Shown here one piece after another: positions 1 to 64,000 of a DNA stretch of 64,000 nucleotides. The notes under the pieces are model-generated. The model worked only from the letters and a program-made list of their open reading frames with translations, was not told where the DNA came from and did no database searches. Source of the DNA: Sphingomicrobium aestuariivivum (lineage in GTDB: Bacteria > Pseudomonadota > Alphaproteobacteria > Sphingomonadales > Sphingomonadaceae); the NCBI RefSeq assembly GCF_024721585.1, contig NZ_CP102629.1:124001-188000 (forward strand), in the 5' to 3' direction. The stretch's first letter is position 1. Every line of letters starts with the position of its first letter. Position numbers and translations under genes: made by a program.

Positions 1-46
1 TCGCCCCATTTTCTTCCCTTGCACTGATGAGAGGCAGAGCCGGGCG

Positions 47-1099
47 ATGACCACCCCCTGGGGCAACCCCCATTTCGACGATCATGAAGCGGTGCACTTC
101 GTCACCGACCGCCAGAGCGGTCTCAAGGCGATCATCGCGCTTCATTCGACCGCGCTCGGTCCCGCCGCGGGCGGCACCCGTTTCTGGCATTATGCCGACG
201 AGGAAAAGGCGCTCTCCGACGTGCTCCGCCTGTCGCGCGGTATGAGCTACAAGAATGCGATGGCGGGTCTTCCGCTCGGTGGCGGCAAGGCCGTGATCCT
301 CGCCGACAGCGCGCGCAACAAGTCGCAGGCGCAGATTGCCGCCTTTGGCCGTGCGGTGAACCGTCTCGGTGGCCATTATGTCACCGCCGAGGATGTCGGC
401 ATCACCGTCGAGGACATGATCACCGTCAGCCACGAGACCGACCATGTCGCGGGCCTTCCCGTCGAGGAAGGTGCCGAGGTCGGCGGGGACCCGGGGCCGC
501 ACACCGCGCGCGGTGTCTATCTCGGCCTCAAGGCCGCGGTGAAGCGCAAGCTCGGCCGCGACGACCTGTCGGGCGTGCATGTCGCCATTCAGGGCGCCGG
601 TAGCGTCGCGAGCCATCTCGCGCGCCGCCTCGCCGACGATGGTGCGAAGCTCTCCATCGCCGACGTCAATGTCGAGCGCGTCGAGGCGCTTGCCGCCGAC
701 ACCGGCGCGACCATCGTCGATCCCGCCGACATCCTGTTCGTCGAGGCTGATGTGGTCAGCCCCTGCGCATTGGGCGCGATCCTCACCGAGGAAAGCATCG
801 GCAAGCTCAACACGCAGATCATCGCGGGCGCGGCCAACAACCAGCTCGCCACCCCGGGCGACGGCCAGCGCCTCGCGGCGCGCGACATCCTCTATGCCCC
901 CGACTATGTCATCAACGCGGGCGGCATCATCAACGTGTCGACCGAATATCTCGCCGACGGCGGGGCCGAACTGGTGCGCCAGCGCATCGACGCCATCCCC
1001 GGTCGCCTCGAGCAGATCTGGGACGAGGCCGCCAACAGCGGTCGCGATCCGGCCGCCGTCGCCGACGCGATGGCGCAGGCGCTGATCGGGCGCGCCTGA
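47..1099 (+). CDS. Glu/Leu/Phe/Val family amino-acid dehydrogenase (leucine dehydrogenase-like)
   Basis: A 350-residue cytosolic NAD-dependent enzyme expected to deaminate a branched-chain or aromatic amino acid to its 2-oxo acid and ammonia. Visible motifs are GPAAGGTRF (38-46), the SYKNAMAGLPLGGGKAV stretch (67-83) carrying the two family catalytic lysines K69 and K81, TAEDVG (113-118), and a Rossmann GAGSVASHLA (183-192). The length fits leucine/phenylalanine dehydrogenases (about 350) rather than glutamate dehydrogenases (about 420 or more). Substrate cannot be read from the sequence. The ATG at 47 follows a GAGGCAGAG purine run. The downstream ccm operon starts 40 bases later but is functionally unrelated. 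Confidence 0.9.
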   Translation: MTTPWGNPHFDDHEAVHFVTDRQSGLKAIIALHSTALGPAAGGTRFWHYADEEKALSDVLRLSRGMSYKNAMAGLPLGGGKAVILADSARNKSQAQIAAFGRAVNRLGGHYVTAEDVGITVEDMITVSHETDHVAGLPVEEGAEVGGDPGPHTARGVYLGLKAAVKRKLGRDDLSGVHVAIQGAGSVASHLARRLADDGAKLSIADVNVERVEALAADTGATIVDPADILFVEADVVSPCALGAILTEESIGKLNTQIIAGAANNQLATPGDGQRLAARDILYAPDYVINAGGIINVSTEYLADGGAELVRQRIDAIPGRLEQIWDEAANSGRDPAAVADAMAQALIGRA

Positions 1100-1139
1100 A
1101 GGCTGGAACACGGGGACGGGGAAGGCTAGACAGGGCGCA

Positions 1140-1874
1140 ATGCATCGTTTCGCCAACCCCGCCCGCTTCCTGAAACTCGCCAAGCCAGCCACGGGCTGGA
1201 CGCTTTGGCCGGGTCTCGTGCTGACGCTTGCCGGCTTCATCGCCGGGCTCTTCTACGTGCCTGCCGACTATCTGCAGGGCGACAGCTTCCGCATCCTCTA
1301 TCTCCACGCCCCCTCGGCCTGGCTCGGCATGGCGGGCTGGAGCGGCATTGCCATCAGCGCCATTGCCACGCTGGTCTGGCGCCATCCGCTGGCCAGCCTC
1401 GCGGGCCGCGCCGTCGCGCCCGTCGGTGCGGTATTCGCCGCCATCTGCCTTGCCACCGGCTCGATCTGGGGGCGCCCGACCTGGGGGACCTGGTGGGAAT
1501 GGGACGGGCGGCTGACCAGCATGCTGGTACTCTTCTTCCTCTACCTCGCCTATATCGCGCTGGCCGACGCCGAGCGCGCTCGCGGACCCGACAGTGAAGG
1601 GCGCATCGCCGCCATCTTCGGGCTGCTCGGCGCGATCAACCTGCCGATCATCCATTACAGCGTGCTGTGGTGGAACTCGCTCCACCAGGGCCAGTCGATC
1701 AATGTCCTCAAGGGCGAGAGCAGCATCGACGGTTCGATGCTGTGGCCGCTCGGTCTGACCTTCCTCGGCATGACGCTCATGTTCGTCGCCATCACGCTGA
1801 TGCGGATGCGCGCCGACATCGCGCGGGTGAAGCTCGAAATGCGGCTCCAGCGCCGCGCGGAGGAGACACGATGA
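1140..1874 (+). CDS. ccmC: Cytochrome c maturation heme ABC transporter permease CcmC
   Basis: A 244-residue inner-membrane protein with six hydrophobic segments. It presents heme on the periplasmic side and loads it onto CcmE. The family tryptophan-rich signature WGTWWEWDGRLT is at residues 115-126, flanked by candidate axial heme histidines H56 (YLHAPSAW) and H172 (IHYSV). It is the first gene of a tightly packed run whose next genes are ccmD, ccmE, ccmF, ccmG, ccmH and ccmI. The ABC subunits CcmA and CcmB are not in the window, so they must lie elsewhere, as is common in alphaproteobacteria. Confidence 0.96.
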   Translation: MHRFANPARFLKLAKPATGWTLWPGLVLTLAGFIAGLFYVPADYLQGDSFRILYLHAPSAWLGMAGWSGIAISAIATLVWRHPLASLAGRAVAPVGAVFAAICLATGSIWGRPTWGTWWEWDGRLTSMLVLFFLYLAYIALADAERARGPDSEGRIAAIFGLLGAINLPIIHYSVLWWNSLHQGQSINVLKGESSIDGSMLWPLGLTFLGMTLMFVAITLMRMRADIARVKLEMRLQRRAEETR

Positions 1875-1999
1875 ACCCCTGGCCCTTCGTGATCGGCGCC
1901 TATGGCTTCGGCATCCTCGCCATGCTCGGCCTGCTCATCCAGTCGTGGCGCGCCATGCGCAGCGCCGAAGCTGCCGCCGCCAAGGAGCGCCGCAGGTGA
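1871..1999 (+). CDS. ccmD: Heme exporter protein CcmD
   Basis: A 42-residue single-span membrane peptide starting at an ATGA that overlaps the ccmC stop. It has one hydrophobic helix (about residues 5-24) followed by a charged cytoplasmic tail ending KERRR, the usual CcmD layout. CcmD is known to release holo-CcmE from the CcmABC complex. Sequence conservation in this family is weak, so the call rests mainly on size, topology and its position between ccmC and ccmE. Confidence 0.85.
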   Translation: MNPWPFVIGAYGFGILAMLGLLIQSWRAMRSAEAAAAKERRR

Positions 2000-2445
2000 G
2001 CGCCGCGCCCAAGACCCAGCGCCTGACCCTCGTCATCCTCGCGCTCGTCGCCATCGGCGGCGCCGCGCTGCTGGCGCTCTGGGGGCTACAGGATCGCGCC
2101 GCCTATTTCGTCACCCCTAGCGACATCGCCGAGGGCACGGTCGAGACGGGCGTGCCGCTGCGCCTCGGCGGGATGGTAAAGGACGGCTCGATCGAGACCT
2201 ATGGCGACGGCACCAGCTACCGCTTCGTCCTCGAGGACGAGCAGGCGGAAGCCGCCGTCACCTATCGCGGCATCGTTCCAGACCTCTTCGTCGAGGGCTC
2301 TGGCGCGGTCGCCGAAGGGCAGCTCATGCCCGGCGGCGAATTCGCCGCCAACCGTATCCTCGCCAAGCATGACGAGAATTACATGCCGCCCGAGCTGGCC
2401 GAGAGCGCCGAGCGCGCGACGGCAGAGACGGTCGCCGCCGAATGA
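1996..2445 (+). CDS. ccmE: Periplasmic heme chaperone CcmE
   Basis: A 149-residue membrane-anchored heme chaperone that carries heme from CcmC to the CcmF/H lyase. An N-terminal anchor (about 10-29) is followed by the OB-fold domain, and the conserved LAKHDENYMP motif gives H125 for covalent heme attachment and Y129 as axial ligand. The start is taken as GTG at 1996, because it overlaps the ccmD stop as GTGA and puts the basic residues directly before the anchor. An upstream in-frame ATG at 1945 would add 17 unconserved residues that duplicate ccmD sequence in another frame. Confidence 0.95.
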   Translation: MSAAPKTQRLTLVILALVAIGGAALLALWGLQDRAAYFVTPSDIAEGTVETGVPLRLGGMVKDGSIETYGDGTSYRFVLEDEQAEAAVTYRGIVPDLFVEGSGAVAEGQLMPGGEFAANRILAKHDENYMPPELAESAERATAETVAAE

Positions 2446-4370
2446 TTGCCGAACTCGGCCATGCCGCGCTGTGGCTAGCGGTGGCGCTGGCAGGGCTCCA
2501 GGTCGCGCTGGCGCTGACGGGCGGGGAGGGGACCGAGACGCGCCTTCGCGCCATTGCCGTGGTGCAGGCCATCCTCGCTGCGGTCGCCTTTGCCGCCCTG
2601 CTGCGCGTCTTCTGGATCACCGACCTGTCGGTCGAGCTGGTCGCGGCCAACAGCCATGCCGACAAGCCGCCCTTCTACAAGCTCGCCGCCGCATGGGGGA
2701 ACCATGAGGGCTCGATGCTCCTCTGGGTGCTGCTCCTGTCCTTCTTCGGTGCGCTGATGGCGACTTTCTCCAAGGGGCTGGAGCCCAAGGTGCTGCGCGG
2801 TGCGCTCGGGATGCAGGGCGCGCTCGCGCTCGGCTTCTATGCCTTCCTCCTCCTGTCCTCCAATCCTTTCGCGCGGCTCGACCCGCCGGCGATCGAGGGC
2901 AGGGGATTGAACCCGCTGTTGCAGGACCCCGGCCTCGTCTTCCACCCGCCGATGCTCTACGTCGGCTATGTCGGCCTCTCGGCAGCCTTCAGCCTTGCCA
3001 TTGGCGCGATGCTCGGCGGCCGCGTCGATGCCGCGCTCGCCCGTGCCATGCGGCCGTGGGTGTTGCTGTCCTGGACCTTCCTGACCGCAGGCATCCTCGC
3101 CGGATCCTATTGGGCTTATTACGAGTTGGGCTGGGGCGGTTACTGGTTCTGGGATCCGGTCGAGAATGCCTCGCTGCTGCCGTGGCTCGCGGCCACCGCG
3201 CTCCTCCATTCGGTCTCGGTGCTTGCCGCGCGCGAGGCATTGCGCGCATGGACGATGGTACTCGCGCTCATTGCCTTTGCCATGTCGATGCTCGGTACCT
3301 TCCTCGTGCGCTCGGGGCTCGTCACCTCTGTCCATGCCTTCGCGGTCGATCCCGAGCGCGGCACCTTCATCCTCATCCTGATGGCGCTCTATGTCGGCGG
3401 CGCGCTGGCGCTGTTCGGCGCGCGCATCGCCCATGTCCGCGAGGGCGCGCCCTTCGAACCGGCAAGCCGCGAAGGCGCGCTGGTCGCCAACAACCTCCTC
3501 CTGTCGGTCATCTTGGCATTGGTCCTGTTCGGCACCTTCTACCCGCTGATCGCCGAGGCCTTCGGCGCCTCCATCTCGGTCGGCCCGCCCTATTTCAACC
3601 TCGTCACCGGCCCGCTCGCGCTGATCCTCGTCGCGCTGCTGTTTGTCGGGCCGCTGCTCAGCTGGAAACGTCAGTCCAAGCCGCTGCCGAAAGGGATCGC
3701 CATCGCGGGCGTCGCCAGCCTCGCCATGCTGGTCGCCACCATCGCGCTCGGTTGGTCGATGAGCCTGCTTGAACGGCTCGGTCTCAGCCTCGGCACCGGC
3801 CTCGTCATCGCCAGCCTCGTGCCGCTCCTCATCCGCAAGCCGTGGCGCGCGCCGGTCCCCGTCTGGGGCATGGTCATCGCCCATCTGGGTGTCGGCGTCC
3901 TCACGGTCGGCATCGCCGCCGAAAGCGCTTTCACCACCGAGCGGCTCGCCGTCGTCCGCCCCGGCGAACGGGTCAGCGCAGGTCCGTGGCTGGTCGAGCT
4001 GCGCGGCGTGTCGCCGGTCGCAGGCCCCAACTGGACCGCCATCGAGGCGCGTCTCATTGCCTCGCGCGGTGACGGCGCCGACCTGCTCGTTCCCCAGCAG
4101 CGCCTGTTCAACGAGCCGCCCACCGCGACCAGCGAAAGCGCCATCATCACCCGTTGGGACGGACAGCTTTACGCCACGATCGGCAGGGGCAGCATCGACG
4201 AGGGCTGGCAGCTCAGGATCCTGTGGAAGCCGCTCGTCACGCTGATCTGGCTCGGTGGCCTGCTTATCGCGCTGGGCGGGCTCGTCTCGCTCGTCGGCCG
4301 CGCAGTGCGCGACTGGCGTGGCAGTCGCCAACCGCGCGAACCGCGCTACAGGGAGAAACGCTCGTGGTAA
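2442..4370 (+). CDS. ccmF: Cytochrome c heme lyase subunit CcmF
   Basis: A 642-residue polytopic membrane protein of the CcmF/NrfE family, the core of the heme lyase that joins heme to the CXXCH motif of apocytochromes. The tryptophan-rich WWD-type motif (WGGYWFWDPVEN) sits at about residues 231-242, and the C-terminus has the periplasmic domain followed by a last membrane helix. The length matches the family (630-660). Its ATG overlaps the ccmE stop by four bases, and the gene ends three codons into ccmG. Confidence 0.97.
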   Translation: MIAELGHAALWLAVALAGLQVALALTGGEGTETRLRAIAVVQAILAAVAFAALLRVFWITDLSVELVAANSHADKPPFYKLAAAWGNHEGSMLLWVLLLSFFGALMATFSKGLEPKVLRGALGMQGALALGFYAFLLLSSNPFARLDPPAIEGRGLNPLLQDPGLVFHPPMLYVGYVGLSAAFSLAIGAMLGGRVDAALARAMRPWVLLSWTFLTAGILAGSYWAYYELGWGGYWFWDPVENASLLPWLAATALLHSVSVLAAREALRAWTMVLALIAFAMSMLGTFLVRSGLVTSVHAFAVDPERGTFILILMALYVGGALALFGARIAHVREGAPFEPASREGALVANNLLLSVILALVLFGTFYPLIAEAFGASISVGPPYFNLVTGPLALILVALLFVGPLLSWKRQSKPLPKGIAIAGVASLAMLVATIALGWSMSLLERLGLSLGTGLVIASLVPLLIRKPWRAPVPVWGMVIAHLGVGVLTVGIAAESAFTTERLAVVRPGERVSAGPWLVELRGVSPVAGPNWTAIEARLIASRGDGADLLVPQQRLFNEPPTATSESAIITRWDGQLYATIGRGSIDEGWQLRILWKPLVTLIWLGGLLIALGGLVSLVGRAVRDWRGSRQPREPRYREKRSW

Positions 4371-4882
4371 GACGCTTCCTGCCGCTCCTCATCGTTCTTG
4401 CGATTTTCGCCTTCATCGGTTGGCGGCTCGCCGATCCCTCGGACGCGCCCGACATCACCAGCCAGCTCGTCGGCAAGCCCGCGCCCGACCTCGCGCTCGA
4501 GCCCATCGTGCCCGGCAAGCCCGGTATCGACACGCTGGCCACCGGCGAGCCGCATCTCGTCAACCTGTTCGGCAGCTGGTGCAACCCGTGCATCGCCGAG
4601 GCGCCGCTGCTCGACGCCATCGCCGAAGCGGGCGTGCCTGTCACCGGCATCGCCGTGCGCGACACGCCCGAGGCCGTCGCCCGCTTCCTCGAGGATCATG
4701 GCGACCCGTTCACCGCCATCGGCAGCGATCCGCGCAGCGAGGCGGTCTTTGCGCTCGGGGCGACGGGCGTGCCCGAGACCTATCTCGTCGACGCGCAAGG
4801 CGTGGTGCGCGACCATGTGCAGGGGCCGCTGGTCCCCGCCGATGTCGAGCGTATCGTGAGCGCATGGGAGGCCCTGCGATGA
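4364..4882 (+). CDS. ccmG: Thiol:disulfide oxidoreductase CcmG (DsbE type)
   Basis: A 172-residue membrane-tethered thioredoxin-fold protein that keeps apocytochrome c cysteines, or CcmH, reduced before heme ligation. An N-terminal anchor (about 4-20) is followed by the thioredoxin domain with active-site WCNPC (C73 and C76) and the cis-proline TGVPETY loop further on. The chosen start is GTG at 4364, which overlaps the end of ccmF and directly precedes RRFLPLLIVL, a normal N-in anchor. Longer in-frame starts read back through ccmF. Confidence 0.93.
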   Translation: MVRRFLPLLIVLAIFAFIGWRLADPSDAPDITSQLVGKPAPDLALEPIVPGKPGIDTLATGEPHLVNLFGSWCNPCIAEAPLLDAIAEAGVPVTGIAVRDTPEAVARFLEDHGDPFTAIGSDPRSEAVFALGATGVPETYLVDAQGVVRDHVQGPLVPADVERIVSAWEALR

Positions 4883-5262
4883 TCACCGTGCTCGCCCCGC
4901 TGCTACTCGCCGCCGCCAGCCCCGACTATGCCTTCGCCCAGCTCGAGGATCCGGCCCGCGAAGCCGAGGCGCAGGCGCTGATGGACGAATTGCGCTGCCT
5001 CACCTGCGAGGGCCAGTCGATCGCCGAGAGCAATGCCGACATGGCCGCCGACATGCGCCGCCTCGTGCGCAGCCGCATCGCCGAAGGGCAGCGCCCCGAG
5101 GAAGTGCGCGGTTGGCTGGTCGACCGCTATGGCGGCGCGGTCAGCTATCGCCCCGTCGGCAGCGATCCCGTCTCCTGGCCGCTGTTCGCGGCGCCGCTGC
5201 TGCTGCTCCTGCTTGGCTTCTGGATGGTGCGCCGCCGCTTCAAGCGGGGAGGGGACGAATGA
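4879..5262 (+). CDS. ccmH: Cytochrome c maturation protein CcmH (CcmH/CycL)
   Basis: A 127-residue protein with a cleavable signal peptide (residues 1 to about 20), the family redox motif LRCLTC (C40 and C43), a three-helix periplasmic domain and one C-terminal membrane helix (about 98-117) ending in RRRFKRGGDE. It reduces the apocytochrome disulfide for the heme lyase. ATG 4879 overlaps the ccmG stop as ATGA. The short form without the TPR domain matches the alphaproteobacterial split into CcmH and CcmI, and the TPR part is the next gene. Confidence 0.95.
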   Translation: MITVLAPLLLAAASPDYAFAQLEDPAREAEAQALMDELRCLTCEGQSIAESNADMAADMRRLVRSRIAEGQRPEEVRGWLVDRYGGAVSYRPVGSDPVSWPLFAAPLLLLLLGFWMVRRRFKRGGDE

Positions 5263-5891
5263 CCGGTTACCTGATCCTTTTGGGTCTCGCGGCCCTGTGC
5301 CTTCTCTTCCTGTTCTGGCGCGGCGTGCGGGGGGCTACCCTGACCCTGTCGGCCGCCGCGCTTCTGTTCGGCGGCGCCGGCTATGCGCTGTCGGGCAGCC
5401 CGTCGCTCGAGGGCAAGCCGGTGGCCGAGCGCCCCGCCCTGCCGAGCCCCTTGTCGCTGAAGGGCGCGCGCGAGGCCTTCTACGGCCGCTTCACCTGGCT
5501 CGACCAGTGGGCGATCCTGTCCGAGGGCTATGCCGCGCGCGGGCAGACCGCCGATGCCGCCGGTATCTATCGCTCGGCGCTGCGCGAACATCCGCAATCG
5601 GGGGCGCTCTGGTCGCTTTACGGCAATGCGCTGGCCGATCATGCGGGCACGCTCTCGCCCGCCGCCGACTTCGCCTATGACCGCGGCATAGCGCTGGCGC
5701 CCGAGCATCCGGGGCCGCGTTTCTTCAAGGCGTTGGCGCTGCTTCGGAGTGGCGATGCGGAGGCGGCGCTGCCGCTGCTCGACGCGCTCGCCGAGGAAGC
5801 GCCCGCCGGGGCAGACTGGCGCCCCCTCGTCGAGGGAGCGCGCAGCCTGGCCCGTGCGAGCGTCGAGCCTCAGGCCGCGACCGGCTCGTAA
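5259..5891 (+). CDS. ccmI: CcmI-like TPR protein of cytochrome c maturation
   Basis: A 210-residue protein with two N-terminal membrane helices (about 3-20 and 26-44) and a periplasmic tetratricopeptide domain (about 80-195). This fits CcmI/CycH, which holds apocytochrome c for the lyase. ATG 5259 overlaps the ccmH stop as ATGA. It is shorter than many CcmI proteins (300-400), and its TPR part resembles the C-terminal region of E. coli CcmH. Its 3' end overlaps the convergent ald gene by 22 bases. Confidence 0.82.
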   Translation: MTGYLILLGLAALCLLFLFWRGVRGATLTLSAAALLFGGAGYALSGSPSLEGKPVAERPALPSPLSLKGAREAFYGRFTWLDQWAILSEGYAARGQTADAAGIYRSALREHPQSGALWSLYGNALADHAGTLSPAADFAYDRGIALAPEHPGPRFFKALALLRSGDAEAALPLLDALAEEAPAGADWRPLVEGARSLARASVEPQAATGS

Positions 5892-6985
5892 GGCAGGTCG
5901 GGGAAGGCTTCGGCCACCGCCGCGTGGCGGATCTTGCCGTCCGAGACGTTGAGACCGTTGGCGAGGTGCGCGTCGGTCGCCATCGCCAGTTCGGCGCCCT
6001 TGTCGGCAAGCGCCACCGCATGGGGCAGCGTCGCATTGTTGAGCGCGAAGGTCGACGTACGCGCCACCGCGCCGGGCATGTTGGCCACGCAATAATGGAT
6101 GACGCCGTCGACTTCGTAGACGGGGTCGTCGTGGGTGGTCGGCTTCGAGGTTTCGAAGCAACCGCCCTGGTCGATCGCGATATCGACGATGACCGTTCCG
6201 CGCTTCATGAGCTTGAGCATTTCGCGGTCGACGAGCTTGGGCGCCGCCGCACCCGGCACCAGCACGGCGCCGATGACGAGATGGCTTTCCTCGAGCGCGC
6301 GTTCGATCATCGGCTTGGAGGCATATTGCGTCTTGATCGTCGAACCGAAATGCAGGTCGAGTTCGGCGAGGCGGTCGGGGTTGATGTCATAGATGGTGAC
6401 ATCGGCACGCATGCCGGTCGCCATCATCGCCGCGTTGATGCCGGCCACGCCGCCACCGATGATCGCGACCTTGCCCGGGTTCACGCCCGGCACGCCGCCG
6501 AGCAGCACGCCGCGGCCGCCCTTTTCCTTTTCGAGGTAATGCGCGCCGGCCTGGATCGACAGGCGGCCCGCGACCTCGCTCATCGGCTTGAGGAGCGGCA
6601 GCGTGCCGGCATCGCTCGTCACCGTCTCGTAGGCGATGCAGGTCGCGCCCGACTTGATCAGGCCTTCAGTCTGCGGCCGGTCGGCGGCGAGGTGGAGGTA
6701 GGTGTACAGGATGTGCCGCGGCTCGAGCATGGCGACTTCCTGCGGCTGCGGCTCCTTGACCTTGACGATCATGTCGGCGGCCTCGAAGACCGACTTGGCG
6801 TCGGGCATGATCTTCGCACCCGCCGCCACATAGTCCTCGTCGCTGAAGTCGATACCGCTGCCCGCCTTCGTCTCGACGAACATCTCGTGACCGCGCGCGG
6901 CGAGATGGGCGACCGACGACGGCGTGAGGCCGACGCGATATTCGTGGTTCTTGATTTCCTTGGGCACGCCGATGCGCATGCTCAT
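5870..6985 (-). CDS. ald: Alanine dehydrogenase
   Basis: A 371-residue NAD-dependent enzyme interconverting L-alanine with pyruvate and ammonia. It opens with the family pattern IGVPKEIKNHEYRVGL, holding the substrate-binding R17, then VKVKEP (K75 and K77) and YLHLA (catalytic H98). A central Rossmann motif reads VAIIGGGVAGINAA. I start it at the ATG at 6985, because GAGGAGA lies a few bases upstream; the next ATG (6979) is the other option. It converges on and slightly overlaps ccmI. Confidence 0.96.
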   Translation of the reverse strand: MSMRIGVPKEIKNHEYRVGLTPSSVAHLAARGHEMFVETKAGSGIDFSDEDYVAAGAKIMPDAKSVFEAADMIVKVKEPQPQEVAMLEPRHILYTYLHLAADRPQTEGLIKSGATCIAYETVTSDAGTLPLLKPMSEVAGRLSIQAGAHYLEKEKGGRGVLLGGVPGVNPGKVAIIGGGVAGINAAMMATGMRADVTIYDINPDRLAELDLHFGSTIKTQYASKPMIERALEESHLVIGAVLVPGAAAPKLVDREMLKLMKRGTVIVDIAIDQGGCFETSKPTTHDDPVYEVDGVIHYCVANMPGAVARTSTFALNNATLPHAVALADKGAELAMATDAHLANGLNVSDGKIRHAAVAEAFPDLPYEPVAA

Positions 6986-7010
6986 GTCTCCTCTACTGAC
7001 AATGGCCGCG

Positions 7011-7039
7011 CCTATAGACATCCAGCGCCGATTTGTCCC
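7011..7039 (-). promoter_or_regulatory. Possible ald promoter
   Basis: Reading leftwards, GGGACA (7039-7034) and TATAGG (7016-7011) are 17 bases apart and about 25 bases upstream of the ald start. The -10 box is good; the -35 box matches TTGACA at only four positions. Confidence 0.35.
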
Positions 7040-7102
7040 CCGCTAAAAGCCGGTTCGCTCGCCCGAGGTGAACGGCAGGGGCGCCTCATGCATTGAGCCG
7101 TG

Positions 7103-7669
7103 ATGGAAGATGTCGCCCGCCTCGTCGCGCCGATCGCGATCACCGTCGCCGCGCTGGTCACCGCCTCCAACCTCGGGGCAAGGATCACCGGCATCGGCTT
7201 TGTCATCTTCACCATCGGCTCGGTCGCCTGGTTCATCGTCGGCCTGACGACGGGGCAGGGCGGGCTAATGTGGCAGAATGTCGTCCTCTTCTTCATCAAC
7301 ATCTTCGGTGTGTGGCGCTGGCTCGGCCGGCGCGCGGCGATGGAGAAGGGCGGCGAGGACGCGCAGCGCCAGAGCGAGGAGGGCGCTGGGCAGGGGCTGG
7401 TGCCGCTGTCGAAATTCGTGGGGATGGAGCTTTGCAATACCGACGGGACGAAAGTGGGCGGCATCGTCGATGCCATGCTCGGCGAGCGTGACGGGCGCCT
7501 CGTCTACGCACTCGCCTCGACCGGCGGCGTCGCGGGCGCCGGCGAATCTCTCCACCGCGTCGACTGGCGCGAATTGCGCCTCGCTGACGGCAGCTTGCGC
7601 CTCGGCGAGTCGGCAGCGGCGCTCGGCACACGCCCCGCGGTCGAGCGCGACCATTGGCCGAGCGCATGA
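7103..7669 (+). CDS. Small membrane protein with C-terminal PRC-barrel-like domain
   Basis: A 188-residue protein of unassigned function. The first 75 residues hold three hydrophobic segments (about 8-24, 30-49, 57-73) ending in a WRWLGRR positive boundary, so the rest is probably cytoplasmic. The C-terminal part, from about residue 100 (SKFVGMELCNTDGTKVGGIVD), looks like a PRC-barrel: short beta strands in the order 'motif, glycine turn, V-G-x-I-x-D', as in PRC proteins. A GTG sits directly before the chosen ATG. It overlaps the next gene by four bases. The PRC assignment is a visual resemblance only. Confidence 0.6.
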   Translation: MEDVARLVAPIAITVAALVTASNLGARITGIGFVIFTIGSVAWFIVGLTTGQGGLMWQNVVLFFINIFGVWRWLGRRAAMEKGGEDAQRQSEEGAGQGLVPLSKFVGMELCNTDGTKVGGIVDAMLGERDGRLVYALASTGGVAGAGESLHRVDWRELRLADGSLRLGESAAALGTRPAVERDHWPSA

Positions 7670-8184
7670 GCGGGGCGCTCATCGTCACCGCTGCCCTGGG
7701 CAAGGCCGATCATGGCCGGCTGACCGCCGAGCGCACCGCGCATTTCCCGCCCGAGCGTAACTATCTCGATGCGCACCTGACCATGTTTCACGCCCTGCCG
7801 CCAAGTGCGGAGGCCGAGGCGAGCGGCGTGCTGTCGCGCCTCGCCCGAGAGCATCGCGCGCCCGATGCCAGGCTCGCCAGCCTGATGTCGCTGGGGCGGG
7901 GGGTGGCCTATAGGGTGGAGAGCGAGGAGCTGGTGCGGCTGCGCGCGCTCGTCGCCGACCATTTTTGCGGGCTCCTGACCGCACAGGACAGCGGCGGGTG
8001 GCGTCCCCATGTCACGATCCAGAACAAGGTGACCCCCGCCGAGGCCAAGGCGCTGCTGGCGGCGAAACAGGCCGAGTTCACCCCGCGCCCGCTGAAAATC
8101 GCGGGGCTGGCGCTCTATCGCTACATGGACGGGCCGTGGGACGCGCTGGGGCGTTGGGCCTTTTCGGGCAAGGCGCGGCCTTAG
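7666..8184 (+). CDS. 2H phosphoesterase / 2'-5' RNA ligase-like protein
   Basis: A 172-residue protein with the two H-x-T motifs that define the 2H phosphoesterase superfamily: HLT (37-39) and HVT (115-117), about 78 residues apart. Both lie in the expected hydrophobic strands. Family members hydrolyse cyclic phosphates or 2'-5' bonds in RNA or small nucleotides; the substrate here is unknown. ATG 7666 overlaps the preceding stop as ATGA, suggesting translational coupling. A TTG at 7654 is an alternative. Its end overlaps the convergent DUF3775 gene by four bases. Confidence 0.8.
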   Translation: MSGALIVTAALGKADHGRLTAERTAHFPPERNYLDAHLTMFHALPPSAEAEASGVLSRLAREHRAPDARLASLMSLGRGVAYRVESEELVRLRALVADHFCGLLTAQDSGGWRPHVTIQNKVTPAEAKALLAAKQAEFTPRPLKIAGLALYRYMDGPWDALGRWAFSGKARP

Positions 8185-8594
8185 GTGACCGAACCCACAT
8201 TGTCGCAATCGAGGTCGAACACGGCCATGCCCTGTTCGAGCATCGAGGCAAGCATCGGGGTCTCGAGCAGCGTCTCGACGATATTGCTGTCCTCGCCAGC
8301 GGTCTCGAGCGCTTCCTTCCACTCGTTTTTCTCATAGTCGCCGCGACCGAGCAGCACGAAGGCAAGCACTTCGGCCTGCTGGTCGTCGGCAAGGTCGTCG
8401 ATCACCCCCGCCAACTCCTCCTCGACACTGGTGTTGATGTCGTCGTCGAGTACCGAAAAGGCCTCGTCGTCATCATCGCCGTCGACATTGTCGGGGCTCT
8501 CGTCACTGTCGTAATTGGTCGGGATCTGCGCTTCATATTCGCGGGCGCGGAGGATGATGCGGCAGAGCGTGTCGATCGGTGTTGCGGGTTCCAT
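8181..8594 (-). CDS. DUF3775-type acidic protein
   Basis: A 137-residue cytosolic protein. The opening PATPIDTLCRIILRAREYEA is the recognisable N-terminus of DUF3775 proteins. A very acidic stretch follows (about 29-62, rich in D and E), then a helical domain that holds LAFVLLGRGDYE. Function is unknown in the family. I chose the ATG at 8594 because the longer reading adds 21 residues unlike the family. No strong ribosome-binding site is visible. Confidence 0.72.
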   Translation of the reverse strand: MEPATPIDTLCRIILRAREYEAQIPTNYDSDESPDNVDGDDDDEAFSVLDDDINTSVEEELAGVIDDLADDQQAEVLAFVLLGRGDYEKNEWKEALETAGEDSNIVETLLETPMLASMLEQGMAVFDLDCDNVGSVT

Positions 8595-8662
8595 ATGTGC
8601 CCATCTTTCGAATGTTCGAATTGCCCATCCAACGAGGGGTGAAGATCGCGGTTCCAAAGCGA

Positions 8663-8691
8663 TTGACGAACATGGAAGTCGTCCTTATAGG
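8663..8691 (+). promoter_or_regulatory. Promoter of tRNA-Met
   Basis: TTGACG (8663-8668) and TATAGG (8686-8691) are separated by exactly 17 bases. The -10 box ends 42 bases before the mature tRNA. This is the best sigma-70-type promoter I can see in the window. Confidence 0.6.
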
Positions 8692-8733
8692 CTCGCATCC
8701 GCAGCGACGGATTGCCGTCGCCAAGGCCCATGG

Positions 8734-8810
8734 GGCGGAGTAGCTCAGCTGGTTAGAGCAGCGGAATCATAATCCGCGTGTCGGGGGTTCAAGTCCCTCC
8801 TCCGCTACCA
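8734..8810 (+). tRNA. tRNA-Met (anticodon CAT, elongator type)
   Basis: A 77-base cloverleaf with encoded CCA. The acceptor GGCGGAG pairs with CTCCGCT (first pair G-U), the D stem is GCTC/GAGC, and the anticodon stem GCGGA/TCCGC encloses ATCATAA with anticodon CAT. The T arm contains GGTTCAAG. Because the first pair forms (G-U), an initiator tRNA, which has an unpaired 1-72, is unlikely. The acceptor and D-arm sequence resemble elongator tRNA-Met rather than the lysidine-modified tRNA-Ile(CAT). Confidence 0.93.
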
Positions 8811-8834
8811 TTTCCCCATCACATCGCTGTTGCG

Positions 8835-9197
8835 CTAGCGAAAGGCGCATTTTGCCGCGGAGGTCGAGATGACCAGCGCCGCCTCGGGGTCGTTCCACGC
8901 CGCGACATGGTCGATGAGGAGCGCCACGGTCATGCGTTCGCGGTCGGCCTTCAGCCGCTTGGCGAAGCGCGAGACGTCGCGGATCTGGTCGGTCGACAGG
9001 CGGTCGACCCACTCGCCCGCCATGCAGGATGCCATTTGCGGCGGCACGCCCGCATCGGCGAGGCTGCTCTCGACCCGTTGCTCGGTCACGCTCGCGCAGC
9101 CGGCTAGCAGGAAAAAGGCGGCGAGGACGCCCGTTGACCGGGGCACCCGTCGCCGCCTGTGCGGTCGCTCCCCGACTGGATGGGGTTGGCAGGCCAT
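8835..9197 (-). CDS. Small putative lipoprotein
   Basis: A 120-residue protein with an unusually arginine-rich N-region (RPHRRRRVPR, 11-20), a hydrophobic core and the lipobox LLAGC (C34), so it should be lipidated and membrane-anchored. The mature part is mostly helical (SSLADAGVPPQMASCMAGEW...). No family is recognised. GGAAAG upstream of the ATG at 9197 is a plausible ribosome-binding site. It lies between tRNA-Met and proB, on the same strand as proB. Confidence 0.65.
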   Translation of the reverse strand: MACQPHPVGERPHRRRRVPRSTGVLAAFFLLAGCASVTEQRVESSLADAGVPPQMASCMAGEWVDRLSTDQIRDVSRFAKRLKADRERMTVALLIDHVAAWNDPEAALVISTSAAKCAFR

Positions 9198-9265
9198 GTC
9201 GCTTCCTTTCCGTCGGATACGACGAGGAAACGAACCATGCGGTGCTTAGTTCGAAAGCGCGGAGC

Positions 9266-10423
9266 CTAGCCAACTGCGGCCAGTTCGCGTTCCTCGGGGC
9301 GGTCCCACGACAGGTTGTGGTCGCCGAGCAGCGCGAAATCGCGCGCCGCGATGATGTCCGAGTGGCTGTTGTAGCCGAGCACATCGCCCACTTCCTCGTC
9401 CGAACAGCGCACGAGAAGTTCGGTTTCGTTGGACGAGAAGTTGGTCAGTCCACGACCGATCTCGATCCCCGCTTCGTCGAAGACGTGTAGCACGTCGCCC
9501 TTCTGATATTCGCCGCTGGTCGCCAGCAGGTCGGCGGTGCCGATCCCGTCCTTGCCGCCGCGCAGGCCCTCTGCGGCCCTGGCGGTCACGGTGACGCTGC
9601 CCGCCATCTGGAGACGGTCGGTGAGCCAGACGCGCCATGCCGATTGCGGATCGCCCTGCGCGAGGCAATGGGTATGGCGGCGTTCGCCCTCGAGGACGCT
9701 CGAGATGGGGCGCTCGATGATCCCCCTCGCGATGCGCGCGCTGGTGCCCGCATTCTGCGCCATGTTGGCGGCCTGCATCTTGGTCAGCATCCCGCCCGAG
9801 CCGAGCAGCCCCTTGCCCTTGGTGGCATCGAGAAAGTCGGCGACGTCGGTCACTTCGGGGACGAACTGCGCGCCCTCCTCGCCCGGCGGACGGTCGTAGA
9901 GCCCGTCGACATCGGTCAGCATGACGAATTCGTCGGCATGGATCATCTGCGCCACCTTCGCGGCAAGCCGGTCATTGTCGCCGACGCGGATTTCCTTGGT
10001 CGTGACCGTGTCATTCTCGTTGACGATCGGCAGGATGCCGTTCTTGAGGAGGCGCTCCACCGTATTCTTGGTATTGAGATAGCGGCGGCGGTTTTCCATT
10101 TCCTCCGACGTCAGCAGCACTTGCGCGATGCCGATCCCGAACTCGAGCGCGACCTGCTTCCATGCGTTGATGATCAGCGGCTGTCCGCAGGCCGCGGCGG
10201 CCTGCTTGTCCTGCAGACCCGCATCGCCCGGTGCGACCCCGATCATGTCGAGGCCGATGGCCGCGGCGCCCGAGGACGTCAGCACGACCTCGTAACCCTT
10301 GGCCCGCAGCGCAGCGATGTCGGCCATCAGCCCGTGCATGAAGGCAAAGCGCGGTGCGCGTTCTTCTTCACTGACCACGAGGCCGCTGCCGACCTTGATG
10401 ACGATCCGCTTGTTATCACTCAC
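9266..10423 (-). CDS. proB: Glutamate 5-kinase
   Basis: A 385-residue enzyme catalysing ATP-dependent phosphorylation of glutamate, the first step of proline synthesis. The N-terminal amino-acid kinase domain starts with RIVIKVGSGLV, then has SSGAAAIG, and NENDTVTTKEIRVGDNDRLAAKVA in the catalytic region. A C-terminal PUA domain (about 285-385) makes it the long bacterial type. I use GTG at 10423, since GGAGAA lies seven bases upstream; the in-frame ATG at 10450 lies before that site. It is divergent from proC and proA. Confidence 0.96.
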   Translation of the reverse strand: MSDNKRIVIKVGSGLVVSEEERAPRFAFMHGLMADIAALRAKGYEVVLTSSGAAAIGLDMIGVAPGDAGLQDKQAAAACGQPLIINAWKQVALEFGIGIAQVLLTSEEMENRRRYLNTKNTVERLLKNGILPIVNENDTVTTKEIRVGDNDRLAAKVAQMIHADEFVMLTDVDGLYDRPPGEEGAQFVPEVTDVADFLDATKGKGLLGSGGMLTKMQAANMAQNAGTSARIARGIIERPISSVLEGERRHTHCLAQGDPQSAWRVWLTDRLQMAGSVTVTARAAEGLRGGKDGIGTADLLATSGEYQKGDVLHVFDEAGIEIGRGLTNFSSNETELLVRCSDEEVGDVLGYNSHSDIIAARDFALLGDHNLSWDRPEERELAAVG

Positions 10424-10707
10424 AAAAATTCTCCGATCTCGATTTCGCAATGAAACTAAAGGGTTCGAGCCGAAAAATCAAACCATCTGGATACGGCGAT
10501 CAAGTCATTATCAAGTAAAGATGGCGATCCGTACTATAGTGCAAGTGCCAATGTGAAGATTTTACACCTGTTCTTGCGGCAACTTGAATTTGGCACGACT
10601 TGGCTGGCTGGCGGTTGAAACCATCGGACCGCTCCTTTATTACTGAAGCAGATTTAAACGAGAGAAAACGCACGCAAGATGATGTTTGCGGGGGAGAAAA
10701 AATACTG
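10424..10707. promoter_or_regulatory. Divergent proB / proC intergenic region
   Basis: This 284-base gap is clearly more AT-rich than its surroundings and must hold the promoters for proB (left) and proC-proA (right). A palindromic ACTATAGT near 10535 could serve as a -10 box on either strand, but I find no convincing -35 partner. No open frame here looks coding, and no attenuator or known riboswitch is recognised. Confidence 0.4.
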
Positions 10708-11487
10708 ATGAAAATTCTGATGGCCGGATGCGGAAACATGGGCGGCGCGATGCTGTCGCGCTGGACGGGGGGCGAGCTTCCCGCGATCACGGTGGTCGAC
10801 CCCGCCGGCATCGACACGCCCAACCGCGTTCGCCACGTCCGTTCGATCGATGCACTGAAAGGCGAGCGTTACGATGCGCTCATCGTCGCGGTGAAGCCGC
10901 AGATGATGGAAGACGTGTTGCCGCCCTATGCCAACCTCCTGCGGCCCGGCGCCTTCGCGCTGTCGATTGCCGCCGGTGTGCCCACCAGCCGCATCTCCCG
11001 CCTTCTTGGCGACCTGCCGGTGGCCCGCGTCATGCCAAACCTTCCTGCCGCCTGCGGGCAAGGGATGAGCGCGGTGTTCGCTCAGGAGGGCATTACGGCC
11101 AGCCAGAAGATCCTGGTCGGCAAGCTGGTTTCGGCAACCGGCGAGATCGCCTGGCTCGAGGAGGAGGGGCGGATCGACATGTTCACCGCGCTTGCCGGTT
11201 CGGGCCCCGGCTATGTCTTCGAGATCATGCGCGCCTTGCAGGAAATCGCGCAAGCGCGCGGCTTTACACCTGCCGAGGCTCGCCAGATCGCGGTCGAGAC
11301 GGTGGCCGGCGCGGGCGAACTGGCCCGCCGCGACCCGCGCAGCCTCGAACAGTTGCGCAATGACGTGACCAGCCCTGGCGGCACGACCGATGCTGGCCTC
11401 ACCGTCCTGCGCCGTGACGGCGGGGTGGGGGACCTTCTCGAAAAGACCGTCGATGCCGCCTTCGACCGTGCGGTCGAGCTGCGCTGA
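10708..11487 (+). CDS. proC: Pyrroline-5-carboxylate reductase
   Basis: A 259-residue NAD(P)H-dependent reductase making proline in the last step of the pathway. The N-terminal Rossmann motif is [10 protein letters not shown]. The family C-terminal signature is present as [16 protein letters not shown] (about 227-242). GGGGGAG lies about ten bases before the ATG at 10708, which matches family N-termini ([13 protein letters not shown]); longer readings add unconserved residues. proA follows after 53 bases in the same direction. Confidence 0.95.
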
Positions 11488-11540
11488 CCGGCGCGCTCCC
11501 GCACATGACCAACAATATTCCAGACCGGAGAAACGACACA

Positions 11541-12812
11541 ATGGCCGATATCGAGCCAACCAATCCTACCACCTATGTCGGTGAACTCGCCCGCCGCGCC
11601 AAGCGCGCCGCCGCGCGCCTCGCCACCGCCACGACCGATGAAAAGAACCTCGCCATCCGCAAGGGCGCCGACGCGCTGATCGAGCGTAGCGATGCCATTC
11701 TTCGCGCCAATGCGCGTGACATCGACAATGCCCGCGCCGCCGGCAAGAACGAGGCCTTCATCGACCGCCTCGCGCTCGATGCGTCGCGGATCGAGGCGAT
11801 GGCCGAGGGCATGCGTACCGTCGCCGACCTTGATGATCCCGTGGGCCGCACGCTCGCGACCTTCGACCGACCCAATGGCCTGAAGATCGAGCGCGTTGCC
11901 GTGCCCATCGGCGTCATCGGCATGATCTACGAATCGCGCCCCAATGTCGGCGCCGATGCCAGCGCGCTCTGTCTCAAGAGCGGTAATGCCGTGATCCTTC
12001 GCGGCGGCTCGGACAGCCAGAACAGCGCGCGCGAGATCAACGCCGCCATCGCCGAAGGTCTTGCCGCAGCGGGGCTGCCCAAGGAAGCCGTGCAGGTCAT
12101 CGGCACGACCGACCGCGCCGCGGTCGGCGCGATGCTCGAGGCCGTCGGCAAGATCGATCTCATCATCCCGCGCGGCGGCAAGTCGCTGGTCGAGCGGGTG
12201 CGCGACCAGGCCAAGGTGCCCACGCTCCTCCACCTCGACGGCAATTGCCACAGCTATGTCCATGCCGGTGCCGACCTCGAAAAGGCGGTCCGCGTCGTGC
12301 AGAATGCCAAGCAGCGCCGCCTCGGCGTTTGCGGGGCGACCGAGAGCCTCGTCGTCGACCGTGCGATCGCGGCCGACTACCTTCCCAGGCTCAAGGAAGC
12401 GCTTGGTGATTGCGAATTGCGCGGGGACGAGGACGCGCTGCGGTTCCTCCCCGGCATCAAGGCCGCGACCGAGGCTGACTGGGGCGAGGAATATCTCGAC
12501 AACATCCTGTCGGTGAAAGTCGTCGACGGCCTCGATGAAGCGGTCGAATTCGTCTCGGAGCATCATTCGGGCCACACCGACGCCATCCTCACCGAGGACG
12601 ATGAGGCTGCGCGCCAGTTCATGACGCGCGTCGACAGCGCGGTGGTCATGCACAATGCCTCCACGCAATTTTCCGATGGCGGCGAATTCGGCATGGGTGC
12701 CGAGATCGGCATCGCCACCGGTAAGATGCACGCCCGCGGCCCGGTCGGACTCGAGCAATTGTGCAGCTTCCACTATCGCGTCCATGGAGAAGGGCAGACC
12801 CGCCCCGCCTAG
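11541..12812 (+). CDS. proA: Glutamate-5-semialdehyde dehydrogenase (gamma-glutamyl phosphate reductase)
   Basis: A 423-residue aldehyde-dehydrogenase-fold enzyme reducing gamma-glutamyl phosphate with NADPH, the second proline step. Family motifs are [27 protein letters not shown], and the catalytic-cysteine region [15 protein letters not shown]. The C-terminal part contains [21 protein letters not shown] in two overlapping blocks. The start at 11541 follows a CGGAG; an earlier ATG at 11505 adds 12 unconserved residues. Followed by a strong hairpin terminator. Confidence 0.96.
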
Positions 12813-12830
12813 GACTTGAAACCGTCCGTA

Positions 12831-12871
12831 GGATCGGGCTCCGGCAGCGATGCCGGGGCCCGATCCGTTTT
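12831..12871 (+). terminator. Rho-independent terminator after proA
   Basis: A 16-base-pair stem (GGATCGGGCTCCGGCA with TGCCGGGGCCCGATCC, one G-U) closed by a GCGA tetraloop, followed by GTTTTCG. It lies 19 bases after the proA stop. The same inner stem-loop recurs after alaS. Confidence 0.85.
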
Positions 12872-12876
12872 CGCCG

Positions 12877-13473
12877 TCAGCGGCTTTCGAGCTCGACCAC
12901 CCGATTAAGCAGCAGGTCATCGTCGACCGCGCGCGCCAGTACCGCCGCCACATCGCCGCGATGGGCCTTGCCCTCGGGGTCGACCCCGTCGCCGATCGTC
13001 ATGTCGCGCTGCCCATCCTCTTCGGTGAGCGCGACCGGGCGGACAATGACATAGTCGAGGCCCGAGGCCTTGAGATGTTCATCGGCGGCGTGCTTGGCCT
13101 CGAGATAGTGCGCAAGGTCGCTTTCGGGATCGGGATCGCCCGCGCCGATCGAGCTGAGCATGACGAAACGCGATACGCCCTTGGCCTTTGCGCGATCGAT
13201 CAGCGCCTTGGCACCGTCGCGGTCGACCTTGTCCGTCATCTCCTCGCTGGTGTCGCCACCCGAGCCAGCCGCGAAGACGACGACGTCGGCTCCCTCGCAG
13301 ACATCATCGGCAAGGTCGGTAAGGTCCGCTTGGCGCGTTTCGACACCGTGCGGCAGGACCGAGGTGTCCGAGCTCTCGCGCACCATGGCGACCGGATGGT
13401 GGCCTGCCTCGTCGAGCTGGCGGGTCAGGCGGGCGCCGGTCTTGCCGGTGGCGCCGGCAATCAGAATGTTCAT
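12877..13473 (-). CDS. NAD(P)-binding NmrA/SDR-type oxidoreductase
   Basis: A 198-residue atypical short-chain dehydrogenase. The N-terminal MNILIAGATGKTG contains the GxxGxxG nucleotide-binding motif. FVMLSSIGAG follows in the active-site strand, and LDYVIVRPVAL resembles NmrA/YwnB/HSCARG-type proteins that often bind NAD(P)H without a clear catalytic tyrosine. I use the ATG at 13473, preceded by AGGA. Substrate or sensing role is unknown. It converges on proA across the terminator. Confidence 0.8.
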   Translation of the reverse strand: MNILIAGATGKTGARLTRQLDEAGHHPVAMVRESSDTSVLPHGVETRQADLTDLADDVCEGADVVVFAAGSGGDTSEEMTDKVDRDGAKALIDRAKAKGVSRFVMLSSIGAGDPDPESDLAHYLEAKHAADEHLKASGLDYVIVRPVALTEEDGQRDMTIGDGVDPEGKAHRGDVAAVLARAVDDDLLLNRVVELESR

Positions 13474-13649
13474 GGGAAAGTCCTGCTGTTGGGAATGACG
13501 TACGATCATCCAACGGGCAGGCGGGGAGGGTGATCCGGAGCGCCGCTCGAGTTGCGGCGGATACAAATGGAAATGGGGCAGCTCTCACCCAGAACTGCCC
13601 CACCCCCGTTCTTCACACGCGTATCAGGAAGATGCGAGCGGGTTTCCCC

Positions 13650-14279
13650 CTAATATTCGCGCGCGAAGAGGATGGCCCGGAAACCGCGGTAGATGCGCTC
13701 GTCATAAGCGCGGAACCCCAGTTTGCGGGCGATATGGATCGAGGCCAGGTTTTCGTGATGCACCATCGCGACGGTGCGCGTGGCGATCAGCCGGTCCTCG
13801 GTGAACTGCAGTGCGGCGAGCGCGGCTTCCTGCGCATAACCACGGCCCTGGAAGGGCTTGCGGATGGTCCAGCAGGCTTCGGGATTGCCGTCGAAGCCCT
13901 GACCGATCTCGCGGTTGAAATTGCCGAAGCCGACCTCGCCGACGAAATGGCCGCTGTGCTTTTCGAAAACGGCGAAGAGGCCGTAATCGAGGAGCGTCCA
14001 GTGGCCGACCTGGCGGCACAGGCGGGTAAAGGCTTCGTCCGAACCCATCGGACCACGGTCGGAATAGGTGAAGGCGTCGGGATCGGCGAGCATCGCCGAA
14101 TAGGCCGGAAGGTCATCGATCGTGACGGGGCGCAATTGCAGCCGCTCGGTCTCGACGAAGCATTCGGCGAAGATGAGGTCCTTGGCGACATCCTTGGTGA
14201 TGTCGCGCATCGCGGCGTGGGCGAGCATGCTGCTCAGCTTGCCGTCGACGGCCTCGTTGATCTCGTTGGTGTCGAACAT
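13650..14279 (-). CDS. GNAT family N-acetyltransferase (RimJ/RimL-like)
   Basis: A 209-residue acetyltransferase. After a 40-residue N-terminal extension comes ETERLQLRPVTIDDLPAY, the usual start of RimJ/RimL-type GNATs, then GEVGFGNF and the acetyl-CoA loop PFQGRGYAQEA (consensus Q/R-x-x-G-x-G/A), with NLASIHIARKLGF near the end. Substrate unknown. GGAGAG lies just before the ATG at 14279. It is downstream of the 39-residue peptide gene and on the same strand. Confidence 0.85.
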   Translation of the reverse strand: MFDTNEINEAVDGKLSSMLAHAAMRDITKDVAKDLIFAECFVETERLQLRPVTIDDLPAYSAMLADPDAFTYSDRGPMGSDEAFTRLCRQVGHWTLLDYGLFAVFEKHSGHFVGEVGFGNFNREIGQGFDGNPEACWTIRKPFQGRGYAQEAALAALQFTEDRLIATRTVAMVHHENLASIHIARKLGFRAYDERIYRGFRAILFAREY

Positions 14280-14364
14280 GATCCGCTCTCCTTCACTCTG
14301 GCACTGGCGGTTACTGGAAGCGGACGAACTTTCGCGGGATGCAGCTCGTCCGCTTCAAACCGGC

Positions 14365-14484
14365 TCAGGCAACGAGCACTTCCTGCTCGGCCGGGGCATT
14401 GGCGCCCATGATGCTGATGGTGCCGCCGAAGGTGCTGGCGGTCAGGACGATGGCCAGAAGGCCGATGAAAGCTTGGTTGAACAT
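14365..14484 (-). CDS. Small membrane peptide, 39 residues
   Basis: A short frame encoding a peptide that begins MFNQAFIGLLAIVLTASTFG, one hydrophobic helix, then a short polar tail ending in EQEVLVA. The support for coding is a clear GGGAGA ribosome-binding site before the ATG at 14484, a position opposite a regulator gene with a shared upstream region, and a protein-like hydrophobic pattern. The segment TASTFGGTISIMGAN could contain a signal-peptidase site. Function unknown. Confidence 0.55.
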   Translation of the reverse strand: MFNQAFIGLLAIVLTASTFGGTISIMGANAPAEQEVLVA

Positions 14485-14653
14485 TTCGCGTCTCCCTTTT
14501 GGTGTCTTGGACCCTGCTCGGTCTCGACATCCTCCTTCTACGGCGTCGGGGACCCGACATCTTGGGAAGCAAGCCAAAAGAATCTGACTCAGAATCTTTT
14601 CAGAATTGGCGGAAGGCACTAGAAAGCGGTCTTTGCTCGGGGGAAAACTGCGA

Positions 14654-16249
14654 ATGCCGACGGCTCGTCGTGCCAGGATTGCGATTGGCGAATTTCTGAT
14701 CGACCGTGGGGACGAGCGCGTCACCGGTCCTCAGGGGCCCGTCAAGCTCGGCAACAAGGCGTTCCAGGTGCTCTGCGCGCTGGCCGAGCGCGAGGGGCGG
14801 CTCCTGACCAAGGATGCTCTGTTCGAGAGCGTGTGGGACGGCATGGCCGTATCCGAATCAGCGCTCACCACCACGGTTCGCGAACTGCGCCGTGCGCTCG
14901 GCGATGATCCCCGCCACCCGCGCTATATCGAAAGTGTCTACGGCCGAGGCTATCGCCTCGTCGCCGACGTGCGCGAGGAAGACGGAGACAGCGCACCGCA
15001 GGAAGCTCCCGCCAGGACCCCGGCAAAGCCTCCGAAAAAGGAAGCTGCGGCCCGCGCCCCGATGAAGGGCCTCGAGGCGGGGCGCCCGCCGCGCATCTCC
15101 GTCGGCGATTTCAAGGATGATGCGGTCGCCGAAAAGCACCCCTATCTCGGCGCCTCGATGCGCGAGGAAGTGCTGCTCGGCCTGTCACGTTTTCGCGAGA
15201 TCCAGGTCGTCGATGCGCCGCTCAACCCCGAAGAGGTCAACGAGCGCGACTATCGTCTCGACGTGAAATTCCTGCCCGCCCCCTCTGGGGCAAAGGCCAA
15301 TGTGCGGCTCCAGCGCGCACAGGACGGCGGCGTCGTCTGGGCCGAGATGATGCTGATCGAGGACGAGGGCGTTGGCGCGGGCGTCGAGACCATCGTGCGC
15401 CAGATCGTCGGTGCCGCCATGCCGGCGCTCGACCAGGACATCTCGATCGGCATCGGCGACAATGCCGGCACGCTGTTCGACCGCTATCTCGTCGCCAAGC
15501 GGCAGAGCGTGGAAGCGCTCGACCGTGCCACCGCCGAGGATGCCGCGCGGCAGCTCGAGGCGATCATCGCCGAAAAGAGCGATTTCGCGCTCGCCTATCC
15601 GCCGCTCTGCCGCCTCTACAATATCGACTATGGCTATACCGCCCTGGGGGCCTCGGGGGCGGTCGAGCGCAAGCGCGCGCTCGATCTTGCCAAGGAGGGG
15701 CTCGCGGCCGACCGCAGCCATGTCCACAGCTATACGCTGCTCGGCTTCTGCCATCTCTATCACGCCGAATTCGACCAGGCCAAAAGCTGCTTCGAGCATG
15801 CGCTGAAGCGCAATCCCTTCAACCCCGACCGGCTGAACGAGGTCGCGACCGGCATGACCTATCTCGGCGATTTCGACCGCGCACGGCACCTGTTCGAACA
15901 GTCGGACGGCATCCAGCCCTTTGCCGACGACAACAGCCAGGAGGACCTCGGCCGCCTCGCGCTGCTCGAAGGCGACATGGACGCCGCCCGCGAGCATTTC
16001 TCGCGCGTCACCGTGGCCTCGCTCTGGTCGCAGCTGTGCAGTGCGATCACCCTGTTCGACAAGGACCGGAAGACGGGCGGCAAGGCGGTCGCCCGCTGGA
16101 AGGCGCGTGTCCATGAAGGCTGGCACCGCCCGATCCCGCCGACCGATGACGAGATCATCGCCTGGTTCCGCTTCCACCATCCCTTCCGCGACGATGCCGG
16201 CAAGCCCTACATCGACCTCGTCACCGAAGCGCTCACCGACGACAGCTGA
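14654..16249 (+). CDS. Winged-helix (OmpR/CadC-type) transcription regulator with TPR domain
   Basis: A 531-residue protein. Residues about 8-100 form an OmpR/PhoB-type winged helix, seen in VKLGNKAFQVLCALAEREGR, LLTKDALFESVWDG, and the recognition-helix region ESALTTTVRELRRALGDD. A proline/alanine linker follows (about 105-140), then a TolB-N-like alpha/beta part (ISVGDFKDD, EVLLGLSRF) and tetratricopeptide repeats (about 290-440). Unlike CadC, it has no membrane span, so it should act in the cytosol. GGGGGAA precedes the ATG at 14654. It is divergent from the 39-residue peptide gene. Confidence 0.8.
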   Translation: MPTARRARIAIGEFLIDRGDERVTGPQGPVKLGNKAFQVLCALAEREGRLLTKDALFESVWDGMAVSESALTTTVRELRRALGDDPRHPRYIESVYGRGYRLVADVREEDGDSAPQEAPARTPAKPPKKEAAARAPMKGLEAGRPPRISVGDFKDDAVAEKHPYLGASMREEVLLGLSRFREIQVVDAPLNPEEVNERDYRLDVKFLPAPSGAKANVRLQRAQDGGVVWAEMMLIEDEGVGAGVETIVRQIVGAAMPALDQDISIGIGDNAGTLFDRYLVAKRQSVEALDRATAEDAARQLEAIIAEKSDFALAYPPLCRLYNIDYGYTALGASGAVERKRALDLAKEGLAADRSHVHSYTLLGFCHLYHAEFDQAKSCFEHALKRNPFNPDRLNEVATGMTYLGDFDRARHLFEQSDGIQPFADDNSQEDLGRLALLEGDMDAAREHFSRVTVASLWSQLCSAITLFDKDRKTGGKAVARWKARVHEGWHRPIPPTDDEIIAWFRFHHPFRDDAGKPYIDLVTEALTDDS

Positions 16250-16934
16250 GCCCCTCGCGCAGCACCTTCTGGAAATGCGTCTCGGGTAGCAGGGAGGGCG
16301 GCTGGCTTTGGCTCCTGTCGGCCTTCGCCGCCGCGATCGCCACATGTGCATCGAGCGCCTTGAGCCGGACATGCCGCTTCTCGAGCATCGGCCCGATGCC
16401 GGGGGCAATGTCCTCGGCAAGCTTTCGCATCACCACCCATTCGCGATCCACATAGTGGATTTCGTGGAACGCCGCCCGCAGGCGCCGCGCGGTCCTGCCA
16501 TCGACCAGCCCCTCACGCCGTGCGGCCACCAGCGTCGCGCGCACCTCGACGATCGGCACGCTGACGGCCTTCCAGCCGATCCGCGCATCGCCATGGACCA
16601 GCGCCACCTCGTCGTCACCGACCAGCAGCCCCGTTCGATAGGCGCGCGCGATGACGCCGAGCGGCCGCATGCCGAAGTCCGCCAGCTCGGCGGCGCGCAA
16701 CGCCCCCATGCTCGAGGCGCCGTAGAGCCGCGTGCCCGCTGCCATCAGCGCGAGCGCTTCCTTGTGCGTGACTGCGGCCACTTCATCGAACAGGCCGTCG
16801 AGGAGGAGTACCTTGGCGGGCGCCTCGTTGACAAGCGCGAGCAGGTCTCCGGCCACGGCGGGCGGCCGCCAGTCGATGCCGGTATGGCGCGCGCGATCGG
16901 GGGCAGGGACGGAAGGGCCGGCGAAGACGATCAT
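16233..16934 (-). CDS. TfuA-like protein, partner of YcaO
   Basis: A 233-residue TfuA-family protein. Diagnostic blocks are VFAGPS (3-8), DGLFDEVAAVTHKE (46-59), YGASSMGALRAAEL (71-84) and DDEVALVHG (107-115). TfuA partners stimulate YcaO enzymes; with YcaO, a TfuA installs the peptide thioamide in methanogen McrA, and tfuA genes occur in the trifolitoxin locus. ATG 16934 overlaps the ycaO-like stop as ATGA, so the two proteins are probably made together. Its 3' end overlaps the convergent regulator gene by 17 bases. Confidence 0.9.
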   Translation of the reverse strand: MIVFAGPSVPAPDRARHTGIDWRPPAVAGDLLALVNEAPAKVLLLDGLFDEVAAVTHKEALALMAAGTRLYGASSMGALRAAELADFGMRPLGVIARAYRTGLLVGDDEVALVHGDARIGWKAVSVPIVEVRATLVAARREGLVDGRTARRLRAAFHEIHYVDREWVVMRKLAEDIAPGIGPMLEKRHVRLKALDAHVAIAAAKADRSQSQPPSLLPETHFQKVLREGLSCRR

Positions 16935-18058
16935 CGGCGGCGCCCCTTCGCCAGCGTGCCGAGCCCGGGAACGAAGGCCCGCACCACGTCGAACCCCTCG
17001 ACCTGCGCGATGGGCAGGAAGGCCAGTTCGTCGAACCCGTTGGCCGCAAGCCGCTCTGCCAACGCGTCGATGCTTGCAGGCCCGGGCGGGATGGCGGCGA
17101 AGTCGAGGCCCGCAAGATCGCTCGTCGGCGCCGGCGGGGCGAAGGCCGCGAAGGAAGAGCCCTCGCGATATTGCCAGGGATAGCAGTCGTCGCGCGCGGC
17201 GGCGATATAGGTCAGCCGCCCCTGTGCCGCCTCGGCGACGGTCTGGAACAGCGCCTGTTCGGGGTCGGGATGGGCGGCATGGCCGACGATCGCGCCATAG
17301 GGCGTGGCGTTCTTGCCATAATCACGGAGCAGGGCGCCGAAGACGGGGGTGCCGGTGAGGCTGGGCAGGACGAAGACCCGGAGCGAGCAGCCGGTCGAAT
17401 GCACCCGCTCCCGCAGCGCTGCAAACCAGTCGTAGGGGATGGTGTCCGGGCGGATTTCGAGCTGGAGCTTGTGAACGAAATCGCTCGCTTCGAACGCCCA
17501 CCGCGCATCGCGTTCGATCAGTTCGTGGAGCGCCGAGTGCCGCGCTTCCTCGGGACCATGTCCGGTCGCAAGGCCAGCGCTGGCCCGTTCGAAAGGACTG
17601 TCATGAAAACGGGTGAAGTCGAGCGAGACAGCCTCGAAGGGCACGCACAGCGTGCCGCCGCCGTGGCGTTCGGTCGCGACCCAATCGACCTCGCGGTCGG
17701 TTGGGGGCGGGGCGGCGCGGTCTGCCGCGAAATCGGCAAAATCCCTGACCCGACCCGCCTCGGGCAGCGCGTCCCAGCACGCCTTCTCGACCGGTCCGTC
17801 ATAGCGTTCGGCGGCATCGCTCTCGACCGCCTCGAGCAGGGCGCCGAGCCGCGCGGCATCCGCGCTGGCGCCCTTGCCCTGGTGGACCGAGAGCGCCCGC
17901 GAGGCAGGACGGATCGCCTGCCAGACGGGCAAGCCGATACGATCGAGGCGGGTGACGTCCGCAAGCCGCGTGACGCCCGCCTTCGCGGCCGCACGCCGTG
18001 CAGCGGAAAGCAGCGCGCCGGGATCGGCGGCGCGCTGCCGGTCGCTCGGAAAGATCAT
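16931..18058 (-). CDS. YcaO-domain protein (TfuA-associated type)
   Basis: A 375-residue YcaO enzyme, expected to use ATP to activate a peptide backbone amide. All three ATP/Mg-binding blocks are present: EAVESDAAERY (76-86, with E76, E79 and E84), ALHELIERDA (176-185) and EAAQGR (276-281). The early LDRIGLPVWQAIRP (38-51) and late FVPGLG (363-368) are typical of TfuA-linked YcaOs. The proline-rich C-terminus of azoline-forming YcaOs is absent, which favours thioamidation over cyclodehydration (inference). It begins 14 bases after the stop of the 90-residue gene. Confidence 0.92.
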   Translation of the reverse strand: MIFPSDRQRAADPGALLSAARRAAAKAGVTRLADVTRLDRIGLPVWQAIRPASRALSVHQGKGASADAARLGALLEAVESDAAERYDGPVEKACWDALPEAGRVRDFADFAADRAAPPPTDREVDWVATERHGGGTLCVPFEAVSLDFTRFHDSPFERASAGLATGHGPEEARHSALHELIERDARWAFEASDFVHKLQLEIRPDTIPYDWFAALRERVHSTGCSLRVFVLPSLTGTPVFGALLRDYGKNATPYGAIVGHAAHPDPEQALFQTVAEAAQGRLTYIAAARDDCYPWQYREGSSFAAFAPPAPTSDLAGLDFAAIPPGPASIDALAERLAANGFDELAFLPIAQVEGFDVVRAFVPGLGTLAKGRRR

Positions 18059-18072
18059 CCGCTAGGCTTGGA

Positions 18073-18345
18073 TCAGCCGCTGGTGCCGGTATTGACCGGA
18101 TTGTAGGGCGGGGGCGTTTCGAAGCCGACCGCGACATAGGCGGTATGTTCGCTCACCACCTCGTCCTGGAACTTCTTCTTCACGTCCTTGACGCCCTGGA
18201 TCTTCTCTTCGCGCTGCGGTCCGGGCGGCAGCCCTTCGGCGACCTTCATGTCATAGGTAAGGAGCGCGCCGGTGGTCATGTAATAAACCCCGTCGACGAG
18301 GATGATGAACTTGTTCTTGTTCGGCTTTTGCGGTTCCTGGGCCAT
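18073..18345 (-). CDS. 90-residue protein heading the YcaO-TfuA operon; candidate modified substrate
   Basis: A small protein I cannot match to a family. It has a proline/lysine-rich start (1-12), a hydrophobic strand-like block (FIILVDGVYYMTTGALLTYD, 13-32), a GLPPGP turn, a lysine-rich amphipathic helix (about 45-60) and a C-terminal tail rich in Pro, Asn, Thr, Ser and Gly (PPPYNPVNTGTSG). It contains no cysteine. AGGGGAA lies just upstream of the ATG. Its position directly before ycaO-like and tfuA-like genes makes it a candidate precursor or target protein, but it could equally be an accessory binding protein. Confidence 0.7.
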   Translation of the reverse strand: MAQEPQKPNKNKFIILVDGVYYMTTGALLTYDMKVAEGLPPGPQREEKIQGVKDVKKKFQDEVVSEHTAYVAVGFETPPPYNPVNTGTSG

Positions 18346-18369
18346 ATGCGTTCCCCTGTTGATGCTCCA

Positions 18370-18398
18370 CTCGCACGCGCGAGATTAACAATATTAAT
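18370..18398 (-). promoter_or_regulatory. Paired inverted repeats upstream of the YcaO operon
   Basis: Two adjacent imperfect palindromes, CTCGCACGCGCGAG (18370-18383) and ATTAACAATATTAAT (18384-18398), lie 25-53 bases upstream of the 90-residue gene in a short AT-rich patch. They could be an operator plus part of the promoter. No -35/-10 pair is clear. Confidence 0.35.
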
Positions 18399-18427
18399 CG
18401 GGGGCGCCAGCGAAAAATCGGCAGAAA

Positions 18428-18793
18428 CTAGCGAACTTGCGGATCATCCTCGTGCATCGCGCGGCGCCGCCACGGCACCACGCCCTCGATCTCGGTCTCG
18501 AGGCTGAAGGACAGGAAGGTGCGGATGAGGACGATCAGGCCGAGCAGTCCGACCGACTCCCACGTCAGCGGCGCGGTCACCGTGAAGATGATGTCGGCGG
18601 CCACCAGCAGTTCGAGGCCGAGCAGGATGCCGCGCCCGAGGTTGGCGCGGAATTTCTCATAGGCTTCGCGATGGGCATTGCTCGTCAGGCAGGCCCTAAT
18701 GAACAGGATCGTCGCCACCATGATGCCGATGCAGATCGTGGCGATCCCGGCGATTTCGATAGCTGCGGCGATGGCGAGCAGGGTGTCGTGCAC
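18428..18793 (-). CDS. DUF1622 membrane protein
   Basis: A 121-residue inner-membrane protein with three hydrophobic segments. The stretch containing RGILLGLELLVAADIIFTV is typical of DUF1622, whose function is unknown. The chosen GTG at 18793 follows a strong GGAAGGAAG and begins just before the first helix. A longer reading from 18964 adds a basic, low-complexity stretch that does not look like protein. It is upstream of the YcaO operon on the same strand, 82 bases away. Confidence 0.8.
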   Translation of the reverse strand: MHDTLLAIAAAIEIAGIATICIGIMVATILFIRACLTSNAHREAYEKFRANLGRGILLGLELLVAADIIFTVTAPLTWESVGLLGLIVLIRTFLSFSLETEIEGVVPWRRRAMHEDDPQVR

Positions 18794-18912
18794 GGCACTT
18801 CCTTCCAGCCTCGTAACGATCCGGCGCAATGCTGGTTGCACTTGCGCCACGCGCTTCACCGTATTAGGCCGGTAACACGGATGGTATTTTGTATTCAAAC
18901 AGGGGGATTGAA

Positions 18913-20535
18913 ATGACGTCTTTGATGATGGGCGCGGCGATGATCGCGCTGGCGACGGCGGCACCGGTCGACGGCGACAAGATGCTCGGCGCTGCCTATG
19001 ACGCCGATGGGCCGGGGGCGGCGGCGCTGGTCGTGGATGATGGCGAGACGCTCTATGCCGGCGCGGTCGGCATGGCGGATATTGCGGGCGGTCGCGCGCT
19101 GGGTCCCGACACCGCCTTCCGCTACGCGTCCATCTCCAAGCAATTCGCCGCGGCGATGATCGTCCACCTCGTCGAGGAGGGGCGACTGTCCTACGACGAC
19201 CAGCTCGTCGATCTCCTGCCGGGCATGCCCGAGGCGTGGCGCGGAGTGACCCTCCACCACCTCCTCAATCACACGTCGGGGATCAAATCCTACACCAGCA
19301 TCCCGGCCATCATGGCGGGCACCGGGGGCATCGGCAGCGTCACCACCGCCGAGCTCGTCGACATGTTCGACGACTATCCGCTCGACTTCCAGCCGGGCAC
19401 GCGCTGGGAATATAACAACAGCGGCTACGTCCTCCTCGGCGCGATCATCGAGGAAGTGACGGGCAAGCCGTGGCATGTGGCGATCGACGAAGCGCTGCTG
19501 GCACCCAACGGGATCACGGACGTCTACTATCTCGACGACGAGACCAGCCTGCCTGTCATGGCGAGGGGCTATACCGGCGGCACCGACACGCTGGCCCAGT
19601 CCATCCACATGAGCCTGCCGCATGCCGCGGGCGGCCTCGCCGGCACGCTCGAAGGCTTGCGCGCCTGGACGATGGCGCTGCACGGCGGAAAGATCGTCTC
19701 GCCCGAATCGCTCGCCCGCATGACCGCCCCGACCCGCCTCTATTCGGGCGACACCCAGCCCTATGGCTACGGCCTGATGCTCGAGCAAGTGCGCGGGCGC
19801 GACATGATCGGTCACGGGGGCGGCATCTTCGGCTTTTCGACCTTCGTCTATTACGTGCCGGAAGACGGGCTCTTCGCCGCCGTCATGGCCAATAGCGACG
19901 GGCTCGAGCTGACCCCGCAGATGGCCGCGCTGAAGCTCGGCGCGATGGCACTCGGAGACCCCTATCCCGAGCTGGTCCCGGTGGCCGCCGCGGACGCCAT
20001 CGAGGCGGGCTGGGAAGGGCGCTACGAATTTGCCGACGGCACGATCCGCGACTTCTACCGCGATGGCGACACGCTCTACATGCGCCGCGAGGGCAGCCAG
20101 CCGCTCGAAGTGGTCGGCGACGGGGAGGGGCGCTTCTTCTACGAGCGCAGCATGACCTATTTCCGCATCGCCGATGCGGGCGACGGTGCAGTGGCGCATT
20201 TCCATTCGGACGGCTCGACCAAGGGCGTCGAGGGCCGACGCATCGGCGATGCCGCGCGGACGGCCTATGTTACCCTCGAGCCCGCGCAGGCCGAACGCCT
20301 GATGGGGGACTATGCCTTCGAGATTGGCACGATCGCCTTTGCACAGGCCGCGGATGGCACCATGACCGCGCTTCTCGAAGGGCAGCGTCCCGAGCCCGTG
20401 CGGGCGACCGGCCCGGCCCAGTTGGTGGCACCGGGGGTCGGCGCGACCTTCGATTTCGAGATGGCGGGCGGGCAGGCCATTGCCGTGACGCTGCGGCAGG
20501 GTGGCGCAGAACTGCGCGGCGAACGCATCGACTAG
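18913..20535 (+). CDS. Serine hydrolase, beta-lactamase class C / penicillin-binding-like family
   Basis: A 540-residue secreted or periplasmic hydrolase. It has a short signal peptide (about 1-17), the nucleophile motif SISK (S73-K76), the YxN-type motif YNN (167-169) and a GHGGGIFGF block that replaces the KTG triad, as in esterases and D-aminopeptidases of this superfamily. A C-terminal beta-rich domain of about 180 residues (from about 360) resembles the DUF3471-type extension. Real substrate unknown; activity on beta-lactams should not be assumed. AGGGGGA precedes the ATG. Confidence 0.85.
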   Translation: MTSLMMGAAMIALATAAPVDGDKMLGAAYDADGPGAAALVVDDGETLYAGAVGMADIAGGRALGPDTAFRYASISKQFAAAMIVHLVEEGRLSYDDQLVDLLPGMPEAWRGVTLHHLLNHTSGIKSYTSIPAIMAGTGGIGSVTTAELVDMFDDYPLDFQPGTRWEYNNSGYVLLGAIIEEVTGKPWHVAIDEALLAPNGITDVYYLDDETSLPVMARGYTGGTDTLAQSIHMSLPHAAGGLAGTLEGLRAWTMALHGGKIVSPESLARMTAPTRLYSGDTQPYGYGLMLEQVRGRDMIGHGGGIFGFSTFVYYVPEDGLFAAVMANSDGLELTPQMAALKLGAMALGDPYPELVPVAAADAIEAGWEGRYEFADGTIRDFYRDGDTLYMRREGSQPLEVVGDGEGRFFYERSMTYFRIADAGDGAVAHFHSDGSTKGVEGRRIGDAARTAYVTLEPAQAERLMGDYAFEIGTIAFAQAADGTMTALLEGQRPEPVRATGPAQLVAPGVGATFDFEMAGGQAIAVTLRQGGAELRGERID

Positions 20536-20548
20536 GCATGAAAAAAAC

Positions 20549-20575
20549 GCCCGGGCAGTGGAGTGCCCGGGCGTC
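20549..20575. terminator. Bidirectional-looking terminator after the serine hydrolase
   Basis: A perfect 10-bp stem, CGCCCGGGCA (20549-20558) with TGCCCGGGCG (20564-20573), and a GTGGA loop. The left side is preceded by seven A residues, giving a U-run for leftward transcription; the right side is followed by only TCCTT. Confidence 0.7.
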
Positions 20576-20804
20576 CTTGCGTGACGATTGCTCGTCAGCC
20601 CCCTTGTCTCGGAAATCGAAGAGCGAGTTCGAACCGGACACCAACGTCGCTAACCGGTCTTTGACGATTCTGTCACCCCTTAATGTCTCTTTCGAGCCAC
20701 TTGGGCTGGCAATGTTGCAACGCCGCCACGCTCGAGACGCTGATTGAAATGCGTCGCCCGCCTGCCTAGAGCGGTCGCGAAGCATTTTATCGAAAGTTCA
20801 CGAC

Positions 20805-22121
20805 GTGCGCCTCTCCAAGTCCTTCCTCCCCGTCCTCAAGGAAAGCCCCGCCGGGGCCGAAGTCGCCAGCCACAAGCTGATGCTGCAGGCGGGCCTCATC
20901 CGCCAGACCAGCTCGGGCATCTACGCCTGGCTGCCGCTCGGCATCCGCGTCCTCAGGAAGATCGAGCAGATCGTGCGCGAGGAGCAGGACAAGGTCGGGC
21001 AGGAAATGCTCATGCCGACGATCCAGCCTGCCGACCTGTGGAAGGAAAGCGGTCGCTATGACGCCTATGGCCCCGAGATGCTCCGCATCGAGGATCGTCA
21101 TGGTCGCGAGATGCTCTATGGCCCGACCAACGAGGACATGATCACCGCGCTCTTCCGCGACGATGTTAAATCGTACCGCGAGCTGCCGCGCATGCTCTAC
21201 CACATCCAGTGGAAGTTCCGCGACGAGGTCCGCCCCCGTTTCGGCGTGATGCGCGGGCGCGAATTCCTGATGAAGGACGCCTACAGCTTCGATCTCGACG
21301 AGGCGGGCGCCAAGATCAGCTACTATCGCCAGCTGCTGGCGTACCTGCGCACCTTCAAGCGCATGGGCATCAAGGCCGTGCCGATGCAGGCCGACAGCGG
21401 CCCCATCGGCGGCAAATTGAGCCACGAATTCGTCGTCCTCGCTCCCTCGGGCGAAAGCGAGGTCTTCTATGACGGAAAGATCGAGGACGTGGACCTCGAG
21501 CGCGAGGGCCTGTCCTATGACGATGCCAATGCGCTGGAGACGCTCTTCAACGAGGCCACCGGCGTCTATGCGCGCACCGACGAGACCCATGAGGAGCAAT
21601 ATTGGAACGAGGTGCCGGCGACACGCCAGCGCACCGGCCGCGGCATCGAGGTCGGCCACATCTTCTATTTCGGCGAGAAATATTCGAAGGCGATGGGGCT
21701 CAAGGTCTCGGGTCCCGACGGCGAGATCACGCCCATGATGGGCAGCTACGGCATCGGCGTCTCGCGCCTCGTCGGCGCCATCATCGAAGCGAGCCACGAC
21801 GACAATGGCATCGTCTGGCCCGAGGCGGTCGCCCCCTACAAGGTCGGGATCGTCACCATGCGCGCCGATGACGAGGCGACGGTCGCGGCGGCCGAAAAGC
21901 TCTACGAAGGGCTCACCGCAGCCGGCGTCGAGGCGCTCTACGACGACCGCGACGAGCGCGGCGGCGTCAAGCTCGGCGGCATGGACCTGATGGGGCTGCC
22001 CTGGCAGGTCGTCATCGGCCCGCGCGGGCTCAAGGACGGCGTGGTCGAAATGAAAAATCGCCGGACGGGCGAACGTGAGGAATTGACCCCCGAGGCAGCG
22101 CTGGCCAAGCTCTCCGCATGA
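20805..22121 (+). CDS. proS: Proline--tRNA ligase, short form
   Basis: A 438-residue class II aminoacyl-tRNA synthetase. Motif 2 lies around [19 protein letters not shown], and motif 3 is in [18 protein letters not shown]-terminal anticodon-binding domain follows. At 438 residues it lacks the roughly 180-residue editing insertion of the E. coli enzyme (572), as in other alphaproteobacteria. The start is GTG at 20805 with only a weak upstream purine run. It is followed at once by the lol genes. Confidence 0.95.
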
Positions 22122-23368
22122 TCCTTTCCGCCCATGAGCGCATGATCGCTCGCCGCTACCTGCTGCCGCACAAGGGCGAGGGCTTCATCTTCCTCGTCGC
22201 CGGCTTTTCGGTGGTGGCGGTCGCCTTGGGCGTCTTCGCGCTGATCAGCGTGATGAGCGTCATGAACGGCTTTCGCGCCGACCTGTTCGACCGCATCGTC
22301 GGCCTCAACGGCCACGCCATCGTGCAGGGCTATGACGGGCGCCTCGATGACTGGGAGGCGATCGCCGAGGAGGCGACCAGCCTGCCGGGCGTGGTCGAGG
22401 CCACCCCGCTGATCGAGCAGCCGCTGATGGCGTCCTCCAACGGGCGCGTCGAAGGCATCCTCCTGCGCGGCGTCCGGGTCGAGGATATCCGCTCTAACAA
22501 GCTCATCACCGAGAATGTCACAGCGGGCAGCATCGCCGACCTCCGGCCCGGCACCAACAATGTCGCCATCGGCGGTCGCCTCGCCAATGCGCTCGGCGCC
22601 TATCCGGGCGCGGAGATCTCGCTGATCAGCCCGGAGGGGCGCTCGACCCCCGTCGGCACCGTGCCGCGCATCGTCACCTATCGCGTCGCCGCCATCTTCG
22701 AGGTCGGCGTCTACGATTATGACAAGGCGTTCGTGGTCATGCCGATCGAGGATGCGCAGACCATGCTCATGCTCGGCGATGCCGTGGCGATGGTCGAGAT
22801 CGAGGTCGACGAGCCCGACAAGGTCAACGACATCGTCGCGCCATTGCAGCAGACGATCGCGGGCAAGGGCGTGATGGTCGATTGGCGCCAGATGAACTCG
22901 GCCCTGTTCGAGGCCCTCGAGGTCGAACGCGTCGTCATGTTCGTCGTGCTGTGCATCATCATCCTCGTCGCCGCCTTCAACATTGCCTCCTCGCTCATCA
23001 TGCTGGTGCGCGCCAAGCGGCGCGACATCGCCATCCTGCGCACCATGGGGGCGAGCCGCGCAGGGATGACCCGCATCTTCATGTCGGTCGGCCTCATCAT
23101 CGGCGCGGTCGGCATCATCCTCGGCGCCATCCTCGCTGCGATCTTCCTCTTCTTCCGCCAGTCGGTGGTCAATTTCATCCAGCTCGTCTCGGGCGCCGAA
23201 TTGTGGGATCCCAGCGTGCGTTTCCTATCGGAACTGCCATCGAAGACCGATCCCTTCGAGGTCGCCGCGATCATCCTCGTGACGATCCTCCTGGTGTTCC
23301 TCGCCACCCTGTTCCCGGCGCGCAAGGCCGCCGCCACCGATCCCGTCGAGGTGCTGCGTTATGAGTGA
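22118..23368 (+). CDS. lolC: Lipoprotein-releasing ABC transporter permease (LolC/LolE family)
   Basis: A 416-residue inner-membrane permease with one N-terminal span (about 24-48), a large periplasmic domain (about 50-260) and three C-terminal spans, the LolC/LolE/MacB topology. It extracts mature lipoproteins from the inner membrane for LolA. ATG 22118 overlaps the proS stop as ATGA, and lolD overlaps its end by eight bases. Only one permease gene is present here, so the complex may be a homodimer (LolF-like), unless a second gene lies elsewhere. Confidence 0.92.
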
Positions 23369-24050
23369 GCCGGTTCTCCATACCGAAGGACTGCGCCGCA
23401 GTTTCACGCAAGGTCATGTCACCATCGAGGTGCTGCGCGGGGTCGACCTCACCATCCAGCCGGGCGAGATCGTCGGGCTTTTGGGGCCCTCGGGCGCGGG
23501 CAAGTCGACACTCCTGCAGGCTGTCGGTCTCCTCGAAGGCGGCTTCGAGGGCTCGATCATGATCAACGGCGTCGAGGCCGCGCAGCTGTCGCAGCATGAG
23601 CGCACCGAGATGCGCCGCGACACGCTGGGCTTCGTCTACCAGTTCCACCACCTGCTTCCCGACTTCGATGCGAGCGAGAATGTCATCCTGCCGCAGCTCA
23701 TCCACGGCGCCAGCCGCGAGGAGGCCGAGGATCGCGCCGCCGAACTGCTGACCCGCCTCGGGCTCGGCGAGCGCCTCGACCATCGCCCGTCCAAGCTGTC
23801 GGGGGGCGAACAGCAGCGCGTCGCGGTCGCCCGCGCGCTGGCCAACCGCCCCCCGCTGATCCTCGCCGACGAGCCCACCGGCAACCTCGACGAGGCGACC
23901 AGCGAACGCGTTTTCGCCGCCTTCCTCGAGCTAACCCGCGCCGAAGGCTCGGCCGCGCTGGTGGCGACCCACAACGAGGCGCTGGCCGCGCGGATGGACC
24001 GCGTGGTACGCCTCCATGACGGCAAGTTGGGACCGGGGCTGACGTTCTAG
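23361..24050 (+). CDS. lolD: Lipoprotein-releasing system ATP-binding protein LolD
   Basis: A 229-residue ABC ATPase that powers lipoprotein release. Walker A is GPSGAGKST (42-50), the signature is LSGGEQQR (146-153), and Walker B with the following D-loop is [12 protein letters not shown] (166-177); the switch histidine is in VATHNEAL. The Q-loop reads [12 protein letters not shown], the residues typical for LolD. It overlaps the permease gene upstream. Confidence 0.96.
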
Positions 24051-24063
24051 GGGGAGAAACCCG

Positions 24064-24582
24064 ATGGTGATGACGATTGCGCTCATGCTGGCCTTTCAAG
24101 AGGCGAGCCCCGCGCCGTCGCCGCCCGCACTGCCCCCGGCCTGCGAGAGCGAAGCCCATGCCGCCTTCGATTATTGGGTCGGCGAATGGGACGTCTATCC
24201 GACCTCGCGCCCCGAACAGAAAGTCGCCGAGAGCCGTATCGAGCGTCTCTACAATGGCTGCGCGGTGCGCGAGAACTGGATGCCGACCGGGCGTCCGGGC
24301 GGGGGTAGCCTCAACAGCCTGCGCGAAGACGGTCGCTGGCACCAGCGCTGGATCGGCTCGGGTGGCGAGACCGTCGATTTCGTCGGCGGCCCCGACGACG
24401 AGGGTAACATCGTCATGACGGGCTGGTGGGCGAACTATAACGGCCCCGGCGACCATCGTTTCGTCCGCATGACCTATTTCAGGCTCGAGGACGGCGCCGT
24501 GCGCCAGCTCGGCGAAATCAGCGAGGATCATGGCGCGACCTACGCCACTGGTTACGACCTCACCTACCGCCGCAGAAATTAG
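24064..24582 (+). CDS. Hypothetical secreted protein, DUF1579/lipocalin-like
   Basis: A 172-residue protein with a short hydrophobic start (about 1-10), then a proline-rich stretch, and FDYWVGEWDVYP (about 36-47). That pattern is typical of the F-D-x-W-x-G-x-W-x-V proteins of the DUF1579-like beta-barrel group. The rest is rich in Trp, Gly and Arg, as expected of short beta strands. The function is unknown. It lies 13 bases after lolD and may be co-transcribed with it. The signal peptide is weak, so the location is uncertain. Confidence 0.65.
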   Translation: MVMTIALMLAFQEASPAPSPPALPPACESEAHAAFDYWVGEWDVYPTSRPEQKVAESRIERLYNGCAVRENWMPTGRPGGGSLNSLREDGRWHQRWIGSGGETVDFVGGPDDEGNIVMTGWWANYNGPGDHRFVRMTYFRLEDGAVRQLGEISEDHGATYATGYDLTYRRRN

Positions 24583-24642
24583 CTGTGGATAAGTGGCTTC
24601 GCGCCGCTTGGCCTGCGCGCGCCCATTCGTCATAGTATCGCA

Positions 24643-27600
24643 ATGGTTTATGTCCCGCTGCGCAACTTCTCGAGCTTCACGATGCTCGAGGGGGCGATCG
24701 AGCCCAAGGATCTGGCTGCCAAGACCAAGGCGCTGGGATTTCCGGCGGCGGGCCTGTGCGACCGCAACGGCCTTTATGCAGCAATGGGCTTTTCCAAGGC
24801 CGCGATGGACGAGGGCGTGCAGCCCGTCATCGGCACGCTGCTCGCGGTCATGCGCCCCGAGGGGCTGGGCCCCGCCGGCACCATCGACTGGCTCCCGCTC
24901 TTCGCGCAGGACGAGGCGGGCTATGACAATCTCTGCCGTCTCGTCTCGGCCGCGCACCTCGACCGTCCGGTCGAACAGGACGCGCATGTCACCTTCGACC
25001 TCCTCGCGGAACGCACCGAGGGGCTGATCGCGCTGTCGGGCGGCGGGGAGGGGGGCATCGCTCGCCTCTTCGCCGAGGGGCAGGACGACAAGGCGAAAGC
25101 GCTCGCCGACAAGCTGGCAGGGCTGTTTCCGGGCCGTTTCTACATCGAGCTCTCGCGCCGCGGCAACGCGAGCGAACAGGCCGCCGAGGAAAAGCTTCTC
25201 GACCTTGCCTATGCGACCGACCTGCCGCTCGTCGCGACCAACCCCGCGCAATATGACACGCCCGACTTCCACGCGGCGCATGACGCGATGCTGTGCATCG
25301 CCAATTCCTCACAGGTCGACAATCCCGACCGCCCGACCTCCTCGTCGGAGGCCTGGCTCAAGCCAGCCGCGACGATGGAGGAACTGTTCGCCGACCTGCC
25401 CGAGGCGCTCGCCAATTCGGGCGTGATCGCGCAGCGCTGCGCCGTCGCCGCCCCCAACCGCCGTCCCATCCTTCCCAAGATGAGTGATGACGAGGACGAG
25501 GCGCTCAAGAAGGCTGCGCATGACGGCCTCACCGCGCGCCTCGATGCCATCGAAAAGGTGCGCGGCCCCCAGCCGGACGGTTGGCGCGACCCCTATGTCG
25601 AGCGGCTCGATTACGAGCTCGACATCATCAACCGCATGGGCTTTCCCGGCTACTTCCTGATCGTTGCCGACTTCATCCAGTGGGCCAAGGATCATGACAT
25701 CCCCGTGGGGCCGGGGCGTGGTTCGGGCGCGGGCTCGGCGGTGGCCTGGGCGCTGCTCATCACCGACCTCGATCCGCTCGAACTGAAGCTGCTCTTCGAA
25801 CGCTTCCTCAACCCCGAACGCGTGTCGATGCCCGACTTCGACATCGACTTCTGCGAAACCCATCGCGACAAGGTCATCAGCTACGTCCAGCAGAAATATG
25901 GCCGCGACAAGGTGGCGCAGATCATCACCTTCGGGCGCCTCAAGGCACGCGCGGTGCTGAAGGACACCGGCCGCGTCCTCCAGATGAGCTACGGCCATGT
26001 CGACCGTCTCGCCAAGCTCGTGCCCAACCTTCCCGCCGACCCGTGGGACCTCAAACGGGCATTGAACGGCGTCAGCGAACTCGCCGCCGAGGTGAAGTCC
26101 GACAGCGACGTCAAGCGCCTGTTCGACCTCGCGACCAAGCTCGAAGGCCTGCCGCGCCACTCCTCGACCCACGCCGCGGGCGTTGTCATCGGCGACCGGC
26201 CCCTCGATCGCCTCGTCCCGCTCTACCGCGACCCGCGCTCGGACATGCCGGTCACCCAGTTCGACATGAAGCATGTCGAGCAGGCCGGCCTCGTCAAATT
26301 CGACTTTCTCGGCCTGAAGACCCTGTCGGTCCTCAAGGAAGGCGCGCGCCTGTGTGCCAAGAAGGGCGTCACCGTCGATTATTCGACGCTGCCGTGGGAC
26401 GATGAAGAGGTCTACAAGCTGCTCCAGCGCGGCGACACGGTCGGCGTCTTCCAGCTGGAATCGGAGGGCATGCGCCGCACGCTCGCTGCCGTCCGCCCGA
26501 CCAATTTCGGCGACATCATCGCGCTTGTCTCGCTCTATCGCCCGGGCCCGATGGACAACATCCCGCTCTTTGGTGACCGCAAGAACGGCCGCGCCGAGAT
26601 CGAATATCCGCATCCGCTGCTGAAGGACGTGCTGGCCGAGACCTACGGCATCTTCGTCTACCAGGAACAGGTGATGCAGGCCGCGCAGGTGCTCGCCGGC
26701 TACAGCCTCGGCGACGCCGACTTGCTGCGTCGCGCGATGGGCAAGAAGATCCAGGCCGAGATGGACAAGCAGCGCGCCCGCTTCGTCGAGGGCGCGGCCA
26801 AGAATGACATCAGCGCCGCCAAGGCAAACGAGCTGTTCGACATCATCGACAAGTTCGCCGGCTACGGCTTCAACAAGAGCCACGCCGCGGCCTACGCGCT
26901 CGTCGCCTATCACACCGCCTGGCTCAAGGTGCATCACCCGGCAGAATTCTACGCCGCTTCGATGACCTACGACATGAACCTCACGGACAAGCTCGCCTTG
27001 TTCGTCGACGATTGTCGCCGTTCGGGCATCGATGTCGCCCCGCCCGCGATCAACGAGGCGATGGCCGAGTTCGACGTGCAGGACGGCCAGGTCCGCTACG
27101 CCCTCGGCGCCCTCAAGGGCGTGGGCGAAAAGGCGATGGAACAGCTCACCGCCGAGCGCGACGCCAATGGCAGGTTTGCCAGCCTCGAGGAATTTGCCGA
27201 CCGCATCGACCCGCGCCTCCTCAACCGCCGCCAGCTCGAAGCGCTCGCCAGCGCGGGCAGCTTCGACGAGCTGAATCCGGACCGCGCGTCGGTCCACGCC
27301 GGCGCCGAGACCATCCTCAAACATGCCCAGCAGGCCGCGGGTGAGCGCGAGAGCGGGCAGGGCGGCCTGTTCGGCGGCGCCGATGCCGAGCCCGAAGTCG
27401 CGGCAATCCGCCTGCCGCAGGCCGAATGGAAGCTCGCCGAACGGATGAATGCCGAGCGCGATGCCTTCGGTTTCTATTTCTCCTCGCACCCCGTGGAGGC
27501 ACACGCCCACCTCCTCGCCGCGCACAAGGTCAAACGGCACAGCGAATTGCAGGAGCTGAAGGTCGAACCCGGCAGCCGCGCCAATGTGCGCATGGCGGGT

Positions 27601-28110
27601 CTCGTCGAGGAAGCGCGCTGGCGCACCTCGCAGCGCGGACGACGCTATCTCATGATGACATTGTCCGATCCCTCGGGCCAGTTCACGAGCATGTGCTTTG
27701 ACGATGATGCCTCCGAGGCCATCGAGGAGGCCGCCAAGTCGGGCGAACCCGGCCTCATCACTGCCGAACTCGACCGTCGCGAGGGCGAAGACGAGGTGCG
27801 CGTCACGGTGAAGGCGTTCAAGCCCTTCTCCAAGCTCGACACCAACAATCGCCTCCGACTCGACGTCACGCTGACCGACGCCTCACAGGCGGGGCTGCTC
27901 GCCGATGCACTGCCGACGGGTGATCGCGGCGCGGTCTATGTCACGGTGAAGGTCGCCGACGGACGCGAGGCGGTGCTGCTGCTCGGGCGCGACTACAAAC
28001 TCGATCCCGACCTCGCCGACCGGCTCCAGCGCCAGCTCGGCGAGGATAATGTAAAGCTCTCCGCCGCCATCAACGAGGGCCCGCGGCTCGCTTATTCGGC
28101 CGCCGGCTAG
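24643..28110 (+). CDS. dnaE: DNA polymerase III alpha subunit
   Basis: The 1155-residue replicative polymerase. An N-terminal PHP domain is followed by the C-family polymerase core with PDFDIDFC (397-404; catalytic D400 and D402) and GPGRGSGAGSAVAWAL, then helix-hairpin-helix and OB-fold domains near the C-terminus. In the PHP domain the usual His-x-x-x-His start (HLRVHS in E. coli) reads PLRNFS, so metal ligands are missing. No ribosome-binding site precedes the ATG. A possible promoter (TTGGCC at 24608, CATAGT at 24631, 17-base spacer) would give an almost leaderless message. Confidence 0.97.
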   Translation: MVYVPLRNFSSFTMLEGAIEPKDLAAKTKALGFPAAGLCDRNGLYAAMGFSKAAMDEGVQPVIGTLLAVMRPEGLGPAGTIDWLPLFAQDEAGYDNLCRLVSAAHLDRPVEQDAHVTFDLLAERTEGLIALSGGGEGGIARLFAEGQDDKAKALADKLAGLFPGRFYIELSRRGNASEQAAEEKLLDLAYATDLPLVATNPAQYDTPDFHAAHDAMLCIANSSQVDNPDRPTSSSEAWLKPAATMEELFADLPEALANSGVIAQRCAVAAPNRRPILPKMSDDEDEALKKAAHDGLTARLDAIEKVRGPQPDGWRDPYVERLDYELDIINRMGFPGYFLIVADFIQWAKDHDIPVGPGRGSGAGSAVAWALLITDLDPLELKLLFERFLNPERVSMPDFDIDFCETHRDKVISYVQQKYGRDKVAQIITFGRLKARAVLKDTGRVLQMSYGHVDRLAKLVPNLPADPWDLKRALNGVSELAAEVKSDSDVKRLFDLATKLEGLPRHSSTHAAGVVIGDRPLDRLVPLYRDPRSDMPVTQFDMKHVEQAGLVKFDFLGLKTLSVLKEGARLCAKKGVTVDYSTLPWDDEEVYKLLQRGDTVGVFQLESEGMRRTLAAVRPTNFGDIIALVSLYRPGPMDNIPLFGDRKNGRAEIEYPHPLLKDVLAETYGIFVYQEQVMQAAQVLAGYSLGDADLLRRAMGKKIQAEMDKQRARFVEGAAKNDISAAKANELFDIIDKFAGYGFNKSHAAAYALVAYHTAWLKVHHPAEFYAASMTYDMNLTDKLALFVDDCRRSGIDVAPPAINEAMAEFDVQDGQVRYALGALKGVGEKAMEQLTAERDANGRFASLEEFADRIDPRLLNRRQLEALASAGSFDELNPDRASVHAGAETILKHAQQAAGERESGQGGLFGGADAEPEVAAIRLPQAEWKLAERMNAERDAFGFYFSSHPVEAHAHLLAAHKVKRHSELQELKVEPGSRANVRMAGLVEEARWRTSQRGRRYLMMTLSDPSGQFTSMCFDDDASEAIEEAAKSGEPGLITAELDRREGEDEVRVTVKAFKPFSKLDTNNRLRLDVTLTDASQAGLLADALPTGDRGAVYVTVKVADGREAVLLLGRDYKLDPDLADRLQRQLGEDNVKLSAAINEGPRLAYSAAG

Positions 28111-28997
28111 AATTCGTCGGGCGTCGTCGACGGCGGCGCTTCGACCGGATCGATACCCGGCGTCTCGTCGGGGCTCGGCTCGATCGGGTCGGGCACGGGC
28201 TCGTCGGGCACCGGCGGCACGTCGAGCGGCGCGGGGTCAGGCGTCGACGGACGGCTCGGCTGCGGCACCGGCGCGGGATCGGGTTGCGGCTGTTCGGGCG
28301 TTTCCTGGTTCACGGGCGCACTTCCTTCCTCATAGACGCAGGCATCGAGACCATCGCGCTCGATCGTCCCGATGCGCGCGGCGATCGTACTGCCATAACG
28401 CGCGGTGAACCCGGTCGGGTTGCGTCCGGGGCGTTCTTTCGGCAGCGGCAGCACCGCCGCGATCGCCGCCGCCTCGCGCCGCGTAAGGTTCGAGGCGTCC
28501 TTGTCGAAATAGCGTTTGGAACCCTCGGTCACGCCGTAAGTGCCGATCCCCGTCTCGGCGACATTGAGATAGACCTCCATGATCCGGCGCTTCCCCCACA
28601 TCTTCTCGATGAGGAAGGTGTAATAGGCCTCCAGCCCCTTTCGGAAATAGCCGCCGCCCTGCCACAGGAAGACGTTTTTCGCGGTCTGCTGCGAGATCGT
28701 CGAGCCGCCGCGGATGCGGCCGCCCTTGGCATTCTCCTGCCGCGCTTTTTCGATCGCTTCCCAGTCGAAGCCGTCATGGGCGCAGAACTTGGCATCCTCG
28801 GCGGCGATCACCGCACGCACCATGTCGCGGTCGATGCGCTCCAGTGGCTCCCAGTCGCGGGTGATGCCATGCTCGTCGGACAGCATGGTCACGGTCCAGT
28901 AGGGCGGGATCCAGCGATAGGATAGGACGAGCGCGATGCTGGCGATGAAGAGCATCAGCCCGATCCACAGCAGCCATTTGCCGATCTTGCGTATCAT
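28107..28997 (-). CDS. mtgA: Monofunctional biosynthetic peptidoglycan transglycosylase
   Basis: A 296-residue GT51 enzyme that polymerises lipid II glycan strands. It has an N-terminal membrane anchor (about 8-27), the catalytic E67 in AAEDAKF, RGGSTISQQTAKN (97-109), KRRIMEVYLNVAE (137-149) and the TRREAAAIAAVLP block. From about residue 225 to the end it carries a proline/aspartate-rich tail absent from typical MtgA (about 225-245 residues in total). AGAGG precedes the chosen ATG at 28997. Convergent with dnaE, with the two stops overlapping. Confidence 0.93.
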   Translation of the reverse strand: MIRKIGKWLLWIGLMLFIASIALVLSYRWIPPYWTVTMLSDEHGITRDWEPLERIDRDMVRAVIAAEDAKFCAHDGFDWEAIEKARQENAKGGRIRGGSTISQQTAKNVFLWQGGGYFRKGLEAYYTFLIEKMWGKRRIMEVYLNVAETGIGTYGVTEGSKRYFDKDASNLTRREAAAIAAVLPLPKERPGRNPTGFTARYGSTIAARIGTIERDGLDACVYEEGSAPVNQETPEQPQPDPAPVPQPSRPSTPDPAPLDVPPVPDEPVPDPIEPSPDETPGIDPVEAPPSTTPDEF

Positions 28998-29049
28998 CCT
29001 GCCCCTCTTAATCCTTGCCGCACCGCACCAACATGCATAGATCGGCGCC

Positions 29050-31704
29050 ATGACCTCGACCAACGATATTCGCCGCAGCTTCCTCGACTATTTCGAAGCG
29101 CAGGGCCACGAAAAGGTGCCGAGCGCGCCGCTCGTTCCGCACAACGATCCCACGCTGATGTTCGTCAACGCCGGCATGGTGCCCTTCAAGAATGTGTTTA
29201 CGGGCCTCGAGAGCCGCGACTATTCGACCGCGACAAGCAGCCAGAAGTGCGTGCGCGCCGGCGGCAAGCATAACGACCTCGACAATGTCGGCTATACCGC
29301 GCGCCACCATACCTTCTTCGAAATGCTCGGGAATTTCTCGTTCGGCGATTATTTCAAGGAGCAGGCGATCACCCATGCGTGGACGCTGTTGACGAAGGAA
29401 TGGGGCCTTCCCGCCGACAAGCTCACCGCGACCGTCTATCACACCGATGACGAGGCGTTCGACCTGTGGCGCAAGATTTCGGGCCTTCCCGAAGAGCGCA
29501 TCATCCGCATCGCCACCAAAGACAATTTCTGGGCGATGGGCTCGGACGGTCCGTGCGGGCCGTGCAGCGAAATCTTCTACGACCATGGCGAGCATATCTT
29601 CGGTGGCCCCCCGGGCAGCCCCGACGAGGATGGCGACCGTTTCGTCGAGATCTGGAATCTCGTCTTCATGCAGCACATGCAGGCGAGCGACGAGATCGTC
29701 GGCGACCTGCCCAACAAGTCGATCGACACCGGCATGGGCCTCGAGCGCATCGCCGCGGTGATGCAGGGCGTGCATGACAATTACGACATCGACCTGTTCA
29801 AGGCGCTGATTGCCGCGTCGGAAGAGCTGACGAAGACCGACAGCGAGGGCGAACGTCAGGCGAGCCACCGCGTGATCGCCGATCACCTGCGCTCGTCCAG
29901 CTTCCTCATCGCCGACGGCGTGCTGCCCGCCAACGAGGGCCGCGGCTATGTCCTTCGCCGCATCATGCGCCGCGCCATGCGCCATGCGCATATCCTCGGC
30001 GCGCATGACCCGCTGATGCACCGCCTCGTGCCCGAACTCGTCAGCGAGATGGGCGGGGCCTTCCCCGAACTGGTCCGTGCACAGGCACTGATCGAGCAGA
30101 CGCTCGAGGCCGAGGAAGTGCGCTTCCGCCGGACGCTGGCCAACGGCCTCAAGCTGCTCGACGAAGCCAAGTCGGGCATGGGCGAGGGCGAGAAGCTGTC
30201 GGGCGAGACCGCCTTCAAGCTCTACGACACCTATGGCTTCCCCTACGATCTCACCGAGGACGCGCTGCGCCGCGAAGGCCTCGGGGTGGACCGCGAGGGC
30301 TTCGATGCCGCCATGGCCAAGCAGAAGGAAGCCGCGCGCGCCGCCTGGAAAGGCTCGGGCGCCCAGGCTTCCGAGGAAGTCTGGTTCGACCTTGCCGACA
30401 AGAATGGCGCGACCGAATTCACCGGCTACACCGCCACCAGCGGTGAAGGCGTGGTGCAGGCCATCGTCAAGGATGGCGCGGTCGTCGACAGCGCGTCCGA
30501 GGGCGAGGACGTCCAGATCCTTCTCAACCAGACGCCTTTCTATGGCGAGAGCGGCGGGCAGGTCGGCGATGCCGGCCAACTCAGCACCAACGAGGGCTTC
30601 CTCGCCATCGTCGAGGACACCGCCAAGCCGCTCGGCAAGCTTCACGCCCTGCGCGCGAAGATCGCCAAGGGGTCGGTCAAGGTCGGCGACACGCTCCACC
30701 AGGAAGTCGATGACGGTCGCCGCGACCGCGTCCGGGCCAACCACTCGGCCACCCACCTCGTCCATGCCGCGCTGCGCGGCATCCTCGGCGAACATGTCAC
30801 GCAGAAGGGTAGCCTCGTGGCGCCCGACCGCCTGCGCTTCGACTTCGCCCATCCCAATGCGCTGACCGCCGACGAGATCGCCGCCATCGAGGCCGAGGTG
30901 AACGAGGAAATCCGCGCCAACGAGAGCGTCGGCACCCAGCTCATGGCTCCCGACGAGGCGGTCGAGGCGGGCGCGCTGGCGCTGTTCGGCGAAAAATATG
31001 GCGACGAGGTCCGCGTCCTGTCGATGGGCCGCAAGACGGATCGGCACTATTCGGTCGAACTGTGTGGCGGGACCCATGTCCGCGCTACCGGGGATATCCA
31101 GCTGTTCAAGATCATCTCGGAAAGCGCGGTCTCGTCGGGCGTTCGCCGCATCGAGGCGCTGACCGGCGAGGCAGCCCGCCAGTGGCTCCTGGACCGCGAT
31201 GCCAAGCTGCGCTCTGCGGCGGCGAGCCTCAAGGCGGCGCCCGACGAAGTGCCGGCCCGCATTGCCGCGCTGGTCGAGAATGCCCGCAAGCTGGAAAAGG
31301 AACTGGCCGAGGCCAAGAAGGCGCTCGCCATGGGCAGCGGCGCTGCTGGCGGCGATGCCGGTCCCGAAGACGTCGGCGGGGTGAAATTCCTCGGCAAGTC
31401 GGTCGAGGGATTGGAGCCCAAGGAATTGCGTCCGACCATCGACGAGATGAAGGGCCAACTCGGCTCGGGCGTCGCGGCGCTGGTCGCGGTCAATGACGGC
31501 CGCGCCTCGGTCGCGGTCGGGGTGACCGACGACCTCAAGGGTGACATCAGCGCGGTCGACATGGTCCGCGCCGCGGTCGAGAAGCTCGGCGGCAAGGGCG
31601 GCGGTGGCCGTCCCGACATGGCGCAGGGCGGCGGTCCCGACGGCGACAAGGCGGACGAAGCGCTCGCCGCGGTCAAGGAAACGCTGGCCAGCGTCTCGGC
31701 CTAG
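29050..31704 (+). CDS. alaS: Alanine--tRNA ligase
   Basis: An 884-residue class II synthetase. The catalytic domain is followed by the editing domain, with its zinc-binding [12 protein letters not shown] and CGGTHV motifs, and a C-terminal coiled-coil/C-Ala region. The length fits the family (about 875). It is divergent from mtgA with only 52 bases between them, and no ribosome-binding site is obvious before the ATG. It ends in a hairpin terminator. Confidence 0.98.
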
Positions 31705-31729
31705 GCGACTACAGTCCTGAGAAGGAGCG

Positions 31730-31758
31730 GGGCCCCGGCAGCGATGCCGGGGCCCTTT
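31730..31758 (+). terminator. Rho-independent terminator after alaS
   Basis: An 11-bp perfect stem, GGGCCCCGGCA with TGCCGGGGCCC, and a GCGA tetraloop, followed by TTTCC. It lies 25 bases after the alaS stop and just before the end of the convergent antiporter gene. The loop and inner stem are identical to those of the proA terminator. Confidence 0.8.
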
Positions 31759-31759
31759 C

Positions 31760-33508
31760 CTATTCGCGTCTCTTGCCGAGGCTCGGTTCGGCGTCGAGCC
31801 CGCCGTCCTGCATGATCCGCTCGCGCAGCACGCTGCGCTTCTCGTGGATCGAGGCGATGACGGGGCCCATCGCCAGGCCGATGTCGACGAGCACGGCTTC
31901 GGATAGCTGGAGCGAGGCCTCGAGCGCTTCGGGCACGGCGTCGGTGACGCCGGCCTTGTAGAGCTTGGCGGCATGCTCGCTGTCGCGGGCACGGGCGATG
32001 ATCGGCAGGTCCGGATGGTCCTTGCGGATCGCCTGCGTCAGCCGCGCGGTGAGGACGGGATCGTCCATCGTCAGCACGAGCGCGGCGGCATGGCCGAGTT
32101 TGAGCTTCTCGAGGATGTCGGGGCGGGCGACGTCGCCATAGAGGACGGTATAGCCCTGCGTGCGGTGGAGCCGGACGGCGTCGATGTCATTCTCGACCGC
32201 GAGATAGGGGCGGTCATGCTCGGTCAGCATCTCGGCGATCATCTGGCCGACGCGGCCGAAGCCGAAAATGACCGTGCGGCCCTTGGCGGGATCCTCCTCG
32301 AGCTCGATGGCCGAGGCGTCCTTCTCGACGCGGCGGCCAGCGAAGCGGCCGAGGTCGGCGAGGAAGGGGGTGATGGTGAGGCCCAAGGCGGTGACCGCCG
32401 ACCAGAAGCTGACCGTGTCCATCGCCAGCACGCCCGCCGTGCCGGCAGCGCCGAGCAGGATGAGGGTCGTCTCGGACGGGCTCGCCATGAGGATACCGGT
32501 CTCGGCGGCAACGCCGCGCCGCGCGCCGGCAACGCGGAGGAGAAAGCCGGTCACCAGCGCCTTCACACCGATCACGCTTGCCAGCCCGGTGATGAGGAGC
32601 GGCCATTGCTGGAGGATTTCGGGCACGTCGATGAGCATGCCGATCGAGATCAGGAAGACGCCGAGGCCGAGGCCCCGGAGCGGTGCCATCACCACCTCCA
32701 CTTCCGAATGATATTCGGTCTCGGCGATCAGCATGCCGGCGAGCAGCGCGCCCATGATCGGCGACAGGCCCGCGACCGAGGTGGCGACGGCGGCAAGGAT
32801 CACGGTGAGCAGCGAAATGGCGAAGAAGCCCTCGGGGCTCTTGGCGCGCGCCGCCTGGGCGAAGAGGGCGGGGAGCGCGAAGCGGCCGACGAGGAGGATG
32901 CCGAAAACGGCGATGGCACCGCTGATGAGGACGGCGCGGAGGCCGTCGACATCGGCGCCGCCGACGGTGCCGAAGACGAACAGCATGGGGACGAGCGCCA
33001 CATCCTCGAACAGGAGCATCGCCAGCGCGGCGCGTCCGACGGGACTTTGCGTACCCGAGATGGGCAGCACCAGCGCGGTCGAGGACATGGCGAGCGCGAG
33101 CCCGAGGGCGGCGGCGCTCTTCATTTCCCAGCCGATGAAGAAGAGCAGCACCGCGCCGAAGATCGAGGCAGTGATGATGAGCTCGGCCGCACCGATGCCG
33201 AACACCATGCGTCTCAAGGTCCAGAGGCGCTTGAAGCTGAGTTCGAGGCCGATGGCGAAGAGCAGGAGGATGACGCCGAAGTCGGCGAAGGGCCGGATCG
33301 CCTCGGGATCGTCGATGGTGAAATGCCGAAGCCAGCGCACCTCGCCCGACAGCGCACCGAGCGCGAAGGGGCCGGTGACGATGCCGACGAGGATGAAACC
33401 GATGACGGGGTTGATCTTGAAGCGGGCAAAGGCGGGGATGACGATCCCCGCCGCACCGAGGATCACCAGCGCATCGCCTAGCCCGTCGAGATGGAGTTCG
33501 CCTGCCAT
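31760..33508 (-). CDS. CPA2 monovalent cation:proton antiporter with RCK domain (KefB/KefC-like)
   Basis: A 582-residue protein. The first 390 residues hold about 12 membrane helices of a Na/H-exchanger fold (start NPVIGFILVGIVTGP; the AMSSTALVLP and LLFEDVALVP blocks are typical of CPA2). A TrkA-N nucleotide-binding domain follows, with GRTVIFGFGRVGQM. This is the Kef/YbaL-type architecture for K+ or Na+ exchange. No KefF/KefG-type partner is adjacent, so glutathione-electrophile gating cannot be assumed. Confidence 0.9.
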   Translation of the reverse strand: MAGELHLDGLGDALVILGAAGIVIPAFARFKINPVIGFILVGIVTGPFALGALSGEVRWLRHFTIDDPEAIRPFADFGVILLLFAIGLELSFKRLWTLRRMVFGIGAAELIITASIFGAVLLFFIGWEMKSAAALGLALAMSSTALVLPISGTQSPVGRAALAMLLFEDVALVPMLFVFGTVGGADVDGLRAVLISGAIAVFGILLVGRFALPALFAQAARAKSPEGFFAISLLTVILAAVATSVAGLSPIMGALLAGMLIAETEYHSEVEVVMAPLRGLGLGVFLISIGMLIDVPEILQQWPLLITGLASVIGVKALVTGFLLRVAGARRGVAAETGILMASPSETTLILLGAAGTAGVLAMDTVSFWSAVTALGLTITPFLADLGRFAGRRVEKDASAIELEEDPAKGRTVIFGFGRVGQMIAEMLTEHDRPYLAVENDIDAVRLHRTQGYTVLYGDVARPDILEKLKLGHAAALVLTMDDPVLTARLTQAIRKDHPDLPIIARARDSEHAAKLYKAGVTDAVPEALEASLQLSEAVLVDIGLAMGPVIASIHEKRSVLRERIMQDGGLDAEPSLGKRRE

Positions 33509-33649
33509 CAGGCGCTTGTGCCGGAGGCACGGCGTGCTGTCACCAGCCCCGTGCCGTTGGATCGATTTCGAACAGTGTCCACTTTGTCCACTTCGGGAAC
33601 TTTCCGCCTGTCGAGGGTGCGTTTCGCGCCCAGTGTGGCAGGCGAATTC

Positions 33650-34414
33650 CTATTGTGCCAGCGCCGGTTCGCGTGGAGCGGAATAGTTGACGGTGATGAT
33701 CTCCTCGTCGCCGAGATCGCGCAGATGCACGGGCATGCGATAGGCCATCCGGTCCTCGGCGATGGCGAGCGGTTCGTCCGAGCCGCTCAGTGAGACACTC
33801 TCGATCGGTTCTCCGGTCGAGCGCATGAAGTTCACGCGGCTCGAGTTGCAGCCGCCGACGGCGCCGAGCACGAGGCGCGTGCCGATTCCCATGTCATTAT
33901 CGGTAAAGGCCAGCATCACGCGGCACCACAGCCGCGCATCGCCGAGACGGTGACGTTCCTCGCTGCCGCCGGGCGAGAAGAGCATCGGGCGGATGCGGAG
34001 CGATTTTTTAAGGCGGTTCGCCGTCAGGTCGTGCTTGCGCTCGAGGATGCGGTCATGCGGGAGGGTGAAGGTGCCATCGGGGGCGATGACCAGCGGCACC
34101 CGCTCGCCCGAGCGACGTTCGACGAGTTCCAGCGCCATGTCGCTGGCGGGATCATGATCGACGACCTGCCAGTAGAAACGCGCCTGCGGCGCATATCGCT
34201 CATGATGCTTCTCGAAGGTCCGCACCGCGTCGCGCAGCCGGTCGCTGTCGAGGCGGAAGGGCTTGCCGGTCATACCAACGATGACGATGTCGGCCTCGGC
34301 ATTGGCCTCGGCAGTGGCGCTACCATCCTGCGCGGCCAGCGGAGCGGGTGCCACAAGCATCACGGCAGGCGCCGTCATGAGGAGTAGTGCCAGCCTTGCG
34401 TCGCTCGTCTTCAT
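33650..34414 (-). CDS. Hypothetical secreted protein
   Basis: A 254-residue protein with a good signal peptide (about 1-28, ending in APAPLAAQ). I do not recognise the mature domain, which contains RFYWQVVDHD, GTFTLPHD and RPMLFSPGGSEE. It looks like a periplasmic beta-rich protein with two cysteines (near WCRVML and GGCNSS). GGGGGAA precedes the ATG at 34414. The 141 bases between it and the antiporter start (33509-33649) hold no gene and presumably carry the antiporter promoter. Confidence 0.68.
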   Translation of the reverse strand: MKTSDARLALLLMTAPAVMLVAPAPLAAQDGSATAEANAEADIVIVGMTGKPFRLDSDRLRDAVRTFEKHHERYAPQARFYWQVVDHDPASDMALELVERRSGERVPLVIAPDGTFTLPHDRILERKHDLTANRLKKSLRIRPMLFSPGGSEERHRLGDARLWCRVMLAFTDNDMGIGTRLVLGAVGGCNSSRVNFMRSTGEPIESVSLSGSDEPLAIAEDRMAYRMPVHLRDLGDEEIITVNYSAPREPALAQ

Positions 34415-34497
34415 CGCAATTCCCCCGGAAAACTGCCGCCTGTGTCGGCATCGCGAGGTGAACGGTGATTGAACGGGAGGCCGCGCCGTGCGCAGGG

Positions 34498-36108
<1,611 letters not shown>

Positions 36109-36134
36109 AAGGACGCTTACGCCTCAGCCGCTGG

Positions 36135-37355
36135 TTAGCTCCAGCTTTTCATGCGTTCTTCGAAATTCTGGACGATGGCCTCGAAGAACTGCTCGGTGGT
36201 CATCCAGCTCTGGTCGGGACCGATGAGGATCGCGAGATCCTTGGTCATCTGGCCGCCCTCGACGGTCTTGATGATGACGTCCTCGAGCGTCTCGGCGAAG
36301 CGGACGACATCGGGCGTGTCGTCGAACTTGCCGCGATACATGAGGCCGCGGGTCCAGGCGAAGATCGAGGCAATCGGGTTGGTCGAGGTGGCGCGACCTT
36401 CCTGGTGCTGGCGATAGTGGCGGGTGACGGTGCCGTGCGCGGCTTCGGCCTCGACGGTCTTGCCGTCGGGCGTCATCAGGACCGAGGTCATGAGGCCGAG
36501 CGAGCCGAAGCCCTGCGCGACCGTGTCCGACTGCACATCGCCGTCATAGTTCTTGCAGGCCCAGATGAACTTGCCATTCCACTTCAGCGCCGAGGCGACC
36601 ATGTCGTCGATCAGGCGATGCTGATATTCGATGCCGGCCTTGTCGAACTTGTCGGCGAATTCGGCGTCGAACACTTCCTGGAACAGGTCCTTGAAGCGGC
36701 CGTCATAGGCCTTGAGGATGGTGTTCTTGGTCGACAGGTACACCGGCCATTTGCGGTCGAGGCCGTAGTTGAAGCAGGCGCGGGCGAAGTCGCGGATGCT
36801 GTCGTCATGGTTGTACATGCCCATGGCCACGCCCGAGGACGGGAACTGGTGGACTTCCTTCTCGATGACTTCGCCGTCCTCGCCGACAAACTTCATCGTC
36901 AGCGTGCCGGGGCCGGGGACGAGGAAGTCGGTGGCGCGATACTGGTCGCCGAAGGCATGACGGCCGACGACGATGGGGTCGGTCCAGCCCGGCACGAGGC
37001 GCGGGACATTGTCGATGACGATGGGCTCGCGGAAGACGACGCCGCCGAGGATGTTGCGGATGGTGCCGTTGGGCGAGCGCCACATCTTCTTGAGGTCGAA
37101 CTCCTCGACGCGCTGCTCGTCGGGGGTGATGGTCGCGCATTTCACGCCGACGCCATATTTCTTGATGGCATTGGCGGCATCGACGGTGATCTGGTCTTCG
37201 GTCTCGTCGCGCTTGGTCACCGACAGGTCGTAATATTTGAGGTCGATGTCGAGATAGGGAAGGATCAGCCGTTCGCGGATCCACTTCCAGATGATTTGGG
37301 TCATTTCATCGCCATCGAGCTCGACGACGGGGTTCTTGACCTTGATCTTCTGCAT
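36135..37355 (-). CDS. icd: NADP-dependent isocitrate dehydrogenase (eukaryote-like type)
   Basis: A 406-residue TCA-cycle enzyme oxidising isocitrate to 2-oxoglutarate. Substrate-binding residues are visible as SPNGTIRN (S94, N96, R100) and VVFREPI (R109). Its similarity to the homodimeric mitochondrial/alphaproteobacterial type is clear from [19 protein letters not shown] near the start; the E. coli type starts quite differently. Divergent from psd, with a 137-base gap (37356-37492) that holds the two promoters but no other feature I can name. Confidence 0.97.
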
Positions 37356-37492
37356 GGGAGCTCCTGTTGGATATGCGTCAATGGATTTGGCGCTGCACTA
37401 AGGCGCTATCCGCCAATAGGCAACCGCGCCCGATGTTCAGGCATTGATGACGGGATTGTTTCGGTGAGGAATCGGCCCTAGGGGACCTTCGC

Positions 37493-38236
37493 ATGGCAGA
37501 AATCGAAAATCCCGACAGCCAGCTGACCGCGGTCAAGTGGCGTTTTCCCGAAGTGCACCCCGAGGGGCGCAAGTTCGTCTTCATCTCAGGCGCGATCACG
37601 CTCCTGTTCTTCCTGCTCGACGGCTGGTTCTGGGACGTCATCGCCTGGCTGTTCGTCGGGCTGACCGTCTGGGTCGCGGCCTTCTTCCGCGATCCGGTGC
37701 GCACCGCGCCGACCGATCCGGCGCTTGTCATCTCGCCCGCCGACGGACTCGTTACCATGATCAAGAAGGGGCCGCCGCCGCCCGAACTGACGGGCGAGGG
37801 GCTGCTGCCCGCGGGCGACTATACCCGCGTCTCGATCTTCATGAGCGTGTTCGACGTCCACATCAATCGCTCGCCCATCGCGGGGCGGATCGCCAAGATC
37901 GCCTATGTGCCGGGCAAGTTCCTCAACGCCGATCTCGACAAAGCGAGCGAGGATAACGAGCGCAACCACATCCTCGTCGCGCGCGAGGACGGGGTCCAGA
38001 TCGGCTTCACGCAGATCGCGGGCCTCGTGGCGCGCCGCATTCTCACCCATGTCGAGGAGGGCGACATCGTCGACAAGGGCGAGCGCGTCGGCCTCATCCG
38101 CTTCGGCAGCCGCGTCGATGTCTACCTGCCCGAGGGCACCGGCTCGAACGTGCTGCTCGGCCAGCGCACCATCGCGGGCGAGACCGTGCTGGCGCGGCTC
38201 GGTACCGACATCGCGCTCGAGGGCCGCGCCCAGTGA
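37493..38236 (+). CDS. psd: Phosphatidylserine decarboxylase proenzyme
   Basis: A 247-residue, short-type proenzyme making phosphatidylethanolamine. Two N-terminal membrane helices are followed by FFRDPVRTAP and the catalytic region. RFGSRVDVY supplies the Gly-Ser site at S206, where self-cleavage would create the pyruvoyl group. It overlaps pssA by four bases, so the two consecutive steps of phosphatidylethanolamine synthesis are translationally coupled. Confidence 0.95.
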   Translation: MAEIENPDSQLTAVKWRFPEVHPEGRKFVFISGAITLLFFLLDGWFWDVIAWLFVGLTVWVAAFFRDPVRTAPTDPALVISPADGLVTMIKKGPPPPELTGEGLLPAGDYTRVSIFMSVFDVHINRSPIAGRIAKIAYVPGKFLNADLDKASEDNERNHILVAREDGVQIGFTQIAGLVARRILTHVEEGDIVDKGERVGLIRFGSRVDVYLPEGTGSNVLLGQRTIAGETVLARLGTDIALEGRAQ

Positions 38237-39033
38237 GCAGGGGCGGGCTGCCGTTTCGCGCGCTCGCGCCCAACGCCATCACCGCGATGGCGCTGTGCTT
38301 CGGGCTGACCGGTGTCCGCTATGCGATCAGTGCGGCGGGCGTCGGGCCGATCGCCCATTGGGAAATCGCGATGGCGTGCATCGTCATCGCGGGCGTCCTC
38401 GACGGCATGGATGGTCGCATCGCCCGCCTGCTGCGCGCGCAATCCAAATTCGGCGCCGAACTCGACAGCCTGTCGGACAATATCGCCTTCGGGGTGGCGC
38501 CCGCGCTCATCCTGTTCCTGTGGAGCCTGCAATATGCGCCGCGCTTCGGCTGGATCGCCGCGCTCGCGCTGGCGGTGTGCTGCGCGCTCCGGCTCGCGCG
38601 TTTCAACGCGCGGATCGATGCCGACGAGCAGCCGCACAAGTCGGCGGGCTTCCTGACCGGTGTTCCGGCGCCCGCAGGGGCGGGGCTTGCCTTCACGCCC
38701 ATCTATCTGTGGCTGGTGACGGGCGAGGAGCTGTTCCGCCACTGGGGCCTTGTCATGGTGTGGACGCTGTTCATCGCGCTGTTGATGATTTCCAACGTGG
38801 CGACCTACAGCTGGTCCTCGCTCCGGTTGAAGCCGGGCCACCGCATCTTCGCGCTGGCGATGGTCGGGCTGCTCGCGGCGGCGCTGATCACCAATCCCTG
38901 GTTCACGCTGCTGGTCATCTGCGCGGGCTATCTGATGTTGGTCCCGTTCAGCATGGCTGCCTACGGGCGGGTCAAGCGGCGGCGGCGAGCGTCCGCCGAT
39001 GCTGGCGACGCGGTGTCTGGCTCGTCCAGCTGA
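38233..39033 (+). CDS. pssA: CDP-diacylglycerol--serine O-phosphatidyltransferase
   Basis: A 266-residue membrane enzyme making phosphatidylserine from CDP-diacylglycerol and serine, the substrate for Psd. The CDP-alcohol phosphotransferase motif is complete: D57, D60-G61, A64-R65, G74, D78 and D82. About eight membrane helices are apparent. The GTG start overlaps the psd stop as GTGA. The last 62 bases overlap a small reverse gene. Confidence 0.95.
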   Translation: MSRGGLPFRALAPNAITAMALCFGLTGVRYAISAAGVGPIAHWEIAMACIVIAGVLDGMDGRIARLLRAQSKFGAELDSLSDNIAFGVAPALILFLWSLQYAPRFGWIAALALAVCCALRLARFNARIDADEQPHKSAGFLTGVPAPAGAGLAFTPIYLWLVTGEELFRHWGLVMVWTLFIALLMISNVATYSWSSLRLKPGHRIFALAMVGLLAAALITNPWFTLLVICAGYLMLVPFSMAAYGRVKRRRRASADAGDAVSGSSS

Positions 39034-39181
39034 CCGTCACGACGCGGGCGGGCGGCGCGGCCACCGGGCGGCTGCGGCCCGCCAGCGCTTCCATGATCTT
39101 GCCACCCTCGGCCTCGGCGACCTGGCGGGCGATGAAGCCCAGCGCGGTGATGAGAAGGACGAAGAAGAGTCCGGTGATCAT
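38972..39181 (-). CDS. Small membrane protein overlapping the 3' end of pssA
   Basis: A 69-residue protein: one hydrophobic helix at the start (MITGLFFVLLITALGF), then a helical charged stretch (QVAEAEGGKIMEAL) and a basic tail (RRQHRR). AGGGGAA lies seven bases before the ATG at 39181, and TTGACA (39270-39265) could be part of a promoter, although its -10 box is unclear. The last 62 bases lie opposite the end of pssA. No family recognised. Confidence 0.55.
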   Translation of the reverse strand: MITGLFFVLLITALGFIARQVAEAEGGKIMEALAGRSRPVAAPPARVVTVSWTSQTPRRQHRRTLAAAA

Positions 39182-39451
39182 GGCGTTTCCCCTGTAGCCT
39201 CGATGGAGCCTGGAGTATCGTTCCCGCTCCGTTCTCATCACTAGATCACCTTTTGTTCCGCGCCTGTCAATCCCATTCGGTCACTTTTTGTTCTCATTCC
39301 GGCGGGGTCGCAGCACAGGCCGTGGGATAGGGGCTTGATCGGGTGGGACTTTTCGACTAGTTCGCGCCCCATCTCGCAGGCGGGACCACCATACCGGTGC
39401 TCTTCGAGAGTGACAGGACCCGCCGTGGCACAACCGGATAGGAGAAGAGAT

Positions 39452-40204
39452 ATGACGGCACCTGTCGTCACGATGCAGCAGCTGCTTGAAGCCGGATCGC
39501 ATTTCGGCCACCAGACCCACCGTTGGAACCCGCGCATGAAGCCGTATATCTTCGGCGCGCGCAACGGCGTCCACATCATCGACCTGTCGCAGAGCGTTCC
39601 GCTGTTCGCTCGCGCGCTGGACTTCGTCAAGGCGACCACCGAGCGCGGTGGCAAGGTGCTGTTCGTCGGCACCAAGCGCCAGGCGTCGGATCCGGTGGCG
39701 GAAGCGGCGGCCTCGTGCGGCCAGCACTATGTCAACCACCGCTGGCTCGGCGGCATGCTGACCAACTGGAAGACCATCTCGAACTCGATCAAGCGCTTCA
39801 AGAGCCTTGAAGAGAAGCTGTCGGGCGACACCGCCGGCCTCACCAAGAAGGAAGTCCTCCAGCTCACCCGCGAACGCGACAAGCTCGAAAAGAGCCTCGG
39901 CGGCATCCGCGACATGGGTGGCCTTCCCGACGTGATGTTCGTTGTCGACACCAACAAGGAAGACCTCGCCATCAAGGAAGCCAACGTGCTTGGCATCCCC
40001 GTGATCGCGATCCTCGACTCGAACTCGGACCCGAACGGCATCGCCTTCCCGGTTCCGGGCAACGATGACGCCAGCCGCGCCATCCGCCTCTACTGCGACG
40101 CCGTCGCTGCCGCCGCCAATGCCGGCCGCGGTGAAGAGGTCGCCAACAGCGGCGTCGACGTCGGTGCGATGGAAAATCCGCCGGTCGAGAACGCGACCGC
40201 GTAA
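39452..40204 (+). CDS. rpsB: 30S ribosomal protein uS2
   Basis: A 250-residue ribosomal protein. It starts [20 protein letters not shown] and shows the conserved [16 protein letters not shown] and [10 protein letters not shown] blocks. GGAGAAGAG sits just before the ATG at 39452. The 270-base region upstream (39182-39451) contains the leader and promoter; I can name no specific element in it. tsf follows after two hairpins. Confidence 0.98.
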
Positions 40205-40211
40205 CAAATTC

Positions 40212-40285
40212 GTCGCTGGCGGGCGCTAGTCCCGCCGGCGACCGACATTCTCGGGGGAGGGGCCGGCATCGCCGATCCTTCCCCC
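40212..40285 (+). promoter_or_regulatory. Hairpins between rpsB and tsf
   Basis: Two stem-loops: GTCGCTGGCGGG (40212-40223) with CCCGCCGGCGAC (40231-40242), 12 bp with one G-U; and GGGGGAGG (40253-40260) with CCTTCCCCC (40277-40285). Neither is followed by a proper U-run. They may attenuate or process the rpsB-tsf message rather than end it. Confidence 0.5.
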
Positions 40286-40314
40286 TTGCTACACATACTG
40301 AAAGGACCACTCCC

Positions 40315-41235
40315 ATGGCCGTTACCGCCGCCCAGGTGAAAGAACTTCGCGACCGCACCAATGCGGGCATGATGGACTGCAAGAAGGCGCTCGCCGAGAC
40401 CAATGGCGACATGGAAGCCGCGGTCGACTGGCTGCGCACCAAGGGTCTTGCCGCCGCCGCCAAGAAGTCGGGCCGCACCGCCGCCGAAGGCCTCGTCGGC
40501 GTCGCCGTCGACGGCACCAAGGGTGCGGTCATCGAAGTCAACTCGGAAACCGACTTCGTCGCCAAGAACGAAACCTTCCAGGCGTTCGTCAAGGACGTCG
40601 CCGAGCTGGCGCTGGGCGCCGAGGGCGACATCGAAGCCGTCAAGGGCATGACCTATCCGGGCGGTGGCACCGTCGAGGAAAAGCTGACGGGCAACATCGC
40701 CACCATCGGCGAGAACCAGTCGCTGCGCCGCACCGCCACCGTGTCGGTCCCGCAGGGCGCCGTCGTCAGCTACGTCCACAACGCCGCGGCCCCCGGCCTC
40801 GGCAAGATCGGCGTGCTGGTCGCGCTCGAGAGCGCTGCCGACACCGCGACCCTCGAAGGTCTCGGCAAGCAGATCGCCATGCACATCGCCGCGGCCAACC
40901 CGCTGGCGCTGACGGCCGACGATCTCGACCCCGAGATGATCGCGCGCGAGCGTGAGATCGCCAAGGCCAAGGCGATGGAATCGGGCAAGCCCGAAAACAT
41001 CGCCGAGAAGATGGTCGAAGGCTCGATCAAGAAGTTCGCCAAGGAAAATGCGCTGCTGAGCCAGGTCTTCGTGATGGACAACAAGACCCCGATCGCCGAC
41101 GTCGTCGCCGCTGCCGGCAAGGAAGCGGGCAACGAGATCAAGCTCGTCGCTTTCGAGCGCTTCCAGCTCGGCGAAGGCATCGAGAAGGAAGAATCGGACT
41201 TCGCGGCGGAAGTCGCTGCGGCTGCCGGCCAGTAA
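40315..41235 (+). CDS. tsf: Translation elongation factor Ts
   Basis: A 306-residue nucleotide-exchange factor for EF-Tu. Signatures are [19 protein letters not shown] at the start and [13 protein letters not shown] in the first domain. Length and order (after rpsB) are canonical. AAAGGA lies about 12 bases upstream of the ATG. A strong terminator follows. Confidence 0.98.
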
Positions 41236-41260
41236 GCGCCAGCATCCGAACCTCATGAGA

Positions 41261-41294
41261 AGGGCGGGGGGCTTCAAGGCTTCCCGCCCTTTTT
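41261..41294 (+). terminator. Rho-independent terminator after tsf
   Basis: AGGGCGGG (41261-41268) pairs with CCCGCCCT (41283-41290), with further pairing inside, and the stem runs into five T residues. It separates rpsB-tsf from the pyrH operon. Confidence 0.85.
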
Positions 41295-41368
41295 CATGCC
41301 CGTAAACACTTGGCTTGGGGGGATACGCCCCTTAAGAGCCTACCCCGACACGCCCTCAAGGAGTTCCC

Positions 41369-42091
41369 ATGGCCCGCCCCAAATTCAACCGCATCCTCCT
41401 CAAGCTTTCCGGCGAGGTGCTGATGGGGAAAGGGCAGTTCGGCATCGATCCCGAGACCACCAGCCGCGTGGCGGGCGAGATCAGGCGCGCCAAGGAAAAG
41501 GGCTATGAGCTGTGCATCGTGGTCGGCGGCGGCAACATCTTCCGTGGCATCGCGGGCGCCGCGCAGGGCATCGACCGTGCCAGCGCCGATTACATGGGCA
41601 TGCTCGCCACCGTGATGAACGCGCTCGCCATGCAGAATGCTCTGGAGCAGATCGGCGTCGATACCCGCGTCCAGTCGGCGATCCCGATGGCCAGCGTGTG
41701 CGAGCCCTATATCCGCCGCCGCGCCGTGCGCCACATGGAAAAGGGCCGCGTGGTGATCTTTGCAGCCGGCACCGGCAGCCCCTTCTTCACCACCGACACC
41801 ACCGCCGCGCTGCGGGCGGCCGAGATGAACTGCGATGCGCTGTTCAAGGGCACCAGTGTCGACGGCGTCTATGATGCCGACCCCAAGAAGGTCGAAGGCG
41901 CGACGCGCTATGACAGCCTTTCTTTCAACCGCGTCCTTGCCGACAATTTGCGCGTCATGGACGCTTCGGCGGTGGCGCTGTGCCGCGACAACAATATTCC
42001 GATCGTCGTCTTCAACATCCGTGACGAGGGCAACCTGACGCAGGTGCTCGACGGTGGCGGGACCGCGACGATCGTCCAGAACGAGGAGTAG
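41369..42091 (+). CDS. pyrH: UMP kinase
   Basis: A 240-residue amino-acid-kinase-fold enzyme phosphorylating UMP to UDP. It has [15 protein letters not shown] at the start, [10 protein letters not shown] in the phosphate-binding loop and [17 protein letters not shown] in the UMP/ATP region. AAGGAG precedes the ATG. It heads a run of co-directed genes from frr to fabZ. Confidence 0.98.
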
Positions 42092-42094
42092 AAG

Positions 42095-42652
42095 ATGGCA
42101 GAATATGACAAGGGCGACATCGCCCGCCGCATGGACGGGGCGGTCGAAAGCCTCAAGAGTGATCTCGTCGGCCTGCGCACCGGCCGCGCCTCGACGGCGC
42201 TGCTCGATCCGGTGCAGGTCGAGGTCTATGGCGCCAAGATGCCGATCAACCAGGTCGCGACCGTGTCGGTCCCCGAACCGCGCCTCGTCTCGGTGCAGGT
42301 GTGGGACAAGTCGAACATCGGCAATGTCGAGAAGGCGATCCGCGCCGCCGGCCTGGGCGTGAACCCGATCGTCGACGGCCAGCTCATCCGCCTGCCGCTT
42401 CCCGACCTTACCGAGGAGCGCCGCAAGGAACTCGCCAAGCTGGTCGGCCAATATGCCGAGAAGGCCAAGATCGCGGTCCGCAACGTGCGCCGCGACGGCA
42501 ATGACGCCATCAAGGCCGACGAGAAGTCGGGCGAATTCGGCGAGGACGAGCGCAAGCGTCACGAGACCGAGGTCCAGAAGCTGACCGACGACAAGATCGC
42601 CGAGATCGACAAGGTTGCCGCCGACAAGGAAGCGGAAATCCTCAAGCAGTGA
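42095..42652 (+). CDS. frr: Ribosome recycling factor
   Basis: A 185-residue protein that splits post-termination ribosomes with EF-G. Typical blocks are [20 protein letters not shown] near the N-terminus and RRDGNDAIK with KSGEFGEDE in the long coiled-coil part. It begins three bases after the pyrH stop and overlaps uppS by four bases. Confidence 0.98.
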
Positions 42653-43392
42653 GCGCTGGCGCACCCGGAACCGGCGAGACGGTGGCGGGTGAAGCCGCCG
42701 TCCCGCGTCACGTCGCCATCATCATGGATGGCAACGGGCGCTGGGCCAAGCGCAAGGGGCTGCCGCGCGTGGCCGGCCACCGCGAGGGCGCGGAGGCCGT
42801 GCGCCGCACGCTCAAGGCGGCGGTGGAGGCGGGAGTCGAATGCCTCACCCTCTATGCCTTTTCCTCCGAGAACTGGCGGCGCAGCGAGGAGGAGGTCACC
42901 GACCTCAAGGGCCTCATGCGCTTCTATCTCGAGCGTGAACTCGAGGAGCTGGCGCGCGAGGGCGTGAAGCTGCGCTTCATCGGCGAGCCCTCGGCCTTCG
43001 GGCCCGACCTGTGGGAGCGGCTCCAGCTGGCCGCGGCGAAGACCGCGGACAATGACAAGCTCATCCTCAATGTCGCGCTCAACTATGGCAGCCAGCAGGA
43101 GCTGGCGCGGGCAGCGCAGATCCTCGCGCAGGAAGTAGCCGACGGGGTGATCACGCCCGAGGATATCAGCGTCGAGAAGATGGGCGAGGTCCTGCAGACC
43201 GCCGAATTGCCCCCGCTCGACCTTCTCATCCGCACCTCGGGCGAGGTGCGGCTTTCCAACTTCCTCCTGTGGCAATCGGCCTATGCCGAGCTGATCTTCC
43301 TTGACCTGCTCTGGCCCGATTTCGACAAGGAGGCATTCAACGAGGCGTTGTCGCAGTTCGCGGGGCGCCAGCGCAGGTTCGGGGGCCGATGA
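42649..43392 (+). CDS. uppS: Undecaprenyl diphosphate synthase (cis-prenyltransferase)
   Basis: A 247-residue enzyme making the C55 lipid carrier for cell-wall polymers. The catalytic block [17 protein letters not shown] contains D27, and [12 protein letters not shown] and [18 protein letters not shown] follow. The family usually has RTSGExRxSNFLLWQ, as here. The GTG start overlaps the frr stop as GTGA. Confidence 0.96.
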
Positions 43393-44021
43393 ACGAACTT
43401 ACCGTCAGGAGCATCGCGGGGGTGGCGATGATCGCCATCACGCTCGCCACCGCCTGGGTCGGCGGCATGGTCTTCGCCGTCTTCGTCGCCGCGCTGGCGA
43501 CGGCGGTCTATTGGGAATGGTCGCGCATCGTCACCGGCTGGAACATCGGCTGGAAGATCGCGGGCTTTTTCTACTGCCTCGTGCCGGCACTCGCGCTCCT
43601 TTGGATCCGCGACCGCTACGAATTCGGCTTCGACCTCCTCGTCTGGGTCTTCATCGTGACCTGGGCGACCGATATCGGCGGCTATGCCTTCGGCAAGACG
43701 TGGGGCCGGAACAAGCTGGCGCCCACCATCAGCCCCAACAAGACGTGGGAAGGCCTGATCGGCGGGATGGTCGCGGCGGGCATCCTCGGCGGGCTGTGGG
43801 CGCTGTCGCGCGGGCTCGACCCGATGCTCTACTGGCTCGGCGCGCCGATGGCGGTGGCCGCGCAGATGGGCGACCTGTTCGAGAGCGGCATGAAGCGGCG
43901 TGCCGGCGTCAAGGACAGCGGCAACCTCCTGCCGGGGCATGGCGGGGTGTTCGACCGCGTCGATGGGCTTCTGGTGGTGGCGACAGCGGTAGGCCTTGCC
44001 GTGTATATGGGATGGTTGTGA
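43389..44021 (+). CDS. cdsA: Phosphatidate cytidylyltransferase
   Basis: A 210-residue membrane enzyme making CDP-diacylglycerol, the precursor used by PssA. The C-terminal family signature is present as DSGNLLPGHGGVFDRVDGL, and TISPNKTWEGLIGG is also typical. It is shorter than most CdsA (265-285), missing one or two N-terminal membrane helices; this short form is common in sphingomonads as far as I know. It overlaps uppS by four bases and dxr by a few. Confidence 0.93.
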   Translation: MNELTVRSIAGVAMIAITLATAWVGGMVFAVFVAALATAVYWEWSRIVTGWNIGWKIAGFFYCLVPALALLWIRDRYEFGFDLLVWVFIVTWATDIGGYAFGKTWGRNKLAPTISPNKTWEGLIGGMVAAGILGGLWALSRGLDPMLYWLGAPMAVAAQMGDLFESGMKRRAGVKDSGNLLPGHGGVFDRVDGLLVVATAVGLAVYMGWL

Positions 44022-45175
44022 GCAAACGGATTGCGATTCTCGGTGCCACCGGTTCGGTCGGCTCCTCCACCCTCGATCTTGTCGAAGCCGACAGGGACGC
44101 CTTCCACGTCGTGGCGGTCACCGCGGCTTCCAATGTCGACAAGCTGGCGCAGATCGCACGGCGCACGGGCGCCAAGCGCGCGGTCATTGCCGACCCCGCG
44201 CTGAAAGCCGCGCTCGAGACGGCGCTCGAGGGTAGCGATTGTTCGGCGGAGGCGGGCGAGGCGGCGCTGTGCGACGTGGCGCGCGATGCCGATCTCGTGA
44301 TGGGCGCGATCGTCGGGACGGCGGGATTGCGGCCCGTGATGGCGGCGCTGGAGGCCGGAGTGACGGTCGGGCTCGCCAACAAGGAAAGCCTCGTCTCGGC
44401 GGGCGAACTGATGATGGGCGCGGCCAAGCGGGCCGGCGCCACAATCCTGCCGGTCGACAGCGAACATAATGCGATTTTCCAGTGCCTTGGCGATGGTCAT
44501 TGCGACCATGTCGAGCGGCTGATCCTGACCGCGAGCGGCGGGCCCTTCCGAACCCTTTCGGCCGCCGAGATGGCGGTGAAGACGCCCGCGCAGGCTGTCG
44601 CCCATCCCAATTGGTCGATGGGCGCCAAGATCTCGGTCGACAGCGCGACCATGATGAACAAGGGCCTCGAGCTGATCGAGGCGCATCACCTGTTCGGGCT
44701 GCCGTCGCAGCAGATCGACATCGTCGTCCACCCGCAATCGGTGGTGCATAGCTGCGTGGAATATAAGGACGGCTCGATCCTCGCGCAGATGGGGCCGAGC
44801 GATATGCGCGTGCCCATCGCCCATTGCCTCGCCTGGCCCGGGCGGATGGAGACGCGCATCGAACGGCTCGACCTGCCGACCATCGCGCGGCTCGATTTCG
44901 AGGCGCCCGATCCGGTGCGCTTCCCCGCGCTGCGGCTGGCCCGCGAGGCGCTCGAGGCGGGCGGAAGCGCGGCGGCACGGATGAACGCGGCCAACGAGGT
45001 GGCGGTGGCCGCCTTCCTCGACCATCGCATCGGTTTTGCCGACATCGCGGCGACCGTCGAGGCGGTGATGGCGGACGGCGACAATGCGCTGCCCGGCTCG
45101 ATCGAGGAATTGCTCGAGGTCGATGCGCGCGCCCGTGCGCTGGCGGCCGAGCGCGTCGGACGGGTGGCGGCCTGA
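44018..45175 (+). CDS. dxr: 1-deoxy-D-xylulose-5-phosphate reductoisomerase
   Basis: A 385-residue enzyme of the non-mevalonate isoprenoid pathway, NADPH-dependent. ILGATGSVGSSTLDLV is the nucleotide-binding start, PVDSEHNAIFQCL holds the metal-binding D and E, and LTASGGPFR is the flexible active-site loop. I use GTG at 44018, which overlaps the cdsA stop as GTGA like its neighbours; an ATG six bases upstream (44012) is the alternative and adds two residues. Confidence 0.96.
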   Translation: MSKRIAILGATGSVGSSTLDLVEADRDAFHVVAVTAASNVDKLAQIARRTGAKRAVIADPALKAALETALEGSDCSAEAGEAALCDVARDADLVMGAIVGTAGLRPVMAALEAGVTVGLANKESLVSAGELMMGAAKRAGATILPVDSEHNAIFQCLGDGHCDHVERLILTASGGPFRTLSAAEMAVKTPAQAVAHPNWSMGAKISVDSATMMNKGLELIEAHHLFGLPSQQIDIVVHPQSVVHSCVEYKDGSILAQMGPSDMRVPIAHCLAWPGRMETRIERLDLPTIARLDFEAPDPVRFPALRLAREALEAGGSAAARMNAANEVAVAAFLDHRIGFADIAATVEAVMADGDNALPGSIEELLEVDARARALAAERVGRVAA

Positions 45176-46293
45176 TGCTCGAACAGCCCTCGCTCCTCTT
45201 CATCATCCTAGCGTTCATCGCGGTCCTCGGGCCGCTCGTCTTCTTTCACGAGCTCGGCCATTATGGCGTGGCGCGCCTGTTCGGCATCAAGTCGGAGGCC
45301 TTTTCGATCGGCTTCGGGCGCGAGATCCTCGGCTGGAACGACAAGCGCGGGACACGCTGGAAGATCGGCTGGATGCCCTTGGGTGGCTATGTCCGCTTCG
45401 CGGGCGATGCCGATGCCGCGAGCCGGCCCGAGAAGGGCGACAGCGACCCCGACCATTTCCAGAACCGGCCGGTATGGCAGCGCTTCCTCGTGGTGCTCGC
45501 GGGGCCGATGGCCAACTTCCTTCTCGCCATCCTGATCTTCGCCGCCTTCTTCATGACGATCGGCACGCTGCGCGCGCCCGAAGCCGTGGTCGGCGGGGTG
45601 CAGCCGGGTAGCCCGGCGGCCGAGATCGGGCTCGAGGAAGGCGATCGCATCCTGTCGGTCGACGGGCGCGAAACCGAGGATTTCAACGCCATCACGCGGA
45701 TCGTCCTCCTGCGCCCCGGCGCCGAGGTGCCGATCCGGATCGAGCGCGACGGCGCGGTGCAGGAACTCGAGGTCGCGCTCGCGGAATCGGTCGAGACCGA
45801 CGCCTACGGACAGGAACATCGCATCGGCCGCCTCGGTATCAGCCAGGAGCTGGGCGAGCGCGAGACGATGGGGCCACTGACCGCGCTGGCCGCGGCGGTG
45901 GGCCGCGTCTGGATGATCCTCGACTGGATGGTCGACGGCCTCGCGCAGATCATTTTCGGCACGCTGTCGGTCGACCAGCTGGGCGGGCCGGTGAAGATGG
46001 CGCAGGTGTCGGGACAGCAGGCCGCATTGGGCTGGGAGGCGGCCGTCGGGCTGGCGGCACTCATTTCGATTAATCTCGGCTTCATCAACCTCTTGCCAAT
46101 CCCGATGCTCGATGGCGGGCACTTGCTGTTCTACACCATCGAAGCCATCCGGCGGCGCCCCGTGAGCGAGGCGGCGCAGGAATGGGCGTTCCGGGGAGGG
46201 CTGGCGCTACTGGCCATGTTCTTCCTGTTCGTCACGCTGAACGACCTCGCCTCGATCGGGCTGGTCGAACGGATTGGGCGCTTGATTGGATAG
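45175..46293 (+). CDS. rseP: Site-2 protease RseP (RIP zinc metalloprotease)
   Basis: A 372-residue intramembrane protease. The zinc-binding HELGH (H25, E26 and H29) lies in the first helix, and the second metal motif, LLPIPMLDGGH, lies in a C-terminal helix. One periplasmic PDZ domain (about 125-200, VGGVQPGSPAAEIGLEEGD) is visible; E. coli RseP has two. It starts with TGATG on the dxr stop. Confidence 0.95.
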   Translation: MLEQPSLLFIILAFIAVLGPLVFFHELGHYGVARLFGIKSEAFSIGFGREILGWNDKRGTRWKIGWMPLGGYVRFAGDADAASRPEKGDSDPDHFQNRPVWQRFLVVLAGPMANFLLAILIFAAFFMTIGTLRAPEAVVGGVQPGSPAAEIGLEEGDRILSVDGRETEDFNAITRIVLLRPGAEVPIRIERDGAVQELEVALAESVETDAYGQEHRIGRLGISQELGERETMGPLTALAAAVGRVWMILDWMVDGLAQIIFGTLSVDQLGGPVKMAQVSGQQAALGWEAAVGLAALISINLGFINLLPIPMLDGGHLLFYTIEAIRRRPVSEAAQEWAFRGGLALLAMFFLFVTLNDLASIGLVERIGRLIG

Positions 46294-46375
46294 GCCGACT
46301 AGGGCAGTCAGGCGCAAATGGTTCACCACGGCGACCTCTCGGGGGCGCTAAATCGTTGAAAAAGGGCGGGGACGC

Positions 46376-49012
46376 GTGAAAGTGAAAAGCATGATGGCGA
46401 AACGCCACGGGGCCGCACTGCTGGTCGGTACGATTTTGTCGGGGCTGGCGCTGCCCGCCGCCGCGCTGGCGCAGGACACGGCCCAGCCCACCGCCGCCCC
46501 CGCGACCGCCGAACCGGTCCGCGAAGGCATGATCCGCTCGATCCAGGTGACCGGCGCCGAGCGTATCGAGCGCGAGACCGTCATCGCTTATTCGACCCTG
46601 CAGCCGGGCCAGACCTACACCGCCGCGACGCTCGACCAGGCGCTGCGCGCGCTCTACGACACCGAGCTCTTCTCGGACGTCGTCATCTCGGGCGCCGACA
46701 CCGGCAACCTCGTCATCGCGATCGAGGAAAACCCGATCATCAACCGCATCGTGCTCGAGGGCAACAAGCGCCTCAAGGACGACAAGATCGCGCCGGAAAT
46801 CCGGCTCGCCCCGCGTCGCATCTACACCCGTTCGAAGGTGCGCGCCGACGTCGACCGCATCATCGAGCTCTACAAGCGCGAGGGCCGCTTCGCCGCGGTG
46901 GTCGAACCCAAGATCGTCGAACTGGACCAGAACCGCGTCGACCTCATCTTCGAGATTTCGGAAGGGCCGAAGTCGAAGATCCGCTCGATCAACATCATCG
47001 GCAACGAGACCTTCTCGGACGCCAAGCTGATCAAGCAGATGTACAGCCGCGAGACGGGCGGCCTGCTGGGCTTCCTCAAGTCCAACACCAGCTATGACCC
47101 CGACCGTCTCGGCGCCGACCAGCAGCTGCTGCGTCTCTTCTACCTGACCGAAGGCTATGCCGATTTCCGCGTCGTCAGCGCGCTCGCCGAGCTGACGCCC
47201 GACCGCGAGGATTTCGTCATCACCTATGTGATCGAGGAAGGCCCGCGCTACAAGTTCGGCACGGTCGAGACGGACAGCGCGCTGCGCGACTTCGACGAAG
47301 AGCGCATGAACGAGCTCGTCGACATCGAACCGGGCGACTGGTTCAACGCCAAGAAGGTCGAGGACACGGTCACCGCATTGAACGAGGCGGCCGGCTTCGA
47401 GGGCTATGCCTTCGCCGACGTCAGCCCCGCGATCAGCCGCAATCCCGACGACCTGACGATGGACATCACCTTCCGCACCAACGAGGCGCGGCGGGTCTAT
47501 ATCGATCGCGTCGATATCAACGGCAACACGGTGACGCGCGACAATGTCATCCGCCGCGAATTCCGCCTGTTCGAGGGCGATGCCTTCAACGCCACGCTGC
47601 TGCGCCGTACCGAGGACCGCATCCGCAGTCTCGGCTTCTTCAACCAGGAGCTGGAGATCAAGCAGACGCCGATCGGTGACGACCGCGTCGCGCTGACCCT
47701 TGATGTCGAGGAACGCCCGACCGGCCAGCTGACCTTCTCGGCGGGCTTCTCGAGCCTCGAGCGCTTCCTCCTGTCGGCGCAGATCAGCCAGAACAACTTC
47801 ATGGGCAAGGGCCAGACGCTGCTCGCCGGCGTCAACTGGTCGCGCTATTCGCGCAGCGTCCAGTTCGGCTTCACCGAGCCCTTCTTCCTCGGTCGCCCGA
47901 TCCTGCTCGGCGCCGACGTCTATCGCCGCGATTTCAACAGCTTCAACTTCGTCGGGTCGGATCGCCGTTCGACCTACAGCCAGCTGTCCACGGGTGGCGG
48001 CCTGCGCCTCGGCTTCCCCGTGACCGAATATCTGTCGGCGGGCGTGCGCTACAACCTCGTGCTCGACGACATCACCCTCGACCGCGAGACCTTCTACAGC
48101 GACTTCGACGACAATGGCGTTCTCGACGATGACGAGTGCGATCCGGTCAAGGCGGGTACCTATCTGTGCGGCGAGCTCGGCGAACGGCTGACCTCGTCGA
48201 TCGGCTACAGCCTTGCCTTCAACAACACCGACGGCCTGCGCGCCACCCGCGGTATCCGCGCCAGCCTGCGCCAGGACTTCGCGGGCCTCGGCGGCGACGT
48301 GCGCTACCTGCGCACGATCGGCGATGCCACGCGCTACTTCAAGATGCCCGCCGACTTCGTCCTCTCGGTCAACGCGCAGGGCGGCTATGTCCTCCCGCTC
48401 GACGACGAGGAACTGGCGTTCCGCGACCCGATCCGCATCTCGGACCGCTTCTTCGGCCCGAACTTCCGCGGCTTCGACATTCGCGGCATCGGCCCGCGCG
48501 TGCTGCGCCGCAATTATGACGCTGACGGAAACCTGTCGGACGAGGCGACGCGGACCTCGAACGCGCTTGGCGGCAAGGCCTATTACTTTGGCCGCCTCGA
48601 GCTCGAATTCCCGACCTCGGCGGCGCTGCGCAACTTCGGCGTGCGGCCCTCGGCCTTCGTCGACATCGGCTCGGTGTGGGATCTCACCGCACCCGATACC
48701 AGCGACATCCTCTTCTTCTGCTCGCCGGCCGAAGCCGACGGCCCCGACTTCCTCCAGGTCGAAGCGGGCGATACGCTGCCGGGCGGCGCGCCGATCACGG
48801 CCTGCTCGGACGTGGCCGCGGGCTATGTCCAGACGCCGGGCTATCGCGAGGATTTCGTCGGCAACAGCCCCAACCCGCGCGTGACCGTGGGCATCGGCGC
48901 CAACTGGGTGTCGCCCTTCGGTCCGCTTCGCCTCGATCTTGCGACCGCACTGGTCAAGCAGGAAGGCGATGACACGCGCCTCTTCTCATTCAACGTAGGA
49001 ACCCAATTCTGA
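46376..49012 (+). CDS. bamA: Outer membrane protein assembly factor BamA
   Basis: An 878-residue Omp85 protein. It has a signal peptide (to about residue 33), five POTRA domains (about 45-440) and a C-terminal 16-strand barrel ending in the outer-membrane signal ...FNVGTQF with a terminal Phe. The barrel block contains VRYLRTIGDATRYF, and the conserved loop motif appears as FRGFDIRGIGPR (consensus VRGF/Y). The start is GTG at 46376 behind AAGGGCGGGG; ATGs at 46391 and 46394 are alternatives. Confidence 0.97.
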   Translation: MKVKSMMAKRHGAALLVGTILSGLALPAAALAQDTAQPTAAPATAEPVREGMIRSIQVTGAERIERETVIAYSTLQPGQTYTAATLDQALRALYDTELFSDVVISGADTGNLVIAIEENPIINRIVLEGNKRLKDDKIAPEIRLAPRRIYTRSKVRADVDRIIELYKREGRFAAVVEPKIVELDQNRVDLIFEISEGPKSKIRSINIIGNETFSDAKLIKQMYSRETGGLLGFLKSNTSYDPDRLGADQQLLRLFYLTEGYADFRVVSALAELTPDREDFVITYVIEEGPRYKFGTVETDSALRDFDEERMNELVDIEPGDWFNAKKVEDTVTALNEAAGFEGYAFADVSPAISRNPDDLTMDITFRTNEARRVYIDRVDINGNTVTRDNVIRREFRLFEGDAFNATLLRRTEDRIRSLGFFNQELEIKQTPIGDDRVALTLDVEERPTGQLTFSAGFSSLERFLLSAQISQNNFMGKGQTLLAGVNWSRYSRSVQFGFTEPFFLGRPILLGADVYRRDFNSFNFVGSDRRSTYSQLSTGGGLRLGFPVTEYLSAGVRYNLVLDDITLDRETFYSDFDDNGVLDDDECDPVKAGTYLCGELGERLTSSIGYSLAFNNTDGLRATRGIRASLRQDFAGLGGDVRYLRTIGDATRYFKMPADFVLSVNAQGGYVLPLDDEELAFRDPIRISDRFFGPNFRGFDIRGIGPRVLRRNYDADGNLSDEATRTSNALGGKAYYFGRLELEFPTSAALRNFGVRPSAFVDIGSVWDLTAPDTSDILFFCSPAEADGPDFLQVEAGDTLPGGAPITACSDVAAGYVQTPGYREDFVGNSPNPRVTVGIGANWVSPFGPLRLDLATALVKQEGDDTRLFSFNVGTQF

Positions 49013-49611
49013 TGAAGCATCTTCTTGCCGCCGCCGGCCTTGCCGCCGCGACCCTTCTCCCGGCGACTGCTTCGGCGCAGTCCTTCCCCGACACCAAGGT
49101 CGGCGTCGTCGACGTCAACCGCGTCGCCACCACCTGCACCGCCTGCGTGACCGCGCTCCAGTCGCTCGAGCAGCAGGCGCAGGCCGTTCGTGCGCGCGAA
49201 ACGCAGCTCGGCCAGCCGCTCCAGCAGACCGCCCAGGCGATCCAGGCCGAAGTGAATGCCCTCAATGGCGCCGAGCCGTCGGCCGACCTCCAGCAGCGCG
49301 TCCAGGCCTTCCAGCAGCAGCAGCAGGCCGCCGCGCAGGAAATCCAGCAGCGCAGCGCCATCGTGCAGCGCAACCGTAATTACATCCTGCAGCAGATCAG
49401 CGCGGCCATCGAGCCGGCCTACCAGCAGGTCGTCGCGCGTCGCGGCGTGCACCTCATCGTGCCGACCGAATCGACCCTGGCGCACCAGCCCGCGGTCGAC
49501 CTCACGAACGACGTGCTGGCCGAAGTGAACCGCACGCTGACCAGCATCAATGTCAACGCGCCGGCGCCGCAGCAGCCCGCCGCGCAGCAGACCCCGCAGC
49601 AGAGCCGCTAA
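49012..49611 (+). CDS. skp: Periplasmic OmpH/Skp-like chaperone
   Basis: A 199-residue protein with a signal peptide ending near ATASAQ, then [11 protein letters not shown], the usual beta strand of OmpH/Skp, and a long Gln- and Ala-rich coiled coil that forms the tentacles. It carries unfolded outer-membrane proteins to BamA. The tail is rich in Pro and Gln ([15 protein letters not shown]). TGATG overlap with bamA indicates coupling. The cysteine pair in TTCTACV is unusual for Skp. Confidence 0.88.
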
Positions 49612-49622
49612 GGCCCCGCTCG

Positions 49623-50099
49623 GTGAGCAACGAAACGACAGGCGCCGTCATCGGCCCGCTGGACATCCGGCGGGTGATGGCGGCGCTGCCGCATCGCTAC
49701 CCGCTGCTGCTCGTCGACCGCGTCGAGCGCATCGAGAAGGACAAGTCGATCACCGCGATCAAGGCGGTGAGCATGAACGAGCAGTTCTTCCAGGGCCATT
49801 TCCCCGGTCGCCCGATCATGCCCGGCGTCCTCCAGATCGAAGCGCTGGCGCAGGCCGCGGGCGTCTTGGCAGTGGAGAGCATGGACCTGGCGGGCTCGAA
49901 CAAGCTCGTCTATTTCATGGCGATCGGCGACACCAAGTTCAGGAAGCCGGTCGAACCCGGCTGCCTGCTGCAGCTCGACGTCGAGATCGTCCAGATGCGG
50001 CGCAATATCTGCAAGTTCGAGGGCAAGGCCTCGGTGAACGGCGAGGTGACCTGCCAGACCAGCTTCACCGCGATGATCGCCGACCCGCCCGAGGACTAG
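49623..50099 (+). CDS. fabZ: (3R)-hydroxyacyl-ACP dehydratase FabZ
   Basis: A 158-residue hot-dog-fold dehydratase of fatty-acid synthesis. The catalytic block [20 protein letters not shown] holds H59 and E73. It starts at GTG 49623, just after ompH. In most Proteobacteria lpxD lies before and lpxA-lpxB after fabZ; here there is none of them, and the next gene is a reverse btu gene three bases away. Confidence 0.96.
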
Positions 50100-50102
50100 G
50101 GG

Positions 50103-50804
50103 CTAGCCGAGCACCATCGACCCGTCGGGCTCGCGCCTGAGGTCGAACAGCTCGGCGATGACCTCGCTATGCTCGAGCTCGAAACGGGGCGCGTCGGCAA
50201 CGACGCGCCCTTCGCGCATCAGGACGAGGCGATCGAAGGCTCCCAGGAGCTGGAGGTCGTGGAGCGCGACGATGACGCCGCGACCGTTTTCCGATTCCTC
50301 GATGAGGATGTCGCGCATGGTCAGCACCCAGAAGGGGTCGAGATTGGCGAACGGTTCGTCGAGGAACAGGAATTGCGGCGTGGTGGCCAGCGTGCGGGCA
50401 AAGAGGATGCGCGCGCGCTCGCCGGTCGAGAGCTGGTTGGCGGGACGGTCGAGGAAATCGTCAAGCGCGAGCCGCTCGACCAGCATGTCGAGCCGCCCGG
50501 GGTCGGTCGGCACGGGGCTGAGGGCGAGAAGGTCGCGCACGGGGATCGCCCAGTGGACGAGCCGCGAGGCGGGCAGGTAACCGATCAGCCGCGCGCGGCG
50601 CGCGGGCGGGGCGTTGTCGAGCGGTTCGCTGTGAATGGCGAGGTGCGCGGTCTCGCAATTGCCGATGCCCGCGAGGCAGCGCAGCAGGCTGGTCTTGCCG
50701 CTGCCGTTGGGGCCGATCAGCGCCACGCGCTCGCCCGGATCGACGAGCAGGTCGGTCGCCGCGAGGCGCCCCGAGAGCGACAGGTTGCGGGCCTCGAGGC
50801 TCAT
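50103..50804 (-). CDS. btuD: Vitamin B12 ABC transporter ATP-binding protein
   Basis: A 233-residue ABC ATPase. Walker A is GPNGSGKTS (31-39), the signature is LSTGERARILFARTL and Walker B is FLFLDEPFANLD; VALHDLQL contains the switch histidine. The family resembles FecE/BtuD. The assignment to cobalamin comes from the operon: btuB and a cobalamin riboswitch lie upstream. Its ATG overlaps the permease stop as ATGA. Confidence 0.88.
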   Translation of the reverse strand: MSLEARNLSLSGRLAATDLLVDPGERVALIGPNGSGKTSLLRCLAGIGNCETAHLAIHSEPLDNAPPARRARLIGYLPASRLVHWAIPVRDLLALSPVPTDPGRLDMLVERLALDDFLDRPANQLSTGERARILFARTLATTPQFLFLDEPFANLDPFWVLTMRDILIEESENGRGVIVALHDLQLLGAFDRLVLMREGRVVADAPRFELEHSEVIAELFDLRREPDGSMVLG

Positions 50805-51757
50805 GCGGTGCTCGCTTTCATGCGCATCAGGAGGAGGATGAAGAGCGGCGTGCCGATGAGCGCGGTGACGACGCCGATGGGGATGGGGCGCCCGTCGGGC
50901 GCGGCGCGCACCATGAGGTCGGCGGCCAACAATAGGGCGGCGCCGAGGAAGGCGGCGGGCAACAAGGCGCGCCCCGGGTGGCCGCGGCTCAGCGAGCGGG
51001 CGGCGATGGGGGCGATGAGGCCGACGAAACCGATGGCGCCGCAAGCCGCGACGCAGGCACCGATGGCGATGGCCGACAGGAGGATCGTGCGCCGCGCGAG
51101 CGCCTGCGGGGCGACGCCATAGGAGGCTGCGACATCCTCGCCCAGCGCGAGCAGGTCGAAGTTGCGGCGGTCGCGCCACAGGAGCGCGCCGGCGAGCCCT
51201 GCGGGGACGAGCGCGGCGAAGGTATCGGGCCAACCGCTGTCGACGAGGCTGCCCATCAGCCAGCGCCACTGGTCGTAAAAGGCGAAGGGGGAGGGAGCGA
51301 GCGCGAGGAGGAGCGAGGTGGCTGCGCCCGCGGCAAGCGCGATGGAGAGGCCGGCGAGGAGGAGGCGGGCCGGATCGGCGCCGCGTCCCGCGATGAGGAA
51401 CAGGCCGAGGAGCGCGAGCCCCGAGCCCGCGGCGCCGCCGACGGCGAGGGCGAGCGGGCTGGTGAGGGCGAGGAAATGGCCGGTGGCGACAGCGCCCAGC
51501 GCGCCTCCCGAGGCAGCACCGGTGATGTCGGGCGAGGCGAGGGGATTGGCGAAGACCGCCTGCAGGGCGGCCCCGGTAATGCCGAGGGCGGCGCCATAGC
51601 CGATGGCGAGCAGGGTCCGCGGGGCACGCAGTTCGAGCATGATCGCGCGGGCGATCTCGTCGTCGAGCGCGAACAGGTCGAACGGCAGGAGGAAATGCAG
51701 TGCGGCCATCACCGCGAGCAGGAGCGGCGGGCCGAGGCGCACGGCAAGGCGGCTCAT
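50801..51757 (-). CDS. btuC: Vitamin B12 ABC transporter permease
   Basis: A 318-residue FecCD-family permease with about ten membrane helices. Typical blocks are LRAPRTLLAIGYGAALGITG near the N-terminus and GAIGFVGLIAPIAAR in the coupling region. It lies between the binding protein and the ATPase genes, overlapping both by four bases (ATGA). The substrate is inferred from the riboswitch upstream. Confidence 0.9.
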   Translation of the reverse strand: MSRLAVRLGPPLLLAVMAALHFLLPFDLFALDDEIARAIMLELRAPRTLLAIGYGAALGITGAALQAVFANPLASPDITGAASGGALGAVATGHFLALTSPLALAVGGAAGSGLALLGLFLIAGRGADPARLLLAGLSIALAAGAATSLLLALAPSPFAFYDQWRWLMGSLVDSGWPDTFAALVPAGLAGALLWRDRRNFDLLALGEDVAASYGVAPQALARRTILLSAIAIGACVAACGAIGFVGLIAPIAARSLSRGHPGRALLPAAFLGAALLLAADLMVRAAPDGRPIPIGVVTALIGTPLFILLLMRMKASTA

Positions 51758-52527
51758 TGGCGCGCTCCGCCAGCGAGGCGTTCGATCACGCCGAGCATCG
51801 AGGGGCCGCCGCAGGTGAAGGGACGGCCGTCTACCGCGAGCCGCGGTGCGTCGAGGCGGCGGACGAGGGGATGGTCGCGCCAGCGCGCGCCGCGGTGCCA
51901 CTCGCGCTCGCGATAGCGGCTTTCGAGAATGAGGTCGGGGCGCGCGGTGACGATGGCCTCCACGGTCCCGCGCCCGCTGTCGAGCGTGATCGGGACGAGG
52001 CCGCCGAGGGCGAGCCAGCCGCTCGCCAGCGTGCCGGGGTCGGTGCCGCCGGGGCCGACGAACAGCGCGCGGCGGCCGTGGGGGGGCTGGCGCGCGGCGA
52101 GGCGGTCGAAGCGACTTTGCCACTGGCGCGCGCGCGGCGCGGTGCCGAACAGGTCGGCGACGCGGCCGACGGTGGCGCGCACTTCGTCGGGGCTGGCGGC
52201 ATAGGGCAGGGTGACGATGCGGATGCCGAGCCGCTGTGCGAGGCGGGCGGCGCCGTGGCCGATCGGACGGCTCGTCAGCACCACGTCGGGTTCGTAAGCC
52301 GCGACGTCGACGATCCGCCCGCCATTGCCGGGCAGGCCGGAAGCGCGCGCGGCAAGGACATTCTCGGCAGCATCGCGGCCGAGATGGCTGACGCTGATGA
52401 CCTGCCCATCGCGCGCGAAAAGCAGGGCATATTCGTCGGCGCACAGGTCGAGGCTGGCGACCTTGAGCGCGGCGGCGCTAGCGAGCGAGAGCAAGGCCGA
52501 CAAAAAGGCTCCTCCCTGCGGTCGCAT
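51754..52527 (-). CDS. btuF: Periplasmic cobalamin-binding protein BtuF-like
   Basis: A 257-residue periplasmic binding protein of the BtuF/FhuD type: a signal peptide (about 1-20), KVASLDLCADEYALL, then RIVDVAAYEPDVVLTS as the family's inter-domain strand. The chosen ATG at 52527 lies inside the btuB gene (overlap 50 bases). An in-frame TTG at 52503 has a strong AGGGAGGAG before it and is a serious alternative, but leaves a very short signal peptide. Confidence 0.82.
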   Translation of the reverse strand: MRPQGGAFLSALLSLASAAALKVASLDLCADEYALLFARDGQVISVSHLGRDAAENVLAARASGLPGNGGRIVDVAAYEPDVVLTSRPIGHGAARLAQRLGIRIVTLPYAASPDEVRATVGRVADLFGTAPRARQWQSRFDRLAARQPPHGRRALFVGPGGTDPGTLASGWLALGGLVPITLDSGRGTVEAIVTARPDLILESRYREREWHRGARWRDHPLVRRLDAPRLAVDGRPFTCGGPSMLGVIERLAGGARQ

Positions 52528-54382
52528 AGCCGATGACGTCGCGATAGTCGCTGTCGAAGAGGTTCTCGCCGCGCACCGAGACAGTGATGCCGCTCCCGAT
52601 CTCGCGGGCGAGGCGGGCGTCGGCGAGGACATAGTCGCCGAGCAGCACGCGGGGGGCGGGGAAAAGGTCGAAGTCGAGATCCTCGCGCGCGCCGACCCAG
52701 GCCAGCGAGGCGGCATAGGTCCAGCCGCGCGACGTGCCGTCGAGCCAGAGGGCGGCCTGATGCTCTGGGCGGCGGGTCTCGCGCAGCAGGAGGCCGTCCG
52801 GCGCAAGGCGCTCGCCCGCGTCGACATAGGCGTAGCTGGCGCCGAGCTGGAGCGCCTGCGACAGGCGGGCGCCGAACTCGGCCTCGATCCCTCGGCGACG
52901 GCTCTTGCCGTCACGGTTGGCGGCGCTGGTGACGAAGGTAACGGGGTCGAAGACGTTGACGATCTCGTCCTCCAGCCCTTGACCGAACAGCGTCAGTGCG
53001 GCGCTGTAGCGACCGTCGTCATAGCCGAGGCCGACATCGCCGCCGCGGCTGCGTTCGGGCGCGAGGTCGGGATTGCCGAGGAAATTCTCCGGGAAGAAGC
53101 CGAACAGCTCGTAGAAGTTGGGCTGGGCGATGCCCTCGCCGTAATTGGCGCGGACCGACCAATGGTCGGCGAGGCGGACGAGCGCGCCGGCGGACAGGCT
53201 GGTGGTGTCGGCGAAGCCATCGAACAGGTCGTGGCGGAGCGCGGCGTCGAGCGAGAACAGCTCATGGTCGGTGCGCCATTCGGCGACAAGCCCCGTGCGG
53301 TCGCGGGACACCGACTGGCGTGTGGCGCCGCCATATTCGCGATCATCGGCGCGGAAGCGTTCGCTTTCCTGTTCGAGCGCGAGGGTGAATTCGTGAACGA
53401 GCGGGCCGCTGCCGAAATGGCGGGTCGCCTGCGCATCGAAGGACAGTCGTTCGGCTGCTGTGCGGTTGCGCTCGGCGTCGCCAAGGTCGTTGCGGTTGGA
53501 GGAGGCGAGGAGGCTGCCGCCTGCGCGGAAATTCCAGTCGCCGGGGGCGTGGACGAGGCCGAGGCGAACCGCGCCGAGGCGGTTACGCGTCTCGTCGGCG
53601 GTGTCGGCGCGGGTGAAGGTGACGGGGTCGAGGCCGTCATATTCGCTCGTTCCGAGGATGCCGAAGGCGGCGGTCTCGAGCCGCGTGGCGGGGGCGAGCG
53701 CGAGACGCGCGGCGAGGCGGCCGGTGAAGAGGTCGTAGCCGTCCTTGTCGCCGTCGCCGCCAAGCGCGTCGAAACCCTCGGCACCCTGCGCGCCGAGGGC
53801 GAGGCGGAGCGAGGCGTCGTCATCGCCGGTCGCGACGTCGCCCGACAGGCGGGCGAAACCGAAGCGTCCGGTCTCGCCCGACAGGCGCAGGTCGGACGGG
53901 CGGCTCGCGGGGCGGTCGCTGCGCAGCGCGACGACGCCGCCGATCGCCTCGGGCCCCCAGAGGGCGGACTGCGGGCCGCGCAGGGCCTCGATGCTGTCGG
54001 CAAGGCTGGTGGAGAGAAGTTCGAAGCGCGGCTCGTTGGCGGCGGCGGGATCGTTGGCCTTGATGCCGTCGATGAAGAGGACGGTGTGGTTGGCCTCGGC
54101 ACCGCGCAGGCGCAGCTGGGCCTGGCTGCCCGCGGGGCCGGCCTCGGCCAGCGCGGCGGCGGGGACGCGGCGCAGGAGCGTCAGGAGGCGGGCCGGTTCG
54201 GCGCGGTCGATGCGGTCGGCGGCGATCACGGTCACCGCGTCGCTGGCGCGGTCTCGCAGGCGCGGGGTGCGGGCGGCGGTGACGAGGATCGCCTCGTCGG
54301 GCGCGCTGGTGTCGAGCAGCACGTCGACGAGTTCGACATCATCCTCGGACGGTGGCGGGGGTGGCAAATCCTGGAACAGCAT
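52478..54382 (-). CDS. btuB: TonB-dependent outer-membrane receptor, BtuB-like
   Basis: A 634-residue TonB-dependent receptor: TonB box-like EAILVTAART (30-39), plug domain (about 45-155, with QLRLRGAEANHTVLFIDG) and a 22-strand barrel ending in GRSLFVGLALAR. The ATG at 54382 has AAGGAG six bases upstream. The predicted N-terminus (MLFQDLPPPPPSEDD) is not a signal peptide, which is odd for an outer-membrane protein. The C-terminal residue is Arg rather than the usual Phe. The B12 role comes from the riboswitch and the btuFCD neighbours. Confidence 0.88.
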   Translation of the reverse strand: MLFQDLPPPPPSEDDVELVDVLLDTSAPDEAILVTAARTPRLRDRASDAVTVIAADRIDRAEPARLLTLLRRVPAAALAEAGPAGSQAQLRLRGAEANHTVLFIDGIKANDPAAANEPRFELLSTSLADSIEALRGPQSALWGPEAIGGVVALRSDRPASRPSDLRLSGETGRFGFARLSGDVATGDDDASLRLALGAQGAEGFDALGGDGDKDGYDLFTGRLAARLALAPATRLETAAFGILGTSEYDGLDPVTFTRADTADETRNRLGAVRLGLVHAPGDWNFRAGGSLLASSNRNDLGDAERNRTAAERLSFDAQATRHFGSGPLVHEFTLALEQESERFRADDREYGGATRQSVSRDRTGLVAEWRTDHELFSLDAALRHDLFDGFADTTSLSAGALVRLADHWSVRANYGEGIAQPNFYELFGFFPENFLGNPDLAPERSRGGDVGLGYDDGRYSAALTLFGQGLEDEIVNVFDPVTFVTSAANRDGKSRRRGIEAEFGARLSQALQLGASYAYVDAGERLAPDGLLLRETRRPEHQAALWLDGTSRGWTYAASLAWVGAREDLDFDLFPAPRVLLGDYVLADARLAREIGSGITVSVRGENLFDSDYRDVIGYATAGRSLFVGLALAR

Positions 54383-54418
54383 GCATGTCTCCTTTTCGTC
54401 GGTTCGCCACGACGGAAA

Positions 54419-54459
54419 GGAAGGGCATGCGGGGACGCCACGACCTTGCGCGCCCTTCC
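54419..54459 (-). promoter_or_regulatory. Expression-platform hairpin between riboswitch and btuB
   Basis: Reading leftwards, GGAAGGGC (54459-54452) can pair with GCCCTTCC (54426-54419), followed by TTTCCG. It lies between the aptamer and the btuB start and could act as a terminator or block the ribosome site when cobalamin is bound. Confidence 0.55.
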
Positions 54460-54485
54460 GCTGACCCCGGCGGATGGGACGGACG

Positions 54486-54618
54486 ATGGATCGGTGAGGC
54501 CGGTATCTGGCTTTGCAGGAGCGGTTGCTCCTGCTCACAGTTGCGGGCACAGCGCCGGATGTTCGCCGGCTTCCCTCTTCGCCGCGGCCATTACGGTCGC
54601 GGAGCCTCGGTGATCCGT
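54486..54618 (-). ncRNA. Cobalamin riboswitch
   Basis: On the minus strand the aptamer shows the hallmarks of the AdoCbl class: GGGAAGCCGGCGAACATCC (54575 leftwards), GCCCGCAACTGTGA (54548-54535) and the B12 box AGCCAGATACCGGCC (54512-54498). P1 closes by GGATC (54616-54612) with GATCC (54492-54488). The aptamer precedes btuB by about 100 bases, which fixes the ligand of the btu operon. The remaining part of the 343-base gap (54619-54725) is the upstream region of rpmE. Confidence 0.92.
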
Positions 54619-54725
54619 CTCCTGCGCTAGGCGGGTTTTGCTTGATCGGCAAGGCGCGATTGGCTAGGGAGCCGCGACCCTTTCCCAAGGCCGGTCGGAA
54701 ACCGGCCCAACAATCGGAAAAGATG

Positions 54726-54956
54726 ATGAAAAACGATACCCATCCCGACTACCACATGATCACCGTCGAAATGACCGACGGCACCAAGTTCCAGACCCGC
54801 TCGACCTGGGGCAAGGAAGGCGACACGCTCGCCCTCGACATCGACCCCAAGAGCCACCCGGCCTGGACCGGTGGTAGCCGCAAGGCGGCGCAGGGCGGTC
54901 AGGTCGAACGCTTCAACAAGCGTTTCGGCGGCCTTTCGCTCTCGAAGAAGAAGTAA
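54726..54956 (+). CDS. rpmE: 50S ribosomal protein bL31, zinc-free form
   Basis: A 76-residue bL31: it begins [19 protein letters not shown] and ends [14 protein letters not shown]. It has no cysteine, so this is the zinc-independent (C-minus) type. I start it at 54726; an ATG at 54723 directly before would add one Met. GGAAAAG provides a ribosome site. Divergent from the btu operon. Confidence 0.96.
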
Positions 54957-54995
54957 GGCGCGGCGCCCGTGGACGCGGGCGCGCCCCTGAAGCCC

Positions 54996-55529
54996 ATGCG
55001 CTCGGCTCCCACGCTGGAGACCGAGCGCTTGGTGCTGCGTCATTGGCGGCGCGAGGATTGGGAGGCCTATTACCCGATCATCGCCGACCATTCGACGATG
55101 CGTTATGTCGGCGGGAGCGGCATTAGCCGCGAGGATGGCTGGCGGCGCTGGCTGGCCTCGATCGGCAGCTGGCAGATTTCGGGCTATGGCAGCTTTGCGG
55201 TGACCCGCAAGGACGATGGCGTTGTCGTCGGCATGTGCGGCATCTTCCACGGCTGGCGCGAGATCGACGGCGGGTTCGAGCCCGACCCCGAATTCGGCTA
55301 TATCTTCGGCCCCGAGGGGCGCGGGCGGGGCATGGCCTTCGAGGCCTGCACGGCAGCGCTCGACTGGCTCGATACGCATCATGGCGTGCCGATCTGGGCG
55401 ATCATCGAGGACGATAATGCGCCGTCGGTGAAGCTGGCGGGCAAGCTCGGTTTCGAGAGCCAGGGTGCCAAGATGTATGGCGACGAGCCGATCGGCGTGT
55501 GGCGCCGTCCGGCCCCCCGCGAAGGCTAG
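54996..55529 (+). CDS. GNAT family N-acetyltransferase (RimJ/RimL-like)
   Basis: A 177-residue acetyltransferase: TLETERLVLRHWRREDWEAY at the start, then GRGRGMAFEACTAALDWL as the acetyl-CoA loop (GPEGRGRGMA) and NAPSVKLAGKLGFE near the end. The target is unknown. The start is uncertain: ATG at 54996 matches family N-termini, while a GTG at 54969 would add nine residues; neither has a good ribosome site. Follows rpmE by 39 bases. Confidence 0.84.
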   Translation: MRSAPTLETERLVLRHWRREDWEAYYPIIADHSTMRYVGGSGISREDGWRRWLASIGSWQISGYGSFAVTRKDDGVVVGMCGIFHGWREIDGGFEPDPEFGYIFGPEGRGRGMAFEACTAALDWLDTHHGVPIWAIIEDDNAPSVKLAGKLGFESQGAKMYGDEPIGVWRRPAPREG

Positions 55530-55532
55530 GCG

Positions 55533-57458
55533 CTACCAGCCGCCGCCGCCGCCACCACCGACACCACCACCTGAAAAGCCGCCGCCGCCCGAGCCGCTCG
55601 ACGAGCCGGGCGCCGTGGCGGCCGAGGCGATGGTCGAGGTCATGGTGCTGCCGATCGCGGTCGCGAAGCTGCCCGGGTTGGACCAGATGTCGCGAGTGCC
55701 CGAATACCAGAGGAAGCTGTTGTCGCGGTCGCTCGACGGATTGGCCGCGGCGGCGGCGAGCACGCCTTCGAAGCGTTCCGCCCAGCGGTTTTCGACTTCC
55801 AGCGCGATGGCATGGGGCAGGTAACGTTCGAACAGCTGGAGCTGGGCGCGCGGTGGCTGCATGCGGTCGAAGCGCTCTTCCTCGGTCGTGGCGAGATATT
55901 GCTTGAAGCCCGCGATGCGGTCGAGCAGCGCGCGCCCCTCTAAAGTGGGCGCATCCATCCAGAAGAAGCCCGAGAAGGCGATGATCCCCCCGCCGATGAG
56001 CGGCAGGAGGACGGGGAGGACATTGCCGCTGCCAAGCGCGAGAAGCGCGAAGGGGATGCCGGGGATGAGGCCGGCAAGGCCGATGATCGCCGCGAGGATG
56101 ATGACGGGCCAGCGCAGCATCTGGCCCTGTTCCGGGCGTCCGAAGAAGAGGAGGGTGCCGATGAGGACGCCCGCGACCGACAGGAGGACGAGGAGGGGCG
56201 AGGCCATCTCCTCGGCCCAGACGACGCCTGCCGCGGCGATCCAGATGCCGGCGAACCAGAAGAGGAGGCCGGCAACCGCCCAGCCGATGTTGCGGTGGAA
56301 GGCGGTGCCGTCGTAGCGCTTCTCATAGGGGCGCTCGAGCATCTTGCGCGCGGCACTGAACTCCTTGTGATTGTCATTATCCATCGCGATCGAGGCACCG
56401 GGCAGGGCGAGTTGGGCGAGCATGTCGTGCTCGCCTTCGTCGAGCGGGCGCAGCTGGCCGCCGTCGACGAGGCGGTGAACTTCCATCGTCGGTTTCTTGA
56501 AGAAGCCGCCACCTTCCTCGCGCAGTTCGACATGGCCCTTGATGGCGCTGTCGACCAGCGCGGCGGTCATGCCGCGATAGTCCATCGACTGGCGGGTGAG
56601 ATAGCGGATGGCGGCGGGCGACAGGTCGTCGGGCGGCGCGAAGAGAGGCACGACGGTGCCCGGGCGCGGATCGCGCCCGACGGTACGCCAGGCGTGGAGG
56701 TAATAAGCGGCCACGAGCAGGAGGCCGAGGAGACCGGCGACAGGCGGGACCACGTCGGCGAGCTGGCGCCGGAATTTTGTGGCGGTAGAGAGGGGCGCGA
56801 CCACGCCCTTGGGGAAGGCGACGGCGACAGTCAGGCCTTCGCCGGGCGCGAGCCTGCGGTCATATTCGAAGCGGGTGACGCCGGGTTCCGCGCGGTCGAG
56901 CCGGGCGGGCGTGCCCTGTTCGCCCTGCCGCCCGGTGTAGGAGCTGTACTGGACGAGGTCGGCTGGCTTGGGGAGGCGGATCGTGGCGCTCGACCGGTCG
57001 ATCGGAAATTCCCAGCCGTTGCCGGTGACGTTCCAGTAGAGCTCGTCAAATTCCTCGAAGCGGCCGATGGCGCGCTTGATACGGTAGCGCAGGCGATATT
57101 CGTGCACGCCGTCCGAGAGGAAATGGTCGGCCGAGCCGAGGCGGATGCGCGCGCCATTGGCTTGGCGCGTGACCTGATATTCTTCCCTGCGTCCGTCGCG
57201 TTCGGCGGCAAGGAAGTCGAAGCCCACATTGACCGTGCGGCCGGTCTTGTCGCGATAGCGGATGGGTATGGTGCGGAAGATGCCGCGCTTGATCCGGTTG
57301 CCTTCGGCCTGCACGCGGATGGTCTCGGTGATGATCGCCGAGCCATCTTCCCGCACGTCGGCATGCGCGTGAAAGGCAAGGATACGTTCCTGCGCGGCTG
57401 CCGGCGCGGCGAGCGCCAGCAGTGCGAGGAGGGCAAGGAACAGGCCTCGGAGATGCAC
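55533..57458 (-). CDS. DUF2207 membrane protein with glycine-rich tail
   Basis: A 641-residue protein: signal peptide (about 1-22), an extracytoplasmic beta domain with RGIFRTIPIRYRD typical of DUF2207, a membrane span near 240, a cytoplasmic part, more spans (about 400-500), and a C-terminal tail of almost pure Gly and Ser ending in GGGGGGGW. The function of the family is unknown. DUF2207 genes are often beside lemA, as here. Confidence 0.88.
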   Translation of the reverse strand: MHLRGLFLALLALLALAAPAAAQERILAFHAHADVREDGSAIITETIRVQAEGNRIKRGIFRTIPIRYRDKTGRTVNVGFDFLAAERDGRREEYQVTRQANGARIRLGSADHFLSDGVHEYRLRYRIKRAIGRFEEFDELYWNVTGNGWEFPIDRSSATIRLPKPADLVQYSSYTGRQGEQGTPARLDRAEPGVTRFEYDRRLAPGEGLTVAVAFPKGVVAPLSTATKFRRQLADVVPPVAGLLGLLLVAAYYLHAWRTVGRDPRPGTVVPLFAPPDDLSPAAIRYLTRQSMDYRGMTAALVDSAIKGHVELREEGGGFFKKPTMEVHRLVDGGQLRPLDEGEHDMLAQLALPGASIAMDNDNHKEFSAARKMLERPYEKRYDGTAFHRNIGWAVAGLLFWFAGIWIAAAGVVWAEEMASPLLVLLSVAGVLIGTLLFFGRPEQGQMLRWPVIILAAIIGLAGLIPGIPFALLALGSGNVLPVLLPLIGGGIIAFSGFFWMDAPTLEGRALLDRIAGFKQYLATTEEERFDRMQPPRAQLQLFERYLPHAIALEVENRWAERFEGVLAAAAANPSSDRDNSFLWYSGTRDIWSNPGSFATAIGSTMTSTIASAATAPGSSSGSGGGGFSGGGVGGGGGGGW

Positions 57459-57463
57459 GGGCC

Positions 57464-58024
57464 CTAGCTCGCGAAGTCGATCTTGGGCGCCGACTGGATG
57501 GCGGGGTCACTGTCCTCGTAATAGGGTTCGGTGGTGAAGCCGGTGGGGCCGGCGATGATCACGTCGGGGACCGACTGGACCTTGGTGTTGAGGTCGCGCG
57601 CGGTGGCATTGTAGTAGCGGCGCGCGGCCTGCAGCTCGTTTTCGGTCGCGGTGAGCTCGTCCTGCAACTTGCGGAAGTTGGCGTCGGCTTTCAGCTCGGG
57701 ATAGGCCTCGGCGACGGCCATGAGCTTGCCGAGCAGGCCCGTCATCATGGCATCGGCCTGTGCGGTGGCCTCGACGCCCTTGGCGGCGACGGCATTGCCG
57801 CGCTGGGCGATTACCGCTTCGAGCGTCTCGCGCTCGTGGGTGGCATAGCCCTTCACCGTCTCGACGAGGTTGGGGATGAGGTCGGCGCGGCGGCGGAGCT
57901 GGACGTTGATGCCCGAGAAGGCCTCGCGGACGAGCGCGCGCAGGCGCACGAGCTTGTTGTAGACCGCGACGCCCCACAGGACGATCACGACGAAAATGGC
58001 GATGGCGACAAGTGCGATGGTCAC
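57464..58024 (-). CDS. lemA: LemA family protein
   Basis: A 186-residue protein with an N-terminal membrane anchor (about 3-22), YNKLVRLRALVREAFSGI and the LemA core RRADLIPNLVETVKGYA; long helices follow. LemA proteins have an N-out topology and unknown role. The start is GTG at 58024, with the GGGGGGAG of the preceding terminator stem as a possible ribosome site. Five bases separate it from the DUF2207 gene. Confidence 0.92.
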   Translation of the reverse strand: MTIALVAIAIFVVIVLWGVAVYNKLVRLRALVREAFSGINVQLRRRADLIPNLVETVKGYATHERETLEAVIAQRGNAVAAKGVEATAQADAMMTGLLGKLMAVAEAYPELKADANFRKLQDELTATENELQAARRYYNATARDLNTKVQSVPDVIIAGPTGFTTEPYYEDSDPAIQSAPKIDFAS

Positions 58025-58026
58025 GC

Positions 58027-58059
58027 GAAAAGCTCCCCCCGGATGGTACCGGAGGGAGC
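58027..58059 (-). terminator. Rho-independent terminator after gcdH
   Basis: Reading leftwards, GCTCCCTCCGG pairs with CCGGGGGGAGC (11 bp with one G-U), loop TACCAT, then TTTTCG. It ends gcdH transcription 20 bases after the stop and sits directly before lemA, whose ribosome site may be in the stem. Confidence 0.8.
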
Positions 58060-58078
58060 GTAACGCGGGGTCGCGGCT

Positions 58079-59281
<1,203 letters not shown>

Positions 59282-59396
59282 GGGTGCGTCCTACCGCGCC
59301 AAGGGGGGCGGTTCCAGCGAAAAGCGGCGGAACAGGGGGCATCCGTGCTGCGTAGAGCAGAGTGAACGATCACATCGCCATCTCGGGGGACTTTCC

Positions 59397-60119
59397 ATCA
59401 CCGCCAATGCGCCAACAGCAGGGCCCGGGCTTCTCGAAGGAGCGAGTCTGTTCCTCGATTTCGACGGCACGCTGGCGGGCTTCACGACCGATCCCGAGGC
59501 GACACGGCTCGGCCCCGGGCGGCTCGAGACGCTGGTGGCGCTGCACGAGCGGCTCGAGGGGCGGCTGGCAATCGTCAGCGGTCGCGCGCTCGCCAGCCTC
59601 GAGGCGCGGATTGCCGATGCGCGCATCACGCTGGTCGGCAGCCACGGGCTCGAGGCACGGATCGAGGGCGCGCGCGAGGCCTGGACCGAACGGCCGACGG
59701 CGCTCGATGACGCGCTGCGGGCCCTGCAGGAATTTTCCGCATCGCGCGGCCTCCTGTTCGAGCAAAAGCCGTTCGGGGCGGCGCTGCACTGGCGCGAGTG
59801 GCCGCAGCGCGGCGCGGGCGCGGCGGCGGAGGTCGAGCGGATCGCGAACGAGCATGGCCTTGCCTTCCAGTCGGGCGACCATGTCGCCGAATTGCGGGTG
59901 GCCGGCGGCGACAAGGGCGATGCGCTCGTCCGGCTGATGCGGCGCGACCCGTTTGCGGAAGGCGTACCGGTGATGGTGGGCGACGATCTGACTGACGAAC
60001 ATGGCTTTGCCGCGGCGCAGGCACTGGGCGGGCACGGCGTGCTGGTCGGAAGCCGCGACGAGAGCCGCGCGCGCCATCGTCTCGCCAGCGTGGATGCGGT
60101 ATGGGAGTGGCTCGGATGA
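59397..60119 (+). CDS. otsB: Trehalose-6-phosphate phosphatase OtsB; start codon unclear
   Basis: A HAD-family phosphatase of about 240 residues. FLDFDGTLAGF is the nucleophile motif, IVSGRALASLE and GSHGLEA follow, and MVGDDLTDEHGF is the acidic motif near the C-terminus. The frame has no ATG, GTG or TTG between 59283 and the conserved DFDGT. The only in-frame ATG (59280) is 39 codons upstream inside the gcdH start region. A GGGGGA seven bases before ATC at 59397 suggests an ATC start, giving a normal OtsB N-terminus. It overlaps the GH15 gene by four bases. Confidence 0.85.
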   Translation: MTANAPTAGPGLLEGASLFLDFDGTLAGFTTDPEATRLGPGRLETLVALHERLEGRLAIVSGRALASLEARIADARITLVGSHGLEARIEGAREAWTERPTALDDALRALQEFSASRGLLFEQKPFGAALHWREWPQRGAGAAAEVERIANEHGLAFQSGDHVAELRVAGGDKGDALVRLMRRDPFAEGVPVMVGDDLTDEHGFAAAQALGGHGVLVGSRDESRARHRLASVDAVWEWLG

Positions 60120-61918
60120 CGGAAAAGACCCTCAACCTCTGGCCGATCGGCAATTGCCAGGTCAGCGCGCTCGTCGATGACCGCGCGGGGTTCGTCTGGG
60201 GTTGCCAGCCGCAGGTCGACGGCGACCCGCTCTTCTGCTCGCTCCTGGAGCCCAAGGGGGACGGACGCCCGGGCATGCCGCGCGGCGAATGGCGCTTCGA
60301 GCTGGAAAAGCAGGTGTCGGCCGAGCCGCGCTATCTGGGCAATTCGCCGATCCTCGTCACGCGCCTGACCGACGAGGATGGCGGCGCGGTCGATGTCTAT
60401 GATTTCTGTCCGCGCTTCATGCAGTCGGGACGGCTCTACCGCCCCGTCGCCTATGCGCGGATCGTGCGTCCCGTCACGGGCGGACCGCGGCTGTCGATCC
60501 GGCTCAATCCCGCCAATCATTGGGGCGCCGAGAATGCCGACCGCACGCGCGGGTCGAACCATGTGCGCTTCCTGACCGACCCCGCGCCCTTGCGGCTGTC
60601 GACCGATGCGCCGGTGGGACGGGTGCTCGACGGGCGGCCCTTCCGGATCGAGCGCGATCTCGCCTTCTTCCTTGGCGCCGACGAGAGTTTCCAAGGGGCG
60701 ATCGGGCCCAATGTCGCGCGGATGATGGAGAAGACGAAGCGGCACTGGATGTTCTGGGTGCGCGGGCTGGCGGTGCCGCTCGACTGGCAGGAAGTGGTGA
60801 TCCGCTGCGCCATCACGCTGAAGCTTTGCCAGCATGAGGAGACAGGGGCGATCGTCGCGGCGCTGACGACCTCCATTCCCGAAGCGCCGGGGTCGGAGCG
60901 CAACTGGGACTATCGTTACTGCTGGATCCGCGATGCCTATTACACGGTGCAGGCGCTGAACCGGCTCGGCGCGCTCGACGTGCTCGAAGGCTACCTCTTC
61001 TACCTGCGCGACCTTGTCGACGGGGCCGAGGGCGAGGAAGTCCAGCCCCTCTATGGCGTGGGCGGCAATGCCAAGCTGGAGGAAGGCGTCGCCGAATGCC
61101 TCGCGGGCTATCGCGGCATGGGGCCGGTGCGCATCGGCAATGCCGCCTTCACCCAGTCGCAGCATGACGCCTACGGCCAGATTGTCCTGTCGAACGCGCA
61201 GGCCTTCTTCGACAAGCGGCTGTTCCGCGCTGGCGACGAGGCCGATTTCCACCAATTGGAAGCGATCGGCGAGAAAGCCGCGGAGAAATTCGACGAGCCC
61301 GACGCCGGCCTGTGGGAATTTCGCACGCGCGCCTCGGTGCACACTTATTCCTCCGTCATGTGCTGGGCGGCCTGCGACCGGCTCGCCAATATCGCGGGGC
61401 GGCTCGGGCTCGAGGATCGCGAGCAATATTGGCAGGCCAAGTCCAAGCATATCCGCGACGTGATCGAACAGCGCGCCTGGTGCGAGGAGAAGGGGCGCTA
61501 TTCGGCCATCTTTGACGGGGACGAGCTCGACGCGAGCCTCCTCCAACTCGTCGACATGCGCTTTGTCGAAGCCGACGACGAGCGTTTCCGCGCCACGCTG
61601 GCGGCGGTCGAGAAGGGGCTGCGGCACGGCAACCAGATGCTGCGCTATGCCAGCGAGGACGATTTCGGGCTGCCCGAGACCGCGTTCAATTTCTGCACCT
61701 TCTGGCTGATCGAGGCGCTGCACCGCGTCGGGCGCGACGAGGAAGCGCGCGAGTTGTTCGAGGCGACGCTCGAACGGCTCACCCCCGCCTGCCTCCTCTC
61801 GGAGGATACCGATTTCAAGACGGGCGAATTGTGGGGCAATTACCCGCAGACCTATTCGCTCGTCGGCCTGATCAATTGCGCGATGCTGCTGTCGCGGCCA
61901 TGGAGTAGCGTGCGTTGA
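60116..61918 (+). CDS. Glycoside hydrolase family 15 protein (glucoamylase/trehalase-like)
   Basis: A 600-residue protein: an N-terminal beta domain (about 1-240) and an alpha/alpha-barrel with NWDYRYCWIRDAYY (catalytic-region signature), and PETAFNFCTFWLIEAL near the second catalytic Glu. GH15 enzymes release glucose from alpha-glucans; several bacterial members are trehalases. Sitting between otsB and otsA, and overlapping both by four bases (ATGA and TTGA), it should act on trehalose or on an alpha-glucan in the same stress pathway. No signal peptide, so cytosolic. Confidence 0.92.
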   Translation: MTEKTLNLWPIGNCQVSALVDDRAGFVWGCQPQVDGDPLFCSLLEPKGDGRPGMPRGEWRFELEKQVSAEPRYLGNSPILVTRLTDEDGGAVDVYDFCPRFMQSGRLYRPVAYARIVRPVTGGPRLSIRLNPANHWGAENADRTRGSNHVRFLTDPAPLRLSTDAPVGRVLDGRPFRIERDLAFFLGADESFQGAIGPNVARMMEKTKRHWMFWVRGLAVPLDWQEVVIRCAITLKLCQHEETGAIVAALTTSIPEAPGSERNWDYRYCWIRDAYYTVQALNRLGALDVLEGYLFYLRDLVDGAEGEEVQPLYGVGGNAKLEEGVAECLAGYRGMGPVRIGNAAFTQSQHDAYGQIVLSNAQAFFDKRLFRAGDEADFHQLEAIGEKAAEKFDEPDAGLWEFRTRASVHTYSSVMCWAACDRLANIAGRLGLEDREQYWQAKSKHIRDVIEQRAWCEEKGRYSAIFDGDELDASLLQLVDMRFVEADDERFRATLAAVEKGLRHGNQMLRYASEDDFGLPETAFNFCTFWLIEALHRVGRDEEARELFEATLERLTPACLLSEDTDFKTGELWGNYPQTYSLVGLINCAMLLSRPWSSVR

Positions 61919-63294
61919 GCCGGCTCATCGTCGTCTCCAACCGGGTGAACGTGCCGCGCGGGCGCGAGAATGACGGTGCGCAGGGCGGGCTCGCGGTGGC
62001 GCTCACCTCGGCGCTCAAGAAGTCGGGCGGCATCTGGTTCGGCTGGTCGGGCAAGGCGGCGGAAAGCTTCACCGGTGCGGTCGATTACCAGCGCCACGGC
62101 GGGGTCGCGACGGCGACGGTCGACCTTGATGAACAGGACGTCGAGGAATATTATAACGGCTATGCCAACCGGACGCTGTGGCCGGTCTTCCATTATCGCA
62201 TCGACCTTGCCGATTTCGACCGCGAGTTCGGGCGGCGCTACGAGGCGGTCAACAAGAAGATGGCGGGCACGCTGGCGCCCATGATCGACCCGGGCGACAT
62301 GGTCTGGGTCCACGACTATCATTTCATCCCGATGGCCTCGGACCTGCGCGCCGAGGGGGTGGCCAACCGCATCGGCTTCTTCCTGCACACGCCCTGGCCG
62401 CCGCACCGGCTGATGGTGGCGCTGCCCTATCACCGCCGGCTGGTGGAAACGATGCTCGCCTATGACGTGATCGGCTTCCAGTCCGACGAATGGCGCGAGA
62501 GCTTCCTCCATTATTGCGAGCGCGAGATGGATGGAGAGGTCGACGGAGAGTGGCTGACGGTCGAGGGCCGCACGATCCGCTGCGCGACCTTCCCCATCGG
62601 CATCGATGCGAAGGTCTTTGCCAAGCTTGCGACGGGCCCCGATGCGCAGGCGAGCTACGTGCGGGCGCGCGACAATGTGACGGGGCAGATCATCGTCGGC
62701 GTCGATCGGCTGGACTATTCCAAGGGACTGATCGAGCGCTTCAACGGCTATCGCAAGCTGCTCGAGCGCGAGGAGTGGCTGAAGAAGGTCACGCTCCTGC
62801 AGATCGCGCCGCCAAGCCGCGGCGAAGTCCCGGCCTATGGCGAGATCCGTGACCAGCTCGACATGCTGTCGGGCCGGATCAACGGCGAGCATGCGCGGGT
62901 CGACTGGGTGCCCATCCGCTATGTCAACAAGGGCTATGCGCGGCCCGAACTGGCGGGGATCTTCCGAGCCGCGCATGTCGGGCTGGTGACGAGCCTGCGC
63001 GACGGCATGAACCTCGTCGCCAAGGAATATGTGGCGGCGCAGGACCCCGAGGATCCGGGCGTCCTTCTCCTATCGCGCTTCACGGGGGCGGCGGCACAGA
63101 TGGAGGATGGCGCGCTCCTCATCAATCCGCACAGCCAGCTCGATATCGCCAAGACGCTCGACCAGGCGCTGCGCATGGGCTGGGAGGAGCGCAAGGAGCG
63201 CTGGCAGACGCTTTACGACGGGCTCAACGCCTATGACGTCCACCATTGGGCGGCGGACTTCCTCGAGGCGCTGAAGGGGGCGGACGAAGCCTGA
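61915..63294 (+). CDS. otsA: Trehalose-6-phosphate synthase
   Basis: A 459-residue GT20 enzyme joining UDP-glucose to glucose-6-phosphate. Blocks include SRLIVVSNRVNVPRG, VWVHDYHFIPMASDLR, GFFLHTPWPP and VDRLDYSKGL, the donor-binding region. DGMNLVAKEYVAAQ is also diagnostic. The start is TTG at 61915, overlapping the GH15 stop as TTGA; no ATG fits the conserved N-terminus. Completes the OtsAB pair for trehalose synthesis. Confidence 0.96.
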   Translation: MSRLIVVSNRVNVPRGRENDGAQGGLAVALTSALKKSGGIWFGWSGKAAESFTGAVDYQRHGGVATATVDLDEQDVEEYYNGYANRTLWPVFHYRIDLADFDREFGRRYEAVNKKMAGTLAPMIDPGDMVWVHDYHFIPMASDLRAEGVANRIGFFLHTPWPPHRLMVALPYHRRLVETMLAYDVIGFQSDEWRESFLHYCEREMDGEVDGEWLTVEGRTIRCATFPIGIDAKVFAKLATGPDAQASYVRARDNVTGQIIVGVDRLDYSKGLIERFNGYRKLLEREEWLKKVTLLQIAPPSRGEVPAYGEIRDQLDMLSGRINGEHARVDWVPIRYVNKGYARPELAGIFRAAHVGLVTSLRDGMNLVAKEYVAAQDPEDPGVLLLSRFTGAAAQMEDGALLINPHSQLDIAKTLDQALRMGWEERKERWQTLYDGLNAYDVHHWAADFLEALKGADEA

Positions 63295-63306
63295 GGGACG
63301 CGGGGC

Positions 63307-64000
63307 CTAATGCTCGCGGAAACTCTTCCAGAAGGCGCCGCGGAGGGGCTCGAGGAGATAGTCGAGCGCGCTACGCTTGCGTAGCGGCACGAGCACTTCC
63401 ACGGGCATGCCGGGGCGCAATTCGAAATCCTCGCCGCGACGCAGGCGGATCTCGTCGATCTCGCTGGACGGCACGGTGACCTCGGCGCTGAAGAAGCCGA
63501 GGCCGCTGCGTTCGTCCTCGAGCCGGTCGGCGGACAGGTTGGTGAGCGTGCCGCGAAGGTCGGGAAGCGAGCGTTCGTGCAGGGAGGAAAAGCGCACGCG
63601 GGTGACCTGGCCCACGTTGAGATCGTCGGCCTCGGAAGGATCGAACTGGGCGGCGATGACGAGCGGCGCGCGCTCGGGCACCACGTCCATCAGCTTCTGC
63701 CCCGGCTGGATCACCTCGCCCGCGCCGGCAAGCGTCATGCCGACGACCGTGCCGCTGGCAGGGGCGCGGATCTCGGTCGCGGCGAGCTTGTCGCGGGCGG
63801 CGCGGGCGCGGGGGGCGACCTCGCGCAGCGCGGCCTCGACCGAGCGCAGTTCCTCGGAGACGCGGTCATAATGGGCGCTGAGGGCCTGCGCGGCTTGCAT
63901 CTGCCCTTGCGCGACTGCGGCACGCGAAGAGGCTTCGCCCGCGGCAAAGGCGCCGCCCTGGCCGACGAGGTCGGCGCGGGCGCGTTCGAGCGCGCGCAGG
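63307..64000 (-). CDS. Type I secretion HlyD-family membrane fusion protein (partial, N-terminus off window)
   Basis: The C-terminal 230 residues of an HlyD-type periplasmic adaptor. The right-hand end is a coiled coil (RALERARADLV to SVEAALREVAPRARAARDKL), followed by the lipoyl half-motif APASGTVVGMTLAGAGEVI, a beta-barrel and the membrane-proximal tail typical of type I secretion adaptors (RPGMPVEVLVPLRKRSALDYL, in two overlapping blocks). The frame stays open to position 64000, so the gene continues beyond. An ABC exporter gene is expected next to it. Confidence 0.88.
   Translation of the reverse strand, partial: LRALERARADLVGQGGAFAAGEASSRAAVAQGQMQAAQALSAHYDRVSEELRSVEAALREVAPRARAARDKLAATEIRAPASGTVVGMTLAGAGEVIQPGQKLMDVVPERAPLVIAAQFDPSEADDLNVGQVTRVRFSSLHERSLPDLRGTLTNLSADRLEDERSGLGFFSAEVTVPSSEIDEIRLRRGEDFELRPGMPVEVLVPLRKRSALDYLLEPLRGAFWKSFREH

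What the first reader, a model, noticed from the sequence alone, without database searches (positions are those of the whole stretch)
16233..18345. Compact YcaO-TfuA operon led by an unknown 90-residue protein
Three reverse genes are packed tightly: a 90-residue protein, then a YcaO enzyme 14 bases later, then a TfuA partner overlapping by ATGA. All ATP-binding blocks of YcaO and the diagnostic TfuA blocks are intact. Established knowledge: TfuA-YcaO pairs introduce thioamides into peptide backbones. Inference: the first gene encodes the substrate, modified in its C-terminal PPPYNPVNTGTSG tail or elsewhere. No transporter, protease, E1-like protein or dehydrogenase is adjacent, so the product may stay in the cell as a modified protein rather than be an exported peptide.
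Basis: partly seen in the sequence, partly recalled or inferred. Interest (0 to 1): 0.85.

Follow-up and report, generated by a model that had tools for sequence, protein, structure and literature searches.

The report
New thioamide-peptide gene family in sphingomonads
A small protein is encoded together with two enzymes predicted to swap oxygen for sulfur in a protein backbone, and its conserved, sometimes repeated tail marks it as their probable target in a little-known family of sphingomonad gene clusters.

Summary
The three genes are real and as described. The 90-residue protein is very probably the substrate. In the window's genus a homologue sits directly before ycaO-tfuA in 9 of 9 genomes with tfuA, and a family profile finds none in the other 52 of 61. 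In 40 loci (39 sphingomonad, one unassigned alphaproteobacterial), 38 carry a small protein of this kind or a core-only ORF beside ycaO or tfuA. It has a conserved N-terminal domain (predicted to fold) and a flexible tail, often ending x-[NQ]-[TI]-[GED]. Relatives repeat the tail motif, up to six times (SxxFANTEPP, Sphingosinicella LHD-64, pN/pS 0.12). This is the anatomy of a precursor peptide.

In the genus, regulator and GNAT orthologues occur only with tfuA.

Best reading: a sphingomonad branch of YcaO-TfuA thioamidated peptides, like thiovarsolin in logic but with a folded leader and a linked regulator. Thioamidation, release and role are inferred. Whether the product stays in the cell is open. 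My paper searches listed no description of it.

The parts
18073..18345 (-). Small protein, 90 aa: proposed precursor/substrate
   Evidence: ORF; homologue before ycaO in 9 of 9 tfuA-plus genus genomes; profile absent from 52 of 52 tfuA-minus ones
18157..18312 (-). Residues 12-63 of the small protein: conserved folded N-terminal domain (proposed built-in leader)
   Evidence: alignment; AlphaFold2 model, strands 14-17, 20-24, 28-31, helices 33-37, 43-63
18085..18096 (-). V84-N85-T86-G87 of the tail: proposed core
   Evidence: tail motif statistics (motif chosen after seeing the tails); repeats in relatives
16931..18058 (-). YcaO enzyme, 375 aa
   Evidence: PF02624; aligned to solved M. jannaschii MJ1094, E 1e-16
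16233..16934 (-). TfuA partner, 233 aa
   Evidence: PF07812; aligned to solved TfuA 6xp8, E 8e-23
14654..16249 (+). Winged-helix/TPR regulator, convergent (the open frame starts at TTG 14606; first ATG 14654)
   Evidence: PF00486 and TPR models; full-length orthologues only in the 9 tfuA-plus of 61 genus genomes; found in 36 of 40 loci
14576..14600 (.). 25-bp palindrome between regulator and hydrophobic ORF/GNAT: candidate operator
   Evidence: 11 sites with at most 6 mismatches in 587 kb, each just before a regulator gene
14365..14484 (-). Hydrophobic ORF of 39 aa, role unknown
   Evidence: conserved in 7 of 9 genus loci; no family
13650..14279 (-). GNAT acetyltransferase, 209 aa: proposed tailoring enzyme
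   Evidence: PF13302; orthologues only in the 9 tfuA-plus of 61 genus genomes; in 13 of 40 loci

Best explanation
The operon makes a thioamidated peptide or protein. The 90-residue protein is the precursor: its folded N-terminal domain (about residues 12-63) is a built-in recognition domain (leader), and its flexible C-terminal tail carries the core x-[NQ]-[TI]-[GED], here V-N-T-G. YcaO spends ATP to activate a backbone amide in or next to this core; TfuA supplies sulfide from a thiocarboxylated ThiS-type carrier (one ThiS-family protein is in the genome); the product is a thioamide (+15.98 Da). The linked winged-helix/TPR regulator controls the locus and probably itself through the palindrome; the linked GNAT may acetylate the released peptide. 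Shown here: gene structure, conservation, co-inheritance, leader/core anatomy, repeated cores in relatives. Inferred: the chemistry, the modified amide, the operator function, the GNAT's role, and any release or export.
For: Co-occurrence 9 of 9 against 0 of 52 in the genus. Small protein directly before ycaO in 36 of 40 loci, after tfuA in L044, core-only ORF after tfuA in L096. With each taxonomic group left out, a profile ranks the curated protein first among all six-frame ORFs in 34 of 37 loci. [AVLIQ][NQ][TI] in the last 30 residues of 26 of 40 precursors (shuffles mean 3.4, none of 5000 as high) and in 13 of 24 group representatives (mean 2.3, none of 5000). Six SxxFANTEPP units in L046, pS 0.84, pN 0.10; three ANI[GE]D in L044, two AQT in L047 and L049, two ANI in L096, five GQMI[ED] in L051. 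AlphaFold2: folded 14-63, tail without secondary structure (pLDDT 79.5). Ile (L044, L096) or Phe (L022) in the Thr place argues against a ring on the Thr side chain. One YcaO and one ThiS-family protein in the genome.
Against: No chemistry was observed. 14 of 40 precursors lack the tail motif, and the motif was chosen after seeing the tails. The leader profile is weak (E 0.01-0.5) or fails in the divergent genera (failures L088, L092, L093), and leaving out the whole 27-member similarity cluster gives only 20 of 37. L046's repeat ORF and L096's ORF carry cores without the leader domain, and L096 has no leader protein in 14 kb. L035 has tfuA-ycaO without such a protein. GNAT and palindrome are missing from most genera.
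Confidence: 0.7

Rival explanations
1. The small protein is modified but not cut: a thioamidated intracellular protein whose tail works while attached to the folded domain.
For: No protease or transporter stands at a constant place near the operon; the folded domain is more widely conserved than the tail.
Against: Tandem cores in L046, L044, L047/L049, L051 and L096 fit separate peptides; thiovarsolin has no specific protease in its cluster (PMC6511847, passages read).
Confidence: 0.25
2. The small protein is the substrate, but YcaO forms an azoline or other dehydrated ring at Thr/Ser of the core instead of a thioamide.
For: Many YcaO enzymes are cyclodehydratases (recalled); Thr or Ser is the commonest residue after Asn/Gln.
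Against: TfuA is the neighbour, no E1-like partner or dehydrogenase was seen, SagD-family score 70 bits against a cut-off of 219, and Ile or Phe replaces Thr in L044, L096, L022.
Confidence: 0.08
3. The small protein is not the substrate but a recognition or adaptor protein for YcaO-TfuA; the target is another protein.
For: L046 and L096 have core-like ORFs without the domain, so the domain could act in trans; the domain is the most conserved part.
Against: Most leader-bearing proteins carry the core-like tail themselves, including L044 with three cores behind one leader.
Confidence: 0.1
4. The trio is a housekeeping system that modifies a ribosomal protein (as E. coli YcaO does uL16), with the small protein a bystander.
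For: It is the only YcaO in this genome.
Against: Present in 9 of 61 genus genomes only; NF040716 score 16 bits against a cut-off of 700; uL16-type YcaO genes have no TfuA near them (PMC13063428, passage).
Confidence: 0.03

Closest known systems
Thiovarsolin biosynthesis, var cluster of Streptomyces varsoviensis (PMC6511847, passages read)
   Same: Adjacent YcaO and TfuA, a precursor whose relatives carry repeated cores, no specific protease in the cluster, N-acetylated product (here a GNAT is linked in some genera)
   Different: Different precursor family and core (APR against x-[NQ]-[TI]-[GED]); no heme-oxygenase-like, ATP-grasp, amidinotransferase or MFS gene seen here; a folded leader and a convergent winged-helix/TPR regulator instead. 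'Folded leader' is not excluded for var by anything I tested.
TfuA-YcaO of methanogens that thioamidates McrA (PMC5589413, abstract; TIGR03266, NF033432)
   Same: Same enzyme pair; the YcaO and TfuA here score best or near best against these models
   Different: Both far below the curated cut-offs (125.8 of 365; 138.7 of 235.2); McrA is an archaeal enzyme subunit, here the target is a small operon-encoded protein
E. coli YcaO acting on uL16 (PMC13063428, abstract and passages)
   Same: YcaO thioamidation that recognises a folded protein without a separate recognition domain
   Different: No TfuA there; uL16 is a ribosomal protein encoded elsewhere; NF040716 not met here (16 of 700 bits)
Proteobacterial TfuA clusters mined by antiSMASH/RiPPER (PMC8120280; abstract, results parts 1 and 2 of 3, term search)
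   Same: 70% of the 2,326 unique clusters are proteobacterial; this would be one more precursor family
   Different: Main text names no sphingomonad and no TPR or winged-helix partner; supplements could not be read, so the family may be listed there unnamed

Membership tests
YcaO-TfuA thioamidated RiPP | YcaO gene with intact YcaO domain | tested here: met
   PF02624 over cut-off; conserved blocks
YcaO-TfuA thioamidated RiPP | TfuA gene adjacent to ycaO | tested here: met
   PF07812 over cut-off, ATGA overlap
YcaO-TfuA thioamidated RiPP | Small precursor gene with conserved leader and distinct C-terminal core | tested here: met
   by sequence only
YcaO-TfuA thioamidated RiPP | Repeated core (seen in thiovarsolin, not required) | tested here: inconclusive
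   single core in the window; repeats in L044, L046, L047, L049, L051, L096
YcaO-TfuA thioamidated RiPP | Thioamide in the product; peptide released from the leader | not testable with these tools
   needs mass spectrometry
McrA-glycine thioamidation pair (TIGR03266, NF033432) | Curated equivalog score | tested here: not met
   125.8 of 365 and 138.7 of 235.2 bits
Azole-forming YcaO cyclodehydratase (SagD type) | Subfamily score and E1-like/dehydrogenase partners | tested here: not met
   70.1 of 219.25 bits; no such partner among shared neighbours (by eye)
Ribosomal-protein YcaO (NF040716) | Equivalog score | tested here: not met
   16.1 of 700 bits
RRNPP-type peptide-sensing regulators (recalled) | HTH plus TPR regulator that binds a peptide encoded beside it | tested here: inconclusive
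   TPR regulator and small gene are inherited together, but the DNA-binding domain is OmpR/CadC-type and peptide binding is not testable here

The most novel reading that the evidence does not exclude
The thioamidated tail peptide is the ligand of the linked winged-helix/TPR regulator: a Gram-negative, RRNPP-like signalling or self-monitoring circuit in which the oxygen-to-sulfur backbone swap makes the signal protease-resistant and the palindrome is its switch.
Probability: 0.12. Interest if true: 0.88.

Novelty: new variant of a known kind. Interest (0 to 1): 0.62.

Why it matters
The mining study says that all TfuA-YcaO thioamidated RiPPs known by 2021 came from Actinobacteria, while 70% of the unique mined clusters are proteobacterial (PMC8120280, results part 1). 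This family offers a compact three-gene Gram-negative test case with a defined substrate family, a predicted core, natural repeats and residue swaps for mapping the modified amide, and a linked regulator and acetyltransferase that may show what such peptides do for the cell.

Tried and rejected
Photosystem PsaE resemblance of the tail (E 0.63): not listed with the 27-row profile, taken as chance. Anti-phage defence: no PADLOC match for five proteins. Fold relatives: of 121 PDB matches with E up to 10, none had E up to 0.001. Relatives of the small protein in viral contigs and in a first genome-contig scan with the single sequence: none. Genus profile A1 in the order: 7 of 296 genomes, although TfuA is in 10 of 296, so it misses divergent relatives; in the class: only the window genome of 385, a sample spread over the class. 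A motif shared by the stretches before the small gene in the genus nine: none convincing. A harsh hold-out of the leader profile gave 20 of 37, the group hold-out 34 of 37. misread the regulator end of L039 (false gap 1597). One search gave the hydrophobic ORF in a wrong frame; repeat it correctly. The DUF1622 protein upstream has counterparts in only 2 other genus loci and was left out.

Rows dropped before the counts over 40 loci: nine non-sphingomonad loci (L054-L062), six duplicates of named records (L091, L095, L097, L100, L102, L106), and L016, L018, L021, L034, replaced by the named copies L039, L040, L041, L048. L035, L036 and L096 were not in the leader hold-out because they have no curated leader protein; scored apart, L036 gave E 1e-6, L035 only 0.51, L096 nothing. 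Curation of the 40 small proteins was by hand and before the tests.
Full report
WHAT IS THERE. The three minus-strand genes are present as stated, with the 14-base gap and ATGA overlap. Pfam confirms YcaO and TfuA; the 90-residue protein has no Pfam or NCBIfam match up to E 1. Its 26 aligned relatives have only scattered weak ones (best E 0.0024 in Pfam; 5 of 27 members at best E 0.0047 to one NCBIfam 'hypothetical protein' model). YcaO aligns with M. jannaschii MJ1094 (6pe3, E 1e-16) and TfuA with 6xp8 (E 8e-23). The 2.35-Mb genome holds one YcaO and one ThiS-family protein.

CO-OCCURRENCE. TfuA is in 9 of 61 genus genomes. All 9 have a homologue of the small protein directly before ycaO, the eight others 33-62% identical. 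A profile of 27 relatives (A3) hits the same 9 at E up to 0.01 and none of the other 52, of which 38 are at least 90% complete and at most 5% contaminated. In the family sample TfuA is in 29 of 387 genomes, 16 of 96 genera. Profile A3 hits 19 of 318; 18 are tfuA-plus, and G903 is marginal (E 0.006, stop in frame). The positives are partly circular, since A3 was built from such loci; the absences are not. Misses among tfuA-plus genomes of that sample cannot be counted from the listing.

THE WIDER LOCUS. In all nine genus loci a convergent winged-helix/TPR regulator follows tfuA, and a GNAT gene divergent from it comes next. Between these two lie a 39-residue hydrophobic ORF in 7 of 9 and a palindrome in 8 of 9. 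Six loci share one left flank; L020, L021 and L022 each have another, so the block is kept together across different surroundings. Full-length regulator orthologues (468-1238 bits) exist only in the nine; the next match is 101 bits over residues 20-144. GNAT orthologues (186-475 bits) likewise, the next 105 bits.

FORTY LOCI. From I assembled 40 loci: 39 sphingomonad and L053, an alphaproteobacterial MAG of unstated family (dropped rows: see Tried and rejected). By hand curation a small protein lies directly before ycaO in 36. It lies after tfuA in L044, and a core-only ORF lies after tfuA in L096. L036 is eroded: its tfuA match is split over two frames, while a leader is still recognised. L035 has none; there a 577-aa ORF that by eye carries ThiS-, rhodanese- and ThiF/MoeB-like parts stands beside ycaO. 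A regulator homologue is found in 36 of 40 (E up to 1e-4), convergent right after tfuA in 34. In distant genera it is only 23-40% identical and often matched over the TPR part; the winged-helix domain itself was checked only in the window and L034. Ends were parsed in 33 of the 34; in 29 the two genes overlap. The GNAT is in 13 of 40: nine Sphingomicrobium, four Sphingosinicella. Among ORF families shared by three or more of 17 locus groups (38 loci, within 7 kb, read by eye) the core genes and their antisense frames dominate. A LolD-like ABC ATPase occurs in 3 groups and a small secreted protein in 5, at varying places and strands. No protease, E1-like protein or dehydrogenase was recognised.

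LEADER AND CORE. The proteins share F-[IV]-I...G...Y-x-T...Y-D, a helix, an A-V strand and a tail. With each taxonomic group left out, the profile ranks the curated protein first among all six-frame ORFs in 34 of 37 loci: E 6e-4 to 3e-10 for the window's genus, down to 1e-16 elsewhere, but 0.01-0.5 or no hit in divergent genera. Leaving out the whole 27-member similarity cluster gives 20 of 37. AlphaFold2 gave pLDDT 62 with 9 rows and 79.5 with 27: three strands and two helices in residues 14-63, no regular structure in 64-90. No solved fold matches at E up to 0.001. Tails end in V-N-T-G in the window and AQTNP, AQTDPP, QQTWG or LNTGP elsewhere. [AVLIQ][NQ][TI] occurs in the last 30 residues of 26 of 40 precursors (shuffles mean 3.4, none of 5000 as high) and 13 of 24 group representatives (mean 2.3, none of 5000). 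The pattern was chosen after seeing the tails, and 14 of 40 lack it.

REPEATS. A small ORF of Sphingosinicella sp. LHD-64 holds six SxxFANTEPP units (one reads TESP). Between units pS is 0.84 and pN 0.10, ratio 0.12, so the peptide is kept while its codons drift. L044 has ANIGD, ANIGD, ANIED; L047 and L049 have two AQT units; L051 has GQMI[ED] five times; L096 has two ANI units. Thiovarsolin, a YcaO-TfuA peptide, comes from repeated cores, is an N-acetylated APR with a thioamide between Pro and Arg, and has no specific protease in its cluster (PMC6511847, passages read). Ile or Phe instead of Thr in L044, L096 and L022 argues against a ring on the Thr side chain.

OPERATOR. AAAAGATTCTGA-N-TCAGAATCTTTT lies between regulator and hydrophobic ORF/GNAT. 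In 587 kb of loci 11 sites have at most 6 mismatches, each just before a regulator gene: eight Sphingomicrobium, two Sphingosinicella, one Blastomonas; the other loci with a regulator lack it. In the window it is the only match with up to 3 mismatches, none in 100 shuffles. Autoregulation and shared control of the GNAT are inferred.

MECHANISM. Shown: genes, conservation, co-inheritance, leader/core anatomy. From papers: TfuA is described as a hydrolase working with a thiocarboxylated ThiS-like carrier to pass sulfide to thioamide-forming YcaO (PMC13063428, passage; its source, Liu et al. 2021, is not held); YcaO-TfuA pairs are needed for thioamides in McrA (PMC5589413, abstract) and thiovarsolin (PMC6511847, passages). 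Inferred: the target amide lies in or next to [NQ]-[TI]-[GED]; the folded leader is bound directly, comparable to E. coli YcaO, which needs folded uL16 (PMC13063428, passages); the GNAT acetylates the product; the regulator answers to a cue or to the product.

KNOWN OR NEW. The listings showed no paper whose title or abstract start describes this family; only four of the listed papers were opened. PMC8120280 (abstract, results parts 1 and 2 of 3, term search) counts many proteobacterial TfuA clusters but its main text names no sphingomonad; its supplements could not be read. I rate it a new variant of a known kind: YcaO-TfuA chemistry with a new precursor family, a folded leader and a linked regulator.

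Noticed in passing
window 14576-14600; also L039, L040, L017, L019, L020, L041, L023, L042, L043, L048: A 25-bp palindrome stands before the regulator gene in 11 loci and nowhere else in 587 kb of loci at up to 6 mismatches.
   Followed up: partly
window 16233-16249; 29 of 33 parsed loci: The convergent tfuA and regulator genes overlap at their 3' ends in 29 of 33 loci, by 8 to 188 bases; such lasting overlap of opposed genes is unexplained.
   Followed up: no
L035 (G280), 6081-9050: A ycaO-tfuA pair without the small protein, next to a 577-aa ORF that by eye joins ThiS-, rhodanese- and ThiF/MoeB-like parts: a possible built-in sulfur supply.
   Followed up: no
L046, 7673-7927: An 84-aa ORF made almost wholly of SxxFANTEPP units, without the leader domain, between a leader-bearing precursor and ycaO.
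   Followed up: partly
window 18428-18796: A DUF1622 membrane protein lies just upstream of the operon; counterparts are at the same place in only two other genus loci.
   Followed up: partly
window 14365-14484: A 39-aa hydrophobic ORF of no known family, conserved between regulator and GNAT in 7 of 9 genus loci.
   Followed up: partly
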